Shown one piece after another: positions 1-64,000 of a stretch of 64,000 nt of DNA (position 1 is the stretch's first letter; each line of letters starts with the position of its first letter). The notes beneath the pieces are model-generated. The model saw only the letters and a list, made by a program, of their open reading frames with translations, was not told where the DNA came from and did not search any database. The position numbers and the translations under genes are program-made. The DNA comes from Rhizobiales bacterium SYSU XM002 (GTDB lineage: Bacteria; Pseudomonadota; Alphaproteobacteria; Rhizobiales; Beijerinckiaceae). Where the stretch lies: NCBI GenBank assembly GCA_009846685.1, contig VWVY01000003.1, positions 186,001 through 250,000 on the forward strand, written 5' to 3'.

Positions 1-589
1 GTTCGGCATACTCTTTCCCTTGCGTGATGCCGAGAAGATAACCCGTGCCGGCGATCACGATGAAGAGGTTATAACCCAGCACCACGAACCAGGGAGAGAG
101 ATCGCCCGCGAGGCGCGCCTGCGAGGTGCGCTGCACGACGTAAAACGAAGTCGCGAGCAGCACATTGCCCCCGAAGGCGAAGATCACCGCCGAGGTATGA
201 AGCGGACGCAGACGACCGAACTGGATCCACGGCAGATCGAAATTGAGCGCAGGCCACGCGAGTTGGAGCGCGATGATCAGACCCACGAGAAACCCGGCAA
301 CACCCCAGAACATGGCGGCGATGGTCGAGAACTTGACCGGCCCCATGTTGTAGTTGGGCTTGCTGTCGATCTCCTGCGGCGGATCGACCACCACATTCGC
401 CACGGCACGCTTGCCGATGGCGATCACCGCCGCGATGCCCGCGATCGCGAACACGTAGGCGTGGAAGGCATAGCCCGAATCAGTCGCCTGCGAAGCGACG
501 TAAACTGAAAAGACGGCGAGCGCTGCCGCCGCAATCGACCAAGCGACCTCATTGGCGCTCATCGACCGTGTTGTTGCTGGAATGCTCAT
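1..589 (-). CDS. ccoN: Cytochrome cbb3 oxidase subunit I, N-terminal part (runs off the window)
   Basis: This is the first ~196 residues of the catalytic, haem-copper subunit of the high-affinity cbb3 terminal oxidase in the inner membrane. The reverse strand reads [20 protein letters not shown], then hydrophobic helices and the family-typical stretches [18 protein letters not shown] and [18 protein letters not shown], where the His is expected to ligate a haem. The start is the ATG at 589 with GAGG about 9 nt upstream; an in-frame ATG at 562 is the alternative. The gene is truncated by the window edge, so the copper and haem b3 ligands and the ccoOQP partners are not visible. An FNR-type box lies about 120 nt upstream, which fits oxygen-limited induction. 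Confidence 0.93.
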
Positions 590-708
590 GCGCGTGGTCC
601 TCTGCCCCAGAGCGCCTCCCCCGGGGCGGGAGAAGCGCGCAAGTCAGGATACCGCAATTTGCGGACCCTGCCATCGCCGGACCATGATCTCGCGACGCAC
701 AAAAGACC

Positions 709-722
709 TTGACGCAAATCAA
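709..722. promoter_or_regulatory. FNR/FixK-type anaerobox upstream of ccoN
   Basis: The sequence TTGACGCAAATCAA matches the FNR/FixK consensus TTGAT-N4-ATCAA at nine of ten informative positions. It lies between ccoN (reading left from 589) and the 3' end of the Fnr-family gene (stop at 787), so ccoN is the only gene it can serve as an upstream site. Binding by the neighbouring regulator is inference. Confidence 0.8.
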
Positions 723-786
723 GCTCGCCGCTTCGCGAACAGAAATTTGTCGCAATTCGATCTGGTTGGACAAAAAAGTCGCGAAA

Positions 787-1527
787 TCAGCCTTCGGCCA
801 GCTCGACAAGCCTGTTCACGTCGAGAATCCGGATGCCGTCAGGCACGACGACGATCAATTTGTCGCGCGCGAGCTTGGAAATCGTCCGGCTTACGGTCTC
901 GATCGTCAGGCCGAGGTAATCGGCGATGTCCTGCCGACTCATCGGCAAGGGAATGGTTACGGAGCGCGTCAGAACACGTGCGAGTCGCTCGCGGAAGGAA
1001 AGCAGAAATGCCGCCACCCGCTCTTCGGCATTCTTGCGGCCGAGCAGCACGATCTGATCCTGCGAATCGTGGATTTCGCGACCAGCGATCTCGTGCAGCT
1101 TCTTCATCAGATGCGGCTTTTCGTCGAGCATCTGCAAGAAGGTTGAACGGGGAATACGGCAAACGCGGATATGATCGACGCTTTCGGCCGTATATTCATG
1201 CTTCTCGGCAAGTGCGGTGCCGAGGAAATCGCCCTTGATCGCGAAGCCAATGATCTGGCGTCGACCATCGGGGAGAAGCCGGAACAGCCGGATCGTGCCC
1301 TCTGAGACAGAAAAGACGAAATCCGCCTTCTGCCCTTGCTCGAACAGCACGGCCTTGGCCGCGAAGCCGCGATGTTGAACTACATGGTCGAAGGTGACTA
1401 GCTCCTTGGGTCCGAGCGCATCGCAGATCGACAGGTGTCGCGTCGTGCATGTGGAGCAATTCGGCACATGCGATTCGTTGACCTTTTCCGTCGAAGGCGA
1501 GATGTCCTGCAAGGGCTTCCCTGTCAT
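787..1527 (-). CDS. fnrN: Crp/Fnr-family oxygen-sensing regulator (FnrN/FixK type)
   Basis: A 246-residue transcription factor with a cyclic-nucleotide-binding-like sensor domain (roughly residues 40-150) and a C-terminal winged helix. Cysteines at 24, 27 and 35 (C-x2-C-x7-C) plus Cys123 match the arrangement that holds a [4Fe-4S] cluster in FNR-type proteins, so it should sense oxygen directly, unlike cysteine-free FixK. The recognition helix TIETVSRTISKL keeps the E-x2-S-R residues that read TTGAT half-sites. It sits just upstream of ccoN in the same orientation, with an FNR box between them, so the obvious target is the cbb3 oxidase. I saw no FNR box in its own upstream region. The FnrN label rather than AadR or another homologue is a best fit. 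Confidence 0.85.
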   Translation of the reverse strand: MTGKPLQDISPSTEKVNESHVPNCSTCTTRHLSICDALGPKELVTFDHVVQHRGFAAKAVLFEQGQKADFVFSVSEGTIRLFRLLPDGRRQIIGFAIKGDFLGTALAEKHEYTAESVDHIRVCRIPRSTFLQMLDEKPHLMKKLHEIAGREIHDSQDQIVLLGRKNAEERVAAFLLSFRERLARVLTRSVTIPLPMSRQDIADYLGLTIETVSRTISKLARDKLIVVVPDGIRILDVNRLVELAEG

Positions 1528-1661
1528 GTGCTACGCAACCGCGCCATTCCGAAAAGGCTCTCAAAAGCTGCGCCACCATGCTTCGGTTTGCCCTGGCTTG
1601 CAAGCGATTTGGCCGCGAGTGGTCCAGCCCTTCGTCGAAAACATGCCTGGAAAACGCCGCA

Positions 1662-2723
1662 TTACTCGCCGTCGATGCGTTGCCCCGACGCGCCATCGAA
1701 AAAGTGCAGATGGCGGGCCGATGCCGTAACCCGGACCGTCTCCCCGGCGGCAACCGTGGACGAGCCGTTGACCCGGACGATGACCTCTTGCCCCGCGCCG
1801 CCGAGCGCGCCGTAGAGATAGCTTTCGGCGCCAACCGCCTCTGTCGCCGTGACGAGGAGATCAAGCGCGAGCGGATGTCCCTCGTTGCCAGGCGACGAGA
1901 GTTCAAGATGCTCCGGGCGAACCCCGAGAACGATCTTCTCGCCCTGAGGACGGCTGAACAGCGACAGGCCCGGCATGTCTCCGCCGGTCAGCGGTAGAAG
2001 ATTCATCGGCGGTGCGCCGATGAAGCTTGCGACGAAGGTTGTTTTCGGCCGCTCGTAAAGGCTCATCGGCGATCCCGATTGCTCGACCCGGCCCTTGTTC
2101 ATTACCACCAGCACGTCCGCGAGCGTCATCGCTTCCAATTGGTCGTGCGTCACGTAGATCGAAGTGATGCCGAGCGAGCGCTGCAGCTTCTTGATCTCGA
2201 CGCGCATCTGGATGCGCAGCTTCGCGTCGAGGTTCGAAAGCGGCTCGTCGAACAGGAAAACACGCGGCTTGCGGACGATGGCGCGCCCCATCGCGACCCG
2301 CTGGCGCTGGCCGCCGGAAAGCGCCTTCGGCTTACGTTCGAGCAGCGCGCCGAGTTCAAGAATGCGCGCCGCTTCCTGCACGCGCGTCTCGATTTCGGCC
2401 TTCGGTGTGCCCCGGTTGCGCAGGCCATAGGCCATGTTGTCGTAGACGCTCATGTGCGGATAGAGCGCGTAGTTCTGAAACACCATCGCGATATCGCGCT
2501 CTGACGGGTCCTTGTCGTTGACGACCGTATCGCCGATCGCGATCTCGCCGGAGGTGATGGTCTCAAGCCCGGCGACCATGCGCAGCAGGGTCGATTTTCC
2601 GCAACCCGAGGGGCCGACGAGCACGCAGAACTGCCCGTCGTCGATCTCGATAGAGACATCGCGCACGGCCTCGACGTTGCCAGCATAGACCTTCCCGACG
2701 TGGCGGAGATGGACATTGTTCAT
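1662..2723 (-). CDS. ugpC: ABC transporter ATP-binding protein, UgpC/MalK family
   Basis: A 353-residue cytoplasmic ATPase that powers the adjacent UgpA/UgpE permease. Walker [10 protein letters not shown] is at residues 37-45, the signature LSGGQRQ at 136-142 and Walker B VFLFDEP at 156-162, followed by the D-loop SNLDAKL and the switch histidine in VTHDQ. The C-terminal ~110 residues form the MOI/TOBE-type extension of the MalK/UgpC family. The start codon overlaps the ugpE stop by 4 nt (ATGA), so the two are translationally coupled. Substrate cannot be read from this subunit; glycerol-3-phosphate is inferred from the operon as a whole. Confidence 0.9.
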
Positions 2724-3571
2724 TTCTCAGTCTCCGTCAGGCCCTTCACAAACAGTTTCTGCATCACGACAACCACAACGACCGGCGGTAGCATCGCGAG
2801 GATCGCCGTCGCCATCGCGAGCTGCCATTCGGTGAGCGCATCCTGCGTGACGATCATTTTCTTGATGCCGATCACGATGGTCTGCATGTCGTCACGGGTG
2901 GTGATCAGCAGCGGCCAGAGATACTGGTTCCAGCCGTAGATGAACTGGATCACGAACATCGCCGCGACCGAGGTAATCGAGAGCGGCAGCAGCGTGTCCT
3001 TGAAGAATTTCATCGGCCCGGCGCCGTCGATGCGCGAGGCTTCGACCAGTTCGTCCGGCACGGTCATGAAGAACTGCCGGAACAGCAGCGTCGCTGTCGC
3101 GGAGGCGATGAGCGGGATCGTTAGCCCGGCGAAGGTGTCGAGCAGCTTGAGATCGGCGACGATCTTGTAGGTCGGGTAGATGCGAACCTCGACCGGCAGC
3201 ATCAGCGTCACGAAAATGATCCAGAACGCAGCCATGCGGAAAGGAAAGCGGAAATAGACGATGGCGAAGGCGGAGATCAGCGAGATCGCGATCTTTCCGA
3301 GCGAGATGCAGAGCGCCATCACGAGACTGTTGAGCATCATCTGCCCGACCGGCTCGCGCGTGGAGGACGAGGTGCCGACAAAGATCGCCCGGTAGTAGTT
3401 GTCGAGGAAATGCGGGCCGGGCCTGAGCGGCATCGTCCCATTCGAGATCGTCGCTGCATCCCAGGTCGAGGCGACGAAGGCGACATAAACCGGGAAAGCC
3501 AGCACGAGAATTCCCGCCAGCAGGATGAGGTGCGGCACGAAATCGAGGACGGACTTTTTCTGAACCATCAC
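2720..3571 (-). CDS. ugpE: ABC transporter permease, UgpE-like
   Basis: A 283-residue inner-membrane permease of the carbohydrate/glycerol-3-phosphate class (MalG-like fold, about six helices). The EAA loop that docks the ATPase is visible as [20 protein letters not shown] near residue 190. Length and the N-terminal helix [19 protein letters not shown] are normal for UgpE. It overlaps ugpC by 4 nt downstream and its start overlaps the creatininase-family stop by 4 nt upstream, so all belong to one transcript. Specificity for glycerol-3-phosphate is by resemblance; another polyol or phosphodiester substrate is possible. Confidence 0.88.
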
Positions 3572-4326
3572 CGCACCCCCTTCGCTTCGCGAAGCGCATT
3601 TGCCAGTGCCTCGGCACAGATTTCCATGAGCTTGCCGCCTTTTTCGCGGCTTGCACGGCGCGCGTCGCCGATCACACCCGTCGGTGTCAGATCCTTGAAC
3701 GAGCGATAGCGCGCGACGACAGGCCGCATGAGTGCCCCGGGCTGCGCATCCATCATGCCGAGCGCGTCCGGCAATTTAGCCTCGATAACCGTTTCCGGCG
3801 CCACGGCCATCATCATCGAGGTCTCGACCTCGCAGGCGTGCATGGTTCCGGTCTGGTCGTCGAGCACACCGGCCATGAAAGGATTGGCGAGCTCAAAATA
3901 CGTCGTTGCCCTAAGGTCGAGCCCGGTTTCACGCGTGAGATCCGGCAGGAGCGCACCCATCGCCGCGATGTTGCCGCCGTGCCCGTTGACGATCATCACC
4001 CGCCTGAAGCCATGCCGCGCGATACTCGTCAGCAGGCAGCGCAACACGGCGTGATAGGTCGGAATATCGAAGGTGAAGGTGCCGCCATAGGCCATATGAT
4101 GCTCGGCCATGCCGCACCACAACGTTGGCGCGACAACAACGCCGATGTCGCGCACCTTCTCGGCGGCAGTGCGACAGACCGCTTCACACAGGAACGTATC
4201 GACGCCAGTCGGCAGATGCGGGCCGTGCTGCTCCATCGAGGCAACCGGCAGTACGACGAGCGAACCCTGCCCCGCATGGTCGCGAAGCTCGGCCGCCGTC
4301 AATTCCTTCCACATCACAGGGCGCAT
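3568..4326 (-). CDS. Creatininase-family amidohydrolase inside the ugp operon
   Basis: A 252-residue metal-dependent amidohydrolase of the creatininase family, which includes creatininase, formamide-forming hydrolases and MftE-like proteins. Metal-site motifs are present: MEQHGPHLPTGVD near residue 33, VNGHGGN near 115 and HACEVETS near 165. The start at MRPVMWKEL is chosen because its ATG overlaps the ugpA stop by one base (TGATG); the reading frame stays open further upstream but that part is antisense-like ugpA sequence. It overlaps ugpE by 4 nt. The substrate is unknown. Its place between the two permease genes suggests it processes the imported compound or a derivative. Confidence 0.85.
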   Translation of the reverse strand: MRPVMWKELTAAELRDHAGQGSLVVLPVASMEQHGPHLPTGVDTFLCEAVCRTAAEKVRDIGVVVAPTLWCGMAEHHMAYGGTFTFDIPTYHAVLRCLLTSIARHGFRRVMIVNGHGGNIAAMGALLPDLTRETGLDLRATTYFELANPFMAGVLDDQTGTMHACEVETSMMMAVAPETVIEAKLPDALGMMDAQPGALMRPVVARYRSFKDLTPTGVIGDARRASREKGGKLMEICAEALANALREAKGVR

Positions 4327-5207
4327 CAGTATTCCACCTTGCGCTCGATATAGCGGAACTGGATAGCCGTGAGCGCGATCACCATCACCATTAGGATGAC
4401 GCTCTGCGCGGCCGATCCGCCCAGGTCGCCGCCAAGCTTGCCGTCGTGATAGACCTTGTAGACAAGGGTCTCGGTCGCCTTGGCCGGACCGCCGCCGGTT
4501 GTTGCGTCGATGATGCCGAAGGTGTCGAAGAAAACGTAGACCACGTTGATGACGAGCAGGAAGAACGTCGTCGGCGAGAGGAGCGGGAACACGATGGTCC
4601 AGAACCGGCGGGTCGGCGAGGCGCCGTCGATCGCCGAGGCCTCGATCACCGATTTCGGGATCGATTGCAGCCCGGCGAGGAAAAACAGGAAGTTGTAGGA
4701 GATCTGCTTCCACGTCGCGGCCATGATGACAAGCGCCATCGCCTGCCCGGAATTAAGGAGCGGGTTCCAGTCGTAGCCCGCGGCCTGCAATGCCTTGCTG
4801 ACGAGGCCGAGCGAGGGCTGGAACATGAAGAGCCAGAGCACACCGGCGATCGCCGGCGCCACCGCGTAGGGCCAGATCAGCAGCGTCTTGTAACCGGAAG
4901 CGAACTTGATCGCCTTGTCGGCCTGCACCGCGAACAGCAGCGAGAGCGAAAGCGCGAAGAACGCGACGATCGAGGAGAACACAAGCGTGGTCCCCAGCGT
5001 TCGATAGTAATCGGGGTTGGAAAGAAGCAGCTGGTAATTCTCGAACCAGACGAACTGCGTCGAGGTGCCGAAGGCATCCTCGATGAGGAAGCTCTGCCAC
5101 ACCGCCTGCATCGCCGGCCAGTAGAAGAAGATGATCGTAACGAGAAGCTGGGGCAGCAGCAGCACATAGGGCAGCAGCTTGCCGTTGAAGGTCACCCGCT
5201 TTTCCAT
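4326..5207 (-). CDS. ugpA: ABC transporter permease, UgpA-like
   Basis: A 293-residue inner-membrane permease (MalF-like class, about six helices) that pairs with UgpE. The start [20 protein letters not shown] gives the usual short basic N-terminus before the first helix. The EAA docking loop is [20 protein letters not shown] near residue 190. The C-terminus ERKVEY is typical of UgpA. It follows ugpB after a 60-nt spacer holding a strong hairpin, and its stop overlaps the creatininase-family start. Glycerol-3-phosphate as substrate is inferred from similarity and operon content. Confidence 0.9.
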
Positions 5208-5221
5208 GACGATCCCCCGGA

Positions 5222-5250
5222 AAAGAAACGGGCGGCCAGAAGGGCCGCCC
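5222..5250 (-). terminator. Hairpin with T-rich tail between ugpB and ugpA
   Basis: On the minus strand GGGCGGCCC-TTCT-GGCCGCCC folds into an eight-base-pair GC stem (arms 5230-5237 and 5243-5250) followed by GTTTCTTTT. It lies in the 60-nt spacer after the ugpB stop. It looks like a leaky intrinsic terminator or 3' stabilising hairpin that would leave more binding-protein mRNA than permease mRNA, as seen in other binding-protein operons. The partial read-through is inferred. Confidence 0.65.
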
Positions 5251-5267
5251 GGTCCGATTTGCCGAAA

Positions 5268-6587
5268 TCAGCGCGAAACAGTGCGCTCGAACTGACGCAG
5301 CATCGTGTTGCCGCGGCTCACCGCCTCGTCGAGCGCCTGCTTGGCGCTCTTCTTGCCGGCGAGCGCCGCCTCGAATTCCTCGGCCCAGACATCACGCATC
5401 TGCACCATGTTGCCGAGGCGCAGGCCGCGCGAATTCTCGGTCGGCTCCTTGTTGGTGAGTTCGATCAGCGGCGTCTCGAGATAGGGGTTTTCCTTGTAGA
5501 AGCCATCCGCCTTCACCTTTTCGTAAGCGGCCTTGGTGATCGGCAGATAGCCTGATTCCGTATGCAGCTTCGCCTGCCGCCCCGTGTCGGAGAGGAAGGT
5601 GAAGAACTTGGCGACGCCCTTGTATTCGTCCGCCTTCTTGCCGCCCATCACCCAGAGCGAAGCGCCGCCGAGGGTCGAGTTCTGCGGCGCGCCCGGTACA
5701 TCCGGGTAATACGGCATCGGCGCATTGGCCCATTCGAACTTCGCGTTCGCCTTCACGTTGCCATAGAAGCCCGAGGAGGTGAGGAAGATCGGGCATTCGC
5801 CGGCGGTGAAACGGCCTTCGCCGGTGTTGGTGCGGCCGGAATAATCGAAGGTCTTGTCCTTCTGGAGCTCCACGAGGTTCTCGAGGTGCTTCACATGCAC
5901 CGGCGAGTTGAACTTCAGCTCGGTATCGAAGCCGTCGATGCCATTGGCCTTGGTCGCGAGCGGCACGTTATGCCAAACCGAGAACTGCTCGATGTTGAGC
6001 CAGGTAATCCAGGCGGAGGAGAACCCGCACTTGTCGTAACCGGCCGCCTTCAGCTTCTTGGCGGCATCGAAAACCTGCGGCCAGGTTTTGATCTGGTCCT
6101 TCGAGATGCCCGCCTTTTTCAGCGCGTCCATGTTCAGCCACATCACAGAAGACGACGAGTTGAACGGGAACGAGAGCAACTCGCCCTTCGATGTCGAGTA
6201 ATAGCCGGTCACCGCCGGCAGATAGGCTTTCGGATCGAACGGCTCGCCCGCTTCCTTCATCATGTCCTGCACCGGCTTGATCGCGCCCTTGGCGGCCATC
6301 ATCGTCGCGGTGCCGACCTCGAACACCTGAAGGATATGCGGCGCATTGCCGGCACGAAACGCCGCAATGCCAGCATTCATCGTGTCGGCGTAGGAGCCCT
6401 TGTAGGTCACAACAACCTTGTAGTCCTTCTGGCTGGCGTTGAAGTCCTCGGCCAGCTTGACGACGACGGCGTTGTTCGCGCCCGTCAGCGCGTGCCACCA
6501 GTGGATCTCGGTCTGGGCGAGAGCCGGAGCAGCGTGGAGCGCGGAAAAAGTGAGAAGAGTCGCGGCAAACGTGCGACGGATAGACAT
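5268..6587 (-). CDS. ugpB: ABC transporter substrate-binding protein, UgpB-like
   Basis: A 439-residue periplasmic solute-binding protein of the extracellular family 1 class. A Sec signal peptide MSIRRTFAATLL...APALA is cleaved about after residue 24, and the mature protein begins QTEIHWWHALTG, the UgpB-type start. The ATG at 6587 is chosen because GGGAGG lies 6 nt upstream; the frame stays open to 6674 without a better site. It is the first gene of the operon ugpB-ugpA-creatininase-ugpE-ugpC. A Pho-box-like repeat about 76 nt upstream suggests induction under phosphate limitation, consistent with glycerol-3-phosphate as a phosphorus source. Confidence 0.88.
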   Translation of the reverse strand: MSIRRTFAATLLTFSALHAAPALAQTEIHWWHALTGANNAVVVKLAEDFNASQKDYKVVVTYKGSYADTMNAGIAAFRAGNAPHILQVFEVGTATMMAAKGAIKPVQDMMKEAGEPFDPKAYLPAVTGYYSTSKGELLSFPFNSSSSVMWLNMDALKKAGISKDQIKTWPQVFDAAKKLKAAGYDKCGFSSAWITWLNIEQFSVWHNVPLATKANGIDGFDTELKFNSPVHVKHLENLVELQKDKTFDYSGRTNTGEGRFTAGECPIFLTSSGFYGNVKANAKFEWANAPMPYYPDVPGAPQNSTLGGASLWVMGGKKADEYKGVAKFFTFLSDTGRQAKLHTESGYLPITKAAYEKVKADGFYKENPYLETPLIELTNKEPTENSRGLRLGNMVQMRDVWAEEFEAALAGKKSAKQALDEAVSRGNTMLRQFERTVSR

Positions 6588-6662
6588 GATGAACCTCCCT
6601 TGGAGCCTGAGCGGGAAACCAACCCCAGGCTGCCCCTTATGTCGGGGCCGCTTGAAGGGCGC

Positions 6663-6691
6663 ATGAAAGAACAATGACGAAGCGATGACAA
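6663..6691 (-). promoter_or_regulatory. Candidate Pho box upstream of ugpB
   Basis: Read on the minus strand, three 7-bp units TTGTCAT, TCGTCAT and CTTTCAT are separated by 4-nt spacers (CGCT, TGTT), giving an exact 11-bp period. PhoB sites are direct repeats of CTGTCAT with a 4-nt spacer; the units here differ from that by one, two and one bases. The position, 76-104 nt before the ugpB start, fits an activator site. Confidence 0.65.
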
Positions 6692-6779
6692 GCCCGCGAA
6701 GGGAATAGCCGGCAAATTTTTAATGAATAAACTATAGTGCGTTCCGAGACCCCGGATTTGTCGAATCCGAATGGTTCGC

Positions 6780-6856
6780 TGGTGATCCCGACAGGATTCG
6801 AACCTGTGACCTACAGTTTAGGAAACTGCCGCTCTATCCTGCTGAGCTACGGGACC
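6780..6856 (-). tRNA. tRNA-Arg(CCT)
   Basis: The minus strand folds as a complete 77-nt cloverleaf: acceptor GGTCCCG/CGGGATC, D arm GCTC...GAGC, anticodon arm GCAGT-TTCCTAA-ACTGT with anticodon CCT, T arm ACAGG-TTCGAAT-CCTGT, and an encoded CCA end at 6780-6782. It should decode AGG. It stands between ugpB (same strand) and the SNase-like gene (opposite strand). No integrase or duplicated tRNA end was seen beside it. Confidence 0.96.
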
Positions 6857-6901
6857 TTATGCTCCCGATAACAGAATTCGCCGGGGGATTGCACCCATCC
6901 G

Positions 6902-7690
6902 ATGTGGAAACGCGCATTTTTTGTCCTCGCGCTGTCTCTCGCGCCGATGCGGACGTTCGCGGGGCCCTGCGAGGCGACCGATTCGCTCAAGACCGAATTG
7001 ACAGCAATTGACGCCACGGGCGTTGCTACCCTGACCGACGGGTTCCGCATCCGCCTTGCCGGCATCGTCTGGCCCGATCACCTCGAGCCGCACCAGCGCA
7101 AGACTCTCGCCGCGATCATTGAGCGCGCCACCGTCGGTCAGGTTCTGCGCTGGAAACCCGCCGCAGGCCCGGATCGCTGGGGCGTGACACCTGCCAATCT
7201 CTTCGTTCAGGAGCCGGACGAGGCTCGATCTCCCTTCTGGCTTCAGGCTGGGCTTGTCGAGAACGGCCTGACACCCGTCTGGCCTGACGGTCTGGGCAAG
7301 GATTGCCTCGACACGCTCGCAGCACACGAAGGCGTTGCGATCCGCGCCCGACGCGGCATCTGGGCACCGCGCGCGCAAGCTGCCCGGCATCGTGCAGTGG
7401 AGGCCGCGCGCGACGCGAATGCCGGCCGCAAAATGGTCGCACTCTGGCGTGTCCGGAGCGTAAAACCGTGGCGTTCGATGCACTTCGTCAACATCGTGCC
7501 ATCTTTTCGTGGTGGCCCTTCCATCGGGCTGACGCGCAAGCAGGTCACGGCACTGGTTGACAGCGGCAGAAATCCGGCAGAATGGCGCGGACGATGGGTC
7601 GTGGCCCGCTTCGTCCTCGGCTCTGCCGGCCTGTCGCGGATTCGGGTCGAGAGCATCAGCCCTGTCGATGTCGTGCCGCGGCGGCCTTGA
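6902..7690 (+). CDS. Secreted SNase-like (thermonuclease-family) protein, probably catalytically altered
   Basis: A 262-residue protein with a signal peptide (MWKRAFFVLALSLAPMRTFAG, cleavage near residue 20). Residues ~48-130 resemble the staphylococcal-nuclease OB fold: RIRLAGIVWPD stands where active family members have RLxGIDxPE, followed by helix- and strand-like segments ending in ARRGIWA. The aspartate of the normal GID motif is replaced by Val-Trp and I cannot find the usual catalytic Arg/Glu spacing, so it may bind nucleic acid or have lost activity. The C-terminal ~90 residues (SVKPWRSMHFVNIVP onwards) are unassigned. It precedes the M48 protease gene on the same strand by 31 nt. Confidence 0.6.
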   Translation: MWKRAFFVLALSLAPMRTFAGPCEATDSLKTELTAIDATGVATLTDGFRIRLAGIVWPDHLEPHQRKTLAAIIERATVGQVLRWKPAAGPDRWGVTPANLFVQEPDEARSPFWLQAGLVENGLTPVWPDGLGKDCLDTLAAHEGVAIRARRGIWAPRAQAARHRAVEAARDANAGRKMVALWRVRSVKPWRSMHFVNIVPSFRGGPSIGLTRKQVTALVDSGRNPAEWRGRWVVARFVLGSAGLSRIRVESISPVDVVPRRP

Positions 7691-7721
7691 CGTTGAATTT
7701 CCAAGCGGCTCCGGATGGCGC

Positions 7722-9251
7722 GTGAGAGTGTTTAGGCTTCGTCATCAGAAACTTCGGGAAACGGTTGCCGCGCGGCTTCCGCGTGCGCGCGCCCGGCTGC
7801 GTCTGTGCCTGGCAACTGTCGCGATCGCTCCCCTGATGGCGGGATGCTTTACCGATCCGCTGACGGTTCCGCCGGTCGAGCCGCGCAAGGTCGAACTGCC
7901 GGGAACCGGCCCCAACCTGCCGCCCGGCTCCGCGCTCGAACGCGAACACAAGCGGCTCATCGCCAGTTTCGGCGGCGAATACCGCAACGCGAAGGTACAA
8001 TCGCAGCTCAACGCGATCGCCGACCGCCTGCGCCTTGTCTCGGATCGGCCGAACGAGCACTTCAAGGTCATCATCCTCAATTCCGCGACGGTGAACGCTT
8101 TCGCGCTGCCCAATGGTTATGTCTATCTGACGCGCGGGCTGCTCGCGCTTGCCAACGATACCTCGGAAATCGCCTCAGTGATCGCGCACGAGGTCGCGCA
8201 TGTGACCAACCGTCATGCCCTCGCTCGCGCGGAACTCGAAAGCCGCTCAATCCTCGTCAGCCGCGTGATGTCCGAAGTGCTGGAAAATCCCGGCGCAAGC
8301 CAGTTCATGCGGGACGAGTCACGGGTGGCGCTGGCGAGCTTCTCGCGCCAGCAGGAAATCGATGCGGACGAGGTCGGCGTCCGCGCCATCGCCAAGGCGG
8401 GTTTCGAGGCACACGGTGCAACGCGCTTCCTTTTCGCGCTTGACCGGTCGAGCCGGCAGCGCGTCCAGATGGACGGTAAGGAAGGCGCCGAAAAGACGGA
8501 TATTCTCGCCACCCATCCCTCGACGCCCGAGCGCATCCAGCGTGCCATCGCCGTCGCGCGGCAATATGGCGCGCCTGGCGTCGGCGAAGCGGATCGCGGC
8601 AAATGGCTCGGCGCGCTCGACGGTATGGTCTATGGCGACGACCCGGCACAGGGACTGATCAGCGGGCGCAGCTTCGTGCACCCTCGCTTGAAGTTCGCGC
8701 TCGAGGCCCCCGAGGGCTTCACGCTCGAGAACACGCCACAGGCGATTCTCGGCGTAACCCCCGGCGCCAAGGAAGCCATGCGGCTTGATTCGAGCAAGAT
8801 CCCGCAAGGGAAGGCGCTGCGCGCCCTGCTCAGCGACAGCCCGATCGAAGGCCAGAAGATCTCGGAAATCGAGACGCTGACGATCAACGGCTTTCAGGTC
8901 GAAACCGGCATCGCGCGCGGGCCGGACTGGACCTTCCGCGTTTACCTGTTCCAGTCCGGCGATTACATTTACCGGCTGATCATGGCGGCACAGAACTTCA
9001 CGCCCGCACATGATGCGCGCTTCCGTCAGGCTGCCCTGACTTTCCGCAAGGTGACGGACGAGGAGGCGAAGGCCATTCAGCCGCGCCGCGTCCGCCTCGT
9101 TACCGCCGGCGCAACGGAAAGGCCCGAGGAAATCGTCGCTGCCCACATGCGGGATGAGCCGCAGGCCCTTGAGCGCTTCTATCTCATCAATGGCCTCGGT
9201 CCGGAGGACAAGGTCTTGCCGGGTGCGACCTACAAGGTTATCGGCAGCTGA
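7722..9251 (+). CDS. M48-family zinc metalloprotease, lipoprotein (BepA-like)
   Basis: A ~509-residue periplasmic protease. The GTG at 7722 is taken as start because it gives a basic n-region, a hydrophobic stretch and the lipobox LMAGC near residue 41; the frame stays open upstream through the previous gene but that is out-of-frame read-through. HEVAH near residue 155 is the HExxH zinc site, and DADEVGV downstream supplies the third ligand. The C-terminal ~45 residues (ERFYLINGLGPEDKVLPG and following) resemble a LysM-type peptidoglycan-binding motif. Family members handle outer-membrane protein quality control. It converges on the sigma-factor gene, with only 3 nt between the two stops. Confidence 0.85.
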   Translation: MRVFRLRHQKLRETVAARLPRARARLRLCLATVAIAPLMAGCFTDPLTVPPVEPRKVELPGTGPNLPPGSALEREHKRLIASFGGEYRNAKVQSQLNAIADRLRLVSDRPNEHFKVIILNSATVNAFALPNGYVYLTRGLLALANDTSEIASVIAHEVAHVTNRHALARAELESRSILVSRVMSEVLENPGASQFMRDESRVALASFSRQQEIDADEVGVRAIAKAGFEAHGATRFLFALDRSSRQRVQMDGKEGAEKTDILATHPSTPERIQRAIAVARQYGAPGVGEADRGKWLGALDGMVYGDDPAQGLISGRSFVHPRLKFALEAPEGFTLENTPQAILGVTPGAKEAMRLDSSKIPQGKALRALLSDSPIEGQKISEIETLTINGFQVETGIARGPDWTFRVYLFQSGDYIYRLIMAAQNFTPAHDARFRQAALTFRKVTDEEAKAIQPRRVRLVTAGATERPEEIVAAHMRDEPQALERFYLINGLGPEDKVLPGATYKVIGS

Positions 9252-9254
9252 TTC

Positions 9255-10124
9255 TCAGGTGAACGAGGCCGCGAAGCGCGGGTTGCGCTCCAGCAGCGCC
9301 TTGCGCAGCTTTTCCAAAGCGCGATTCTCGATCTGCCGGACGCGCTCCTTCGAGATGCCAAGCTTCTCGCCCAGCGACTCGAGGGTCTCACCTTCCTCGG
9401 AAAGACGACGATCGCGCAGGATGCGTAGTTCTCGTTCAGAAAGCACCGTCAGTGCGCTCTGGAGCCATTCGTAGCGGCGTTCGCCGTCGATCTGATTGCC
9501 GACGATCTCATCCGGCAAGGGCGCATTGTCGGCAAAGAAGTCGCCGCGATCCGCGCTTCCGGATTCGTCATCGGAGACCGGTGCGCTCAGCGACATATCA
9601 GGCCCCGAGAGACGCGCCTCCATCATGGCGACATCGCTCCGCCGCACGCCGACAGCGGCAGCGATCTCGCCCTGGATGTCAAGATCGGGTTCGTTTTCCG
9701 CGCGGCGCGCAATACGCATCCGCAAACGGCGCAGGTTGAAGAACAACGCCTTCTGTGCGGAGCTGGTGCCGCCGCGAACGATCGACCAGTTCCGGAGCAC
9801 GAAGTCCTGGATCGAGGCGCGAATCCACCAGGTCGCATAGGTAGAGAACCGCACGTCACGATCCGGCTCGAACCGCGCAGCCGCTTCCAGCAAGCCGACA
9901 TGGCCTTCCTGGACGAGATCCTGCGGCGGAAGTCCGTAGTTGCGGAAGCGCGCGGCGATGGAAATCACGAGCCGCATATGGGCCGTCGTGAGACGCGCCA
10001 GCGCCGCCTCGTCCCCACTATCGCGCCAGGCGAGCGCGAGCGCATGCTCCTCCTCGCGAGTCAGGTAGGGGGCGTTCATTGCTGTCCGGACAAAAGACCG
10101 GCTGATTCCCGAGATCTGGGCCAT
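9255..10124 (-). CDS. rpoH: RNA polymerase sigma factor, RpoH (sigma-32) type
   Basis: A 289-residue group-3-like heat-shock or stress sigma factor. Region 2 is clear (LTTAHMRLVISIAARFRNYG, DLVQEGHVGLLEAAARFEP, RFSTYATWWIRASIQDFVLR), the RpoH box appears as QKALFFNLRRLR near residue 138, and region 4 ends with the helix-turn-helix ESLGEKLGISKERVRQIENRALEKLRKAL. Many alphaproteobacteria carry two rpoH genes, one for heat and one for oxidative stress; which this is cannot be told from the sequence alone. It lies alone between the M48 gene (convergent) and carD. Confidence 0.92.
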   Translation of the reverse strand: MAQISGISRSFVRTAMNAPYLTREEEHALALAWRDSGDEAALARLTTAHMRLVISIAARFRNYGLPPQDLVQEGHVGLLEAAARFEPDRDVRFSTYATWWIRASIQDFVLRNWSIVRGGTSSAQKALFFNLRRLRMRIARRAENEPDLDIQGEIAAAVGVRRSDVAMMEARLSGPDMSLSAPVSDDESGSADRGDFFADNAPLPDEIVGNQIDGERRYEWLQSALTVLSERELRILRDRRLSEEGETLESLGEKLGISKERVRQIENRALEKLRKALLERNPRFAASFT

Positions 10125-10207
10125 GTGCTGCTCCCTGTTCGACGTTCGAACAGTCTACGCAGGCATTGTGGCAGCGGTTCACAATTGTCGCTGACATTTT
10201 CGTGAAC

Positions 10208-10237
10208 AACAAAAAACCCGCGGCCGGAGCCGCGGGT
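10208..10237 (-). terminator. Intrinsic terminator after carD
   Basis: The minus strand has ACCCGCGG-CTCCGG-CCGCGGGT (arms 10216-10223 and 10230-10237) followed at once by six T residues. It sits 30 nt beyond the carD stop and before the promoter region of rpoH. Confidence 0.88.
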
Positions 10238-10267
10238 CGATTATTCAAGCCTTGAGGCCCGCCCCAA

Positions 10268-10849
10268 TCAGGCGGCTTCCTCGCTCGCATCGTCGTTATC
10301 GGCCTCGGCCGCGCTGTCGGCGGCGCGCACGCGACGCGGGCCCTTCGACAGGCTGGTCTCGATGCGCTTCATCGCTTCCGTCTCGGTCGAACCGTCAGCG
10401 GCGGCCACTTCGTCGACGAGGCGGGCAAGCGCGGTCTCGAACAGCTGGCGCTCGGAATATGACTGCTCCGGCTGGGCTTCCGAGCGATAGAGATCGCGCA
10501 CGACCTCGGCCACGGCGATGATGTCGCCAGAGTTGATCTTCGCTTCGTATTCCTGCGCGCGGCGGCTCCACATCGTGCGCTTCACACGCGCGCGGCCGGT
10601 GAGGATCTCGAGCGCCTTGGCGATGCCGGCGGTGTCGGAGAGCTTGCGCATCCCCACGCTCGCCACTTTGGCGACGGGCACGCGCAGCGTCATTTTCTCC
10701 TTGGCGAAGCTGACCACGAACAGTTCGAGCTTGAAGCCCGCGATTTCCTGCTCCTCGATCGCCGTCACCTGTCCGACGCCATGGGCCGGATAGACGACAT
10801 GCTCGCCCGGCTTGAACCCATCGCGCTGCGCCGTTTTCTTTGTGCTCAT
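10268..10849 (-). CDS. carD: CarD-family RNA polymerase-binding transcription regulator
   Basis: A 193-residue regulator of the CarD/CdnL family. The N-terminal RNA-polymerase-interacting (Tudor-like) domain is recognisable from FKPGEHVVYPAHGVGQVTAIEEQ, and the helical DNA-binding C-terminal domain includes GRARVKRTMWSRRAQEYEAK. CarD proteins bind the RNAP beta subunit and stabilise open complexes, notably at rRNA promoters. The start at 10849 (MSTKKTAQRDGF) has GAGGG 5-6 nt upstream; the frame stays open to 10939 but without a site. The C-terminal ~25 residues are acidic and Ala-rich. Three tandem hairpins lie in the leader, and an intrinsic terminator follows the gene. Confidence 0.9.
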   Translation of the reverse strand: MSTKKTAQRDGFKPGEHVVYPAHGVGQVTAIEEQEIAGFKLELFVVSFAKEKMTLRVPVAKVASVGMRKLSDTAGIAKALEILTGRARVKRTMWSRRAQEYEAKINSGDIIAVAEVVRDLYRSEAQPEQSYSERQLFETALARLVDEVAAADGSTETEAMKRIETSLSKGPRRVRAADSAAEADNDDASEEAA

Positions 10850-10865
10850 CTTGTCCCTCACTGTC

Positions 10866-10932
10866 GCCCGCCGCGTGGCGGGCAAACATGCGCCCGCCGG
10901 AAGACGGGCAATCATGGCGGCGGAAGACCGCC
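10866..10932 (-). promoter_or_regulatory. Three tandem hairpins in the carD 5' leader
   Basis: Reading the minus strand towards the carD start, the stems are GGCGGT-CTTCC-GCCGCC (10916-10932), GCCCGTC-TTCC-GGCGGGC (10892-10909) and GCCCGCC-ACGC-GGCGGGC (10866-10883), separated by short ATG-containing linkers. The first two share the loop sequence TCTTCCG. The last ends 16 nt before the carD start codon. The spacing and repeated loop suggest an RNA-level control element, but they could also be accumulated repeats without function. Confidence 0.5.
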
Positions 10933-11143
10933 ATTTCACGAGACCGGAACCGCCCTGAAGCCGTTCCGACCGGATTGCAGCGAGAAAGGAAATGTTAACC
11001 CGCGCCCGGAGACCAAAAAACTGGTTTCAGCCCGCGCGCGGCTCGCGTGCAGGCTGGAAACAAGGTCAGTTCAATGGAAAGCAAGGCGCAAGGAAGCGGC
11101 TACCTGTCTCGACTGTTGGCAAGACCATAACACGATTCCACCA

Positions 11144-11168
11144 CGAAATCAAAAACGCGGCGCGCCGC
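11144..11168 (-). terminator. Possible terminator after fdxA
   Basis: The minus strand reads the palindrome GCGGCGCGCCGC followed by GTTTTTGATTT, about 45 nt past the fdxA stop. The stem is only about four base pairs once a loop is allowed, so termination is uncertain. Confidence 0.4.
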
Positions 11169-11211
11169 CTCCCGCCTCAAGCAAGAAAGGGTTAACGATG
11201 CGCGAGCGAGA

Positions 11212-11550
11212 TCAATCGCCTTGTCCGGGCTTGTCGGAGAAGTACTGCTCGAACTTGTTCGGCTTGCCGTCGAATTCCTTGGCTTCGGGCAGCGGATCGC
11301 GCTTGATCGTGACATTCGGCCAGACTTTGGCGAAATCGGCATTAACCTTCAGCCATTTTTCAAGCCCCGGCTCGGTATCCGGCTTGATCGCCTCTGCCGG
11401 ACATTCCGGCTCGCAGACGCCACAGTCGATGCATTCGTCCGGATGGATAACGAGAAAATTCTCCCCCTCGTAGAAACAATCGACCGGGCAAACCTCGACG
11501 CAATCCATATACTTGCACTTGATGCAATTATCGGTGACCACATAGGTCAT
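11212..11550 (-). CDS. fdxA: 7Fe ferredoxin FdxA ([3Fe-4S][4Fe-4S])
   Basis: A 112-residue soluble electron carrier. The N-terminal half carries [17 protein letters not shown] and then [12 protein letters not shown], the standard arrangement of Azotobacter-type seven-iron ferredoxins, with Asp in the position that leaves one cluster as [3Fe-4S]. The ~50-residue C-terminal tail ([18 protein letters not shown]...) is family-typical. The start MTYVVTDNC is chosen because AGGAGA lies 6 nt upstream. Electron partners are not visible here. The gene is commonly found beside S4-domain and helicase genes in this group, as it is here. Confidence 0.95.
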
Positions 11551-11669
11551 CGGCTTCTCCTGCCTCTCATCCACGCGTTCAAGGGCGCGCGATCCAAACC
11601 AGCGGGCGACCGGGCACCCTTGCGTGGCCCTTCGCTAATGCGGTTTTCCGAGGCTGGCAAGGGAATGGA

Positions 11670-11996
11670 TCAATCGTTTTTCGACGAAATTCCGTCAGCC
11701 GGTTCCACAAGGCTGTAGAGCGCGGCGGCCTCCTCCGCGCCACCGCGCTTTTCCGCCATGCCGAGGATGCGGACCACAACCGTCCTGCCCGGCAGCGCGA
11801 GCGTCAGCACATCGCCGATCCGGACGAAGGCGCCGGGCTGGTTGACCTTGCGCCCGTTGACCCGCACGTGCCCCTTGCGGATGACATCCGCGCAAACCTC
11901 GCGCGCCCGCTGGAACCGCGCGAACCAGATCCATTTGTCGAGACGGCAGGTTTCAACCTCGGGCGCATCGTCGGGCGAGGAACCGCGCCGCCCCAT
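11670..11996 (-). CDS. S4-domain RNA-binding protein (HslR-like)
   Basis: A ~108-residue protein with an S4 RNA-binding domain: CRLDKWIWFARFQRAREVCADVIRKGHVRVNG is the canonical S4 opening, followed by GRKVNQPGAFVRIGDVLTL. HslR (Hsp15) binds free 50S subunits carrying nascent chains. The ATG at 11996 (MGRRGSSPD) is preferred because it starts 26 nt after the helicase stop; the frame is open much further upstream inside the helicase gene. The C-terminal residues (AALYSLVEPADGISSKND) vary in the family. It probably shares a transcript with the helicase. Confidence 0.85.
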   Translation of the reverse strand: MGRRGSSPDDAPEVETCRLDKWIWFARFQRAREVCADVIRKGHVRVNGRKVNQPGAFVRIGDVLTLALPGRTVVVRILGMAEKRGGAEEAAALYSLVEPADGISSKND

Positions 11997-12021
11997 GTGG
12001 TTACCCCATGCCGCCGCGTCT

Positions 12022-15000
12022 TCAGGACTTGCCTTCAAGCTGCGCCTTGAGCGCGGCAAGTTTGGCGAAGGGCGAGTCAGGGTCCGCCACCTTCTCCGGC
12101 TTGCGATCCGGCTGCGGGCGACTGCCCTGGAACTTTCCTCCCGAGAATTTGCCGTCCGAGAATTTCCCGCCCGGCGCGTTGCCGCCCTTGCCAGGCCGAT
12201 GATCCCCGGCGGGTCGTCCGCCGCGATTTTCCGCCGCCTGCCCGAATTTCTCGAATCTCTTGCCGCGATTGTCATCGCCACGTCGGAAATCGCGCTTCGG
12301 TCGCTCGCCCGCTTCGCCGGTTTGCACACCTTCCCCGGCCCCGGCCTGCTGACCACGATCCTGCCGACCATGACGCGCACGACCATGCTCGTGGCGCGGG
12401 CGCTCGTGCCGGGTGCGTTCCTGACGCCCCATGCGCCAGATCTCACTCTCGACCGGTCCCGCCGTCTCGGCAGCGATGGTCGCTTCGATCTCGATAACCG
12501 CCTCGACAGGAACCTGCTCGGCGCCCTCGTCGGCACCGCCCCCCACGGATGGCTCCGCGGCAGCTTCCTCGACGACAGGCGCTGGTGGCTCTTCCGCCGC
12601 AACCAGTTCGGACGTCGGCTCCGTCTCCCGTTCCGACGTTCCGGTATCCCCCACGGGCGCGACGAGCCCATCTTCCACCGGCGCGGGCACCGACGGCGCG
12701 GCACGCTTGATCTCGACTGTGATCGCCGGGCCAGGCCGCGTCTCGCTGCGATAACCAAGCGATTTGAGAATCTCGCCGAATTCCGGACCGGCGCAGCCGA
12801 CGAGCGAAGTCATCGCTCCGGTGACGACGAAGCCGTCACCGTCCGCAGCGCCGGCCGGCGGTTCACCCTCGGTCACACCGGGACGATAGGCAATGGCCGG
12901 ACGGATGAGATCGGCGAGGCGCTCGAGAATATCGACGCGGATCGCGCGCGATCCGGCTGCCCGGAAACCGGCGATGCGGTAGAGTTCCTTGTCGATCGTC
13001 GCATCAAGCGGAATCGAGGTCCGCCCCGAGAAGGCGAGATGCGAGACATCGCGCAGCGCCGCAGGATCATCCCCGTGCTGGAGCGCATAAAGCTGCGCGG
13101 CAAGGCTACGTGGCCCCGGCTTCATCAGTCCCGGCAGGAACAAGTGGTAGGCCCCGAACCGGATGCCGAGCTTGCGCATCTCGGCACGGGCGTTCTGATC
13201 GAGCCCGCGCACATCCGCCGCAACGAGTTGGCGGTCGAGAACGCCGAAATGCTCGTAGAGCCGGAACGCGATGCCGCGCGCAGCCCCGGTGAGGCTCTCC
13301 GGATTTTCAAGCGCGGCAAGCGGGCCCAGCAGCTTCGCGACATGCGCCTTGGTCCAGGTGTTGAGACGCGCTTCCGCCATCTCGCGATGGAGACCGGAGA
13401 GAAGATCGTCCGCCAGCAGCAGGATCCGCGGTTCAAGCGGCTTGCCGCCAGCCTGAAGCGTCGCGATCGGCTCGCCGATGTAACGGATGACGCCATCAAG
13501 CGAGAGCTGAAGCTGATCGTCGTTCGCGGTTGATAGTCGTGTCGCGCGATTCTCGATCTCCGAAGTCAGGGCTTTCGCCGCCGCGGCGCGCAAGGTCTTG
13601 GCCTCCAGCGATCCGGAATCCTGCCCTTCGGCATTCGCATCCGGCGTGAACCGGAACCCTTCGAGACGGCCGATGGACTGGCCTTCGACCAGCACCTCTC
13701 CCGTCGGCTTGACTTCAGTTTCGAGCATCGCGTTCTCTTTCAGTCGGCGCATCAGAACCGAGGTGCGCCGGTCGACAAAACGCTGCATGAGCCGCTCATG
13801 CAACGCATCCGATACCTTGTCCTCTAGCGTGCGCGTGACGTTCTGCCAATGCGCAGCTTCACGCAACCAGTCCGGCCTGTTAGCACAATAGCTCCAGGTG
13901 CGGATCTGCGCGAGCCGCCAGGAGAGGGCGTCGATATCGCCCTCGATGCGGTCACAGGCCTTGATTTCCCTCGCGAACCAGTCCTGATCGATCGCGCCGC
14001 GCCGCATGATTGGCTCGTAAAGCGAGATCACGAGGTCGGCGTGGGCGACGGGTGATACTTTCCGGTAATCCGGCAGCTGGCAGAGATCCCAAAGGCGCCG
14101 CACAGCGCTTTCTCCAGTCGCAAGATCGCGCACCAGCGGCCGCGACATCGCAAGTTCCAGCGTCACCTCGTCCTCCGCCTTGCGAGCCCGGACAAGGTTG
14201 GCATCGCCCGGCGGACGGGCCAACGCCTGCTCCAGCCTGTCGAGCGAGGAGAAATCGAGCGCGGAATTCCGCCACTGCGCAAGCGAAAACGGCTCGAACC
14301 GGTGTTCCTCCAGTGCCTCGACCAGTTCTTCCTCGAAAGGAGCACAACGTCCTGTTGTGCCGAAAGTGCCATCGGTCGCGGCGCGACCGGCACGCCCCGC
14401 GATCTGCGCCATCTCGGCGGGAAACAACCGGCGATGGCGGCGCCCGTCATATTTCCGGTCGGCTGCGAAGGCGACGTGCTCGATCTCGAGGTTAAGCCCC
14501 ATGCCGATCGCGTCTGTTGCGACGATATGATTGACCTCGCCGGCCTGAAACATCTCCACCTGCGCGTTGCGCGTGCGGGGCGAGAGCGAGCCCATCACCA
14601 CCGCCGCGCCGCCGCGTTGGCGACGCACGAGTTCGGCGATGGCATAGACCTCCTCGGCCGAGAACGCGATGATCGCCGAACGTTGCGGCAGGCGGGTGAT
14701 CTTCTTCTCGCCGGCGAAGGCAAGGTGCGACATGCGCGGGCGCCCGGTGATCGTGACGCCCGGCAGCAGCCGCTCGATGACCGGCTGTGCCGTCGCAGCG
14801 CCAAGGAGCAGCGTCTCGCCGCGCCCACGCCGGTTGAGCAGCGCATCGGTGAAGACGTGCCCGCGTTCGAGATCGGCAATCAGCTGGATCTCGTCGATAG
14901 CGACGAAGCTCGCGTTGACATCCCGCGGCATCGCCTCGACGGTCGAAACCCAAAAGCGCGGGTTTTTCGGCTTGATCTTCTCCTCGCCCGTGACGAGCGC

Positions 15001-15222
15001 AACTGCCTCCTTGCCGACCCTGGCGACGACGCGGTTGTAGACCTCGCGCGCAAGAAGCCGCAGTGGCAGGCCGATCATGCCGCTGTCGTGCCCGAGCATC
15101 CGTTCGATCGCGAGATGGGTCTTGCCGGTGTTCGTCGGGCCGAGAACCGCCGTAACGCCCGCGCCGCGCGGTCGTTGGCTGAGGCCCACCGCACCGGGGG
15201 CAATCCTGAACGGGACAGTCAT
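12022..15222 (-). CDS. SUV3-like ATP-dependent RNA/DNA helicase with a long basic tail
   Basis: A ~1066-residue superfamily 2 helicase related to mitochondrial SUV3, a degradosome helicase. The N-terminal half has motif I GPTNTGKTH, motif II AIDEIQLIADLERGHVF, SATs-like GAATAQPVIERL, and motif VI IAGRAGRAATDGTFG. A mid-protein helical region and a C-terminal domain follow, then from about residue 850 a disordered segment rich in Pro/Glu and finally an Arg/Gly/Lys-rich tail (HEHGRARHGRQDRGQQ, KRDFRRGDDNRGKRF). Start MTVPFRIAP at 15222 is chosen because homology to the conserved core begins just after; an ATG at 15258 is possible. The tail suggests RNA binding or degradosome contact. Confidence 0.88.
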   Translation of the reverse strand: MTVPFRIAPGAVGLSQRPRGAGVTAVLGPTNTGKTHLAIERMLGHDSGMIGLPLRLLAREVYNRVVARVGKEAVALVTGEEKIKPKNPRFWVSTVEAMPRDVNASFVAIDEIQLIADLERGHVFTDALLNRRGRGETLLLGAATAQPVIERLLPGVTITGRPRMSHLAFAGEKKITRLPQRSAIIAFSAEEVYAIAELVRRQRGGAAVVMGSLSPRTRNAQVEMFQAGEVNHIVATDAIGMGLNLEIEHVAFAADRKYDGRRHRRLFPAEMAQIAGRAGRAATDGTFGTTGRCAPFEEELVEALEEHRFEPFSLAQWRNSALDFSSLDRLEQALARPPGDANLVRARKAEDEVTLELAMSRPLVRDLATGESAVRRLWDLCQLPDYRKVSPVAHADLVISLYEPIMRRGAIDQDWFAREIKACDRIEGDIDALSWRLAQIRTWSYCANRPDWLREAAHWQNVTRTLEDKVSDALHERLMQRFVDRRTSVLMRRLKENAMLETEVKPTGEVLVEGQSIGRLEGFRFTPDANAEGQDSGSLEAKTLRAAAAKALTSEIENRATRLSTANDDQLQLSLDGVIRYIGEPIATLQAGGKPLEPRILLLADDLLSGLHREMAEARLNTWTKAHVAKLLGPLAALENPESLTGAARGIAFRLYEHFGVLDRQLVAADVRGLDQNARAEMRKLGIRFGAYHLFLPGLMKPGPRSLAAQLYALQHGDDPAALRDVSHLAFSGRTSIPLDATIDKELYRIAGFRAAGSRAIRVDILERLADLIRPAIAYRPGVTEGEPPAGAADGDGFVVTGAMTSLVGCAGPEFGEILKSLGYRSETRPGPAITVEIKRAAPSVPAPVEDGLVAPVGDTGTSERETEPTSELVAAEEPPAPVVEEAAAEPSVGGGADEGAEQVPVEAVIEIEATIAAETAGPVESEIWRMGRQERTRHERPRHEHGRARHGRQDRGQQAGAGEGVQTGEAGERPKRDFRRGDDNRGKRFEKFGQAAENRGGRPAGDHRPGKGGNAPGGKFSDGKFSGGKFQGSRPQPDRKPEKVADPDSPFAKLAALKAQLEGKS

Positions 15223-15830
15223 TGGCCACACGCTCCCGCCCCGTCCGGGGCCATCCACCCAATGTGGGGAGATCGCGCAGGCAGGACAACCCGCAACAAG
15301 GGGTTTCGCACGGCTTCCTTGCCCCGTTCCGGAACAACACTGGCACCCGAATCACTTGGGCGGCAACTATTCGAACGAGATAAGAACGAATCCGGGCCGA
15401 ATCGCTGACTCTTGTTGAATCACGATTTGTTCCACCACAAGATGTGCGGCCATGAAAAACAATAATAACAAAATGTGGTGCTGTTCATCGACTCGGCACG
15501 ACTCGCCACCCGCCGACCCCGACTCTTCCAGCGAGTCGAGCGGAAAAACGAGGCAAGAGAATTCTTTGAGAAACGTGCTTAATACTTCGCTTTCCGCCAA
15601 ACGTCCCAAAAATCCGCTTTTCTTAACGAATGGGGCAAGAGGGGAACGAAGGGGCGACGAATCAGCGCAGCATGATTCGCGCGATTCACGTCCGGCCGGT
15701 TTTCCTGTTCAACTTCAGTAGATTGGCATAAACACCATCCGGCCCTCGGTTCGCCGTCGGCGGCGAGCAGGAGGAAATCTGCATCGATCCGCGTTAACGA
15801 AGGATACCGTTTCGGCGCAGATCTCGCGCC
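15223..15830. other. Geneless 600-nt spacer with a dense cluster of GANTC sites
   Basis: No convincing gene lies here; frames at 15367-15609 and 15452-15721 have odd composition and no ribosome binding site. Between 15349 and 15687 there are twelve GANTC pentamers (starts at 15349, 15388, 15399, 15407, 15417, 15490, 15500, 15521, 15533, 15659, 15674, 15683), about nine times the random expectation. The middle part is AT-richer than its surroundings. I found no consensus DnaA box or full CtrA box (TTAA-N7-TTAAC). GANTC is the site of the alphaproteobacterial CcrM methylase. Confidence 0.75.
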
Positions 15831-16667
15831 TCAGGAACCGGGATTGAACGCCACGGCCTCGATGATCGTCGTGCCGATCATTGTCTTCACCGAGATGCGG
15901 TAGGGCACGAGCAGCTTGCCGCCGTTCACGGGCGCGAGCCAGGCATCCATCTCGCGATTCGCGATCATGAATTTCGTAACCTTGCGTTCCGGCCTGTGCC
16001 CCGCAACCGGCACATAACGCGCCGAGCAGACAAGAACCGGCCCGGAATACCCTTTCTCGCTCTTCACCTGCCGCGTTCCGGCATAGGAAAGCACGACGTC
16101 GAACCGCTGGCTTCCGTCGAACACCGGAATACGACGATCGCAGTTGGCCTTGTCGAGCGGATCAGCCGTTCGCGCCGGCATCAGCAGCGCACTGACCGGA
16201 TCGATCACGCCGATCTTGTGCGAATCGCGGAGGGGAACACGATCTTCCTTCAACTCGAACGGCGGTTCGATCGCCACCGTGCGCACCGAGCCGGAGGCAG
16301 CCGCGACTTGAATCGTGCGCGTGTCGCGCCCGTTGGTTGCATTAAGCGAGAAACCGTTGCTCAGAACGCCCGTTCCGGCGAGGTTGCCCTTGGCGGTCGC
16401 CGCGCCACGGCCCTTAGCGACCGCGCCGACAAGGCCGGTCAGGGCAGAAGAGACATTGAGCGTATAGGTCGAGCCGCTCAGCGACGCTTCGAGCGTTGCC
16501 TGCCCGATGGAAAGTCCCGCCAGCGTGATGCCGTATCGTGCAGAAAATTCCTGTGCGCCGCCCGTCGCGGCACTTGCGAAAAGAGCCGCCACGACGCCCG
16601 CCAGCCTTGCCGAATAGCGCATCCGCCTGCCCGAACGATGGAACAAACCCGAGATTCCTTCCCGCAT
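15831..16667 (-). CDS. DUF3108-domain exported protein
   Basis: A ~278-residue exported protein of unknown function. The N-terminus MREGISGLFHRSGRRMRYSA is followed by a hydrophobic signal segment (LAGVVAALFASAATGGAQ) and the mature domain EFSARYGITLAGLSIGQA, the usual start of DUF3108 proteins, which appear to be lipocalin-like periplasmic beta proteins. The ATG at 16667 has GGAG just upstream; ATG 16622 would give a shorter signal peptide. The frame stays open to 16889. It is divergent from rpmB, as in many Rhizobiales, and follows the GANTC-rich spacer upstream of the helicase gene. No catalytic motif is evident. Confidence 0.75.
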   Translation of the reverse strand: MREGISGLFHRSGRRMRYSARLAGVVAALFASAATGGAQEFSARYGITLAGLSIGQATLEASLSGSTYTLNVSSALTGLVGAVAKGRGAATAKGNLAGTGVLSNGFSLNATNGRDTRTIQVAAASGSVRTVAIEPPFELKEDRVPLRDSHKIGVIDPVSALLMPARTADPLDKANCDRRIPVFDGSQRFDVVLSYAGTRQVKSEKGYSGPVLVCSARYVPVAGHRPERKVTKFMIANREMDAWLAPVNGGKLLVPYRISVKTMIGTTIIEAVAFNPGS

Positions 16668-17015
16668 GGTCTCCGATCCCGAAAGCCGCTCTCCGACCGA
16701 TTCCGCCCGGACGGCAACAGCCCGGACCGGGAAGGGACAGTGTTTTTCGAATCCGTGGCTGATTCGTGGCAAGGTTCGCGCAAAATGGGCGGCAGGCCAA
16801 GCGGCGTCTTGTCCGAGGGCTCGACTCCTCCGGCAAGGCGAAATTTTCGCAACGCACGGATGGGCTTGCATTGACCGAGGCGTCGTCATCGACTATAGGC
16901 CTCGCTTCCGATTTCCAGAAAGCTTTGAAGGCTGCGGCCCTAGAGGCAAACCCTGGATGCTGGCCTGCCCGGGATGCCGGGCTTCGGCATCCGGTGACAA
17001 GAGGTTAGTAGAGAA
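16668..17015. other. Divergent promoter region between DUF3108 gene and rpmB
   Basis: A 348-nt stretch with no gene. It contains a strong sigma-70-like promoter for rpmB (16871-16899), followed by a leader of about 110 nt before the rpmB start. I see no other clear element; the promoter of the leftward DUF3108 gene was not recognised. Confidence 0.6.
16871..16899 (+). promoter_or_regulatory. Sigma-70-type promoter of rpmB
   Basis: TTGACC (-35) and TATAGG (-10) are separated by exactly 17 nt. The placement leaves a leader of about 110 nt before the L28 start codon. Strength near consensus fits a ribosomal protein gene. Confidence 0.7.
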
Positions 17016-17300
17016 ATGTCCCGTGTTTGCGAATTGACCGGCAAGGGTGTTCTGGTTGGCCACAAGGTGAGCCACTCGAACCGCAAGACGAAGCGCCGCT
17101 TCCTGCCGAATCTGGTGAATGTCACGCTGCAGTCGGATGCGCTTGGCCGCGCTGTCCGTCTCCGCGTTTCGGCCAACGGCCTGCGCTCGGTCGAGCATCG
17201 CGGTGGCCTCGATGCTTTCCTGATGAAGGCTTCGGATGGCGATCTTTCGGGCACCGCCCGCGACCTCAAGCGCGAGATCTCGAAGAAGCTCAACGCCTGA
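17016..17300 (+). CDS. rpmB: 50S ribosomal protein L28
   Basis: A 94-residue large-subunit ribosomal protein. [20 protein letters not shown] is the standard L28 opening, followed by the basic segment [13 protein letters not shown] and the tail [14 protein letters not shown]. Length is normal for the alphaproteobacterial form, which is longer than the ~78-residue E. coli protein. It lacks the zinc cysteine pairs seen in some lineages. It is monocistronic, with a consensus promoter upstream and an intrinsic terminator 25 nt downstream; rpmG is not adjacent. Confidence 0.97.
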
Positions 17301-17322
17301 TCCGGCTCGGCATCAATAATTC

Positions 17323-17348
17323 AAAGGCGGCTCCGGCCGCCTTTTTTA
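17323..17348 (+). terminator. Intrinsic terminator of rpmB
   Basis: GGCGGC-TCCG-GCCGCC (arms 17326-17331 and 17336-17341) extended by flanking A/T pairs and followed by a run of T residues. The stem also faces the 3' end of the convergent phytase-like gene and may act on both strands. Confidence 0.9.
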
Positions 17349-17354
17349 TTGCCT

Positions 17355-18365
17355 TCAGCCTGCAAGCGCGAAGCGCAGCACGAGGTTGCGCTGGAGAATC
17401 GAGAAGTTGTCGTCGGACATCAGCGTGAGAACAGTGCGCCCGTCGCGTCCCTGATGCACGCTCAGGGCCTCCATGTTGTCAATCTGCTGCCCGAGATGGG
17501 CCTCGATCAGCACTTCGCCGTCGAGCACCGCGCCGGGCCTGATCATGCCAAGCGGTACACGGCGGATGCGGAAGCCGAGCCCGAAGAAGGGCACGAAGCG
17601 ACGTTCGAGGATCAGCAAGTCGCCTCCGGGCAGGAAGTCGAGATCGGTGACGTTGAAATCGCCGATCTTGCGCACCTTCAGTTCGCCTGATCGGGGGCCG
17701 ATGATGAAACCGGGAATATCGCGGGTCGGGCTTCCCTTGGGCGCCGCCTCGGCAAGGGCGAGCAGCGCCCCGGCAAACGGTGATCCAGCTGGCAGGACCC
17801 CGAGCGCCTCGATACCCTGATTGCCGTTGAGCTTCTTCATCGCAGCCGGGGTCGGGATGATCTCGCCACGCGCCTCCAGGCCTTTCGTGCCGAAATCGAA
17901 CCGGAAGATGTCATGCGTCCGCTCGACGCCGACGTAGTAATAGCGCCCGGCCCGCGCGAGGCTCTCGCTGTCGAAATAGCGCGTATCCTTGAGGCGCCGG
18001 CCGGACGAGTTGAGCATCGGCGCGATGCGCGCACCCTCGATCCGGTTGAGCGATCCTTTTTCCTCGATCAGCCGGCCGGTAATCCAATGGGCATGGTCGG
18101 TGATGGCGACGAAGCCGATCCCGTCGGGATCGATGCGCGCGGAGGAAATCCCGCCAAATTCGGGGTCTTTCGACCGCAGTTCAAGACCACCGAGAAACTC
18201 GAGTGCGCCGAAGCGCCGCTGGGCACGATCGTCGGAGGAAAAGTGTGCGAACGGATAGCAGCTGATGTCGATGTCCCGCGCGACATCCCGGTCGACCGTC
18301 CGGGCGGCGGCGGTCGAGGCAGCAAGACCGGCGGTAGCGGCGAGAAACCCGCGCCGCGTGATCAA
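17355..18365 (-). CDS. Exported esterase-like phytase-family protein
   Basis: A 336-residue protein with a twin-arginine signal ([21 protein letters not shown]), so it is probably exported folded. The remainder matches the 'esterase-like activity of phytase' family, a beta-propeller-like fold: [21 protein letters not shown] and [17 protein letters not shown] are typical openings, with [14 protein letters not shown] and [23 protein letters not shown] later. The substrate is unknown; 'phytase' reflects family naming only. Its start overlaps the cobT stop by 4 nt, making it the last gene of the cobS operon, although no link to cobalamin is obvious. Confidence 0.78.
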
Positions 18366-20293
18366 GCACGTCCCCCGGCAGCGCGGCGTGGCGGAGCGGC
18401 GGCAGGCGCGATCCGTGGCGCCTCTTCGAACAGTTCGGCCAGCTTCTCGGTCATCACCCCGCCGAGTTCTTCGGCATCGACAATGGTCACCGCGCGCCGG
18501 TAATAGCGTGTCACGTCATGGCCGATGCCGATCGCGATCAGCTCGACCGGCGAACGCGTCTCGATTTGCTCGATCACCGCGCGCAGGTGCTTTTCGAGAT
18601 AATTGCCGGAATTGACCGAAAGCGTCGTGTCGTCGACCGGCGCGCCGTCCGAGATCATCATCAGGATGCGCCGTTGCTCGCGCCGGGCCAGCAGCCGGTT
18701 ATGCGCCCATTCCAGCGCCTCGCCGTCGATATTCTCCTTGAGCAGGCCCTCGCGCATCATCAGCCCGAGATTGCGCCGCGCACGCCGCCAGGGCGCATCG
18801 GCGCTCTTGTAGATGACGTGGCGCAGGTCGTTGAGGCGACCTGGATTAGGCGGCTTGCCCGATTGCAGCCAGAGTTCGCGGCTCTGCCCGCCCTTCCACG
18901 CCTTGGTGGTGAACCCGAGGATCTCCACCTTGACGCCGCAACGTTCGAGTGTGCGGGCGAGAATATCGGCGCAGGTCGCCGCGACCGTGATCGGCCGCCC
19001 GCGCATCGACCCGGAATTGTCGATCAGCAGCGTCACCACGGTGTCGCGGAAATTGGTGTCCTTCTCGCGCTTGAAGGAGAGCGGCGCGAAGGTGCCGCGC
19101 ATATCGTCGATGACAACGCGCGTGAGCCGCGAGGGGTCGAGCGTCCCCTCTTCGAGGTCGAACTCCCAACTCCGATTCTGCTGCGCCAGCAGCCGCCGCT
19201 GGAGCCGGTTCGCAAGCCGCCCGACCACGCCCTGAAGGTTCGAGAGCTGCTTGTCGAGATAGGCGCGCAAGCGTTCCAGCTCCTCGACATCGCAGAGTTC
19301 CTCGGCCGCGATCGTCTCGTCGAACTTGTTGGTGAAGGCCTTGTAGGCGCCGGCGTTGCGGGCATCGTCCTTGTGCTGCGGCGGACGCGAGGCTTCGGCC
19401 GGCTCCTCGCCATCCACCATGTCCTCATCTTCCGGGAAATCGCCGGGCGGCGCGTCAGCCGCCTCCTGCGCGCCCTCGCTCATGTCGTCGGAGAGGGCAT
19501 CCGTCTCCTCAAGGTCGAACCCCTCGTTTTCCTCCGCAGCGCCGCTCTCGCCTTCCTGCGGCTTTTCGTCGCCATTCTCGTCGCTGTCGTCGTTGTTCTC
19601 GTCCTCATCGTCCTGTCCCATCGGGTCGGCCTCGACCATGCCGAGATCGACGAGCATCTGCTGCACGACTTTCGCGAAAGCCTGCTGGTCCTCGATGTTG
19701 GCCGAGAGGGAATCGAGCGTCTTGCCGGCGCGCTCCTCGAGATTGGCGCGCCAGAGATCGGTCAGGCGCGCCGCCGCTTCCGGTGGCTTCTGCCCCGTGA
19801 GACGCTCGCGCACCAGCATCGCCACCGCCTCGTCCATCGGCGCATTGGCGATATCGTTGACTTCGGCGAGGTTGGAACGGCGATAGCGGTCCTCCAGCAT
19901 CGCGCCAAGATTGGTCGCAACACCCATCATCCGGTTGGCGCCGATCGCGTCGCAACGCGCGGCCTCCACCGCCTCGAAAACCTTGCGGGCGTCAAGCCCC
20001 TCCGGCATCAGCCGCCGATGCAGCTTCTCGTTATGGCAGGCAAGACGCAGGGCGTAGCTGTCGGCATGGCCCCGCAGGATGGCGATATCCTTCGCCGTCG
20101 GTTTGCGCGGCGGCTCGGGCAGGCGCGCACGGACGACCTCGCCGGCATCGACGAGACTTGGCCGGTCGGCGGCGAACTGCACATCGACCTCTTCCTTGCC
20201 CGCCATGGCGCGCAGCGCCGAGGAGACCGCCTTCTTGAACGGCTCGACCGGGCTATCCTTCGCAGCGGGGTTGTTCTTCGAATTCGAGGTCAT
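18362..20293 (-). CDS. cobT: Aerobic cobaltochelatase subunit CobT
   Basis: A 643-residue subunit of the CobNST complex that inserts Co2+ into hydrogenobyrinic acid a,c-diamide in aerobic B12 synthesis. The N-terminal ~200 residues form the CobT helical domain; a highly acidic linker (Glu/Asp-rich, about residues 215-300) follows; the C-terminal von Willebrand A domain carries the MIDAS motif DNSGSMRG near residue 426 and ISDGAPVDD further on. Its start overlaps the HAD-gene stop by 4 nt and its stop overlaps the phytase-like start by 4 nt. CobS is three genes upstream; CobN is not in the window. Confidence 0.93.
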
Positions 20294-20982
20294 CCGACCA
20301 GCATCTCCGCCAAGTGAACAAGATCGCGCGCGGCAAGATCAACCGGAACGTTCGGCGCCGCCTCGCCCTTTCCGGGGCCGTGCTCATCAGGCCGGGCAAT
20401 ATGCGCGGTCCGAAGCCCGAGCGCCGTTGCCGCTGCGAGATCGTCCGAATGCGCCGCGACCATCATGCACTGCGCCGGCTCAAGGTCAAAAGCCGCGCAG
20501 CCGGCAAGGTAGACACCAGGCTTCGGCTTGTAGTCCCGCGCGATTTCCGAGCCGAGGATCGCATCCCAATGGAAGCCGTTGTGCCGCGCCATGTCCGCCA
20601 TCAGCGAGATATTGCCGTTCGACATCGGCGAGAGCAGGAACTTGACGCGCAGCAGGCGCAACCCGCGCACGACATCCGGCCAGGCATCGAGCCGGTGCCA
20701 GATGAGATTGAGCGCGGCGCGATCCTTCTCGCTCATGGTCTCCAACCCAAAGCGCGGCAGGATACGATCAAGGTTCTCGCGGTGGAGCGTATCGAGCTTC
20801 ACATAACCGCGGCCGCCTTCGCGGATGCGAGCCATTGCCGGCTGGTATTCCCCGCGCCAGGCATCGGCGAAAGCCGCGCCATCGACCGGGAGTCGGAGCC
20901 GCGCTGCCTCGCGCGCGATGCTGCCGCGCCAGTCCACCAGCGTGCCGAAAACATCGAAGAACAGGGCGCGGGTCTCGGTCAC
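20290..20982 (-). CDS. HAD-superfamily hydrolase, type II haloacid dehalogenase-like
   Basis: A 230-residue hydrolase. The nucleophile motif is [14 protein letters not shown] at the N-terminus, motif II is the Ser in LSPMSNGN near residue 120, the motif III lysine is in YKPKPGVYL and the acidic motif IV is [11 protein letters not shown]. This is the pattern of L-2-haloacid dehalogenases (DxYGTLxD in the type enzymes, Phe instead of Tyr here), but many such genes are phosphatases or unassigned. It overlaps cobT and the GNAT gene by 4 nt each, so it is cotranscribed with the cobaltochelatase genes. A role in cobalamin metabolism is unproven. Confidence 0.82.
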
Positions 20983-21401
20983 GAAAAGCGCTTCACCAGA
21001 TAGATGTTGTCATGTCCGGCCGGGTGATCCTTGATACGCCCGAATTCAACAAAGCCGTTGGCCTTGTAGAACTCGGGTGCTTGGAACGACCAGGTCGATA
21101 GATGCATATGCGTCGCGCCGCGCTTGCGCGCCTCGGTTTCGGCGAGGTCGAGCAGGGCCTTGCCCTGCCCCTGTCCGCGAAGGCTCTTGTCGACCCAGAG
21201 CAGATCGACATAAAGCCAGTCCATCCGCATTTCCCCGACGAGGCCGCCGACGACCGCGCCGGCCTCGTCACGCAGCGAAAGGGCGAAAGGTCTGCGCACG
21301 CGATCCGGCGGCAGGAAGCGATCGTTGTGCTGCAACAGCCCTGCGGCGACGGCACCGCGAACCTCGTCCAGCCGGTCGGTGTCGACGGCAGGCGCGACCA
21401 T
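20979..21401 (-). CDS. GNAT-family N-acetyltransferase
   Basis: A 140-residue acetyltransferase. The acetyl-CoA-binding segment is LRGQGQGKALLDLAE (motif A, Q/RxxGxG/A) near residue 77, followed by ATHMHLSTWSFQAPEFYKANGFVEFG, the usual motif B region. The start MVAPAVDTD is 2 nt after the cobS stop, with GAG just before it; the frame is open upstream into cobS but out of register with it. It overlaps the HAD start by 4 nt. The substrate is unknown. It lies between cobS and cobT in one transcript. Confidence 0.82.
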   Translation of the reverse strand: MVAPAVDTDRLDEVRGAVAAGLLQHNDRFLPPDRVRRPFALSLRDEAGAVVGGLVGEMRMDWLYVDLLWVDKSLRGQGQGKALLDLAETEARKRGATHMHLSTWSFQAPEFYKANGFVEFGRIKDHPAGHDNIYLVKRFS

Positions 21402-21403
21402 CC

Positions 21404-22411
21404 TCAGCTCAGCGCGACGTTGACCGCGCTCTCCTTTAATTCCACGCCGAACGAGCGCTGATAGAACTCCGCGACGAGGGCGCGTTCGAGTTCGTCGCAC
21501 TTGTTAAGGAAGGTGAGGCGGAACGCCATCCCCAGATCGCCGAAGATCGCCGCGTTCTCGGCCCAGGTGATGACCGTCCGCGGGCTCATCACGGTCGAGA
21601 GTTCGCCGTTCATGAAGGCGTTGCGGGTGAGGTCGGCCACGCGCACCATGCGGTTGACCGTCTCGCGGCCCTCCTTGGTCTGGAAGTGCTTAGCCTTGGC
21701 AAGCACGATGTCGACTTCCTTATCGTGCGCGAGATAGTTCAGCACGGTGACGATCGACCAGCGGTCCATCTGCGCCTGATTGATCTGCTGCGTGCCGTGA
21801 TAGAGGCCGGAGGTATCGCCGAGGCCGATGGTGTTGGCCGTCGCAAACAGGCGAAATGCCTTATGCGGACGGATAACACGGCTCTGATCGAGCAGGGTGA
21901 GGCGGCCTGAGGCCTCGAGCACGCGCTGGATGACGAACATCACGTCAGGGCGACCGGCGTCGTATTCGTCGAAAACGAGGGCGACGTTGTGCTGGTAAGC
22001 CCAGGGCAGGATGCCGTCCTTGAACTCGGTGACCTGCTTGCCGTCCTTCAGGACGATCGCATCCTTGCCGACAAGATCGATACGGGAGACGTGGCTGTCG
22101 AGGTTGACGCGCACGCACGGCCAATTGAGCCGTGCCGCGACCTGCTCGATATGCGTCGACTTGCCGGTACCGTGAAAACCGGTGACCATCACGCGGCGGT
22201 TGAAGGCGAAGCCGGCGAGGATCGCAAGCGTCGTGTCCTTGTCGAAAAGGTAATCCGGATCGAGATCCGGCACGTTCTCGGTCCGCGCCTTGTAGGCCGG
22301 CACAGTGAGATCGGAATCGATCCCGAACACTTCACGCACGGCAATGGTGGTATCGGGCTCGCCGTTGTTCGCATCGGCGGGCAGGGTCTCGGCAAGGGCA
22401 GTCACGGACAT
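21404..22411 (-). CDS. cobS: Aerobic cobaltochelatase subunit CobS (AAA+ ATPase)
   Basis: A 335-residue AAA+ ATPase that drives cobalt insertion with CobT and CobN. Walker A is [14 protein letters not shown] near residue 77, Walker [14 protein letters not shown] near 145, and sensor 1 [20 protein letters not shown] near 190. The N-terminus through [17 protein letters not shown] is conserved in CobS. The ATG at 22411 is preferred over a TTG immediately upstream; AGGTGA lies 4-5 nt before it. It heads the run cobS-GNAT-HAD-cobT-phytase-like, whose members overlap or abut. Confidence 0.95.
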
Positions 22412-22476
22412 CAATCACCTGGAGGCGGCCCGGCGCGGGCGGCCCTTTCTCATCGCTGGATCGGACGGGGCGGGAC

Positions 22477-23079
22477 TCAGGCGAGACCCGCGGATTTCAG
22501 ATAATTATAGGCGTCGATGATCGCACGCAATTTGTCTTCTCGCGAACGGTCACCTTCGTTGAGGTCGGGATGCAAGCGTTTGGCCAGTTCCTTGAACCGC
22601 CGGCGGATCGCCTGCCGGTCAGCAGTCTCGTCAAGGCCGAGGGTATCGAGCGCCTTGAGCGCCATCTTGCCGATGATCTTGCGCTGCCCCTCGCGCTGGG
22701 CTGCCTCGCGCGCCTTTCGCAAGCGTTCGAGCCGCGCGCGCAGCAGGGTCGCCGCATCGAGTTTCGATTCAGGACCGAGCCCGCCTGTAACTCCCGCCGC
22801 CCAAGTCGGGCGATGGCCAGTCAACGCATCCTTCTGGTAGGACTGGACGGCGGAATCGGTCATGCCCGCGAAATAATTGTAGGATTGGTTGTATTCTCGC
22901 ACATGATCGAGACAGAATAGATGAAACTGCCCCTCGTGGTCCCGCCCCTTGGGCGCCCGGAATTCACCCTTGTGCTTGCAGCCGGGATGCTCGCAGATCG
23001 GGTCTACCGCCGGACGCACCTCCTCGGCCACCGGCTTGGACCGGACCTTGTCGAAGAGGGGCGAGTTGAGATTCATCAT
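22477..23079 (-). CDS. J-domain molecular chaperone (DnaJ-like, C-terminal J domain)
   Basis: A ~200-residue protein with the J domain at the C-terminus: ALDTLGLDETADRQAIRRRF leads to ELAKRLHPDLNEGDRS, carrying the HPD triad that stimulates DnaK. The N-terminal half has a putative metal site (CEHPGCKHKGEFRAPKG... FHLFCLDHVREYN, four Cys and a His), a pairing conserved in alphaproteobacterial proteins of this type. Start MMNLNSPLFDK at 23079 is chosen; the second Met is equally possible. It is divergent from bolA and 65 nt upstream of cobS, a neighbourhood often conserved in Rhizobiales. Confidence 0.88.
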   Translation of the reverse strand: MMNLNSPLFDKVRSKPVAEEVRPAVDPICEHPGCKHKGEFRAPKGRDHEGQFHLFCLDHVREYNQSYNYFAGMTDSAVQSYQKDALTGHRPTWAAGVTGGLGPESKLDAATLLRARLERLRKAREAAQREGQRKIIGKMALKALDTLGLDETADRQAIRRRFKELAKRLHPDLNEGDRSREDKLRAIIDAYNYLKSAGLA

Positions 23080-23186
23080 CGCGAGTAAGATAGGATTGCG
23101 GCTAGGGTTCCGGCAAGCACATCGGCAGGTGAGGCAACCGAAGTATGAACCCCCAGCCGTTAGCAAGAGGAAAAGGCAGAAACAAG

Positions 23187-23450
23187 ATGAACCGGGAGAA
23201 CCGCATCCGCGCCCTGCTGGCGCCGCTCGCGCCAGTGGAGCTCGATATTCTCGATGAGAGCGAGAAGCATCACGGCCACGGCGGTTGGCGCGAGGGCGGC
23301 GAGACGCATTACCGCCTGCGCATCCGGGCGGCGACGCTCGATGGGCTCAGCCGGGTCGAATGTCACCGCCGCGTCAACGCATTGCTCGCCCCGGAATTTG
23401 CCTCAGGTCTGCATGCGCTGGCGATCGATGCGAAGGGTTCAGCCGCCTGA
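23187..23450 (+). CDS. bolA: BolA-family protein
   Basis: An 87-residue BolA-like protein. The fold markers ILDESEKHHGHGGWREGGETHYRLRI and LDGLSRVECHRRVNALL are characteristic, with the conserved His that can ligate a shared [2Fe-2S] cluster with monothiol glutaredoxins. The start at 23187 (MNRENRIRAL) has AAGG further upstream; the frame is open from 23145 but without support. It is transcribed away from the J-domain gene, which is the usual divergent pair. A role in iron-sulfur trafficking or stress morphology is known for the family and is only inferred here. Confidence 0.9.
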   Translation: MNRENRIRALLAPLAPVELDILDESEKHHGHGGWREGGETHYRLRIRAATLDGLSRVECHRRVNALLAPEFASGLHALAIDAKGSAA

Positions 23451-23521
23451 AGCTGGACTTTTGCGCCCCTTCATGGTGAAAGGCGGATGGGCGCCCCGCC
23501 CGAGGCTCAAACATTCAACCC

Positions 23522-24808
23522 ATGTTATCGATTGAAATCCTTGTCGTTCTAGGCCTGACGCTTCTGAACGGCTTTTTCGCGATGTCCGAGCTGGCCATCG
23601 TCTCTGCGCGCCGAATCCGGCTCGACGCCATGGCCGAGGCAGGACATTCGGGTGCGAAGCTCGCTGCCGAATTGCACCGTGACCCCTCGCGCTTCTTCTC
23701 CGCCGTCCAGTTCGGCATCACGCTGCTCTCGATCATCTCGGGCGCGTTCGGCACCGCGACGTTGGGGCAGAAATTCTCGGAGTATCTCGCAGGCTTCCCC
23801 GCCATCGCGCAGTACGCCGAGCCGATCGCCTATTCCAGCGTCGTCGTACTGCTCTCCTTCCTCAATGTCGTCATGGGCGAGCTGGTGCCGAAGCGCATCG
23901 CCCTAGCCTATCCCGAAGCCGTCGCCTCGCGGGTCGCGAAGCCGCTGGCGCTGATCGGCAATCTCGGACGCCCCGTGGTCGCGATCTTCACCGTCTCCTC
24001 GGCAATGATCCTCTCGCTTCTGCGGGTCCCCCAGACCCGCGACGAGACCGTGACGGAAGAGGAGGTTCATACTATCCTTGAGGAAGGCACCACTTCAGGG
24101 GTCATCGATCCGGCCGAGCGCGCGATGGTGCGCGAGGTGATTGGCCTCGCCGAAACCCCGGTCTCGGACATCATGACCCGGCGCACCGAAGTTTACTGGG
24201 TCGATGTCGCCGACGATCCCAAGGTGCTGCGAGCCGAGTTGCGCCAGTGCCCTTACAGCCGCGTCGTCGTCGCCAAGGGCGGCTCGATCGATGAGCCGCT
24301 CGGCTTCGTGCACAAGAAAGACCTGCTCGACCTTCTCCTTGAGGGCAAGCCGCTCGACATCGAGAAGAACGTGCGCGAGCCGATCTTCGTGCCGGAGGTG
24401 TCCTCCGTTCTCGATGTGCTCGAACTCTTCCGCGAGAAACGCAACCACTTCGCCTTCGTGCTCGACGAATTCGGCACCTTCGAGGGCGTGCTGACGCTGA
24501 CGGATGTGCTCGAGGCGATCACCGGCGATATTCCCGAGGAGCACGAGCCGGAGAACCGGGCAATCTTCCAGCGCGCGGACGGCACCTATCTCGTCGACGG
24601 ACGCACCGAGATCGACGATCTGGAAGAAGGCCTTGGCATCGAGGTGCCGAGCGACGCACGTTTTCGCACTGTCGCGGGTTTCGCGCTCGAGGCCTTCGGT
24701 CGCATTCCCACGGAAGGCGACATCGCCGAGCTTGAGGCCTGGACGGTCGAGGTCATGGACATGGACGGCCGGCGGATCGACAAGCTGCTGTTCCGCCGCA
24801 AGGAGTAA
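23522..24808 (+). CDS. CNNM/CBS-pair/CorC_HlyC transporter-like membrane protein
   Basis: A 428-residue inner-membrane protein of the so-called hemolysin (TlyC/CorC) family, now linked to divalent-cation efflux. The N-terminal DUF21/CNNM domain spans about residues 1-190 with four helices (MLSIEILVVLGLTLLNGFFA, VVVLLSFLNVVMGELVPKRIAL). Two CBS motifs follow (VSDIMTRRTEVYWVDV, PIFVPEVSSVLDVLELF), then the CorC_HlyC domain (ADGTYLVDGRTEIDDLEEGL). No strong ribosome binding site is visible before 23522. The gene converges on the MFS gene with 6 nt between stops. Confidence 0.88.
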   Translation: MLSIEILVVLGLTLLNGFFAMSELAIVSARRIRLDAMAEAGHSGAKLAAELHRDPSRFFSAVQFGITLLSIISGAFGTATLGQKFSEYLAGFPAIAQYAEPIAYSSVVVLLSFLNVVMGELVPKRIALAYPEAVASRVAKPLALIGNLGRPVVAIFTVSSAMILSLLRVPQTRDETVTEEEVHTILEEGTTSGVIDPAERAMVREVIGLAETPVSDIMTRRTEVYWVDVADDPKVLRAELRQCPYSRVVVAKGGSIDEPLGFVHKKDLLDLLLEGKPLDIEKNVREPIFVPEVSSVLDVLELFREKRNHFAFVLDEFGTFEGVLTLTDVLEAITGDIPEEHEPENRAIFQRADGTYLVDGRTEIDDLEEGLGIEVPSDARFRTVAGFALEAFGRIPTEGDIAELEAWTVEVMDMDGRRIDKLLFRRKE

Positions 24809-24814
24809 GGCCGG

Positions 24815-26032
24815 TCAGGTGTTTGGCCGCGCAGGGGCAAACCAGTAGACCGCCACGCAGACCAGCAGGAAAATCCCGAAAGCAAGATGGAGATTGCCGT
24901 AGAGCGCCTCCGCGCTGAGCCCGGCACGCCTCATGCCATCAACCGCATGGCCGGAGACGAGCTGCGTCACGCCTGTCCCGCCAATGGAGACGAAATTGAT
25001 GAAAGTGATCCCGCGACCAATGACGTGTTGCGGCATGAATAGCCGCCCGTGCGCGATCAACACAGCGTAGCTGACCCCGAACAGACCCGCGAGGCCCATA
25101 AGCGCAATCGCGGCTCCCAATGATCCCGCCGGCGCAAAAGCGAGCGCAACAAAGCTCAGCCCGCACAGGAGGTTCGAGACCAGAACCACCAATTTCGCAT
25201 TGTTGATCCGGCTTGCAATCGGGCCGGTAACGATCGCGGAAACGGTCATCGCCACGGCGAGGCCGAGAACCGCATTGCCGCGCGCGATGAAATCGAGACC
25301 GTGAACATCACCGAAATAGGGGCCGACCCAGAGCGAGCGCTCGGTGAATACCGGCCCGGAGATCGCGAAACTCATGACGAGGATCGGCCACATCGCCGGT
25401 AGTCGGGCAAGCGCGAGAAGATCCCCGACAAGCGAGCCGCCGGCCGGTGCCGGTTCGCTTTCGGGATCTCGGAACACGACGAAATTCAGCACCGCTACAA
25501 GCGCGGTCACGATCGCGACGATCCGGATCGCGTCGCGCCAGCCAACGGCCTTGACGAGAAGTGCCAGCGGCGTTGCCGCCACCAGCGAACCAATCAGGCC
25601 GCAGGCGAGGAAAATCCCGCCGAGCGCGGCGAAACGGGTTGGCTCCTCGGTCTTGGCGAAGAAATAAAGGGCACCCATCAACAGCGGCGCGCACCCGACG
25701 CCGACCAGCGCCATGCCGACAATGCCGACGCCGTGCGTCTCCGCCGAGGCGAAGATCAGCGCGCCGATGACGGCCGCGATCATCATGAAGGAGATCGTCC
25801 GGCGCGGCCCGAAGCGGTCCAGCGCCATCCCCACAGGAAACTGCGACAGCGAAAACGCGAAGAACCAGGCGGAGCCGAGCGCGCCGAATTCCTTCGGCCC
25901 CATGCCAAGGTCCTGCATCAACTGCTCGGCGATGACCGTGAGAAAGGACCGGTAGAACTGGCTCAGGAGATAGCCGCAGGCGGCCGCGACGAAAATCGCA
26001 CGGCGGCGCCCGAGCGGGATGGTAGTGGTCAT
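24815..26032 (-). CDS. Major facilitator superfamily transporter
   Basis: A 405-residue protein with about twelve hydrophobic segments. The first loop motif is GMALDRFGPRR (MFS motif A, G-x3-D-R-x-G-R-R) near residue 73, and a second, weaker copy is in the C-terminal half (GPIASRINNAKL). The start MTTTIPLGRRRAIFVAAACG places the first helix at once. The substrate is not deducible; members with this overall pattern include nitrate/organic-acid-like and drug transporters. It lies between the CNNM gene (convergent) and the thiolase gene (same strand, about 160 nt upstream), so an operon is doubtful. Confidence 0.85.
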   Translation of the reverse strand: MTTTIPLGRRRAIFVAAACGYLLSQFYRSFLTVIAEQLMQDLGMGPKEFGALGSAWFFAFSLSQFPVGMALDRFGPRRTISFMMIAAVIGALIFASAETHGVGIVGMALVGVGCAPLLMGALYFFAKTEEPTRFAALGGIFLACGLIGSLVAATPLALLVKAVGWRDAIRIVAIVTALVAVLNFVVFRDPESEPAPAGGSLVGDLLALARLPAMWPILVMSFAISGPVFTERSLWVGPYFGDVHGLDFIARGNAVLGLAVAMTVSAIVTGPIASRINNAKLVVLVSNLLCGLSFVALAFAPAGSLGAAIALMGLAGLFGVSYAVLIAHGRLFMPQHVIGRGITFINFVSIGGTGVTQLVSGHAVDGMRRAGLSAEALYGNLHLAFGIFLLVCVAVYWFAPARPNT

Positions 26033-26190
26033 GCGGTGGTCCTGCCCCGGAAAAGAGGCGGAAACGCTCCGCCGGCGCGACTCCCATCACAAATGGGCTG
26101 GGGCGGCAAGACGCCGCCCGCCCTTTCGACGCGCGCTCCCCGGCGCGCTTTCCTCAAAAGAACCGGAATTCAGCCAGCCGAAGAAAGGCG

Positions 26191-27357
26191 TTAGCGGATG
26201 CGCTCCATAATCGAGACATAGTTCGCGACCGCGGCGCCGCCCATGTTGAACACACCGCCGAGCTTGGGCGCGCGAAGCTGCATGCCCTCCGGTGCCTCGC
26301 CACAAAGCTGCATGGCCGAGAGCGCGTGCATGGAAACGCCGGTTGCGCCAATCGGGTGCCCCTTGGCCTTCAGGCCGCCCGAGACGTTGACCGGCAGTTT
26401 GCCATCTTTCTCGACCCAGCCTTCGCTGATCGCCCGCGCACCCTGGCCGCGCGGCGCGAGGCCCATCGCCTCGTATTCGATGAGTTCGGCGATGGTGAAG
26501 CAGTCGTGCGTCTCGACGAAGGAAAGATCGTCGAGCGTGAGCTTCGCCTGCCCGAGGGCTTTCTTCCACGCCACCGCGCAGCCCTCGAATTCGAGAATGT
26601 CGCGCTTCGACATCGGCAGAAAGTCCTGCACATGCGCGAGCGAACGCAGGAGAACCGCGCGTTCGGCGCTCATCGCCGTCTCGATATCGGCGATCACCAG
26701 CGCCGCGGCACCGTCCGAGACGAGGCTGCAATCGGTGCGCTTGAGCGGACCGGCGACGAAGGGGTTCTTGTCGCTCTCGTTGCGGCAGAAGTCGTAGCCG
26801 AAATCCTTGCGCATCTGCGCATAGGGGTTATCGACGCCGTTCCGGTGGTTCTTGGCGGCAATGCGCGCAAGCGCGTCAGACTGGTCACCGTAACGCTGGA
26901 AATAGCCGCCGGCGATCTTGCCGAACACACCGGCGAAGCCGCCCTGCGTATCGCCGTCTTCCGGCAGGTACGAGGCCTTGAGCAGGTTCGCGCCGATCTC
27001 GGGACCGGGCGTTTTCGTCATCTGCTCGACACCGACCACCAGCACCACGCGAGCGGCCTTGGCGGCGATCGACTTCGCCGCCTGATGCACAGCGGCCGAG
27101 CCGGTCGCGCAGGCGTTCTCGACGCGGGTGGTCGGTTTGAAACGCAGAGCCGGATCGGCCTGAAGCACCAGCGAGGCGGTGAAATCCTGCGGCGAGAAGC
27201 CGGCGTTGAAATGGCCGAGATAGATCTCATCCACATCCCCGGCGCTGATTTTCGCATGGGCGAGCGCATCGCGCGTGACCGAGACGATCAGCTCCTCGAC
27301 GCTCTCTTCCTTTTTGCCGAACGTCGTATGGGCCCAGCCGATAATGGACGCGGACAT
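26191..27357 (-). CDS. Thiolase-family acetyl-CoA acetyltransferase (SCPx-like)
   Basis: A 388-residue thiolase-fold enzyme. The acyl-accepting Cys is in ENACATGSAAVHQA near residue 89, and the C-terminal GGLKAKGHPIGATGVSMHAL carries a catalytic His; HDCFTIAELIEYE is the other active-site segment. The pattern is that of SCP2/SCPx-type thiolases rather than the PhaA class, since the usual C-terminal CxG loop is absent. The ATG at 27357 is chosen because AGGAGA sits 5 nt before it; a Met at 27375 lacks a site. The substrate is unknown, but beta-oxidation or branched acyl-CoA cleavage is likely. Confidence 0.88.
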   Translation of the reverse strand: MSASIIGWAHTTFGKKEESVEELIVSVTRDALAHAKISAGDVDEIYLGHFNAGFSPQDFTASLVLQADPALRFKPTTRVENACATGSAAVHQAAKSIAAKAARVVLVVGVEQMTKTPGPEIGANLLKASYLPEDGDTQGGFAGVFGKIAGGYFQRYGDQSDALARIAAKNHRNGVDNPYAQMRKDFGYDFCRNESDKNPFVAGPLKRTDCSLVSDGAAALVIADIETAMSAERAVLLRSLAHVQDFLPMSKRDILEFEGCAVAWKKALGQAKLTLDDLSFVETHDCFTIAELIEYEAMGLAPRGQGARAISEGWVEKDGKLPVNVSGGLKAKGHPIGATGVSMHALSAMQLCGEAPEGMQLRAPKLGGVFNMGGAAVANYVSIMERIR

Positions 27358-27555
27358 GCCGTTCTCCTCATGCATCCCGAATTCCGGCGCAGGGAATTGC
27401 GCGGGAATTCGTGCCAATGAAATGCGCCTCTTGCGCAGCGTGGAGGCAGTTTGTTCAACTCTTGGCACAAATCAAGTCCGCTGCCTGACAGAGCGGGAAA
27501 TATCGTGAGTCTCGAAACACTGGTCATCGGGCGCGGATTGACCCATCTTCCAGCG

Positions 27556-28389
27556 ATGCCCTCCGAGCCTGTCCTGCGCGCCCTGATCTTCCTGTCGGCC
27601 TTCGGCCTGCTCGCGCTTGCCGAGGGGATCGCCCCGTTCCGCGACACCACGCGCCGCTCACGCTGGCCCGGCAATCTCGGCCTCTTCGTGCTCGGCATCA
27701 TCGCGGCGCGGATCATCCTGCCGCTCGGCGCGGTGGGCTACGCGGCGTGGCTCGCGGGAACCGGAGCAGGACTCTTCAACCTTTTGCAGGCACCGGGCTG
27801 GCTGGCGATTTCCGCATCTGTGATCCTGCTCGATCTCGCGATCTACGCCCAGCATGTCCTCTTCCACAAAATCCCCGCGCTGTGGCGCCTGCATCGCGTC
27901 CATCATGCCGACACGGAAATGGACGCAACCACCGGGCTCCGGTTCCACCCCCTTGAGATTGTCGTTTCGCTCGGCATCAAACTCGGCGCGATCACCCTCA
28001 TCGGCGCGCCGCCCGTCGCCGTCTTCCTGTTCGAGGTGCTGCTGAACGCCGGCGCGCTCTTCACCCACGCCAACCTCCGGCTGCCGGCCGGTTGGGAGGC
28101 GCGGCTGCGGCTTCTCGTCGTCACCCCCGGGATGCACCGCGTCCACCATTCCCGGGAGCGGATCGACACGGATTCGAACTACGGCTTCAACCTCTCGCTC
28201 TGGGACCGGCTGTTCCGCACCTACCGGCCAGAACCCGCGCCGGGCGAGGCGAACATGGTCTTCGGCCTCGAAACCTTCCGCGATCCGCGCGAGCGTCGGC
28301 TCGATACCCTGCTGACGCAGCCTTTCCGCACGCCCTTACCTCCCGACGAAACCTGTCAGGATGCGTGCCCAAAAGATCGTCCGGGCTAG
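27556..28389 (+). CDS. Sterol desaturase/fatty-acid hydroxylase family membrane protein
   Basis: A ~277-residue integral membrane di-iron oxygenase. The histidine boxes are HVLFHKIPALWRLHRVHHAD (HxxxH then HxxHH), FHP in GLRFHPLE and HRVHHSRE, the standard eight-His pattern. About four hydrophobic segments surround them. I chose the Met in MPSEPVLRALIFLS at 27556; a GTG at 27505 would add a short extension and neither has a strong ribosome binding site. The substrate could be a sterol, hopanoid-like lipid, carotenoid or ornithine lipid; nothing nearby decides this. It precedes dinB on the same strand by 65 nt. Confidence 0.87.
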   Translation: MPSEPVLRALIFLSAFGLLALAEGIAPFRDTTRRSRWPGNLGLFVLGIIAARIILPLGAVGYAAWLAGTGAGLFNLLQAPGWLAISASVILLDLAIYAQHVLFHKIPALWRLHRVHHADTEMDATTGLRFHPLEIVVSLGIKLGAITLIGAPPVAVFLFEVLLNAGALFTHANLRLPAGWEARLRLLVVTPGMHRVHHSRERIDTDSNYGFNLSLWDRLFRTYRPEPAPGEANMVFGLETFRDPRERRLDTLLTQPFRTPLPPDETCQDACPKDRPG

Positions 28390-28454
28390 GCGCGAATCGC
28401 GTGCCGCGTTAATTTGGCGTCGAGCACGCTGACGCTCTTTTTCTCAGGCGCCCC

Positions 28455-29564
28455 ATGCGGTCCCCGGAATTGGCCGAACCCCGCCCGCCACGCAAGATCA
28501 TCCATATCGATATGGATGCCTTCTACGCTTCGGTCGAGCAGCGCGATGACCCGGAGCTTCGCGGTAGGCCGGTGGCGGTCGGCGGCGGCAGCGAGCGCGG
28601 CGTCGTCGCCGCCGCGAGCTACGAGGCGCGAAAGTTCGGCGTGCGTTCGGCCATGCCCTCGGTGACCGCGCGCCGGAAATGCCCGGACCTTGTGTTCGTC
28701 AAACCGCGTTTCGATGCTTATCGTGCGATCTCGCAGCAGATCCGCGCGATCTTCGCTCGCCATACCGCGCTGATCGAGCCCCTGAGCCTTGATGAGGCTT
28801 ATCTCGACGTCACCGAGAACAACCGCAACATCCCGCTCGCGACCGACATCGCCGAGAGTATCCGCGCCGATATCCGGGCCGAAACAGGGCTCACAGCCTC
28901 CGCCGGCGTTTCCTACAACAAGTTCCTCGCCAAGCTTGCGTCGGACCAGAATAAGCCGGACGGGCTGTTCGTCATCACGCCGCGCATGGGCGCCGCCTTC
29001 GTTGAGGCGCTGCCGGTGGCGAAGTTCCACGGCGTCGGCCCCGCAACAGCCGCCAAGATGCAGCGCCTCGGCATCGAACACGGCCGCGACCTGCGCGACC
29101 GCTCGCTCGAATTTCTCGAACGGCATTTCGGCAAATCAGGCCCGTTTTTCTACTGGATCGCACGCGGCATCGACGAGCGCGCCGTCCGCCCGGACCGTAT
29201 CCGCAAGTCGATCGGCGCCGAGGATACCTTCTTCACCGACCTCCACGATTACGACACCGCGCGCGACAAACTCCGCCCGATCGCCGAAAAAGTCTGGCGG
29301 CATTACGAGCGGCTCTCTCTGCACGGCCGCACCGTCACGCTGAAGGTGAAGTTCAGCGATTTCCGCATCATCACCCGGTCGCGCTCGCTGCCTGTGCCGG
29401 TCGCGGATTTCGAGGAACTCGACTGGCTCGGTAATGCGCTGCTCGCACCGCTTTTCCCCGTCGAGAAAGGTATCCGCCTGCTCGGCATCACGATTTCCTC
29501 GCTCGGCACGGGCGAGGCCGAGGCGGAAACGCAACTCGCTTTGCCCATGAGCTTACCTCTGTGA
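28455..29564 (+). CDS. dinB: DNA polymerase IV (Y family)
   Basis: A 369-residue error-prone polymerase. The palm motifs are HIDMDAFYASVEQRD near residue 18 and PLSLDEAYLDVTEN near 112, holding the catalytic acidic residues; FHGVGPATAAKMQRLGI is the helix-hairpin-helix. The little-finger domain ends with QLALPMSLPL, a likely beta-clamp-binding motif. Length is normal. I saw no GTTC-N7-GTTC type LexA site in the 65 nt upstream, so SOS control is not supported by sequence here. Many Rhizobiales carry two dinB genes; only one is in view. Confidence 0.94.
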   Translation: MRSPELAEPRPPRKIIHIDMDAFYASVEQRDDPELRGRPVAVGGGSERGVVAAASYEARKFGVRSAMPSVTARRKCPDLVFVKPRFDAYRAISQQIRAIFARHTALIEPLSLDEAYLDVTENNRNIPLATDIAESIRADIRAETGLTASAGVSYNKFLAKLASDQNKPDGLFVITPRMGAAFVEALPVAKFHGVGPATAAKMQRLGIEHGRDLRDRSLEFLERHFGKSGPFFYWIARGIDERAVRPDRIRKSIGAEDTFFTDLHDYDTARDKLRPIAEKVWRHYERLSLHGRTVTLKVKFSDFRIITRSRSLPVPVADFEELDWLGNALLAPLFPVEKGIRLLGITISSLGTGEAEAETQLALPMSLPL

Positions 29565-29614
29565 GATTAGCCTGCCGCTGTGACACGAACCTTCCCTTGT
29601 GATAGGCGAAGGTC

Positions 29615-29980
29615 ATGTCCTTCTGTCTCATCGCCGGAACGCTCTCCGTCTCGCTCGCGGCGAAGAGCCTCACCTTGGCCTGGAACCATTCGGTCGAGCG
29701 TCAGGTCTGGGAGGAGGACTGGCGGCTCGAAAACGGACAGATGATCCTTGATGCCGCCCGGGTGCGCGGCTCGGGTGCGGGGATGGAGGCGGGCGAGGGC
29801 GCGGTGTTGAAAAACGGCGCCTGGGAATGGCACCCTGAGGTTCCGCCGCAAGGGGAAATCGTCCTGCGTCGCTCCGGCGCGACCGCCGACTATCGTGTTT
29901 GCATCCGGGGAAATTGCCAGCCGCTTTCGGCGCTGCTGCCACCGGAGGCCGACCCGGTGACGCTGCGCACCTGTCCTTGA
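29615..29980 (+). CDS. DUF1850-domain protein
   Basis: A 121-residue protein with a probable signal segment (MSFCLIAGTLSVSLAAKS). The core LTLAWNHSVERQVWEEDWRL and DAARVRGSGAGMEAGEGAVL is the DUF1850 signature, and the domain ends with two Cys (RVCIRGNCQPL). In many genomes DUF1850 genes sit beside TAXI-type TRAP fused permeases, where they may assist transport; here none is adjacent. It follows dinB by 50 nt. Function is unknown. Confidence 0.75.
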   Translation: MSFCLIAGTLSVSLAAKSLTLAWNHSVERQVWEEDWRLENGQMILDAARVRGSGAGMEAGEGAVLKNGAWEWHPEVPPQGEIVLRRSGATADYRVCIRGNCQPLSALLPPEADPVTLRTCP

Positions 29981-29983
29981 AGC

Positions 29984-30721
29984 TTACTCACGCCGCAGGA
30001 TGCGGTCCGAAATGAGGCTCGAAAGCGCCTTGGGGCGGAAGTTCCGCATCAGCGCTTCGGGGTCGTAATCCTCGCGCACCCAATCGAGGAAGGCCTTGCC
30101 CTTCTTCTCGCCCTCGTGCCGGTAGGCGTCGAGAAAGGCGTCGAGAATACCGGCTTGCGCGTAGCGGAAATGCCCCTTGAGCAACGTCAGCTCGCGGAAA
30201 GCTCGCGCGGTATCCGCTTTCTCGACCACCATGAGATATAGCGCGGCGAACAGCCCCGCCCGGTCGGCGCCGGATTTGCAGTGCGCGAGCACGGGATACT
30301 GGAGCGAGGCGAAGAATTCCGGCAGGCCGAGCAGCGCCTCCCGGTCCGGCGCCTCGCGCGACCGGAGCACGAAATCGACGATGGTGATGCCGTGCCGCTC
30401 GGCAGCGTCGCGTTCAAGCTGCCAGGCGCCATGCGAGCGCCCACCGCGCAGGTTGACGATGGTTTTCAGGCCCTGTCGTGCCATCCGCGCGATATCGACC
30501 GGTGAGGGTTGCGCCGAGCGCCAGAGCGAGGGCGTGATCCTGTGCCGGTTGAGATGGACGAGCCGGAGAATGCCGTGATCGACAAACAGAAGGTCCGCCC
30601 AGGCGCGCACGCGTTCGCGCAGGGAACCGATCGGGCGGTTCCACCGGGCAAGGCGCTTGGCGTTGCGCGCAAAGTAATATTCGTCCGTCCGCTCGATTCG
30701 GGCCATGTTGCCGCTTATCAT
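29984..30721 (-). CDS. Protein-tyrosine/dual-specificity phosphatase-family protein
   Basis: A ~245-residue cytoplasmic phosphatase. The P-loop signature LAHCKSGADRAGLFAALYL (C-x5-R) is near residue 135, with a conserved upstream acid region (IVDFVLRSREAPDREAL) and NLRGGRSHGAWQLERDAAE that resembles the general-acid loop of DSP-like enzymes. The N-terminal RRLARWNRPIGSLRERVRAWADLL-type segment is basic. Starts at 30721 or 30706 are both possible. It is divergent from ppa. Substrates could be phosphotyrosine, phosphoinositide-like or lipid-A-like; nothing nearby decides. Confidence 0.8.
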   Translation of the reverse strand: MISGNMARIERTDEYYFARNAKRLARWNRPIGSLRERVRAWADLLFVDHGILRLVHLNRHRITPSLWRSAQPSPVDIARMARQGLKTIVNLRGGRSHGAWQLERDAAERHGITIVDFVLRSREAPDREALLGLPEFFASLQYPVLAHCKSGADRAGLFAALYLMVVEKADTARAFRELTLLKGHFRYAQAGILDAFLDAYRHEGEKKGKAFLDWVREDYDPEALMRNFRPKALSSLISDRILRRE

Positions 30722-30830
30722 CCAGTGACGTGGATGGCAAAGTGGCGTGTGTCGCCAAACGAATTACCAATTGTGCATCGCAGCGCGGCCCGCTAGTGCT
30801 GGCCCGACTGTTTCCTTCCGGAGAATCTGC

Positions 30831-31361
30831 ATGCGTATTGACGCCATTTCCATCGGCAAGAACCCGCCCCACGATGTCAATGTCATCATCGAGGTGCCGA
30901 TCGGCGGCGAACCGATCAAGTACGAGATGGACAAGGACGCGGGCACGCTTGTCGTGGACCGCTTCCTTTATACGCCTATGCGCTACCCCGGAAATTACGG
31001 CTTCGTGCCGCACACCCTCTCCGACGATGGCGACCCGATCGACGTGCTCGTTGCCAACACGCGCCCGATCATTCCCGGCGCCGTCATCAACGTGAAGCCG
31101 ATCGGCGTGCTCCGCATGGAGGACGACGGCGGCGGCGACGAGAAGATCATTGCCGTTCCCTCGGCCAAGCTGACGCAGCGCTATTCCAACGTCGAGAACT
31201 ACACCCAGTTGCCGGAAATCTCCTGGAAGCAGATCGAGCACTTCTTCCTGCACTACAAGGATCTCGAACCCGGCAAATGGGTGAAGCTGCTCGGCTGGGG
31301 CGATGCCGCCGACGCGCGCCGCCTGATCGTCGAGGCCATCGAGCGCGCCAACAAGAAGTAG
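30831..31361 (+). CDS. ppa: Inorganic pyrophosphatase (family I)
   Basis: A 176-residue soluble pyrophosphatase that pulls biosynthetic reactions by removing PPi. The family signature [10 protein letters not shown] is near residue 67, preceded by [12 protein letters not shown], and the substrate-binding KYEMDKDAG segment is near residue 28. The start [18 protein letters not shown] is chosen because GGAG lies 8 nt upstream; the frame is open to 30747. It is monocistronic, with the divergent phosphatase on one side and a terminator belonging to the opposite strand on the other. Confidence 0.96.
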
Positions 31362-31384
31362 GTTGCCCGGCAACATCGCTCCGG

Positions 31385-31414
31385 GAAAAAACGGGCAGCC
31401 GCTGTCGGCTGCCC
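31385..31414 (-). terminator. Intrinsic terminator after the glycine-rich membrane protein gene
   Basis: The minus strand reads GGGCAGCCG-ACAG-CGGCTGCCC (arms 31406-31414 and 31393-31401) followed by CGTTTTTT. The T tract is present only on the minus strand, so it ends transcription of the gene at 31478-31753; the stem may also stabilise the ppa transcript end. Confidence 0.85.
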
Positions 31415-31477
31415 GGCCTGCTTGTGGATGGAACTCCACGGGCGACCGGCCGGGCGCATCCCGGCCGGGACAATGGA

Positions 31478-31753
31478 TCACTTCTGCATCATGCCGCGGA
31501 TGACGCCGACAAGCGCGAGGAGAACGCCTCCTCCGGCGCCGCCGGCCGCAATCGAACTCACGATTCCGCTGACGTTCAGCCCGCCGGAAAGCAGGCCGGG
31601 CACGATCGCGCCGATGATCTGCGCGCCAAGACCGCCGCCGACAACACCGGCAACGGAATTCCAGAGCATGCCCAGATCGAACTTGGGCATGACCTTGCCG
31701 GCAACATTCCCCCCGATCGCACCGCTAAGAAGCTGAATAATCAGGCTTTCCAT
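31478..31753 (-). CDS. Small glycine-rich membrane protein, unknown function
   Basis: A 91-residue protein made of small residues and hydrophobic stretches: ESLIIQLLSGAIGGNVAGKVM, then SVAGVVGGGLGAQIIGAIVPG and SIAAGGAGGGVLLALVGVIRG, three likely membrane or amphipathic segments with GxxxG-type spacing. The ATG at 31753 is chosen because GGAGGG lies 5 nt before it. It is a single gene between ppa and mtgA with its own terminator. I do not recognise the family; similar short proteins occur in Rhizobiales. No catalytic motif is visible. Confidence 0.75.
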   Translation of the reverse strand: MESLIIQLLSGAIGGNVAGKVMPKFDLGMLWNSVAGVVGGGLGAQIIGAIVPGLLSGGLNVSGIVSSIAAGGAGGGVLLALVGVIRGMMQK

Positions 31754-31850
31754 AGACACCCTCCTTACCGGCCATCCCGATTTCCGGTGCCGGCAAGAGG
31801 AACCGTTGCATACTTTCGTATAACAGAAAAGCGGTCGATACCGACCCTCG

Positions 31851-32519
31851 TCATGGTGCCAGACAATGCGTCAGGGCATCGATCGTCTGCATTTTCTGCC
31901 GGACTTTCTGTGCGCGCAGCGTCACCCGGCGGGGATTGCGCTGGATGGGATTGGGAAGAACGGAAATCAGCCGCGCCGCCTCCATCGCACTCAGATCCCG
32001 TGCGTGCTTGCCGAAGTAGTGTCCCGCTGCCGCTTCCGCCCCGAAGATCCCGTCGCCCCACTCCGCCACGTTGAGATAGATCTCCATCACCCGCCGCTTG
32101 CCCCAGACGAGATCGGCGACGAGCGCCAATGGCAGCTCCAGCCCCTTCCGGACATAGGACCGGCCAGGCCAGAGATAGACGTTCTTGACGAGTTGCATTG
32201 TCACGGTCGATGCCCCGCGCGAGGGACCGTCAGGATCGTCCAGCACCTCCCGCAGGGCCGTGAAATCAACGCCGCGATGCAGGCAGAATCGCTGATCCTC
32301 CGAGGCCACCACCCCGCGGAGGAGGTGTGGCGACATCTCCTCGATCGGCCGCCATTCGCGGTGGACCGGCTTGCCGATTGCCCAGCGCCCGAGCATCAAA
32401 GTGGAAGGAACCGGCATGAAATGGCCCAGCACTAACGAAACGGCCAGCAAGAGAACAGGCGCCAGCAGCAGGCGCAATGCCAGCCGGACGGGGCGGGAGA
32501 CAAGCAACCCTGCCATCAC
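31851..32519 (-). CDS. mtgA: Monofunctional biosynthetic peptidoglycan transglycosylase
   Basis: A 222-residue inner-membrane glycosyltransferase (GT51) that polymerises lipid II glycan strands. An N-terminal anchor (LALRLLLAPVLLLAVSLVLGHF) precedes motif 1 VVASEDQRFCLHRGVDF, motif 2 RGASTVTMQLVKNVYLW, and motif 3 IYLNVAEWGDGIFGAEAAAGHYF, with Glu in motif 1 as the catalytic base. No transpeptidase domain follows. Its start overlaps the stop of the CoA-lyase gene by 4 nt, so the two are cotranscribed, although their functions are unrelated. Confidence 0.94.
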   Translation of the reverse strand: MMAGLLVSRPVRLALRLLLAPVLLLAVSLVLGHFMPVPSTLMLGRWAIGKPVHREWRPIEEMSPHLLRGVVASEDQRFCLHRGVDFTALREVLDDPDGPSRGASTVTMQLVKNVYLWPGRSYVRKGLELPLALVADLVWGKRRVMEIYLNVAEWGDGIFGAEAAAGHYFGKHARDLSAMEAARLISVLPNPIQRNPRRVTLRAQKVRQKMQTIDALTHCLAP

Positions 32520-33397
32520 GCTCCGGCCAGCGCCACCGTGCGGCGCGCGATCTCGTAATGCAGCAGTTCGGCCATCCGCCCACCGACTGAGAGCACACCC
32601 TTGCCGGCATTCTCCGGCGCCTCGAAAGCGGCGATGATCTGGCGCGCCTCGTGCAGTTCGGCCTCGGAAGGCGAGAAGATCCGGTTGGTGGGCTCGATCT
32701 GGCTCGGGTGAATCAGTGTCTTGCCATCAAAGCCGAGCCCCTTGCCCTGCAGGCATTCGCCTTCGAACCCTGCGTTGTCGGCGATACTGCCGTAGACGCC
32801 GTCGAGAATATCGAGCCCGTAGGCCCGCGCCGCAAGAACGCTCGTGGATAACGCATTCAGCAGCGCAAGACGCGAGGGGGCGGGAGGAATGCGCATGTCC
32901 TTGACGAGATCGTTGGTGCCCATGACGAAAACGCCCAAGCGCGTGTGCGGGTCCTCAGCGAGCGCGGCGATGGCCGGTGCATTGAGAATCGCGCGCGGCG
33001 TCTCGATCATCAGCCAGAGCCCAACTGCCTCGTCGGCGAAGTGCTGATCGAGCGCGTGGCTGGCGCGGGATGCCGCCTCCACCGTGCCGATCTTCGGAAA
33101 CAGCACCGCATCGGGGCCGGCAGGCACGATTTCAGCGAGGTCATCGGCGAGCCAGTCGTTCTCCCCGCCCTCGCTGAAGCCGTTAACGCGGACCACAACC
33201 TCCTTGCCGGTAAAGATCCGGCTTTCAAGCGCGGCGCGCGCGCGCATCCGCGCCTCTGCCTTGGCCTCCGGCGCGACCGCATCTTCAAGATCGATGATAA
33301 CAGCATCGCAAGGCAGGCTGGCGGCTTTCGCGAGTGCCCGCTCGTTGCTGGCGGGAACATAGAGCACCGATCGGCGGCGGCGGAACGAAGCGGGCAT
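32516..33397 (-). CDS. HpcH/HpaI-family CoA ester lyase (citrate lyase beta-like)
   Basis: A 293-residue TIM-barrel lyase. RRRSVLYVPASNERALAKA and DAVIIDLEDAVAPEAKAEAR are the family opening; GLWLMIETPRAILNAPAIAAL holds the metal-binding Glu and VFVMGTNDLVKDM and DGVYGSIADNAGFEGECLQGKGLGFDGKTLIHPSQIEPTN follow. This is the pattern of malyl-CoA/beta-methylmalyl-CoA/citramalyl-CoA lyases. Which substrate is used cannot be decided; no glyoxylate-pathway partner is adjacent. It precedes mtgA with a 4-nt overlap and is divergent from the carbonic anhydrase. Confidence 0.88.
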   Translation of the reverse strand: MPASFRRRRSVLYVPASNERALAKAASLPCDAVIIDLEDAVAPEAKAEARMRARAALESRIFTGKEVVVRVNGFSEGGENDWLADDLAEIVPAGPDAVLFPKIGTVEAASRASHALDQHFADEAVGLWLMIETPRAILNAPAIAALAEDPHTRLGVFVMGTNDLVKDMRIPPAPSRLALLNALSTSVLAARAYGLDILDGVYGSIADNAGFEGECLQGKGLGFDGKTLIHPSQIEPTNRIFSPSEAELHEARQIIAAFEAPENAGKGVLSVGGRMAELLHYEIARRTVALAGA

Positions 33398-33529
33398 GCG
33401 GGTCGGGGCCTCTTTTCAGCAAAGGGAACAACGCCACATTAACACCACCGTTTGAGGACCGCGACTGTTTGCCACGTTGACCGACGGTGCCAACCCAGCC
33501 TATTCGGGCCGGAGATAAAGGAGGCCGCC

Positions 33530-34177
33530 TTGTCCAAATCCCCCCGTGAAATCGTCGATGCCGGGTTTCCGGCCCGCCTTCTCCAGGGTTATGCCGAGTT
33601 CAAGACAGGGCGCCTGCCGCAGGAGCGCAACCGTTTTCAGGAAATGGCCGAGAATGGCCAACGGCCCGAGATCATGATCATCGCCTGCTGCGACAGCCGC
33701 GTTTCGCCGGAGGTTATCTTCGATGCCCGGCCGGGCGAATTGTTTGTCGTCCGCAACGTCGCCAATCTCGTGCCGCCCTACGCGCCGGACGGCGAATTGC
33801 ACGGCACCTCCGCCGCGCTCGAATTCGCGGTGCAGGCGCTCAAGGTCAAGCATATTGTGGTGATGGGCCACGGGCGCTGCGGCGGCGTGCATGCCTATGT
33901 CCGTCGGACGCGCAATCCCGGTGAGGAGGACGCGCTCTCGCCCGGCGATTTCATCGGCCGCTGGATGACGCTGATCACCCCCGCCGCCGAATCCCTGCCC
34001 GCGCAGGACGGCGAAAGCGATCACGACTATGCCGAACGCCTCGCGATCACCTCGATCCGCAATTCCATCGAGAACCTGTTGACCTTCCCCTGCGTCGATA
34101 TCCTGCACGGGCGCGGCCAGCTTCAGATCCACGGCGCGATGTTCGACGTGCAGACGGGCGAACTGCGGATTCTCTGA
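33530..34177 (+). CDS. Beta-class carbonic anhydrase
   Basis: A 215-residue zinc enzyme interconverting CO2 and bicarbonate. Zinc ligands are the Cys in IIACCDSRVSPE (with the DSR dyad) and the His/Cys of MGHGRCGGVHAYV, the standard beta-class layout. The start is the TTG at 33530, which has a perfect AAAGGAGG 5-6 nt upstream; the frame is open to 33452 but only with weak starts. The mature protein begins SKSPREIVDAGFPARLLQGY. It is monocistronic and divergent from the CoA-lyase gene. Confidence 0.93.
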   Translation: MSKSPREIVDAGFPARLLQGYAEFKTGRLPQERNRFQEMAENGQRPEIMIIACCDSRVSPEVIFDARPGELFVVRNVANLVPPYAPDGELHGTSAALEFAVQALKVKHIVVMGHGRCGGVHAYVRRTRNPGEEDALSPGDFIGRWMTLITPAAESLPAQDGESDHDYAERLAITSIRNSIENLLTFPCVDILHGRGQLQIHGAMFDVQTGELRIL

Positions 34178-34180
34178 TCC

Positions 34181-35125
34181 TCAGTAGCCCGTTGCGCGGT
34201 CGACGAGGTTCGGCAGCGTTTCGCCTCGCTCGAACGCGGCGATGTCCCTGACGATGCCGGCGACCAGGCCTTCGGGGGTTGAGTCCGCCGCGACATGCGG
34301 CGTGAGAACGAGCCGGGGATGAGGCCAGAGCGGGTTGTCCGCCGGCAACGGCTCGGTCTCGAACACATCGATGCTGGCGCCGGCGAGCGTGCCATCGTCG
34401 AGGGCGGCAAGAATATCCGCCTCCACCTGCAAGCCGCCTCTCCCCGCGTTGATGAGCACCGGCCCCGGCAGGCGCCCGTCACGCGCAAGGCCCGCGAACA
34501 GTTTGCGGTCGAGGATACCGCGTGTTGTCTCCGTCAGCGGCAGCAGCACGACGAGAATATCGGTGCGGGCGAGGAAAGGCGCGAGACCATCCGCACCGCC
34601 GAACATCTCGAACCCCTCGACCGCAGCGCCCGAGCGCGACCAGCCCGCGACCTGAAAGCCGATGCGCTTGAGTACCTCGGCGCAATCACGCCCCAGAACG
34701 CCCATGCCGAGAATGCCGACGCGGACCTCGTGTGCCCCCGGCTGGTCAAGCTGTTCCCATGCCGCTCTGGCCTGCTGCGCGAGATAATCCGGCATCTGCC
34801 GGAAATGGAACAGCACCTGAAGCGTCACCCACTCCGTCATGCGGGAGGTAAGGTCGGGATCGATGATGCGGTAGAGCGGCACGCCCGGCAACGTCTTGTC
34901 CGCCAGCAGGGCATCGACGCCCGCACCGAGATTGAAGATCGCGCGGAGGTTCGGCAGGCCCGCGAGCATGCCCGGATCGGGCTTCCACACCGCCGCGTGG
35001 GTGACGGCCGCAGCATCGTAGGGTTTGCGGGCGTCGAGAATTTCCATGTCGCCACCGAGGCGCCGGAACCGTTCGAGCCAGGGTTCGGCATCCCAATGCC
35101 GCGCCATCGCCACCAGAAGGGCCAT
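34181..35125 (-). CDS. D-2-hydroxyacid dehydrogenase (glyoxylate/hydroxypyruvate reductase-like)
   Basis: A 314-residue NAD(P)H-dependent reductase. The Rossmann segment VRVGILGMGVLGRDCAEVLKRIGF is near residue 145, the catalytic Arg in INAGRGGLQVEADI, Glu in VFETEPLPADNP and His in LVLTPHVAADST. The absence of the classical N-terminal helix and the sequence ARHWDAEPWLERF point to the GhrA-type subfamily. The stop is 3 nt from that of the carbonic anhydrase gene, convergent. Upstream, 49 nt separates it from the TRAP large permease, so it may be read with the TRAP operon, possibly acting on the imported acid. Confidence 0.88.
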   Translation of the reverse strand: MALLVAMARHWDAEPWLERFRRLGGDMEILDARKPYDAAAVTHAAVWKPDPGMLAGLPNLRAIFNLGAGVDALLADKTLPGVPLYRIIDPDLTSRMTEWVTLQVLFHFRQMPDYLAQQARAAWEQLDQPGAHEVRVGILGMGVLGRDCAEVLKRIGFQVAGWSRSGAAVEGFEMFGGADGLAPFLARTDILVVLLPLTETTRGILDRKLFAGLARDGRLPGPVLINAGRGGLQVEADILAALDDGTLAGASIDVFETEPLPADNPLWPHPRLVLTPHVAADSTPEGLVAGIVRDIAAFERGETLPNLVDRATGY

Positions 35126-35174
35126 TCACTGCTCCTGCAATCCGCCACGCCGACTCCCGGCGTGAATCCCGACC

Positions 35175-36467
35175 TTACTTGTAACCGAAAACCTTCGGCA
35201 CAAAGAGCACGATATCCGGAATGAGGATCATCGCCGCGAGTGCCGCCACCAGCACGCCGATGAACGGCCAGACGGCGCGGATGATCGTCTGGAGCGGAAT
35301 CCCGGTAATGGCGTTGATGACAAAGAGAAGAACGCCATAAGGCGGGGTGATGAGCCCGATCATGCAATTGACGACCGAGACGACGCCGAAATGCACGAGA
35401 TCGATCCCCAGCGCCTTGCAGGTGGGGATGAACAGCGGAATGATGACGAGGATGATCGTCGTCGCATCGAGCAGGCATCCGAGGATCAGGAACAGGATAT
35501 TGACCGCGATCAGAAACCCGAGCGGCGAAATGTCGAGCCCCTGCATGAGCTTCGAAACAGCAGCCGGAATATTCTCGCTGGCAACGATGTAGTTGAAGAT
35601 CAGCGCCGCGCCGATCACCAGCCCCACCGAAGCGGTCGCCCGCGCGCTCTCCGAGAAGATGCCGTAAAGCGCCTTGAAACTGAGCGCGCGATAGAACAGC
35701 CCGGCCACGATCAGCGAATAGAAAGCCGCCACCGCCGCAGCCTCGGTCGGCGTCGTCGCGCCGCCGTAGATGCCGTAGAGCAGGATCACCGGCATCATCA
35801 GCGCAGGCGCGGCGCGGAAGGTCAGGGCGGGCAATTCGCGCGCCGGCACCGGTTCTTCGAGCGGCACGCCCATGCGATGCGCCATGCGCGCGTTCATCAC
35901 CATCAGCACGATGCCCATGACGATGCCCGGCACGATACCGCCCAGAAACAGGTAGCCGATCGAGGTGTCGGAAACGAGCGCGTACATCACCATCGGGATC
36001 GATGGCGGGATGATCGGGCCGATGGTCGAGGCGGCGGCGGTGATCGCGGCGGCATAGCCCGGCGAATATCGGCCGTCCTTGGTCATCATCCCTATGATGA
36101 TCTTGCCGAGCCCCACCGCATCCGCGACCGCCGAACCGGACATGCCGGCGAAGATCATATTGGAGACGACGTTGACATGCCCGAGCCCGCCGCGGAAACG
36201 ACCGACCAGCGCCACGCAGAAGCGCAGGAGCCGTTCCGAGATCGTCCCGGCGTTCATGATGTTCGCCGCGACGATGAACAGCGGCACCGCGAGCAGCAGG
36301 AAACTGTCGTAGAGCCCCTGGATGATCTGCTCCGCGGCGAGGCCGGGGTCCTGTCCCTTCATGAACAGATAGAAGATCGCGGAGACGATCATCGACAGCG
36401 CGATCGGCGCGCCGATGCCGGCAAGCCCGAACAGCATGAGGATGCAATAGAGGAAGGCGCCGCTCAT
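35175..36467 (-). CDS. dctM: TRAP transporter large permease (DctM family)
   Basis: A 430-residue membrane protein with about twelve helices, the Na+-coupled transport subunit of a tripartite ATP-independent periplasmic transporter. Typical stretches are AANIMNAGTISERLLRF, VVSNMIFAGMSGSAVADAVGLG and ITAAASTIGPIIPPSIPMVMYAL (the scoop-loop region). The start MSGAFLYCILMLFGLAGIG gives the first helix. It is separated from the small permease by 12 nt. The substrate is a carboxylate or related acid by family; neither subunit nor neighbours specify it further. Confidence 0.92.
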   Translation of the reverse strand: MSGAFLYCILMLFGLAGIGAPIALSMIVSAIFYLFMKGQDPGLAAEQIIQGLYDSFLLLAVPLFIVAANIMNAGTISERLLRFCVALVGRFRGGLGHVNVVSNMIFAGMSGSAVADAVGLGKIIIGMMTKDGRYSPGYAAAITAAASTIGPIIPPSIPMVMYALVSDTSIGYLFLGGIVPGIVMGIVLMVMNARMAHRMGVPLEEPVPARELPALTFRAAPALMMPVILLYGIYGGATTPTEAAAVAAFYSLIVAGLFYRALSFKALYGIFSESARATASVGLVIGAALIFNYIVASENIPAAVSKLMQGLDISPLGFLIAVNILFLILGCLLDATTIILVIIPLFIPTCKALGIDLVHFGVVSVVNCMIGLITPPYGVLLFVINAITGIPLQTIIRAVWPFIGVLVAALAAMILIPDIVLFVPKVFGYK

Positions 36468-36479
36468 CGCATCGCTCCG

Positions 36480-36980
36480 TCAAGACTGGTCGGATACGCG
36501 ATCGAGATCGTCCGGGCTCGCCCCGCGCAGGAGAACGAACGCTCTGAGTGCGTAGTAGACGATCACGGCGATGGCGAAGATGCCGTAGACGCTGAAGACA
36601 AAATCGAGCCGCAGCCCCATCACCATGCTCGACTTGATCTTGTAGAAGGCAATGTAATCGAGCGTCGCCGGCAGCGCCGCCGCGAAGGCGATGGCGATCG
36701 CCCCCGCGCTGACGAGCGCCATCGCGCGGCGCCCCTTCGCGGGAGCGAGGTTGTAGAGTACGTCGAATTTCACGTGATCGCGGTCCTTCAACAGGAACGC
36801 GCAGCCCCAGAAGACGCCCCAGAGCCAAGTCGTGAGGCAGGCTTCCAGCGTCCAGTCCATCGGCGCGTTGAAGATGTAACGCGAGCCGATCTGGAACATG
36901 AAGGCGACGAACATGGCGGCGAGCAGGGCCACCGCCACGTCTTCCGTGCGCCGGTGCAGCCAGCGAAGAACGGCGATCAT
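36480..36980 (-). CDS. dctQ: TRAP transporter small permease (DctQ family)
   Basis: A 166-residue four-helix membrane protein that pairs with DctM. LLAAMFVAFMFQIGSRYIFNAPMDWTLEACLTTWLWGVFWGCAFLLKDRDHVKFDVLY contains the conserved W and H-x-x-x-D/E-rich loop of the family. An N-terminal cytoplasmic helix (MIAVLRWLHRRTEDVA) precedes helix 1. It follows the binding-protein gene by 31 nt and precedes dctM by 12 nt, forming the operon dctP-dctQ-dctM. Confidence 0.9.
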   Translation of the reverse strand: MIAVLRWLHRRTEDVAVALLAAMFVAFMFQIGSRYIFNAPMDWTLEACLTTWLWGVFWGCAFLLKDRDHVKFDVLYNLAPAKGRRAMALVSAGAIAIAFAAALPATLDYIAFYKIKSSMVMGLRLDFVFSVYGIFAIAVIVYYALRAFVLLRGASPDDLDRVSDQS

Positions 36981-37011
36981 CGACGCGATCTCTCCTGCGA
37001 ACGGGCGAGGA

Positions 37012-38001
37012 TCACTTCACCGCGTTGATCTTGTCGACGAGACCGGCCGGCCAGTCCTTCGCAAACTTCGAGGCGAGGTAGTCGGCCTGCACCTTCTTGC
37101 GGAAGGCATCCAAATCCGGCGCATAGACCTTGAGGCCCTTCTCCTTGAAGAACTGCTCCAGTTCCGCCTCGAGCTTGAGCTGCTTCTGGCGACCGGATTC
37201 GGCGGCATCGTCGGCCGCCTTCTGCAGAACCTTCTGCTGATCGGGCGTGAACTTGTCCCAGACCTTCTTGGAGATGGCGAGGTAGTTCTGGTCGACGAGA
37301 TGGCTCGTCAGCACGATCTGCTTTGTGACTTCGTAGAACTTCGAATCCTTGTTGGTCGGCAGCGGGTTGTCCTGCCCGTCGATCGCGCCGGTCTGGAGGC
37401 CGGTATAGACTTCCGTGAAGGCCATCGGCGTCGGATTGGCACCGAGCGCCTTGCCAAGGAACAACCAGGCTTCCGTGCCCGGCATGCGCAGCTTGACGCC
37501 TTCCATGTCGGCCGGCGTCTTGATTTCCTTGTCGGTGCGCAGGTTCACCTGCCGGCGACCGAGATACATCACGGTGAGAAGCTTCACGCCGAGTTTGTCC
37601 TCGGCCATCTTCTTGAGGTCATCCATGACGCCGGAGGCGAAGACCTTCTTCTGGTGATCGGCATCGCGCAGGAGATAGCCGGCGGTGAAGATCGACCAAG
37701 CCGGGATCAGCGTCGCCAGTTCCTGCGCCGAGGTGATCGACATGTCGAGGTTCCCGCGGGCGATCGCCTCAAGCTCGGTGCCCTGCTTGAACAGCGTCGC
37801 GTTGAAATGCGGCTCGAACTTCGCGATGTCCTTGATCGCCGGCGCGAAGACTTCCGTGAGCGCCAGGGAGCGCTGGTCGGTCGGTGTCGCCGGGGTCGAA
37901 AGGCGGAGCGTCACGCCCTGCCCGAACGCCGGTGCCGACAAGACGGCTGCGCCAGCGAGCGCGGCCCCGATGAACGTACGGCGCTTGAGAAATCCCTGCA
38001 T
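37012..38001 (-). CDS. dctP: TRAP transporter solute-binding protein (DctP family)
   Basis: A 329-residue periplasmic binding protein. The N-terminus MQGFLKRRTFIGAALAGAAV is a possible twin-arginine or Sec signal with cleavage near residue 27. The family markers TPTDQRSLALTEVFAPAIKD and the ligand-clamping Arg region ADMEGVKLRMPGTEAW are visible, followed by the long C-terminal helix. The ATG at 37999-38001 has GGGAGG 6 nt upstream; the frame extends to 38112 without support. It is the first gene of the TRAP operon. The Arg in VKLRMPG argues for a carboxylate ligand. Confidence 0.92.
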   Translation of the reverse strand: MQGFLKRRTFIGAALAGAAVLSAPAFGQGVTLRLSTPATPTDQRSLALTEVFAPAIKDIAKFEPHFNATLFKQGTELEAIARGNLDMSITSAQELATLIPAWSIFTAGYLLRDADHQKKVFASGVMDDLKKMAEDKLGVKLLTVMYLGRRQVNLRTDKEIKTPADMEGVKLRMPGTEAWLFLGKALGANPTPMAFTEVYTGLQTGAIDGQDNPLPTNKDSKFYEVTKQIVLTSHLVDQNYLAISKKVWDKFTPDQQKVLQKAADDAAESGRQKQLKLEAELEQFFKEKGLKVYAPDLDAFRKKVQADYLASKFAKDWPAGLVDKINAVK

Positions 38002-38426
38002 GTTATCCTCCCTCGCAAGGCTCGCCCCGGCGGCCTCGATCTGATTATTGATGCCCGGCCCGAAGAACCCGGCGAACCCGGCGATCCAAACAGAAATCGC
38101 CGAACATGACATGTGACGATGGTCACGAACCCGGTCCAGCTCCCCCTGTCATCGCAGCGAGAGCCGACGCGCTCTATTTGAACCACCAAAACGGCACGCT
38201 GTCACTAACATGTCAGTCTGTTTTTTATCGCAGCCCGTTTCGGACATCCATTACCGTGCCAAAATCGGCGTCGGCCGCATCCTCGCCACTTTTTTCCTGT
38301 TCCTGCCTTCCGGATTTGGCCGCATATCCCGCCCTCGCCCTTCTCAAACCCGGAGCGGCACGTTAGGAATGGCATTCGGACTGTCCTCCTGAATCGCATT
38401 TCCAGCATTTCAAGCCCGAGGCGCTC
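38002..38426. other. Divergent intergenic region between dctP and dacC
   Basis: A 425-nt stretch without a credible gene (the longest frame, 38106-38366, is Ser/Pro-rich and lacks a ribosome binding site). It contains a GTGAC-N4-GTCAC inverted repeat at 38113-38126. I cannot assign promoters on either strand with confidence. Confidence 0.55.
38113..38126. promoter_or_regulatory. Inverted repeat GTGAC-N4-GTCAC upstream of dctP
   Basis: A perfect five-base-pair dyad with a four-nucleotide centre, about 112 nt before the dctP start. FadR/GntR-type and Crp-like regulators use dyads of this size; no regulator gene is adjacent to the TRAP operon. An operator role is inference. Confidence 0.35.
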
Positions 38427-39857
38427 TTGTTGATCTCTCTCCGGAAAGCCGTTCCCGCGCTGCTGATGGCGCTACTTGCCACCCCCGCAGCGAAGGCGGA
38501 TCCTCTCGTCCCGACCGTGATCGTCGATGCGAGAACCGGCGAGGTTCTCCATTCCGAAGCAGCGACCCGCCCCTGGTTCCCGGCCTCGACCACCAAGCTG
38601 ATGACGGCCTATGTCGCGCTGCGCGCGGTGAAGCAGGGGCACGTGAAGCTCGAGACGCCGCTGGTGGTTTCAGCCCATGCCGCCAAGCAGCCGCCGAGCA
38701 AGATCGGCGTGAAGCCGGGGCAGGAGATCACGCTCGAAAACGCGCTCAAGATCATCATGGTCAAATCGGCCAACGATATCTCGACCGTCATCGCCGAGGG
38801 AATCGGCGGCACCGTGCCCGGCTTCTCCGCGATGATGAACCGCGAGGCGGCGCGACTGGGGATGCACGAGAGTCATTTCGTCAATCCGCACGGCCTCCAC
38901 CGCGATGATCACGTTTCCTCAGCCCGGGACATGGCGCTCCTTGCGCGGGCGCTGCTCGTCGAGTTTCCCGAATACAGTGATCTCTGGTCGATCGGGGCGG
39001 TCCAGCTCGGCAAGCGACGCTATATGAACACGAATGGCCTTATCGGTCGCTATCCCGGCGCGATGGGCATGAAGACCGGCTTCGTCTGCGCCTCCGGCTT
39101 CAATCTCGTCTCCGCCGCCGAGCGCAATGGCCGCACGCTCATCGCCGTGGTCTTCGGTGCCGTCTCGGCTGCGGATCGCACCCTGAAGGCCGCGCAACTA
39201 CTCGATCAGGGCTTCTCGGGCGGCGGGTTTTCGCTGTTCGGCGGCTCGAGCGCCAGTGGCGTAACGCTGGCCTCCCTCTCGCCCAGCAGCGAGTCCCGGG
39301 CGCCGAACCGTCGAGCGGACGTCTGCGGCCGGCGCGGACCGCCCGTCAGCGAGGAGGATTCCGGTGCGGCGCTTGCCTTTTCGAATTCGGCCCCCGATCG
39401 TCCGGATATGATGGTCGGGTTCTCCTCGCGCACCGGTCTTGCGCAGAATGTCGGCCAGCGTGAGGGCGACCGTATCGTGCTCGGCCCACGCGACAATTTC
39501 GTCCCGGTCGAAGTCTATCTCGGTCGCAAGCCGGGCAGCACCGACGTGGCACGTCGACCGGGCGAGGAGCCTGCGGGCGTCGAGAAGCGCCAGGCCTTCG
39601 CCAACGACAAATCGCGTGCTTCGGGAGCCAATCCGCTGGCGTTGACCCCGCCTCCGTTGCGGCCTGGCGCCGCCGCGTCGTTGTATGCCCGCTCGAAGGC
39701 CAAGGCCGCTGCGCCCCCACGCCCGGCCAGCGTAGCCGCCGTTCCCGAGACAGACAAGAAGAAGGCACCGGCGGTAAAGGCCAAGAACAAGTCTGACGGA
39801 AAGAAGAAATCCACGAAGACGAAATCGGCCAAGGCCAAGACCGGTCGGGCCAACTGA
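38427..39857 (+). CDS. dacC: D-alanyl-D-alanine carboxypeptidase with an extended basic C-terminus
   Basis: A ~476-residue low-molecular-weight penicillin-binding protein. A signal peptide (LRKAVPALLMALLATPAAKA) precedes the S11 domain with ASTTKLMTAY (SxxK), VKSANDISTVIAEG (SxN) and GMKTGFVCASG (KTG). After residue ~270 the normal PBP5 C-terminal domain and amphipathic anchor are replaced by a ~200-residue tail that is Ser/Pro/Ala-rich and ends in a Lys/Ala run (KKKSTKTKSAKAKTGRAN). The start is a TTG at 38427 with GAGG 6 nt before it. It is followed at 2 nt by the EamA transporter gene. Confidence 0.88.
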   Translation: MLISLRKAVPALLMALLATPAAKADPLVPTVIVDARTGEVLHSEAATRPWFPASTTKLMTAYVALRAVKQGHVKLETPLVVSAHAAKQPPSKIGVKPGQEITLENALKIIMVKSANDISTVIAEGIGGTVPGFSAMMNREAARLGMHESHFVNPHGLHRDDHVSSARDMALLARALLVEFPEYSDLWSIGAVQLGKRRYMNTNGLIGRYPGAMGMKTGFVCASGFNLVSAAERNGRTLIAVVFGAVSAADRTLKAAQLLDQGFSGGGFSLFGGSSASGVTLASLSPSSESRAPNRRADVCGRRGPPVSEEDSGAALAFSNSAPDRPDMMVGFSSRTGLAQNVGQREGDRIVLGPRDNFVPVEVYLGRKPGSTDVARRPGEEPAGVEKRQAFANDKSRASGANPLALTPPPLRPGAAASLYARSKAKAAAPPRPASVAAVPETDKKKAPAVKAKNKSDGKKKSTKTKSAKAKTGRAN

Positions 39858-39859
39858 TC

Positions 39860-40810
39860 ATGCTGCAGGGAGAGCCGGCCCCGCTTGGGCCTGAGGCTTC
39901 GCCGGTCTGGTCCGCGCAGCGCCAGCTCGTAATCGTCGGGACCGCTTTGGCGTTGGCGAGCGCGATCCTCTACGGCGCCAATGTACCGGCCGCACGTGCC
40001 GCCTCGCAGGCGGGAATGCCCGGCGCGGAACTGATCTTCTATCGCGCGCTCTGGCTGGTGCCGTTGCTCGGCATCCTGACGCTCGCGAGCCGCGAGACCC
40101 TGCGCGTGCCCCCCGGCGAGCGCATGGCGGTATTCCGGCTCGCGCTGACATCGGGATTGACAGCAACTTTCTATCTCTCCGCGCTCGATCATCTCCCGGT
40201 CGCGCTCACAGTGATCCTCTTCTACACCTTCCCGCTGATGGTGATGGTGATCTCGAACCGCCTAGCCGGGCGTTGGCTCGACAAACGACAGGTCGCAGTG
40301 TTCATCGTCGCCTTTGCGGGATTGGTGCTCGCGGTCGGCCCGTCGCTCGCCGACCTCAATCTCAAGGGCGTCAGCCTCGCGCTCGCCGGGGCGCTCGCCT
40401 GCGCCGGGCTCTTCATCGTCGCCGGGAATGTATCCGGCCCGCCGATGCGGACGATGTTCTGGACTCAGGTCGGCGTACTCCCGATCGCGCTTGGCTATGC
40501 GCTCCTCAACGGTGGCCCTGTGTCCCCCGCGACCTTCTTCAACGCGCCGGTGGCGATCCTTATCGCGATGGGCGGCTATGCAGCCGGATACCTCACGCAA
40601 CTGATGGCCGCGCGCCGCATCGCGCCGAGCCGGATGGGGCTCCTGTTTCTGAGCGAGCCGGTGACGGCGATCCTCGTCGCTGCACTGTTCCTCGGCGAAC
40701 GGCTGGCGCCACTTCAGATCGTCGGTGTCGCCACCATCATCGCGGCGCTGGCAACCGAAATTGCGCTCGATGCCGGCTGGCTCCGGCGGATACAGCCGAA
40801 CAATGGCTAG
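39860..40810 (+). CDS. EamA-family (DMT) transporter
   Basis: A 316-residue drug/metabolite transporter with ten predicted helices in two EamA repeats (ALASAILYGANVPAARAAS onwards, and GVSLALAGALACAGLFIVAG onwards). The second repeat ends in SRMGLLFLSEPVTAILVAALFLGERLAP, a typical EamA close. The ATG at 39860 starts 2 nt after the dacC stop, and its own stop overlaps the next gene by 8 nt, so the three genes form one transcript. The substrate is unknown. Confidence 0.87.
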   Translation: MLQGEPAPLGPEASPVWSAQRQLVIVGTALALASAILYGANVPAARAASQAGMPGAELIFYRALWLVPLLGILTLASRETLRVPPGERMAVFRLALTSGLTATFYLSALDHLPVALTVILFYTFPLMVMVISNRLAGRWLDKRQVAVFIVAFAGLVLAVGPSLADLNLKGVSLALAGALACAGLFIVAGNVSGPPMRTMFWTQVGVLPIALGYALLNGGPVSPATFFNAPVAILIAMGGYAAGYLTQLMAARRIAPSRMGLLFLSEPVTAILVAALFLGERLAPLQIVGVATIIAALATEIALDAGWLRRIQPNNG

Positions 40811-41807
40811 CGACGATCCGCTCGCACCGATCCCGCTCCTGATCCTCACGGGCTATCTCGGTGCAGGCAAGACGACGCATCTCAACCGTTGGCTGGCAGC
40901 GCCTGACGCGGTCGACACGCTCGTCATCATCAACGAATATGGCGAGATCGGACTGGATCACCTGCTGATCGAGGATGCGCCGGGTGATGTCGTGCTACTC
41001 GCCGCGGGGTGCCTCTGCTGCACCGTACGAGGCGACCTCGTGGCGACACTGGAGGATCTGCTTCGCCGCCGCGACAACAGGCGCATTCGCTTCTTCCGCC
41101 GCGTGATTCTCGAAACCACCGGCCTTGCCGATCCTCTGCCGATCCTCCACGCGATTCTCCAGCACCCCTATCTCTCGAAGCGCTTCGCCATCACGTCGGT
41201 GACGACGCTCGTCGATGTGGTCAACGCGGCGGATACGCTCGCGCGATACGAGGAAGCCCGACGTCAGGTTGCGCTAGCGGATCGCCTGCTGTTGACGAAA
41301 ACCGATCTGGCTTCGCCCGAAGCGCTGGCCGCAGTACGGCGGCATCTCGAAAGCCTCAACCCGTTCGCGTCGAGCCATCTCCTCAACGCAATCGACCTCC
41401 CGGCCGCGCAGCTGTTCGCCACGCTCTTCACCCCGGAGAACGGAGCAACGGCACAGTGGCTTGGCGAGTTCACGACGCCCGACCATCTCGAAGCGAGCAA
41501 CATTTTCGCCTTCCCGCTCGCCGCCGATGCCGCGATCAGCCCGGAGGCCTTGATCGTCTTCCAGGAGGCACTCCGGTTGATGCACGGCCCGCGCATTCTC
41601 CGCCTCAAGGGGCTCTTACGGCTGGCGGACGACCCTGAACGGCCGGCGGCGATCCATCAGGTACAATCCGTCACGAGCCCCGCCCGACGCCTCGACGGCT
41701 GGCCCTCGCGGGACAGGCGCTCACGGCTCGTCGTCATTACGCAAGGCTTGCCGCGCGAAGCGATCGAGCCCTTCTGGAACGCGCTCCTGAAACAGGGCAG
41801 CGCCTGA
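40803..41807 (+). CDS. COG0523 (CobW-like) GTPase/metallochaperone
   Basis: A 334-residue G3E-family GTPase. Walker A is LTGYLGAGKTTHLNRWL near residue 17, the metal-binding CLCC motif is in AAGCLCCTVRGDLVATL near residue 67, the ETTGLADPLP segment carries Walker B and LLLTKTDLA is the guanine-specificity NKxD-type motif (TKTD). The C-terminal CobW_C domain is short but present. Members act in B12 synthesis, zinc homeostasis or nitrile hydratase maturation; without a His-rich loop a specific metal cannot be named. It overlaps the EamA stop by 8 nt. Confidence 0.87.
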   Translation: MASDDPLAPIPLLILTGYLGAGKTTHLNRWLAAPDAVDTLVIINEYGEIGLDHLLIEDAPGDVVLLAAGCLCCTVRGDLVATLEDLLRRRDNRRIRFFRRVILETTGLADPLPILHAILQHPYLSKRFAITSVTTLVDVVNAADTLARYEEARRQVALADRLLLTKTDLASPEALAAVRRHLESLNPFASSHLLNAIDLPAAQLFATLFTPENGATAQWLGEFTTPDHLEASNIFAFPLAADAAISPEALIVFQEALRLMHGPRILRLKGLLRLADDPERPAAIHQVQSVTSPARRLDGWPSRDRRSRLVVITQGLPREAIEPFWNALLKQGSA

Positions 41808-41892
41808 CCAAGCCGGCGGCTTTGCCGGACTCAAACAGGAAAGCCATCGCAAAAGCGAAAGCAGGCCGCAGCCTATGTGAGGAGAGCGAGCA

Positions 41893-43530
41893 TCACGACA
41901 CCCGGTCGCGCAGGATGCGCCGGATGATCTTGCCAGTCGTCGTCAGCGGCATTTCGCTGATGAAATGGATCTCGCGCGGATATTCATGCGCGGAAAGACG
42001 TTCGCGGACAAAGAGCCGGATTTCATCCTCCAGTGGCTTCGAAGGTTCGAACCCAGGCTTGAGCACAAGAAAAGCGGTAACGATCTCGGTCCTCACCGGG
42101 TCCGGCTTGCCGATCACGGCCGCCAACGCCACTGCCGGGTGCTTGAGGAGGCAATCCTCGATTTCAACCGGTCCGATGCGATAGCCCGAAGAGGTGATGA
42201 GGTCGTCGTCGCGCCCGGTGAAGCCGATGTAGCCGTCTTCGTCGATCGCGCCCTGATCTCCCGTCGTCATCCAGTCGCCGATGAACTTCTCGGCCGTCGC
42301 CTGCGGCTTGTTCCAGTAGCCGAGGAACATCACCGGATCGGGACGGTGGATGGCGATCTGTCCGCGCTCGCCGGTTTCGCACAAGGAGCCGTCATCTCGG
42401 ATCACCGCGACACGATGACCTGGCACCGGCTTGCCGATCATGCCGGCGCGCGCGACCCCCATCGCCTTCGATGAACCGAGCACGAGGTTGCATTCTGTCT
42501 GGCCGTAGAACTCGTTGATCGGCAGACCAAGCACCTCGCGACCCCAATCGAACGTCGGCGTGCCGAGTGATTCGCCACCCGAGCCGAGCGAGCGCAACGG
42601 CATGCCGAACCGCTTCACCGGATCCTTCACAGTGCGCATCAGCCGAAGTCCGGTCGGCGGAATGAAGGCGTTCCGCACCTGCAACGCACTCATCATCGCG
42701 AAAGAGGCCTCGGGGTCGAACTTCTGGAACGCCCAGGCGACGACCGGCACGCCGAAAAAGAGGCCCGGCAGCAGGATGTTGAGAAGCCCGCCGGCCCAGG
42801 CCCAATCCGCAGGCGTCCAGAGCCGGTCGCCGGGCTGCGGGAGAAAATCATGGCTCATCTCGACGCCCGGCAGATGCCCCAGGAGCACGCGCTGGGCGTG
42901 GAGCGCACCCTTCGGCTGGCCGGTGGTGCCGGAGGTATAGATCATCAGCGCCGGGTCATCCGCGACGCTGGTGCGGGTCTCGAAACGATCCGCGCAACCC
43001 TCGACAAATTTGGCCCAGGCAATGGCGCCATCGCCGTCACCATCGATCGAAATTACCTGTTCGAGCGCAGGCGCGCCGGCACGAAGCGGTGCGAGCTTGG
43101 CCGCCCCTGTCGCATCGGTAAGCACGATGCGCGCACCGGAATCGGCGAGGCGATAGGCGAGCGCATCGGCGCCGAACAGCGCCGCCAGCGGCAGGGCGAT
43201 GGCGCCGATCTTGTACGCAGCCATATGCGCAATCGGCACGTACCGCCCCTGCTGGAGCAGGATTGCCATCCGGTCACCGGGCCTGAGACCGGCGCGAACC
43301 AGTGCGTGCGCAAGACGGTCCGCCTCCTGCCGAAGTTCCCGGAAAGTCAAAACGCGGGTCACAAAATCGACCCCGACCTCAATGATCGCCGGGGCATCCG
43401 GCTGGCTCCCGGCATGCCGATCGCAGCAGACACGGGCAATGTTGAAAGCTGTCATGTCTGGCCAGCGGAAGCGCCGGAACACGGCATCGTAGGTGCCGGG
43501 CGCGCCAAGGGTCGGTGAAATCGCAGGCAT
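41893..43530 (-). CDS. Acyl-CoA synthetase (AMP-forming; ACSM/medium-chain-like)
   Basis: A 545-residue adenylate-forming enzyme. The P-loop ALMIYTSGTTGQPKGALHAQR is near residue 180, YGQTECNLV gives the ATP/AMP motif, TGDQGAIDEDGYIGFTGRDDDLITSSGYRIGPVEIED the hinge, and PLTTTGKIIRRILRD the catalytic lysine. The layout matches acetoacetyl/medium-chain acyl-CoA synthetases of the ACSM class. The ATG at 43530 is preferred over an upstream TTG. It is divergent from terC across a ~200-nt region with paired palindromes. The acid substrate is not decided. Confidence 0.9.
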   Translation of the reverse strand: MPAISPTLGAPGTYDAVFRRFRWPDMTAFNIARVCCDRHAGSQPDAPAIIEVGVDFVTRVLTFRELRQEADRLAHALVRAGLRPGDRMAILLQQGRYVPIAHMAAYKIGAIALPLAALFGADALAYRLADSGARIVLTDATGAAKLAPLRAGAPALEQVISIDGDGDGAIAWAKFVEGCADRFETRTSVADDPALMIYTSGTTGQPKGALHAQRVLLGHLPGVEMSHDFLPQPGDRLWTPADWAWAGGLLNILLPGLFFGVPVVAWAFQKFDPEASFAMMSALQVRNAFIPPTGLRLMRTVKDPVKRFGMPLRSLGSGGESLGTPTFDWGREVLGLPINEFYGQTECNLVLGSSKAMGVARAGMIGKPVPGHRVAVIRDDGSLCETGERGQIAIHRPDPVMFLGYWNKPQATAEKFIGDWMTTGDQGAIDEDGYIGFTGRDDDLITSSGYRIGPVEIEDCLLKHPAVALAAVIGKPDPVRTEIVTAFLVLKPGFEPSKPLEDEIRLFVRERLSAHEYPREIHFISEMPLTTTGKIIRRILRDRVS

Positions 43531-43561
43531 CAAAATACCTTCACATCCAAGTGTTGCCCGG

Positions 43562-43605
43562 TTTTGCGCAAAATCTACTCATTTTGCAACGCACATGCGC
43601 GTTGC
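43562..43605. promoter_or_regulatory. Paired palindromes in the acyl-CoA synthetase/terC promoter region
   Basis: A perfect 12-bp palindrome TTTTGCGCAAAA (43562-43573) is followed 12 nt later by the inverted repeat GCAACGC-N6-GCGTTGC (43586-43605), and both share TTGC/GCAA elements. They lie 32-75 nt upstream of the acyl-CoA synthetase start and 126-169 nt upstream of terC. This is the architecture of an operator for a dimeric regulator, TetR or Lrp type for example; the regulator is not identified. Confidence 0.5.
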
Positions 43606-43616
43606 AGCCTCCCCTC

Positions 43617-43646
43617 TTGACAAAATGTGCTTTCGCCCCCTTTTAC
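43617..43646 (+). promoter_or_regulatory. Possible sigma-70 promoter of terC
   Basis: TTGACA is a consensus -35; the best -10 is TTTTAC after an 18-nt spacer, a weak match. It would start transcription about 75-80 nt before the terC ATG. I do not see a yybP-ykoY manganese riboswitch in the leader. Confidence 0.4.
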
Positions 43647-43730
43647 TGTCTGCGGTTACCGGGCCCCTCTGGCGCGATGCTTACGCGCGATGTCGGAACC
43701 ATTCATCGGGCTCCAACACGGTAACAAATC

Positions 43731-44732
43731 ATGGCCGAAGTTCTGTCTATTGCCCTCATGGGCAAGCCGCTCTGGATGTGGGCGGTCTTCATCAGCGTCA
43801 TTCTTCTCCTGCTCGCCTTCGACCTGGGCGTTCTCAATCGGGGCAACGGGGAGCTTGGCATCGGAAAAAGCCTCTGGCTCTCCGCCTTCTACATCGGCAT
43901 CGCGATGGCCTTCGGCGGTGGCATCTGGTGGGCCTACGAAACGGGTCGCCTCATCACCGAGGACGGTTCGCACGCCGGAATCGCCTATTTCACCGGCTTC
44001 TTCATCGAGAAGGCACTCTCGATCGACAATGTCTTTGTCATCTCCCTGATTTTCGCCTTCTTCGCCATTCCCGCGAAGTATCAGTATCGAGCGCTGGTCT
44101 GGGGCATTATAGCCGTCATCGTGCTCCGCGGGTTGATGATCGCTGCCGGCGCGGCCCTCATCCAGAACTACGGCTGGGTGCTCTATCTCTTCGGCGCCTT
44201 CCTGATCGCGACCGGCATCAAGATGCTGGTAGTGCCGGAAGCTGAGCCGGATGTTTCGAAAAACCCGTTGGTCAAATTCCTGCGCAAGCACCTGCGCGTG
44301 ACCGACGAGCAGCATGGACAGGCGTTTCTGGTGCGCAAGGCCGATCCGCGCTCGGGCGTGATGTCCACCTATGCGACGCCGCTTCTCCTCGCGCTGATCG
44401 TCATCAACATCGCAGATCTCGTTTTCGCGATCGATTCGGTGCCGGCGATCTTCGCGATCACGACCGACACCTTCATCGTCTACACCGCCAACATCATGGC
44501 GATCCTCGGCCTGCGCGCACTCTATTTCGCGCTCGCGGCGATGGTTCATCGCTTCGAGTATCTCAAATACGCGCTGGCGCTGGTGCTGGTGTTCATCGGT
44601 CTCAAGATCTTCTGGACCGATTTCGTCGGCAAACCGCATCCCGCCGTCTCGCTTGGCGTGACGCTAGGCCTCATTCTCGGCGGTGTGCTGTTCTCGCTCT
44701 GGAAGACGCGGCGGCAGAATGAGCCGGCCTAA
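43731..44732 (+). CDS. TerC/Alx-family integral membrane protein
   Basis: A 333-residue protein with about nine helices. The family signature is FFIEKALSIDNVFVISLIF near residue 98 and VVINIADLVFAIDSVPAIFAIT near residue 223, with paired acidic residues (E-x4-DN and D-x5-D) expected to bind Mn2+. Relatives (TerC, Alx/MntY) export manganese or take part in tellurite tolerance. The start MAEVLSIALMGKPLWMWAVF is direct. The central loop (LRVTDEQHGQAFLVRKAD) is longer than in TerC and typical of Alx. It converges on the Lrp gene with 4 nt between stops. Confidence 0.9.
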   Translation: MAEVLSIALMGKPLWMWAVFISVILLLLAFDLGVLNRGNGELGIGKSLWLSAFYIGIAMAFGGGIWWAYETGRLITEDGSHAGIAYFTGFFIEKALSIDNVFVISLIFAFFAIPAKYQYRALVWGIIAVIVLRGLMIAAGAALIQNYGWVLYLFGAFLIATGIKMLVVPEAEPDVSKNPLVKFLRKHLRVTDEQHGQAFLVRKADPRSGVMSTYATPLLLALIVINIADLVFAIDSVPAIFAITTDTFIVYTANIMAILGLRALYFALAAMVHRFEYLKYALALVLVFIGLKIFWTDFVGKPHPAVSLGVTLGLILGGVLFSLWKTRRQNEPA

Positions 44733-44736
44733 ACCT

Positions 44737-45201
44737 TCAGATCGGCAGCATCAGTTCCGCCTTCACCTCCTCCATCACGGCGTAGGAGCGCGATTCGCGC
44801 ACGCCGGGCATGGCGAGGATCGTCTGGGTCAGCAGGACGCGGTAGGCTTCCATGTCCCGCACCCGCGTCTTGATGAGATAGTCGAACCCGCCCGCGACGA
44901 GATGGCACTCGAGAATCTCGCGCGAGGCGCGGACAGCCGCTGCGAATTTGGCGAAGGCGTCCGGCGTGGTCTTGTCGAGCGTGACCTCGATGAAAACCAG
45001 CAGAGCCCGTTCCAGCAGCGCCGGATCGAGTTGAGCGTGGTAACCCTTGATATAACCGTCACGCGTGAGCCGCTTCACGCGCTCGGTGGTGGCTGTCGGC
45101 GAGAGGCCGACATTCTCTGCCAGCGCAACCGTGGACAACCGCCCGTCGCGCTGGAGCGCCCGCAGGATCTTGAGATCAGCTCGATCAAGTCCGTCCGCCA
45201 A
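44737..45201 (-). CDS. Lrp/AsnC-family transcriptional regulator
   Basis: A 154-residue regulator. The N-terminal HTH is LDRADLKILRALQRDGRLSTVALAENVGLSPTATTERVKRL, followed by the AsnC/RAM effector domain (VFIEVTLDKTTPDAFAKF, HLVAGGFDYLIKTRVRDMEAY). The start is the TTG at 45201 with AGGGGG 6-9 nt upstream, which gives the standard family length; the frame is open to 45348 but that part has no homology. Target genes are not evident; it is divergent from an outer-membrane barrel gene, and Lrp proteins commonly regulate neighbours and themselves. Confidence 0.88.
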   Translation of the reverse strand: MADGLDRADLKILRALQRDGRLSTVALAENVGLSPTATTERVKRLTRDGYIKGYHAQLDPALLERALLVFIEVTLDKTTPDAFAKFAAAVRASREILECHLVAGGFDYLIKTRVRDMEAYRVLLTQTILAMPGVRESRSYAVMEEVKAELMLPI

Positions 45202-45366
45202 TGTTGCCCCCTCTCTTTCACGCCCCGGTGACAGTAACAGGGTGATATTCCCGCTTTCAAGGCCATCCATTGGCGAATTCGCCCGATCGCCATCCCCGGA
45301 AACCATCTCTGGCGGGCATGGCAAGAAGCCGGGAAATACGATAACCAATCCTTTGCCGGCCCGGCG

Positions 45367-46164
45367 GTGGGGGTTCGATTGGCGATTAGGCGATCCGTTG
45401 TCATCCTAGCTGGAGCGTTGGCAGCGAGCGGCGCGCTGGCGCAGACGCCGCCGCAGGCCGGGTTTTCGCTGTCCTTCACCCTCGGTCCCGGCTGGAGTTC
45501 CAATCCGCTCGACGTGGCCGGACGAACCAAGGGTGACGGCAGTTTCGGGCTCGACCTTGCGCTTCGCCATCGCTGGAACCTCTGGGAAGGCGCGGGGTTC
45601 ACGCTCGGCCTCACTGGTTTCTCCGAGCAGTTCTTCCGAGAAACCGGCGGCGGCACCAATCGCCTCGTCGGCTCGGCAAGCTTCAGCCAAAGCTGGCAGG
45701 GCTTCACCTTCCTGCTCAACGCCGCCGCGCGCACCTCGACCAATCAACAACTCTCAGCGCATGATACCGCCTATCAGGACCTGACGGCGAGCGTCTCCCG
45801 CACATGGACGATACAGCCTGACCTGACCCTGACACCGACGATCGGTTTCGGGAGGAGGTTCTATCAGGACGGGAGCGAGGACCAATATCGCGCCCGCTTC
45901 GCGCTGGTGCTGGCGCGGAAGTGGGAGAAATGGACTTTCCGCCTCGGCGGCTCCCTCGGCTGGACGCTGGAAGACAAGACCCCGATCCTGCCGCGGATCA
46001 ACGATCGCAGCTACGGCGCCTTCGTCAGTTCGACCTACGAGTGGGAGAGGGATCGGGATATCGCGCTACGTCTTGGCTATTCGCGGACGCTTTCGAGCTA
46101 CCAGCCGAACCGCACCAAGACCTTCACGCTCGCGCCGCAGGTTTCCACCACCTTCCGGTTCTAG
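45367..46164 (+). CDS. Outer-membrane beta-barrel protein, unknown function
   Basis: A ~265-residue protein with a signal peptide (RLAIRRSVVILAGALAASGALAQ, cleaved after ALA). The mature part is a run of alternating beta strands (FSLSFTLGPGWSSNP, SFGLDLALRHRWNLW, DLTLTPTIGFGRRFYQ, ALRLGYSRTLSSYQ) ending in TFTLAPQVSTTFRF, whose terminal Phe is the outer-membrane insertion signal. About 10-12 strands fit the length. The start is a GTG at 45367 with weak support. It is divergent from the Lrp gene and its stop faces the terminator of the atp operon. Confidence 0.75.
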   Translation: MGVRLAIRRSVVILAGALAASGALAQTPPQAGFSLSFTLGPGWSSNPLDVAGRTKGDGSFGLDLALRHRWNLWEGAGFTLGLTGFSEQFFRETGGGTNRLVGSASFSQSWQGFTFLLNAAARTSTNQQLSAHDTAYQDLTASVSRTWTIQPDLTLTPTIGFGRRFYQDGSEDQYRARFALVLARKWEKWTFRLGGSLGWTLEDKTPILPRINDRSYGAFVSSTYEWERDRDIALRLGYSRTLSSYQPNRTKTFTLAPQVSTTFRF

Positions 46165-46197
46165 ACCGAGCAGCTGGCTATTGGGGTTGGGGTGACA

Positions 46198-46221
46198 ACA
46201 AAAAAGGCCGCTCGCGCGGCC
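46198..46221 (-). terminator. Intrinsic terminator of the atp operon
   Basis: The minus strand reads GGCCGC-GCGA-GCGGCC (arms 46206-46211 and 46216-46221) followed by TTTTTTGTTG, 28 nt past the atpC stop. Confidence 0.9.
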
Positions 46222-46249
46222 CTCTGAAAATCCAGAAAAGCCGTTCCGA

Positions 46250-46639
46250 TCAGTGACGAACTGCCGCCAGCATCGCCTGAAGCGCGTCGATGGTCTCCTG
46301 CGCGCGGGCACGGGCCTCATCGGTCCTGGCGTCGCGCAGGTCTTCCTGTGCGTCGCGAAGCTGGGCCGAGACCTTCTCTGCGTCGATGTCCTCAACCGCT
46401 ACCGCCTGCTCGGCAAGCAGGGTCAGGCCGGCGGGCGTCACGTCGGCGAAGCCGCCGCGCACGAAGAGGCGCTTACCGTTATCGACCGTGACGATGCCGG
46501 CGCGCAGCGCCGTCATGACAGGGGCGTGGTTCGCGAGAACCGTCATGTCGCCTTCGGCGCCGGGAACCACGACCGAGGTCGCATCGCCCGAGAAGAGCAC
46601 GCGTTCCGGCGAGACGAGTTCGAAGCTGAAGGTTGCCAT
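46250..46639 (-). CDS. atpC: ATP synthase F1 epsilon subunit
   Basis: A 129-residue rotor subunit of F1. The beta-sandwich domain opens with TFSFELVSPERVLFSGDATSVVVPGAEGDMTVLANHAP, the family signature, and the C-terminal helical hairpin follows (ALRDAQEDLRDARTDEARARAQETIDALQAML). An AAGGAA site lies 7-8 nt before the ATG. It is the last gene of the operon, 3 nt after the stop of the small 64-residue gene that separates it from atpD, and is followed by an intrinsic terminator. Confidence 0.95.
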   Translation of the reverse strand: MATFSFELVSPERVLFSGDATSVVVPGAEGDMTVLANHAPVMTALRAGIVTVDNGKRLFVRGGFADVTPAGLTLLAEQAVAVEDIDAEKVSAQLRDAQEDLRDARTDEARARAQETIDALQAMLAAVRH

Positions 46640-46642
46640 CGT

Positions 46643-46837
46643 CTATTCCTTGCTGTCGAGATCAGCGCCACCAGTTATCGAGAGCTCCAACTCTCCCAAA
46701 ACCGTAACGTCGATATACAGGCGGGTTCGATCCTCAAATTCGACCATGACCTCCTGAGGTCTACGTCGAACGACTTTCTTGACACGCAGACCAGCAAGTA
46801 TTTCGGTTGCTCGCTGGCCTTCCGCGCCCAGTTCCAT
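46643..46837 (-). CDS. Small protein of unknown function between atpD and atpC
   Basis: A 64-residue frame that fits exactly between atpD (stop at 46841) and atpC (start at 46639), with 3-nt gaps on both sides. The protein alternates polar and hydrophobic residues in a strand-like way (VRRRPQEVMVEFEDRTRLYI, GELELSITGGADL), which supports a real beta-rich fold. An internal ATG at 46746 is preceded by a perfect AGGAGG, so a 34-residue product is the alternative. Base composition is about 53% GC and third positions about 54% GC, far below the neighbouring atp genes, so its origin or coding status is unusual. I do not recognise the family. Confidence 0.6.
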   Translation of the reverse strand: MELGAEGQRATEILAGLRVKKVVRRRPQEVMVEFEDRTRLYIDVTVLGELELSITGGADLDSKE

Positions 46838-46840
46838 GCG

Positions 46841-48289
<1,449 letters not shown>

Positions 48290-48301
48290 TCAAATTTCGG
48301 A

Positions 48302-49177
48302 TCAGAGCGCTTCGGCGCCCGAGATGATTTCGATGAGCTCTTTGGTGATCTGGGCCTGACGCGTCCGGTTGTACTTCTGCGTCTGCTTCTTGATCATTTC
48401 GCCCGCGTTGCGGGTCGCGTTGTCCATGGCGCTCATGCGGGCGCCCTGTTCGGAAGCGGCGTTCTCAAGGAGCGCGCGGAAAATCTGCACCGCGATGTTG
48501 CGCGGCAGCAGCGCGCCGAGGATCGCTTCTTCCTCCGGCTCGTATTCGTAGGCCGCCTTCGAGCCCGAAGCCTCGCCCGCAGCGGGAATCTCCGCCGGGA
48601 CAAGACTCTGCGCGGTCGGGATCTGCTGGATCACCGAGCGGAAGCGCGAATAGAACAGCGTCGCGACGTCATACTCGCCGGCCTCGAACATCGAGATCAC
48701 ACGGCGGGCGACACCCTCGGCATCGGAGTAGCCGATCTGCTTCACGGTACGGAAATCGACGGTATCGATGATGTGCTTGCCGTAGTTGCGGCGGAGCTGC
48801 TCGAAACCCTTCTTGCCAACGCAGAGGATCTTCACCGTCTTGCCGGCGGCCAGCAGGGCGTTGATCCGGTCACGCGCAAGACGGACGATCGAGGAATTGA
48901 ACGCACCGCAGAGGCCACGTTCGGCCGTGCAGACGATGAGCAGATGCACCTGATCCCTGCCGTTGCCGGCAAGAAGCGCGGGCGCTGCCGAACCGGAAAT
49001 GCCGGAGGCGAGGTTCGCGAGCACCGTTTCCATCTTGGAGGCATAGGGGCGGGCCGCTTCGGCCGCCGCCTGCGCGCGACGAAGCTTCGCCGCAGCCACC
49101 ATCTGCATGGCTTTGGTGATCTTCTGCGTCGCCTTCACGGAAGCGATGCGGTTGCGGAGGTCTTTCAACGACGGCAT
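48302..49177 (-). CDS. atpG: ATP synthase F1 gamma subunit
   Basis: A 291-residue rotor shaft subunit. The N-terminal coil [35 protein letters not shown] and the C-terminal coil ([44 protein letters not shown]) are the family signatures, with the central Rossmann-like domain between ([11 protein letters not shown]). It follows atpA by 65 nt; that spacer contains a seven-base-pair hairpin (49207-49228), possibly adjusting the stoichiometry between alpha and gamma. It precedes atpD by 27 nt. Confidence 0.97.
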
Positions 49178-49242
49178 GAAACGGTCCTGCCCGATCCTTG
49201 AGAAGGAGGCCGCACCGGGGCGCGGCCTGCGACGTCAACGGG

Positions 49243-50775
49243 TTACGCGAAGCTCTTGGTGTAGCCTTCGACGATACCCTTCAGCTTGGCGGCGTTGTCG
49301 TCGGAGAGATCCTTCGACTTGCCGATCTCGTTGAGGAGCTCGACGTGCTTGTCACGCAGCAGCGAGAGAAGCCCGTCCTCGTAGGCGCGAACGCGGTTGA
49401 CCGGCAGACCGTCGAGGTAGCCGTTGACACCGGCGTAGATCACGCAGACCTGCTCTTCCATCTTCAGCGGCGAGAACTGCGGCTGCTTCAGCAGTTCGGT
49501 CAGGCGGGCACCGCGGTTGAGGAGGCGCTGGGTCACGGCGTCGAGGTCGGAACCGAACTGCGCGAAGGCCGCCATCTCGCGATACTGCGCGAGCTCGCCC
49601 TTGATCTTGCCTGCGACCTTCTTGGTCGCCTTGGTCTGGGCCGAGGAGCCGACGCGCGACACCGAGAGGCCGACGTTCACCGCCGGGCGAATGCCCTGGA
49701 AGAACAGATCCGTCTCAAGGAAGATCTGGCCGTCGGTGATCGAGATGACGTTGGTCGGGATGTAGGCCGACACGTCGTTCGCCTGGGTCTCGATGACCGG
49801 AAGCGCGGTGAGCGAACCCGAGCCGTTGTCGCCATTGAGCTTGGCGGCACGCTCGAGCAAGCGGGAGTGGAGATAGAAAACGTCGCCCGGATAGGCTTCG
49901 CGGCCCGGCGGACGGCGCAGGAGCAGGGACATCTGGCGGTAGGCGACAGCCTGCTTGGAGAGGTCGTCATAGATGATGACCGCGTGCATGCCGTTGTCGC
50001 GGAAGAACTCGCCCATCGCGCAGCCCGAGAACGGCGCGAGGAACTGCATCGGCGCCGGATCGGAGGCGGTCGCGGCGATGACGATGGAATATTCAAGCGC
50101 GCCGCGCTCTTCGAGAACCTTCACGAACTGGGCGACGGTCGAACGCTTCTGGCCGACGGCGACGTAGACGCAGTAGAGCTTCTGGCTCTCCGGGGCGCCT
50201 TCGGCGTTGAGCGGCTTCTGGTTGAGGATGGTGTCGAGCGCGATCGCGGTCTTGCCGGTCTGCCGGTCGCCGATGATCAGCTCGCGCTGGCCACGGCCGA
50301 TCGGGATCAGCGCGTCGACGGCCTTGAGGCCGGTCGCCATCGGCTCATGCACCGACTTGCGCGGAATGATGCCCGGCGCCTTGACATCCACGCGGGCGCG
50401 CTTGGCGGCCTTGATCGGGCCCTTGCCGTCGATCGGGTTGCCGAGCGCGTCGACGACGCGACCGAGCAGTTCCTTGCCGACCGGAACGTCGACGATCGCG
50501 CCGGTGCGCTTGACCGTCTGGCCTTCCTTGATGTCGCGGTCCGAACCGAAGATCACGACGCCGACGTTGTCGCTTTCGAGGTTGAGCGCCATCCCGCGGA
50601 TGCCGTTCTCGAACTCGACCATTTCGCCGGCCTGGACCTTGTCGAGGCCGAAGACGCGCGCGATGCCGTCACCGACCGAGAGGACCTGCCCGACCTCGGC
50701 CACCTCGGCCGAAGCACCGAAATTCTTGATCTGCTCCTTGAGGATCGCGGAGATCTCAGCGGCGCGGATGTCCAT
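49243..50775 (-). CDS. atpA: ATP synthase F1 alpha subunit
   Basis: A 510-residue non-catalytic nucleotide-binding subunit. The P-loop is [17 protein letters not shown] near residue 170, and the arginine finger lies in [19 protein letters not shown] near residue 370. [19 protein letters not shown] is the usual N-terminal helix that binds delta. It follows atpH by 18 nt. Confidence 0.98.
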
Positions 50776-50793
50776 CGGGTAAGCCTTTCCGTA

Positions 50794-51351
50794 TTAGCCG
50801 TTATTCATCGCGAGTTTCATCGCGTTGAGTTTCGTTTTGAGGGATGCGTCGATCATGCGGCTGCCCATCTTGACGACGAGGCCACCGATAATGGCGGGGT
50901 CGACCTTCTCGGTCAGCGAAATCTTGGAACCGGCCTGGCTCTCGAGCGCCTTGAGAACCGCCTCGCGGTTCTTGTCGGAGAGCGGCGCGGCAACCGTGAC
51001 TTCGGCGGAAACGATGCCAAGCTCCTCGGCGACCAGCGCCTTGTAGCCGGAAATCATGCCGCGGACGGCGAACAACCGGCGCTTGGCCGCAACGAGCTTG
51101 AGAAAATTCGCGGCGAGCCCGGTGATCTTGGCCTTCTTCAGCACCGCATCAAGTGCAGCGACCTGTTCATCGGCGGTAAAAACCGGATTCTTGACCAGCC
51201 GATCGAGATCGGCGCTGCTATCGAGCAGGGCGGCGAAGGTATCGAGCGCGTCGCCCACCTTGTCGAGCGCCTTGGATTCCTTGGCGAGTTCGAACAGGGC
51301 CAGAGCATAGCGGCCGGCAATTCCTGAAACGATCGGGCTGGATGAGGCCAC
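50794..51351 (-). CDS. atpH: ATP synthase F1 delta subunit
   Basis: A 185-residue stator subunit that ties F1 to the peripheral stalk. The N-terminal helical bundle begins IVSGIAGRYALALFELAKESKALDKV and the C-terminal region includes ITGLAANFLKLVAAKRRL and VTVAAPLSDKNREAVLKAL, both family-typical. Codon start MASSSPIVSG is at 51351. It is the first gene of the F1 operon; the promoter lies in the 306-nt spacer upstream, but I cannot place it. Confidence 0.96.
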   Translation of the reverse strand: MASSSPIVSGIAGRYALALFELAKESKALDKVGDALDTFAALLDSSADLDRLVKNPVFTADEQVAALDAVLKKAKITGLAANFLKLVAAKRRLFAVRGMISGYKALVAEELGIVSAEVTVAAPLSDKNREAVLKALESQAGSKISLTEKVDPAIIGGLVVKMGSRMIDASLKTKLNAMKLAMNNG

Positions 51352-51657
51352 GACAATCGACTTTCGCTTTTCACATTCCGGACCGGGACCCGGGCAATGG
51401 GTCGCACTGGCGCCCCCTCAGCCCTTCGTCCGCCGAAATGCCCCGCCAGGCGGGTCAATCAATGGAACAGCGCCACTGCCCGAGCAAAATGCTGCTCCGC
51501 AACGGTCGGGCGGTCGCTAACAAATCTTCAACCCTCGCGCAACCCCTTTCGCTCGGCTTGATACCCTACAAAGGGAGGGATGAGCGGATTCCGCAGCACC
51601 TTGGTTGCTGCAATGCAAAACCGGACTCGCCGGTTTCGGCCAAACTGCTGGCTCGAC
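51352..51657. other. Spacer between priA and the atp operon
   Basis: About 300 nt without a credible gene. It should hold the promoter of the F1 operon (minus strand). A frame at 51342-51671 on the plus strand lacks a ribosome binding site and overlaps both genes, so I do not take it. No hairpin with a T tract is visible after priA. Confidence 0.5.
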
Positions 51658-53880
51658 TCAGAAAAAACTGAAGGGATCGATATCGACATCGACCCGGGCG
51701 CCCCGCTTCGGCGAACCGGCCTCGGACAGCATCGCGCGGATGAAGTTCTGGATGCCGGCACGGCGTGCGGTCTTGACGATCAGCCGCATACGGTGCTTGC
51801 CGCGCAGAAGCGCCATCGGCGGCTCCGCCGGACCGAGCAGGACGACACCGTCGGCCGCTTCCCATTCCCGGATCAGGCGGTGCCCCGCCTGCACGAGAAG
51901 CCGCGCGTGATGCTCCGCCGCCGTCTTGTCGCGCGCCGAGACGAGAAGGCTCGCGAGCCGCCCGAACGGCGGCAGGCCCGCCGCCTTCCGCGCGGCGATT
52001 TCCTCGGCGTAGAAGCGCTCGTGATCCCCTGAACGCAGCGCCCGGATCACGGGATGTTCCGGCTGGTAGGTCTGAAGGAAACCCCTTCCCGGCTTCTCGC
52101 CGCGCCCCGCGCGGCCCGTCACCTGCGCGAGAAGCTGAAAGGTGCGTTCCGCCGCGCGCGGATCGTTGGAGACGAGGCCGATATCGGCATCCACCACCGC
52201 CGCCAGCGTCAGATGAGGGAAGTTATGGCCCTTGGCGATGAGTTGCGTGCCGATGACGATCGGAAATTCGTTCGCCGCCACCGCTGCGAGTTCCTGCCGA
52301 AGCCGGTCCGCGCCACCGGGAAAATCGCTCGAGAGCGTGATACGGCGGACATCGGGGAAGGCTTCGGCCACCTCCTCCGCGATGCGTTCGACGCCAGGTC
52401 CGCAGGCGGCGAGGCTTTCCTCGGCGCCGCAGGCCACGCATTGCGCCGGGCGTCGCTCCGTATGTCCGCAATGATGGCAGATGAGCGCGCGCCGGAACCG
52501 ATGTTCGACCAGCCAGGCATCGCATTGCGGGCATTGCCAGCGATGGCCGCAGGCCCGGCACAGGGTCAGCGGCGCATAGCCGCGCCGGTTGAGGAAGAAC
52601 AGCACCTGCTCGCCACGCGCCAGCGTCTCGCCCATCGCGTGCATCAGCTTCGGCGACAGGAACTTACCCCGTTCCGGTGGATCGATGGTGAGGTCAATCG
52701 CCTCGATCTCCGGCAGCGCCCGTCCCGCGACGCGATCCGGCAGCAGGAGATGGCGATAGCGTCCCTGCTGCACGTTGACACGACTTTCGATCGAGGGTGT
52801 CGCCGAAGCGAGGACGACCGGGCAACCTTCGATCTGCGCCCGGAGCACCGCCATGTCGCGGGCGTTGTAGCGCACGAGATCGTCCTGCTTGAACGCAGCT
52901 TCGTGCTCTTCGTCGACGACGATCAGGCCGAGATCGGCAAACGGCAGGAACAAGGCCGATCGCGCACCGACGACCACCCGCGCCTCACCCTCCGCTACGG
53001 CATGCCAGAGCCGGTCGCGCCGGTTCGACGCGATGCCCGAATGCCAGGCCCCCGGCAAGCCGCCGAACCGACGCTCGAACCGCGCCAGAAACTCGGGTGT
53101 CAACGCGATTTCCGGCAGGAGAATGAGCACCTGCCGGCCGGCCTCCAACGCCGCCGCCACCGCCTCGAAATAGACCTCGGTCTTGCCCGATCCGGTTACG
53201 CCCTCGAGCAGGAACGGCGCGAACCCGCCGCCGATCGCCGCCCTGAGGCTTGATGCCCGCTCTTCCTGCAAGGGCGAGAGCTGCGGCGCGCGGCCGCGTG
53301 GATCGAGCGCCTGCGCCCGCGCTTCAGGCGCCAGTGCAACGACATCAAACACGCCGTCATCGACCAGCGCGTCGATCACGCCGGAAGAACAACTCGCCCG
53401 TTCCGCGAGGTCCTTCTTGCGGTGGACGAGCCCGCCCTTCGCCGCCTCCATCAGACGCGCTCGCGCCGGGGTGATCCGGCCGGGTGGCTTGCCTGTGAGC
53501 CGGACACCAAAGCGCGGAGCCTCATGACTTTCGGCCTCGGGATCGCGGATCGCCATCCGCGCCACCATCCCGATGGGCGCGAGCGTGTAATCCGAGACGC
53601 GGGCAACGAATTTCAGCATGGCCGGGCCGAGCGGCGGCAGCCGCGTCTTTTCGAGAACGGGCTTGAGGTTGGAGGCGGAACCGCCCGCACGCGTTTCCAC
53701 CACGACGCCGTAGCTCTCGCGCGTCCCGATCGGCACGCGCACGCAATCGCCGGGGGCGATATCCAGCCCGGCGGGAATCACATAGGAATAGGGTTGGTCG
53801 ATCCCGAGCGGCAGCGCGACCTCGGCGACGTTCGGCGCGGAGGAAGTATCTGCGGCGGTGGAATCGGCAAGGGAACTCAT
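51658..53880 (-). CDS. priA: Primosomal replication-restart helicase PriA
   Basis: A 740-residue 3'-to-5' superfamily 2 helicase that restarts stalled forks. The helicase core has Walker A EGVTGSGKTEVYFEA near residue 225, DEEHEA motif II and VTGRAGRGEKPGRG motif VI; between them lies the zinc-binding region with eight cysteines (CRACGHRWQCPQCDAW, ICHHCGH, QCVACGAEE). The N-terminal 3'-DNA-binding domain opens NVAEVALPLGIDQPYSYVIP. It is divergent from xerC, as in many alphaproteobacteria, and precedes the atp operon on the same strand. Confidence 0.96.
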   Translation of the reverse strand: MSSLADSTAADTSSAPNVAEVALPLGIDQPYSYVIPAGLDIAPGDCVRVPIGTRESYGVVVETRAGGSASNLKPVLEKTRLPPLGPAMLKFVARVSDYTLAPIGMVARMAIRDPEAESHEAPRFGVRLTGKPPGRITPARARLMEAAKGGLVHRKKDLAERASCSSGVIDALVDDGVFDVVALAPEARAQALDPRGRAPQLSPLQEERASSLRAAIGGGFAPFLLEGVTGSGKTEVYFEAVAAALEAGRQVLILLPEIALTPEFLARFERRFGGLPGAWHSGIASNRRDRLWHAVAEGEARVVVGARSALFLPFADLGLIVVDEEHEAAFKQDDLVRYNARDMAVLRAQIEGCPVVLASATPSIESRVNVQQGRYRHLLLPDRVAGRALPEIEAIDLTIDPPERGKFLSPKLMHAMGETLARGEQVLFFLNRRGYAPLTLCRACGHRWQCPQCDAWLVEHRFRRALICHHCGHTERRPAQCVACGAEESLAACGPGVERIAEEVAEAFPDVRRITLSSDFPGGADRLRQELAAVAANEFPIVIGTQLIAKGHNFPHLTLAAVVDADIGLVSNDPRAAERTFQLLAQVTGRAGRGEKPGRGFLQTYQPEHPVIRALRSGDHERFYAEEIAARKAAGLPPFGRLASLLVSARDKTAAEHHARLLVQAGHRLIREWEAADGVVLLGPAEPPMALLRGKHRMRLIVKTARRAGIQNFIRAMLSEAGSPKRGARVDVDIDPFSFF

Positions 53881-53982
53881 CGGATGGCTGATAGCACAAC
53901 TTGTCGCCGGTGAAGCGTCACGGCCTTCATCGAGTTCTTAACCGGTTGCCGACAGAGTGAACCGGGAAGGGCGGGAATTTCC

Positions 53983-54891
53983 ATGTCGCTTGAAGATCAT
54001 CGCATCGCCTGGCTGAAGGGCCTCTCCCACGAGCGGCTCTATTCCGCAAATACCATCGAGGCCTATGGCCGTGATCTCGCGCAGTTTCTCGCCTTCCTCG
54101 GCCCCGATTGCCGAGTGCCCGCCGATGTCCTCGCCATCAAGCCGGCTGACCTTCGTCTGTTCCTTGCCGAACGGCGGCAAGGCGGCGTCGAGAGCCGTTC
54201 TCTGATGCGCCAGCTCGCCGGCCTGCGTTCCTTCGCCCGTTATCTCGAGCGCGAGGGGTTCGGCCATGCCTCCGCTTTCAAGGCAGTGAAAGGCCCACGC
54301 GTGAAGAAGGGCCTGCCCCGCCCCCTCACCCCGCAGGATGCGCGTGCGACCAGCGCCCGCGAGAGCCGCTCCGGGGACAACCGCGAACCCTGGATCATCG
54401 CCCGCGACGCCGCTGTATTCGCGCTGCTCTACGGCGCGGGGCTGCGTATTTCCGAGGCGCTGTCGCTCAGGCGCGACGAAGCCCCGCGCACGGGCGGGGA
54501 CACGCTTGTTATCCGCGGCAAGGGCGGCAAGGTCCGGCAGGTGCCGGTCCTGCCCCAGATCGTCCGCGCAATCGACGATTACCTCGCGCAATGTCCTTGG
54601 AAGGTCGGCCCGGAGGGACCGCTGTTCGTCGGCGCCAAGGGTGGCCCGCTCTCTCCGCGGATCATTCAGCTCGCGATGGAAGGCCTGCGCGGCGCACTCG
54701 GCCTGCCGGACAGCGCGACGCCACACGCGCTGCGCCATTCCTTCGCAACACATCTGCTCGCGCGCGGCGGCGATCTGCGGACCATTCAGGAACTGCTCGG
54801 CCATGCCTCGCTTTCGACCACGCAGGTCTATACCGAGGTCGACACGGCCCGTCTGATGGCGACCTACAAGGCCGCTCACCCGCGCGCCTGA
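53983..54891 (+). CDS. xerC: Tyrosine recombinase XerC
   Basis: A 302-residue chromosome-dimer-resolution recombinase. The N-terminal SAM-like domain (SANTIEAYGRDLAQFLAFL) binds dif, and the catalytic residues are Arg in YGAGLRISEALSL, Lys in IRGKGGKVRQVPV, His/Arg in HALRHSFATHLL, His in LLGHASLSTTQ and Tyr in QVYTEVD. It partners with XerD at dif. Its place beside priA and the absence of att-like repeats support XerC rather than a phage integrase; the dif site is not in this window. Confidence 0.93.
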   Translation: MSLEDHRIAWLKGLSHERLYSANTIEAYGRDLAQFLAFLGPDCRVPADVLAIKPADLRLFLAERRQGGVESRSLMRQLAGLRSFARYLEREGFGHASAFKAVKGPRVKKGLPRPLTPQDARATSARESRSGDNREPWIIARDAAVFALLYGAGLRISEALSLRRDEAPRTGGDTLVIRGKGGKVRQVPVLPQIVRAIDDYLAQCPWKVGPEGPLFVGAKGGPLSPRIIQLAMEGLRGALGLPDSATPHALRHSFATHLLARGGDLRTIQELLGHASLSTTQVYTEVDTARLMATYKAAHPRA

Positions 54892-55057
54892 AAGTATCCG
54901 CTCGTTCAAGTGGACACCGGCTGACGGGCGGATGCGAGAATACGGGAAGAGCAAATTTCAGGTCTGAGAACTGCCAGATTGACGTGTAGGGTTCTTGAGA
55001 ACGTCGCAGGCCGCCGCATAAATCGTCGGCGAATCACTGATTCGCTGGAGAAAAGAC

Positions 55058-55627
55058 ATGTCGCATGGCGGCCCCGAAATCGAAACGTCGAACAAGAAGA
55101 TCGGCCTCTTGATCGCTCTTCTCGCGCTGCTGCTCGCCTTCTCCGAAATGGGCAACAAGCAGGGCGAGAACGACGCGCTCGCCAAGAACGTCGAGGCCTC
55201 GAACCTCTGGTCCTTCTTCCAGGCCAAGACGATCCGTCGCACGACGATGCAGACCGCCGCCGAGCAACTCAAGGCGCAACTGCCGAGCATCAGCGATCCC
55301 GCTGCCAAGGCCGCGATGGAAGCGCAGATCAAGAAATGGAACGACACGGCCGCCCGCTACGAATCCGAGCCCGAGACCGGCGAGGGCCGCAAGGAACTGA
55401 TGGCCAAGGCCAAGGCGGCGGAAGCCACGCGCGACCTTTCCAAGGCGCGGGGCGAGGTCTTCGAGATCGCCTCCGCCATGCTCCAGATCGGAATCGTGCT
55501 GGCCTCGGCGGCCGTCATCACCGGGGCTATGATGCTCGCCTATTGCGCTGGCGGTCTCGGCCTCTTCGGCCTCCTGCTGATGGGCATCGCCGCCTGGAAA
55601 CCGACGATCCTGCCCTTCATCCACTAG
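55058..55627 (+). CDS. DUF4337-domain membrane protein
   Basis: A 189-residue protein of unknown function: SNKKIGLLIALLALLLAFSEMG is an N-terminal transmembrane segment, then a coiled-coil-prone region (EASNLWSFFQAKTIRRTTMQTAAEQLKAQL...AQIKKWNDTAARYESE) and two C-terminal hydrophobic segments (IASAMLQIGIVLASAAVITGAMML, GLGLFGLLLMGIAAWKPTIL). This is the DUF4337 pattern, seen across Rhizobiales. The domain layout suggests a membrane scaffold or channel-like assembly. Its stop codon shares the palindromic CTAG with the stop of the convergent membrane-protein gene. Confidence 0.8.
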   Translation: MSHGGPEIETSNKKIGLLIALLALLLAFSEMGNKQGENDALAKNVEASNLWSFFQAKTIRRTTMQTAAEQLKAQLPSISDPAAKAAMEAQIKKWNDTAARYESEPETGEGRKELMAKAKAAEATRDLSKARGEVFEIASAMLQIGIVLASAAVITGAMMLAYCAGGLGLFGLLLMGIAAWKPTILPFIH

Positions 55628-56166
55628 GGCTCGCGTTGCCGGGCGGCATGCCGCCCGGCCCTATGCCGCAAGCGCGAGATCATGGCGAGAACAAAATTCC
55701 GTCTCTCGCCGAACCGGCGCCTCAATTGCGAAATCAGCCGGCGCGCGGGTTCTGTCTGCCGATGCGCCCAGGCTTTGGCCCGCATCACGAAATCATAGAA
55801 CCGGACGAACCAACCGATCTGCATCAGCTTCGGCTGGCAGGCGTGGAACAGAAACGCGGTGATCCCGAGACCCACCGATTTCGCCAGCAGGAAAACAAGT
55901 CCGCCGGCGATGACATGGCCGCCGCCGATCAGCCAGAGCCCCGCGAGCTTGAACGGAAACAGGATCAGGCCCGGAACGGCGAAGACCAGAAGCGTCGCAT
56001 AGGGCGGCAAGCGCTCAATCCCGGAGGCGATGGCCGCCTTGAGTGCCTTGAAGGGAAGGCACGCGACGACCCAGCCGACGACGGGGTCGAGGCGTTCCCA
56101 GATCCAGGCCTCCAGGAGGAAGATCAGGGCGAGAAGGAACCAGAGCGGTCTTAGAAGGCGGCGCAT
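55624..56166 (-). CDS. Conserved membrane protein, unknown function
   Basis: A ~180-residue protein with two or three hydrophobic segments: RRLLRPLWFLLALIFLLEAWIWERL, then YATLLVFAVPGLILFPFKLAGLWLIGGGHVIAGGLVFLLAKSVGLGITAFLF, and a basic, Arg-rich cytoplasmic tail (QLRRRFGERRNFVLAMISRLRHRAG). I use ATG 56166 (MRRLLRPLW) as start; the open frame continues to 56319 but that part is only basic residues. The segment LFHACQPKLMQIGWFVRFYD recurs in relatives of unknown role. It converges on the DUF4337 gene, sharing a stop palindrome, and lies downstream of the GST gene. Confidence 0.65.
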   Translation of the reverse strand: MRRLLRPLWFLLALIFLLEAWIWERLDPVVGWVVACLPFKALKAAIASGIERLPPYATLLVFAVPGLILFPFKLAGLWLIGGGHVIAGGLVFLLAKSVGLGITAFLFHACQPKLMQIGWFVRFYDFVMRAKAWAHRQTEPARRLISQLRRRFGERRNFVLAMISRLRHRAGRHAARQREP

Positions 56167-56245
56167 GGAAGCTCGCACGAAAAAGCGGAACACTTGATAC
56201 AATAGGCGCCGATTGCGGCCGAAAACGTGCCGGATCACACGCCTC

Positions 56246-56935
56246 TTACGCCGGTTGGACAAGCGGAGCCGGAACAGTGGAGACACCCTGCTCCTCCGCC
56301 GCCTCGCGTTCGGCTGCAAGCGCCCGCACGAACCCTTGCCGCGATTTCAGTCGCTGCCAATAGGCGAGGACGGCCGGGGTAAACCGCTCCGAAAGCCCGA
56401 GCATCTCGGCGAGATACAGCGCGTAACCGACCGAGATATCCGCCGCCGTGAACCGGCCGGCGCAGAGATATTCCCGTGCGGCGAGACACGGCTCCAGCGT
56501 CTTGAGGCGGGCGTGGAACCACTTGCCGTAATCCTCGACGACCTGCGGCAGGCGACGCTCCTCCGGCTCGAACCTGGAGTAGCGCAGCACCAGAGTCTGC
56601 GGAAAGGTGAGCGTCGCCTCGCCGAAGTGCAGGAAGTTGAGCCAGGTGCCATAATCCGCCTCATAAGGTGCGACCCGCAGCGGATTCGGCGAGAATTTCT
56701 CGGCGAGATACTGGGTGATCGCCGCCGATTCGCTCATCCGCGTCGAGCCGTCGATCAGCAGCGGAACCGTGCCGAGCGGATTCTCGTCGAGGTATTCGCG
56801 GGCTACAGCGCGCGGCGGAAACGGCAGTACGACGAGGCGAAGATGTTGCGCTGATTTTTCGAGAAGACCAAGTTCCGCCAGAAGCCAGAGCGGCCGGAAC
56901 GAACGCGCACCCACACAGTGATAAAGGGTCAGCAT
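56246..56935 (-). CDS. Glutathione S-transferase family protein
   Basis: A 229-residue GST: the thioredoxin-like N-domain opens MLTLYHCVGARSFRPLWLLAEL with the glutathione-binding TVPLLIDGSTRMSESAAITQYL near residue 60, and the all-helical C-domain follows (YGTWLNFLHFGEATLTFPQTLVLRY). The start is chosen because GGAGG sits 5-6 nt before the ATG at 56935; the frame extends to 56977 without a site. It lies downstream of lpd but beyond its terminator, so it probably has its own promoter. The substrate is unknown; beta- or theta-class relationships are plausible. Confidence 0.85.
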   Translation of the reverse strand: MLTLYHCVGARSFRPLWLLAELGLLEKSAQHLRLVVLPFPPRAVAREYLDENPLGTVPLLIDGSTRMSESAAITQYLAEKFSPNPLRVAPYEADYGTWLNFLHFGEATLTFPQTLVLRYSRFEPEERRLPQVVEDYGKWFHARLKTLEPCLAAREYLCAGRFTAADISVGYALYLAEMLGLSERFTPAVLAYWQRLKSRQGFVRALAAEREAAEEQGVSTVPAPLVQPA

Positions 56936-56941
56936 CGCACC

Positions 56942-56971
56942 TCCGAAAAGAAAAACCCCCGTCACCGGGGG
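56942..56971 (-). terminator. Intrinsic terminator after lpd
   Basis: The minus strand reads CCCCCG-GTGA-CGGGGG (arms 56966-56971 and 56956-56961) followed by TTTTTCTTTT. It lies 8 nt past the lpd stop and before the GST start. Confidence 0.9.
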
Positions 56972-56979
56972 CTTCATCG

Positions 56980-58374
56980 TTACATGTGGATCTGTCGCTT
57001 TTCCACCGCCATCGCGGCTTCCTTAACCGCCTCGCTCATCGTCGGATGCGCGTGGCAGGTGCGGGCGAGATCCTCGGACGAGCCGCCGAACTCCATCAGA
57101 ACCGCCGCCTCATGGATCATCTCGCCGGCGCCGGCGCCGACGATATGCACGCCGAGCACACGGTCGGTCGCCTTGTCGGCAAGCACCTTAACGAAACCGT
57201 CGGTCGCGCGGTTGGCGCGGGCGCGGCCATTCGCCGTGAACGGGAACTTGCCGACGTTGTAGGCAATGCCGGCGGCCTTGAGGTCTTCCTCGCCCTTGCC
57301 GACGGTGGCGACCTCGGGGTGCGTATAGACGACGCCGGGAATGACATCGTAGTTCACATGGCCCGCCTTGCCGGCGAGAATCTCGGCGACGGCGACGCCC
57401 TCGTCCTCCGCCTTGTGGGCAAGCATCGGTCCACGCACCACGTCGCCGATGGCATAGATGCCCTTCACGTTGGTCGCGAAGTGATCGTCGATCGTGACCC
57501 GGCCCCGCTCCACGGCGACGCCCGCCGCTTCAAGCCCGAGCCCTTCGGTATTCGGCCGGCGACCGATCGCGACGAGCACGATATCGGCCTCCATCGTCTC
57601 TGCCGCGCCACCGGCGGCGGGCTCGACGGCAAGCGTTACACCCTTGCCGGTCTTGGCGCCGGTCACCTTCTTGCCGAGATGGAAGGCGAGACCCTGCTTT
57701 TCGAGCAAGCGCTGGGTCTGCTTCGCGACCTCGCCGTCCATACCCGGGAGGATGCGATCGAGATATTCGATCACCTCGACCTTGGCGCCCAGACGCCGCC
57801 AGACCGAGCCAAGCTCAAGCCCGATCACGCCCGCGCCGATCACGATCATCTTGCCCGGCACCTTGACGAGTTCAAGCGCGCCGGTGGAGGAAACGATCCG
57901 CTTCTCGTCGATCGCGACGCCCGGCAGTTGCGCCACCTCGGAGCCGGTGGCGATGACGATGCTCTTCGCCTCCAGAACCTGAACAGACCCGTCCTCGGCC
58001 TTCACCTGCACCTTGCCGGCAGCGAGGATCGTGCCGAGGCCGTGGAAGGCGTCGATCTTGTTCTTTTTCAGCAGGAAGCCGACGCCCTGAACATTGGCAT
58101 CCACCGTGTCCTGCTTGTGCTTCATCATCGCCGCGAGGTTGAGCTTCGGTGCCGGCACGTCGATGCCGAGCGCGGCAAAGCCGTGTCCCGCCTCATCGAA
58201 CATTTCCGAGGCATGCAGCATCGCCTTCGAGGGAATGCAGCCAACGTTGAGGCAGGTGCCGCCATGCGTCTTGCGCTTTTCGACAACCGCCACCTTGAGG
58301 CCGAGCTGGGCCGCGCGGATGGCGCAGACATAGCCGCCGGGGCCGGTGCCGATAACAACGAGATCGTAAGCCAT
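56980..58374 (-). CDS. lpd: Dihydrolipoyl dehydrogenase (E3 of 2-oxoglutarate dehydrogenase)
   Basis: A 464-residue FAD disulfide reductase that reoxidises the lipoyl groups of the E2 subunit. The FAD GxGxxG is [15 protein letters not shown] at the N-terminus, the redox disulfide is Cys41 and Cys46 in [15 protein letters not shown], the second dinucleotide site is [18 protein letters not shown] and the C-terminal catalytic His/Glu are in [10 protein letters not shown]. It is downstream of the SDR gene by 31 nt and ends at an intrinsic terminator, closing the sucA-sucB-SDR-lpd run. Confidence 0.95.
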
Positions 58375-58404
58375 GATGGGCTCCTTACCTGAACTTTCGG
58401 CGCC

Positions 58405-59166
58405 TCAGCGCCCGCCTGAAACCGTGAGAATCGCACCGACGACATAGGACGCCTTGTCGGAAGCGAGCCAGCGCACGCATTCCGCGACTTCCTCGGCGCT
58501 GCCGCCGCGCTTGATCGGGATGGTATCCGCCAATTGCGACACCCGGTCGGGAATGCCGCCCGAGGCGTGGATCTCGGTCTCGATCAGCCCGGGCCGCACC
58601 GCGTTGACGCGGATGCCTTCGGCAGCGACCTCGCGCCCGAGACCGAGCGTCATTGCGTCGATCGCCCCCTTGGAAGCGGCATAATCGACATATTGCCCCG
58701 GTGCACCGAGCGTCGGCGCGATGGAAGAGAGGTTGATGATCGCCCCACCCTTACCGCCATGCCGCGTGGACATGCGCTTCACCGCCTCGCGGGCGCAAAG
58801 GAACGAGCCGATGACGTTAATGGTCATCATGCGTTCGAGGCGGGCGAGATCGTAATCCTCGACCCGTTGGGCGCGATCGATCACGCCAGCATTGTTGACC
58901 AGCACCGCCAGCCTGCCGAGCTTGTCCGCAGCGGCAAACATCGCGAGCACATCGCCTTCCGAGCCGACATCGCCCTGAATCGCGACCGCCTTGCGGCCCT
59001 TCGCGAGGATCGCGGCGACGGTCTCGTCAGCCGCGACCTTGTTCCCCGCGTAGTTGACAACGACATCGTAACCGTCCTCGGCAAGACCGAGCGCGCAGGC
59101 CCGTCCGATACCGCGCGAACCGCCGGTGACGATGGCGACCCCCATACCGGTGGCAGCGGCGCTCAT
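58405..59166 (-). CDS. Short-chain dehydrogenase/reductase between sucB and lpd
   Basis: A 253-residue SDR. The NAD(P) motif is AIVTGGSRGIGRACALGLAE at the N-terminus, catalytic Ser is in INLSSIAPTLGAP and the Tyr/Lys pair is YAASK in GQYVDYAASKGAIDA; the glycine-rich C-terminus ends ASYVVGAILTVSGGR. The substrate is unknown; FabG-like or glucose-dehydrogenase-like roles are equally possible. It sits between sucB (14 nt downstream of it in the transcript direction is the sucB start region) and lpd (31 nt), inside the 2-oxoglutarate dehydrogenase transcript, a placement seen in several Rhizobiales. Confidence 0.87.
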   Translation of the reverse strand: MSAAATGMGVAIVTGGSRGIGRACALGLAEDGYDVVVNYAGNKVAADETVAAILAKGRKAVAIQGDVGSEGDVLAMFAAADKLGRLAVLVNNAGVIDRAQRVEDYDLARLERMMTINVIGSFLCAREAVKRMSTRHGGKGGAIINLSSIAPTLGAPGQYVDYAASKGAIDAMTLGLGREVAAEGIRVNAVRPGLIETEIHASGGIPDRVSQLADTIPIKRGGSAEEVAECVRWLASDKASYVVGAILTVSGGR

Positions 59167-59179
59167 TGCAAGGCTCCGA

Positions 59180-60373
59180 TCAAAGGTCCATCACGAGGCG
59201 CGCCGGATCCTCAAGGCATTCCTTGACGCGGACAAGGAAGGTCACTGCCTCCTTGCCGTCGACGATGCGGTGATCGTAGGAGAGCGCGAGATACATCATC
59301 GGGCGGATCTCGATCTTGCCGCCGACGACGATCGGGCGCTCCTGGATCTTGTGCATGCCGAGAATACCGGACTGCGGCGCGTTGAGGATCGGCGTCGACA
59401 TAAGCGAGCCATAGATGCCGCCGTTGGTGATGGTGAAGGTACCCCCCGCCATCTCCTCCATCTTGAGCTGGCCGTCACGGGCGCGCTTGCCGAAATCGGC
59501 GATTCCCTTCTCGATACCGGCGAGGCCGAGGTAATCCGCATCGCGCAGCACAGGGACAACGAGGCCCTTGTCGGTGCCGACAGCGATGCCGACGTGGTAG
59601 TAGTTCTTGTAGATGATGTCGGTGCCGTCGATTTCGGCATTGACGCCCGGCAGTTCCTTGAGCGCCTGCACGCAGGCCTTCACGAAGAAGCTCATGAAGC
59701 CGAGCTTCACGCCGTGCTTCTTTTCGAACAGGTCCTTGTACTGGTTGCGCAGCGCCATCACGTTGGTCATGTCGACCTCGTTGAAGGTCGTCAGCATCGC
59801 GGCGGTGTTCTGCGATTCCTTGAGACGGCGCGCGATCGTCTGGCGCAGCTTCGACATTTTGACGCGCTCCTCGCGGGAGGCGTCGTCCGCCGGCGACGCG
59901 GCTCGCGGCGCAGGAGCGACCGGCGCAGCGGCAGCTGCCTTGGGCGCCGAGGCCGCAGCGAGCATGTCGCCCTTGGTCACGCGGCCATCCTTGCCCGAAC
60001 CCTCGACCGAAGCCGGGTTGATACCGGTCTCGGCCGCCATGCGCGCAACGGCCGGGCCATTCGAGGCGGCAGCCGGCGCGGCCGCCGGGGCAGGCGCGGA
60101 AGCGGCCGCGGCGGAAACGGCAGCCACCCCTGCGCCACCGGCCGTGATCGTGCCGAGCAGCGCACCCACGCCAACGCTCTCGCCATCCTTGGCGACAATT
60201 TCGGCCAGCACGCCGGCAGCCGGGGCATTGACTTCGAGGGTCACCTTGTCGGTTTCGAGTTCGAGAAGCGGTTCATCCGCCTTCACGGCATCGCCGGGTT
60301 TCTTGAACCACTTGCCGATGGTGGCTTCGGAGACGCTTTCGCCGAGGGTCGGGACGCGGATTTCAGTGCTCAT
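59180..60373 (-). CDS. sucB: 2-oxoglutarate dehydrogenase E2 (dihydrolipoyl succinyltransferase)
   Basis: A 397-residue core enzyme. The lipoyl domain carries the acceptor Lys in [19 protein letters not shown] near residue 43; a flexible Ala/Pro linker follows; the E1/E3-binding domain is [20 protein letters not shown] near residue 115; the catalytic domain ends with the active-site [16 protein letters not shown]. One lipoyl domain is normal for the SucB class. It starts 37 nt after sucA and is followed by the SDR and lpd genes. Confidence 0.96.
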
Positions 60374-60409
60374 GATCGCTGGCCTTTAAGGTCTTTGTCT
60401 TCGATGGGA

Positions 60410-63283
60410 TCAGTTGGCGAAGGCTTCTTCGAGGAAAGCCTGAAGCTGGGCGACGTGCTTGGACATCTGGCCAACCGCCGTCGAGGCAGCAGCCGGACGG
60501 CCGGCATAACGGGCGCGCTTGGTCGAGGAACCGGCCTGCGCGAGCACCCATTCGAGGTAGGGCTCGACGAAGGACCACGAACCCATGTTCTTGGGCTCTT
60601 CCTGGCACCAGACCACATCCGCCTTCTTGAAGCGGGCGAGTTCCTGCGCCACCGACTTCAGCGGGAACGGATAGAGCTGCTCGACCCGAAGGAGATAGAC
60701 GTCATCGATGCCACGTTTCTCGCGCTCCTCGAGAAGGTCAAAATAGACCTTGCCCGAGCAGAGGATGACGCGGCGGATCTTGGCGTCCGGCTTCAGCTTG
60801 GTCGACGAGCGACCCGCCTCGGCATCGTCCTGCAGGATGCGGTGGAACGAGGTGCCTTCCACGAACTCCGAAAGATCGGAAACGCAGCGCTTGTGGCGCA
60901 GGAGGCTCTTCGGCGTCATCAGGATCAGCGGCTTGCGGAAGTCACGCCTGATCTGCCGGCGCAGCACATGGAAGTAGTTCGCCGGCGTCGTGCAGTTCGC
61001 GACCTGCATATTGTCCTCCGCGCAGAGCTGGAGGAAGCGCTCGAGGCGAGCGGAGGAGTGCTCGGGCCCCTGTCCTTCGTAGCCATGCGGCAGGAGGCAG
61101 ACGAGACCGCTCATGCGCAGCCACTTGCGCTCGCCCGAGGAAATGAACTGGTCGAACAGAACCTGCGCGCCGTTCGCGAAATCGCCGAACTGGGCTTCCC
61201 AAAGCGTCAGCGCATTCGGCTCCGAGAGCGAATAGCCATATTCGAACCCGAGAACTGCCTCTTCCGAGAGCATCGAGTTGATGACCTCGTATTTCGCCTG
61301 CCCCGCCTGGATGTGGTTGAGCGGGGTGTGCCGGGCCTCGGTCTCCTGATCGATCAACACCGAATGGCGCTGCGAGAAGGTGCCACGCTCGCAGTCCTGA
61401 CCCGACAGGCGGACGCGATGTCCTTCGGTGACAAGGCTGCCGAAGGCAAGCGCTTCGCCCATCGCCCAATCGATCCCCTCGCCGGTCTCGATCATCTTGC
61501 GGCGATTGTCGAGGAAGCGCTGGATGGTCTTGTGGAGATTGAAGTCCTTGGGCGTCTTGGTCAGCGCAAGGCCGATTTCCTTGATCCGGTCGGTCGCGAC
61601 ACCGGACTGGCCGCGGCGCGGATCTTCCTCCGCTTCCTTGACCGACTTCAGGCCCGCCCACTTGCCGTCGAGCCAATCGGCCTTGTTCGGCTTGTAGGCC
61701 TGGCCAGCGTCGAATTCGGCCTCGAGGCGCTGGCGCCAGTCGGCCTTCATCTTGTCGACCTCGCCCTCGGTGACGACGCCCTCGGAGATGAGCTTTGCAG
61801 CATACATCTCCAGCGTCGTCTTGTGGGCGCGGATCTTCTTGTACATCAGCGGCTGGGTGAATGCCGGCTCGTCGCCCTCGTTGTGGCCGAAGCGGCGGTA
61901 GCACCACATGTCGATCACGACCGGACGCTGGAACTTCATGCGGAATTCGGTCGCGACCTTCGCCGCGAACACCACCGCCTCCGGATCGTCGCCGTTAACG
62001 TGGAAGATCGGCGCCTCGACGATCTTCGCCACATCAGACGGGTAGGGCGAGGAGCGGGAATAACGCGGATAGGTGGTGAAGCCGATCTGGTTGTTGATGA
62101 TGAAATGCACCGAACCGCCGGTGCGGTGGCCCTTGAGGCCGGAAAGGCCGAAGCACTCCGCAACGACGCCCTGACCCGCAAAGGCCGCATCGCCGTGCAG
62201 CAGCAGCGGCATCACCGCGCGACGGTCTTCCGGCGGGCAGCCGACCTGATCCTGCTTCGCGCGCACCTTGCCGAGCACGACCGGGTTGACGATCTCGAGA
62301 TGCGAGGGGTTCGGCGTCAGCGAAAGATGGACGCGGTTGCCGTCGAACTCCCGATCGGAGGAGGCGCCGAGGTGATACTTCACGTCGCCCGAGCCTTCGA
62401 CATCGTCGGGCGCGAAGGAACCGCCCTTGAATTCATGGAACAGCGCGCGATGGGTCTTGCCCATCACCTGCGTCAGCACGTTGAGGCGGCCGCGATGGGC
62501 CATGCCGAGCACGATTTCCTGGCAGCCGAGGTTGCCGCCACGCTTGATGATCTGCTCCAGCGCCGGAATGAGGCTCTCGCCGCCATCAAGTCCGAAGCGC
62601 TTGGTACCGGTGAACTTGACGTCGAGAAACTTCTCGAAGCCTTCCGCCTCGACAAGCTTGTTGAGGATCGCGCGCTTGCCCTCGCGGGTGAAGGTGATCT
62701 CCTTGTCCGGCCCCTCGATGCGCTCCTGAAGCCAGCTCTTCGCAGCCGGATCGGAGATATGCATGAATTCGTAGCCGATCGTCTCGCAGTAGGTGCGGCG
62801 CAGGATCGTCAGCATCTGGCGGATGGTGGCGAACTCGAGCCCGAGCACATGATCGATGAAGATCTTGCGGTCCCAGTCGGCTTCAGTGAAGCCGTAGGAC
62901 GAGGGATGCAGTTCCTCGTGGTCCTTGCGCGGCTCGATCCCCAGCGGATCGAGATTGGCGTGAAGATGTCCGCGCATCCGATAGGCGCGGATCATCATCA
63001 GGGCATGGACGGAATCTCGCGCGGCACGCTGAAGATCGGCTTCCGACAGCACCGAACCCTTGGCCTCGGCCTTGCCCTTGAGCTTGTCGCCAACGGCTTT
63101 CTCGATCGCGGCCCAGTCACCGTCGAGCGCCGAGATCAACTCGCCCTTCGCCGCAACCGGCCAGTTCTGCCGCTTCCATGACGGCGCGGGGGTCGCATCG
63201 CCCGAAATCGATTCGAGATAGGCGGCGGAGGAGCCGACCAGAGCGGAGAGATCTTCGGAATTGGTGTCGAAATCGCGATCCAT
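60410..63283 (-). CDS. sucA: 2-oxoglutarate dehydrogenase E1 component
   Basis: A 957-residue thiamine-diphosphate enzyme that decarboxylates 2-oxoglutarate. The N-terminal MDRDFDTNSEDLSALVGSSA and the WRQNWPVAAKGELISALDGD-like segment are typical; ThDP-binding GDAAFAGQGVVAECFGLSGL and HFIINNQIGFTTYPRYSRS are clear, and the transketolase-like domain contains GFEYGYSLSEPNALTLWEAQFGDFANG. The ATG at 63283 is preferred over an upstream Met at 63325 because AAGG sits 9 nt before it. It follows sucD by 144 nt on the same strand; the order sucD-sucA-sucB is the usual one. Confidence 0.97.
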   Translation of the reverse strand: MDRDFDTNSEDLSALVGSSAAYLESISGDATPAPSWKRQNWPVAAKGELISALDGDWAAIEKAVGDKLKGKAEAKGSVLSEADLQRAARDSVHALMMIRAYRMRGHLHANLDPLGIEPRKDHEELHPSSYGFTEADWDRKIFIDHVLGLEFATIRQMLTILRRTYCETIGYEFMHISDPAAKSWLQERIEGPDKEITFTREGKRAILNKLVEAEGFEKFLDVKFTGTKRFGLDGGESLIPALEQIIKRGGNLGCQEIVLGMAHRGRLNVLTQVMGKTHRALFHEFKGGSFAPDDVEGSGDVKYHLGASSDREFDGNRVHLSLTPNPSHLEIVNPVVLGKVRAKQDQVGCPPEDRRAVMPLLLHGDAAFAGQGVVAECFGLSGLKGHRTGGSVHFIINNQIGFTTYPRYSRSSPYPSDVAKIVEAPIFHVNGDDPEAVVFAAKVATEFRMKFQRPVVIDMWCYRRFGHNEGDEPAFTQPLMYKKIRAHKTTLEMYAAKLISEGVVTEGEVDKMKADWRQRLEAEFDAGQAYKPNKADWLDGKWAGLKSVKEAEEDPRRGQSGVATDRIKEIGLALTKTPKDFNLHKTIQRFLDNRRKMIETGEGIDWAMGEALAFGSLVTEGHRVRLSGQDCERGTFSQRHSVLIDQETEARHTPLNHIQAGQAKYEVINSMLSEEAVLGFEYGYSLSEPNALTLWEAQFGDFANGAQVLFDQFISSGERKWLRMSGLVCLLPHGYEGQGPEHSSARLERFLQLCAEDNMQVANCTTPANYFHVLRRQIRRDFRKPLILMTPKSLLRHKRCVSDLSEFVEGTSFHRILQDDAEAGRSSTKLKPDAKIRRVILCSGKVYFDLLEEREKRGIDDVYLLRVEQLYPFPLKSVAQELARFKKADVVWCQEEPKNMGSWSFVEPYLEWVLAQAGSSTKRARYAGRPAAASTAVGQMSKHVAQLQAFLEEAFAN

Positions 63284-63426
63284 GGCTTTGACCTTGAAGT
63301 CCTTCTGGTGCCCTGCCCGATTCACACCGCCCTGGATTGTTCCGGGCGGCTTGTGGTTCTTGAACGCGGGCGGGAATTGATCCGCCCGCGATAGAGGCGC
63401 CGATTGCGCGCCATTACGTCACGGCA

Positions 63427-64000
63427 TCACTTGCCCTTCAGCACGTCGACAAGCGTCTTGCCGAGGCGCGCCGGCGACGGCGAGACGCGGATGCCCGCGG
63501 CTTCCATCGCCGCGATCTTGTCCTCGGCGCCACCCTTGCCGCCCGAGATGATCGCGCCGGCATGGCCCATACGGCGGCCTGGAGGCGCCGTGCGACCGGC
63601 GATGAAGCCAACCATCGGCTTCTTGCGGCCACGCTTCGCCTCGTCCTTGATGAACTGCGCCGCGTCTTCCTCGGCCGAGCCACCGATCTCGCCGATCATG
63701 ATGATCGACTCGGTCTTCGGGTCGGCAAGGAACATCTCAAGCATGTCGATATATTCGGTGCCCTTGACCGGGTCGCCGCCGATACCGACCGCCGTCGTCT
63801 GGCCGAGGCCCTCCACCGTGGTCTGGAACACCGCTTCATAGGTCAATGTGCCGGAACGCGAGACGATTCCGACATTGCCGGGGCGGAAGATATTCGCCGG
63901 CATGATGCCGATCTTCGATTCGCCGGCCGTGACGACGCCGGGGCAGTTCGGACCGATGAGGCGCGACTTCGAACCGTCGAGCGCGCGCTTCACCTTGATC
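63427..64000 (-). CDS. sucD: Succinate-CoA ligase alpha subunit, C-terminal part (runs off the window)
   Basis: The last ~190 residues of Suc[22 protein letters not shown] and [20 protein letters not shown] are CoA-ligase domain sequence, and the phosphorylated active-site histidine lies in [16 protein letters not shown]. The sequence ends normally at DVLKGK. The N-terminal CoA-binding domain is beyond position 64000, and sucC is expected upstream of it. It precedes sucA, consistent with the alphaproteobacterial sucCDAB order. Confidence 0.95.

Follow-up and report, generated by a model that had tools for sequence, protein, structure and literature searches.

The spacer between atpD and atpC in the window (the whole 64,000-nt stretch of DNA that was analysed) was found to hold a small gene, here called X, which on the evidence of its sequence is a protein-coding gene of an undescribed small family. 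The preferred explanation, in which we place roughly even confidence, is that X is an orphan gene with horizontal mobility which has docked between atpD and atpC and is transcribed with the operon. Housekeeping operons are viewed as closed, yet in a few species the F1 operon holds a foreign gene. Relatives of X are found within an insertion sequence and in what we read as an integron-like array, and the gap is occupied by different ORFs in some other genomes. The features of the locus are as follows.

46643..46837, minus strand: X, 64 amino acids, small-protein family without prior description; recognised by its frame, by homology in one frame only and by purifying selection in the family
46841-48274, minus strand: atpD (F1 beta), upstream neighbour, a name taken from the preliminary description which fits the homologues used; junction TGA CGC ATG, the ATG being that of X
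46250-46639, minus strand: atpC (F1 epsilon), downstream neighbour; junction with the end of X TAG ACG ATG, the ATG being that of atpC
46646..46651, minus strand: AAGGAA in the terminal codons of X, 6 nt upstream of the ATG of atpC, a possible ribosome site for atpC
46745..46755, minus strand: internal AGGAGG-TC-ATG at codon 31, with 2-nt spacing and with conserved residues upstream, probably no start

X runs on the minus strand from the ATG at 46837 to a TAG ending at 46643 (64 codons) and occupies all but 3 nt per side of the 201-nt spacer, so the coordinates confirm the preliminary description of a 64-codon frame filling this spacer. The composition of X, described there as far below that of its neighbours, was found to be so, with a G+C content of 53.3% (53.1% at third positions) vs. 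65.7% (88.3%) for atpD and 67.7% (82.2%) for atpC. A single copy was found in the window genome (G000). Dinucleotide shuffling of the spacer gave an ORF of 64 codons or more, from start to stop, in 18 of 20,000 shuffles and 64 stop-free codons in some frame in 2,975 of 20,000. The length of the ORF by itself is fair evidence for coding and no more; X is taken as coding because homology, not length, settles the point.

The protein homology search of the 64-residue sequence identified eight homologues, matching in the frame of X only, which scored 58–123 against them vs. 13–29 (noise) for the other five frames. Seven of the eight share 23–28 identities over 48–63 residues with X (z 16.2–21.5), the eighth (in G011) being weaker with 14 identities over 53 residues (z 8.8). 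On the aligned frames, dN/dS was 0.23, 0.24, 0.07, 0.13, 0.14, and 0.15 in six close pairs drawn from the family, none of which includes the window copy. Close copies of X within the atp gap number two (G158 and G227), one of them frameshifted, and for this pair dN/dS was 0.23 in the part downstream of the indel. Both the search and the dN/dS values, named as checks in the preliminary description, thus speak for a coding gene.

The earlier view of X as unassigned and foreign-looking agrees with the database comparisons, in which no Pfam or NCBIfam cut-off was reached. No Pfam family was returned for the window protein; the best Pfam resemblance, DUF6188 (PF19686), appeared in three of seven family members (best E 0.012) and is weak, with scores, where shown, of 12.4–14.3 bits, below the curated membership cut-off of 27.1. 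NCBIfam likewise returned nothing for the window protein, with a best E of 0.015 among the seven family members. PADLOC returned no families, PHROGs no convincing match and two scans of virus contigs no relative of X. Phage matches at E 0.5 and PDB sequence matches (best E 0.013 and 0.12) were taken as chance, as were weak matches at E 0.03–0.94 (12 rows besides its own, in 10 other genomes). One match in G341 (E 0.002), with two stops inside an ABC-permease-like region, was dropped. An AlphaFold model from two sequences was weak (mean pLDDT 65) and predicts, at low confidence, a helix at residues 5–13 followed by strands at 19–26, 29–34, and 39–44; the protein is probably beta-rich, as had been proposed. 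A Foldseek search of this model against the PDB gave no match at E ≤ 0.001 among the 605 listed up to E 10.

A shorter, 34-residue product from an internal start had also been put forward. The in-frame ATG (codon 31) and the AGGAGG before it are both present, the ATG lying at 46747 rather than 46746 and the AGGAGG at 46755-46750, only 2 nt away. This distance is shorter than the usual spacing of a ribosome site. In a 10-row family alignment L14, G16, R24, and E29 are invariant and E6, V19, and R26 nearly so; the shorter product would drop all seven, and it is disfavoured because the invariant residues precede codon 31. Codon 31 is therefore unlikely to serve as a translation start of X.

The family to which X belongs is mobile, riding an IS5-type element and, on our reading, occurring as an integron-like cassette. 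Homologues were found at E ≤ 0.01 in 10 of 397 genomes of the order, five of them, including the window genome itself, at E ≤ 1.1e-10; the other five (E 0.0015–0.008) were treated as chance. The family was also found in 2/289 genomes of the class, 4/239 of the phylum, and 6/146 of genus g78, and on plasmids in three Leptospira records at seven places. Homologues thus occur in other families and in a spirochaete, some as scattered chromosomal genes, and the suggestion that X is a recently evolved open spacer is disfavoured on this account. The G+C content of X was lower than that of its flanks at all nine loci measured.

At three loci (L061 and L062, which are identical, and L063) X has the left inverted repeat, CTAGGCGGCGTGGACAAATT, on one side and a broken transposase on the other, followed by the right repeat. 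Plasmids carry similar elements, for which the annotation is IS5 family. X is thus a passenger gene of an insertion sequence at these loci, where inverted repeats and transposase are found together; the window copy, in contrast, has neither, and no IS end or IS remnant was found near it. The left end of this element was matched at no fewer than 18 of 20 positions in seven of nine plasmid copies (L235, L236, L237, L238, L240, L241, and L242). Between CTAGGCGGCGTGGACAAATT and the transposase are 288–408 nt with a different small ORF in each plasmid copy, the cargo in L235 being DUF6881 (110.6 bits). The element is an insertion sequence with swappable small cargo. Its cargo in L240 gave a doubtful 22-residue match (E 0.006) to the X copy of G1259.

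In G1259, X is bracketed by two attC-like repeats at a distance of 343 nt from each other. The same stretch continues with a third copy of the repeat and with repeats of a second type, and we read this locus as an integron-like cassette array. No such repeats were noticed at the window locus, which was inspected without an attC model, and the atp gap is no known integron site. The array stretch of G1259 also holds a RelE/YoeB-like toxin frame. This frame favours another small-protein job for X (antitoxin, anti-phage factor or mobile-element regulator), as do the IS5-type cargo slot and the cassette array, which would suit many kinds of accessory gene. However, X stands without a partner gene in the window and the PADLOC result was empty, and we regard a job of this kind as quite unlikely.

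Other loci give a hint of toxin immunity. In the Leptospira plasmids an Rhs gene is followed by a DUF6258 gene and then, after 190 nt, by X. The copy in L229 overlaps the end of a DUF4279-like gene (19.9 bits against a cut-off of 25). At most other loci of the family no such context was recognised; of the six X loci in g78, five have no toxin-like neighbour that could be recognised, nor has L079, and the window copy has no gene for a toxin, secretion or a recombinase beside it. DUF4279 is tied to polymorphic-toxin immunity in one report (PMC13304343). On the basis of this link and of the Rhs/DUF6258 and DUF4279-like neighbours, we tentatively suggest, at somewhat less than even confidence, that X is most likely a small cytosolic alpha-beta protein for orphan immunity, which would neutralise a toxin entering the cell, or for another defence-type task. 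The orphan immunity genes of acquired interbacterial defence systems (rAID) are described as small, mobile and fast-diverging, with no adjoining toxin and in recombinase-linked arrays (PMC12247911). X resembles them in the first four respects and differs in standing alone in a housekeeping operon, with no toxin partner known.

Within Rhabdaerophilum, X was found in the atpD-atpC gap of 2 of 17 genomes, namely the window genome and G011. The other 15 gaps measure 0–21 nt (two of these small values being approximate, as AtpC was matched from residue 2 or 3 onwards), and atpC is present in all 17. The genus was recognised through L019 (G009), which equals L045, R. calidifontis, in its spacer and in AtpC identity. 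In G011 the gap is 235 nt and encodes a 77-aa homologue of X, with a stop overlapping the atpC start. A scan of the GTDB family found X in 4 of 298 genomes, the remaining two (G158 and G227) being among the 48 of Microvirga, with X in the same gap. The spacer of G275, of the genus of these two, is that of Microvirga roseola (L052/L109). Microvirga gaps could be read in 47 of the 48 genomes: two hold X, one (G215) holds an unrelated 146-aa ORF and the remainder, 72–206 nt long, are without X, many having a GC-rich hairpin-like stretch. Most of these gaps (L080-L126) end in a common ...GGGATGACGAGGAGCTCAG before atpC; the X carriers have neither the hairpin-like stretch nor this end.

The preliminary description held that loss of the frame in close relatives would count against a gene. 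The frame is indeed not conserved within the genus, and X is nonetheless real, so this comparison cannot separate a new gene from a mobile one. In a tree built from AtpC and the last 200 residues of AtpD (59 in the case of G011), each of the four carriers joins a different small group (G000 with G014/G005/G008; G011 with G013/G001/G015/G012; G158 with G297/G270/G177; G227 with G682), in a topology with many weak forks and one outgroup row inside the genus. Such scatter speaks for repeated gain, transfer or many losses, with no choice among these. The tree of X itself has no starred branch, and a single old origin of X in the gap is therefore possible.

The preliminary description had also offered X as a lineage-specific F1 accessory protein. 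As an accessory protein or a tuner of the beta:epsilon ratio, X would have been kept in some lineages and lost in others, in line with its presence in the same gap of two genera (Rhabdaerophilum and Microvirga) and with its co-orientation and tight spacing in all atp-gap copies. The bases GGAATAYCT are common to G158 and G227 before atpC, and these two inserts therefore have one origin, which would suit this account as well. However, X is missing from 46/48 Microvirga genomes and from 15/17 congeners, contrary to the retention expected of an F1 subunit, and the copies of G000 and G011 are only about 21–26% identical. Linkage to the atp operon does not hold wherever the family occurs, its members being found in an IS, a cassette array, an Rhs stretch and scattered loci. 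Because the family occurs outside atp operons and 15/17 congeners have no room for the gene, X is probably not an F1 subunit, and a role in F1 seems to us very unlikely. An extra ORF is present between the gamma and beta genes in the F1 operon of Rhodopseudomonas blastica; it is like X in being an unassigned small frame in an atp operon, but the gaps differ. No gene between atpD and atpC was found among the literature matches listed.

The copy in G227 (L125) carries a 1-nt deletion, its DNA being 82% identical to that of the G158 copy, and the deletion is either recent decay or an assembly error. It would fit a neutral hitchhiker, that is, a mobile-element gene stranded in a harmless gap and translated without use to the host, as would the foreign composition of X, its patchy carriage and the very long branches of G000 and G011 in the X tree. 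Against this, the frame is intact in three of the four atp-gap copies and the G158/G227 dN/dS downstream of the indel is 0.23, and we consider a useless passenger unlikely. If X is instead a docked mobile gene, as preferred here, it would need no promoter of its own in the gap. Ribosomes finishing atpD could re-initiate 3 nt on, at the ATG of X, and the AAGGAA in its tail may supply the ribosome site for atpC; X would thus be made constitutively with ATP synthase and the operon left unbroken.

A wider and more doubtful proposal is that mobile genes for orphan immunity or defence dock repeatedly in the atpD-atpC gap of these Hyphomicrobiales. There they would use the steady expression of an essential operon, and the conserved flanking genes could act as homology arms by which the insert passes between species. 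If so, essential operons would be worth searching for orphan immunity genes that have stayed hidden, and a small family without a curated model would gain defined members and contexts. The search for signs of docking gave neither an insertion scar nor an IS end nor a signal of recombination. Identity between G158 and G227 in 100-nt bins does not rise beside X (atpD 84–93, atpC 70–80), which leaves the homology arms without direct support.

The gap was surveyed in a non-random sample, sense ORFs only being scored. The sample was made up of the genus, the 13 family loci that ranked next, 14 further loci, 47 genomes of Microvirga with one repeat, and another 100 listed places. Of 192 gaps, 191 could be measured (L217 was too short) and 183 were distinct, with a median of 101 nt and 16 of at least 180 nt. 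An ORF covers at least 83% of the gap in 8/183, comprising X in G000, G011, and G158 and five others. The comparison of spacers thus bears out the frame of X in a few relatives only; the gap is empty in most genomes, which argues against docking, and some hold other ORFs.

These other ORFs are of four types. That of G215 (L119, Microvirga) is a co-oriented ORF of 146 aa in a 453-nt gap, with a G+C fraction of 0.51 and no Pfam match. L134 (G295) and L169 (G077) have ORFs of 113 and 164 aa, respectively, with a signal-peptide-like start by eye and no Pfam match above cut-off. An all-against-all comparison of the gap ORFs and IS cargo found no homology among the other gap ORFs apart from the pair in L050 (a Xanthobacteraceae MAG) and L188 (G100), which are homologous (E 2e-19), 82–90 aa long and two-TM-like by eye and come from two lineages.
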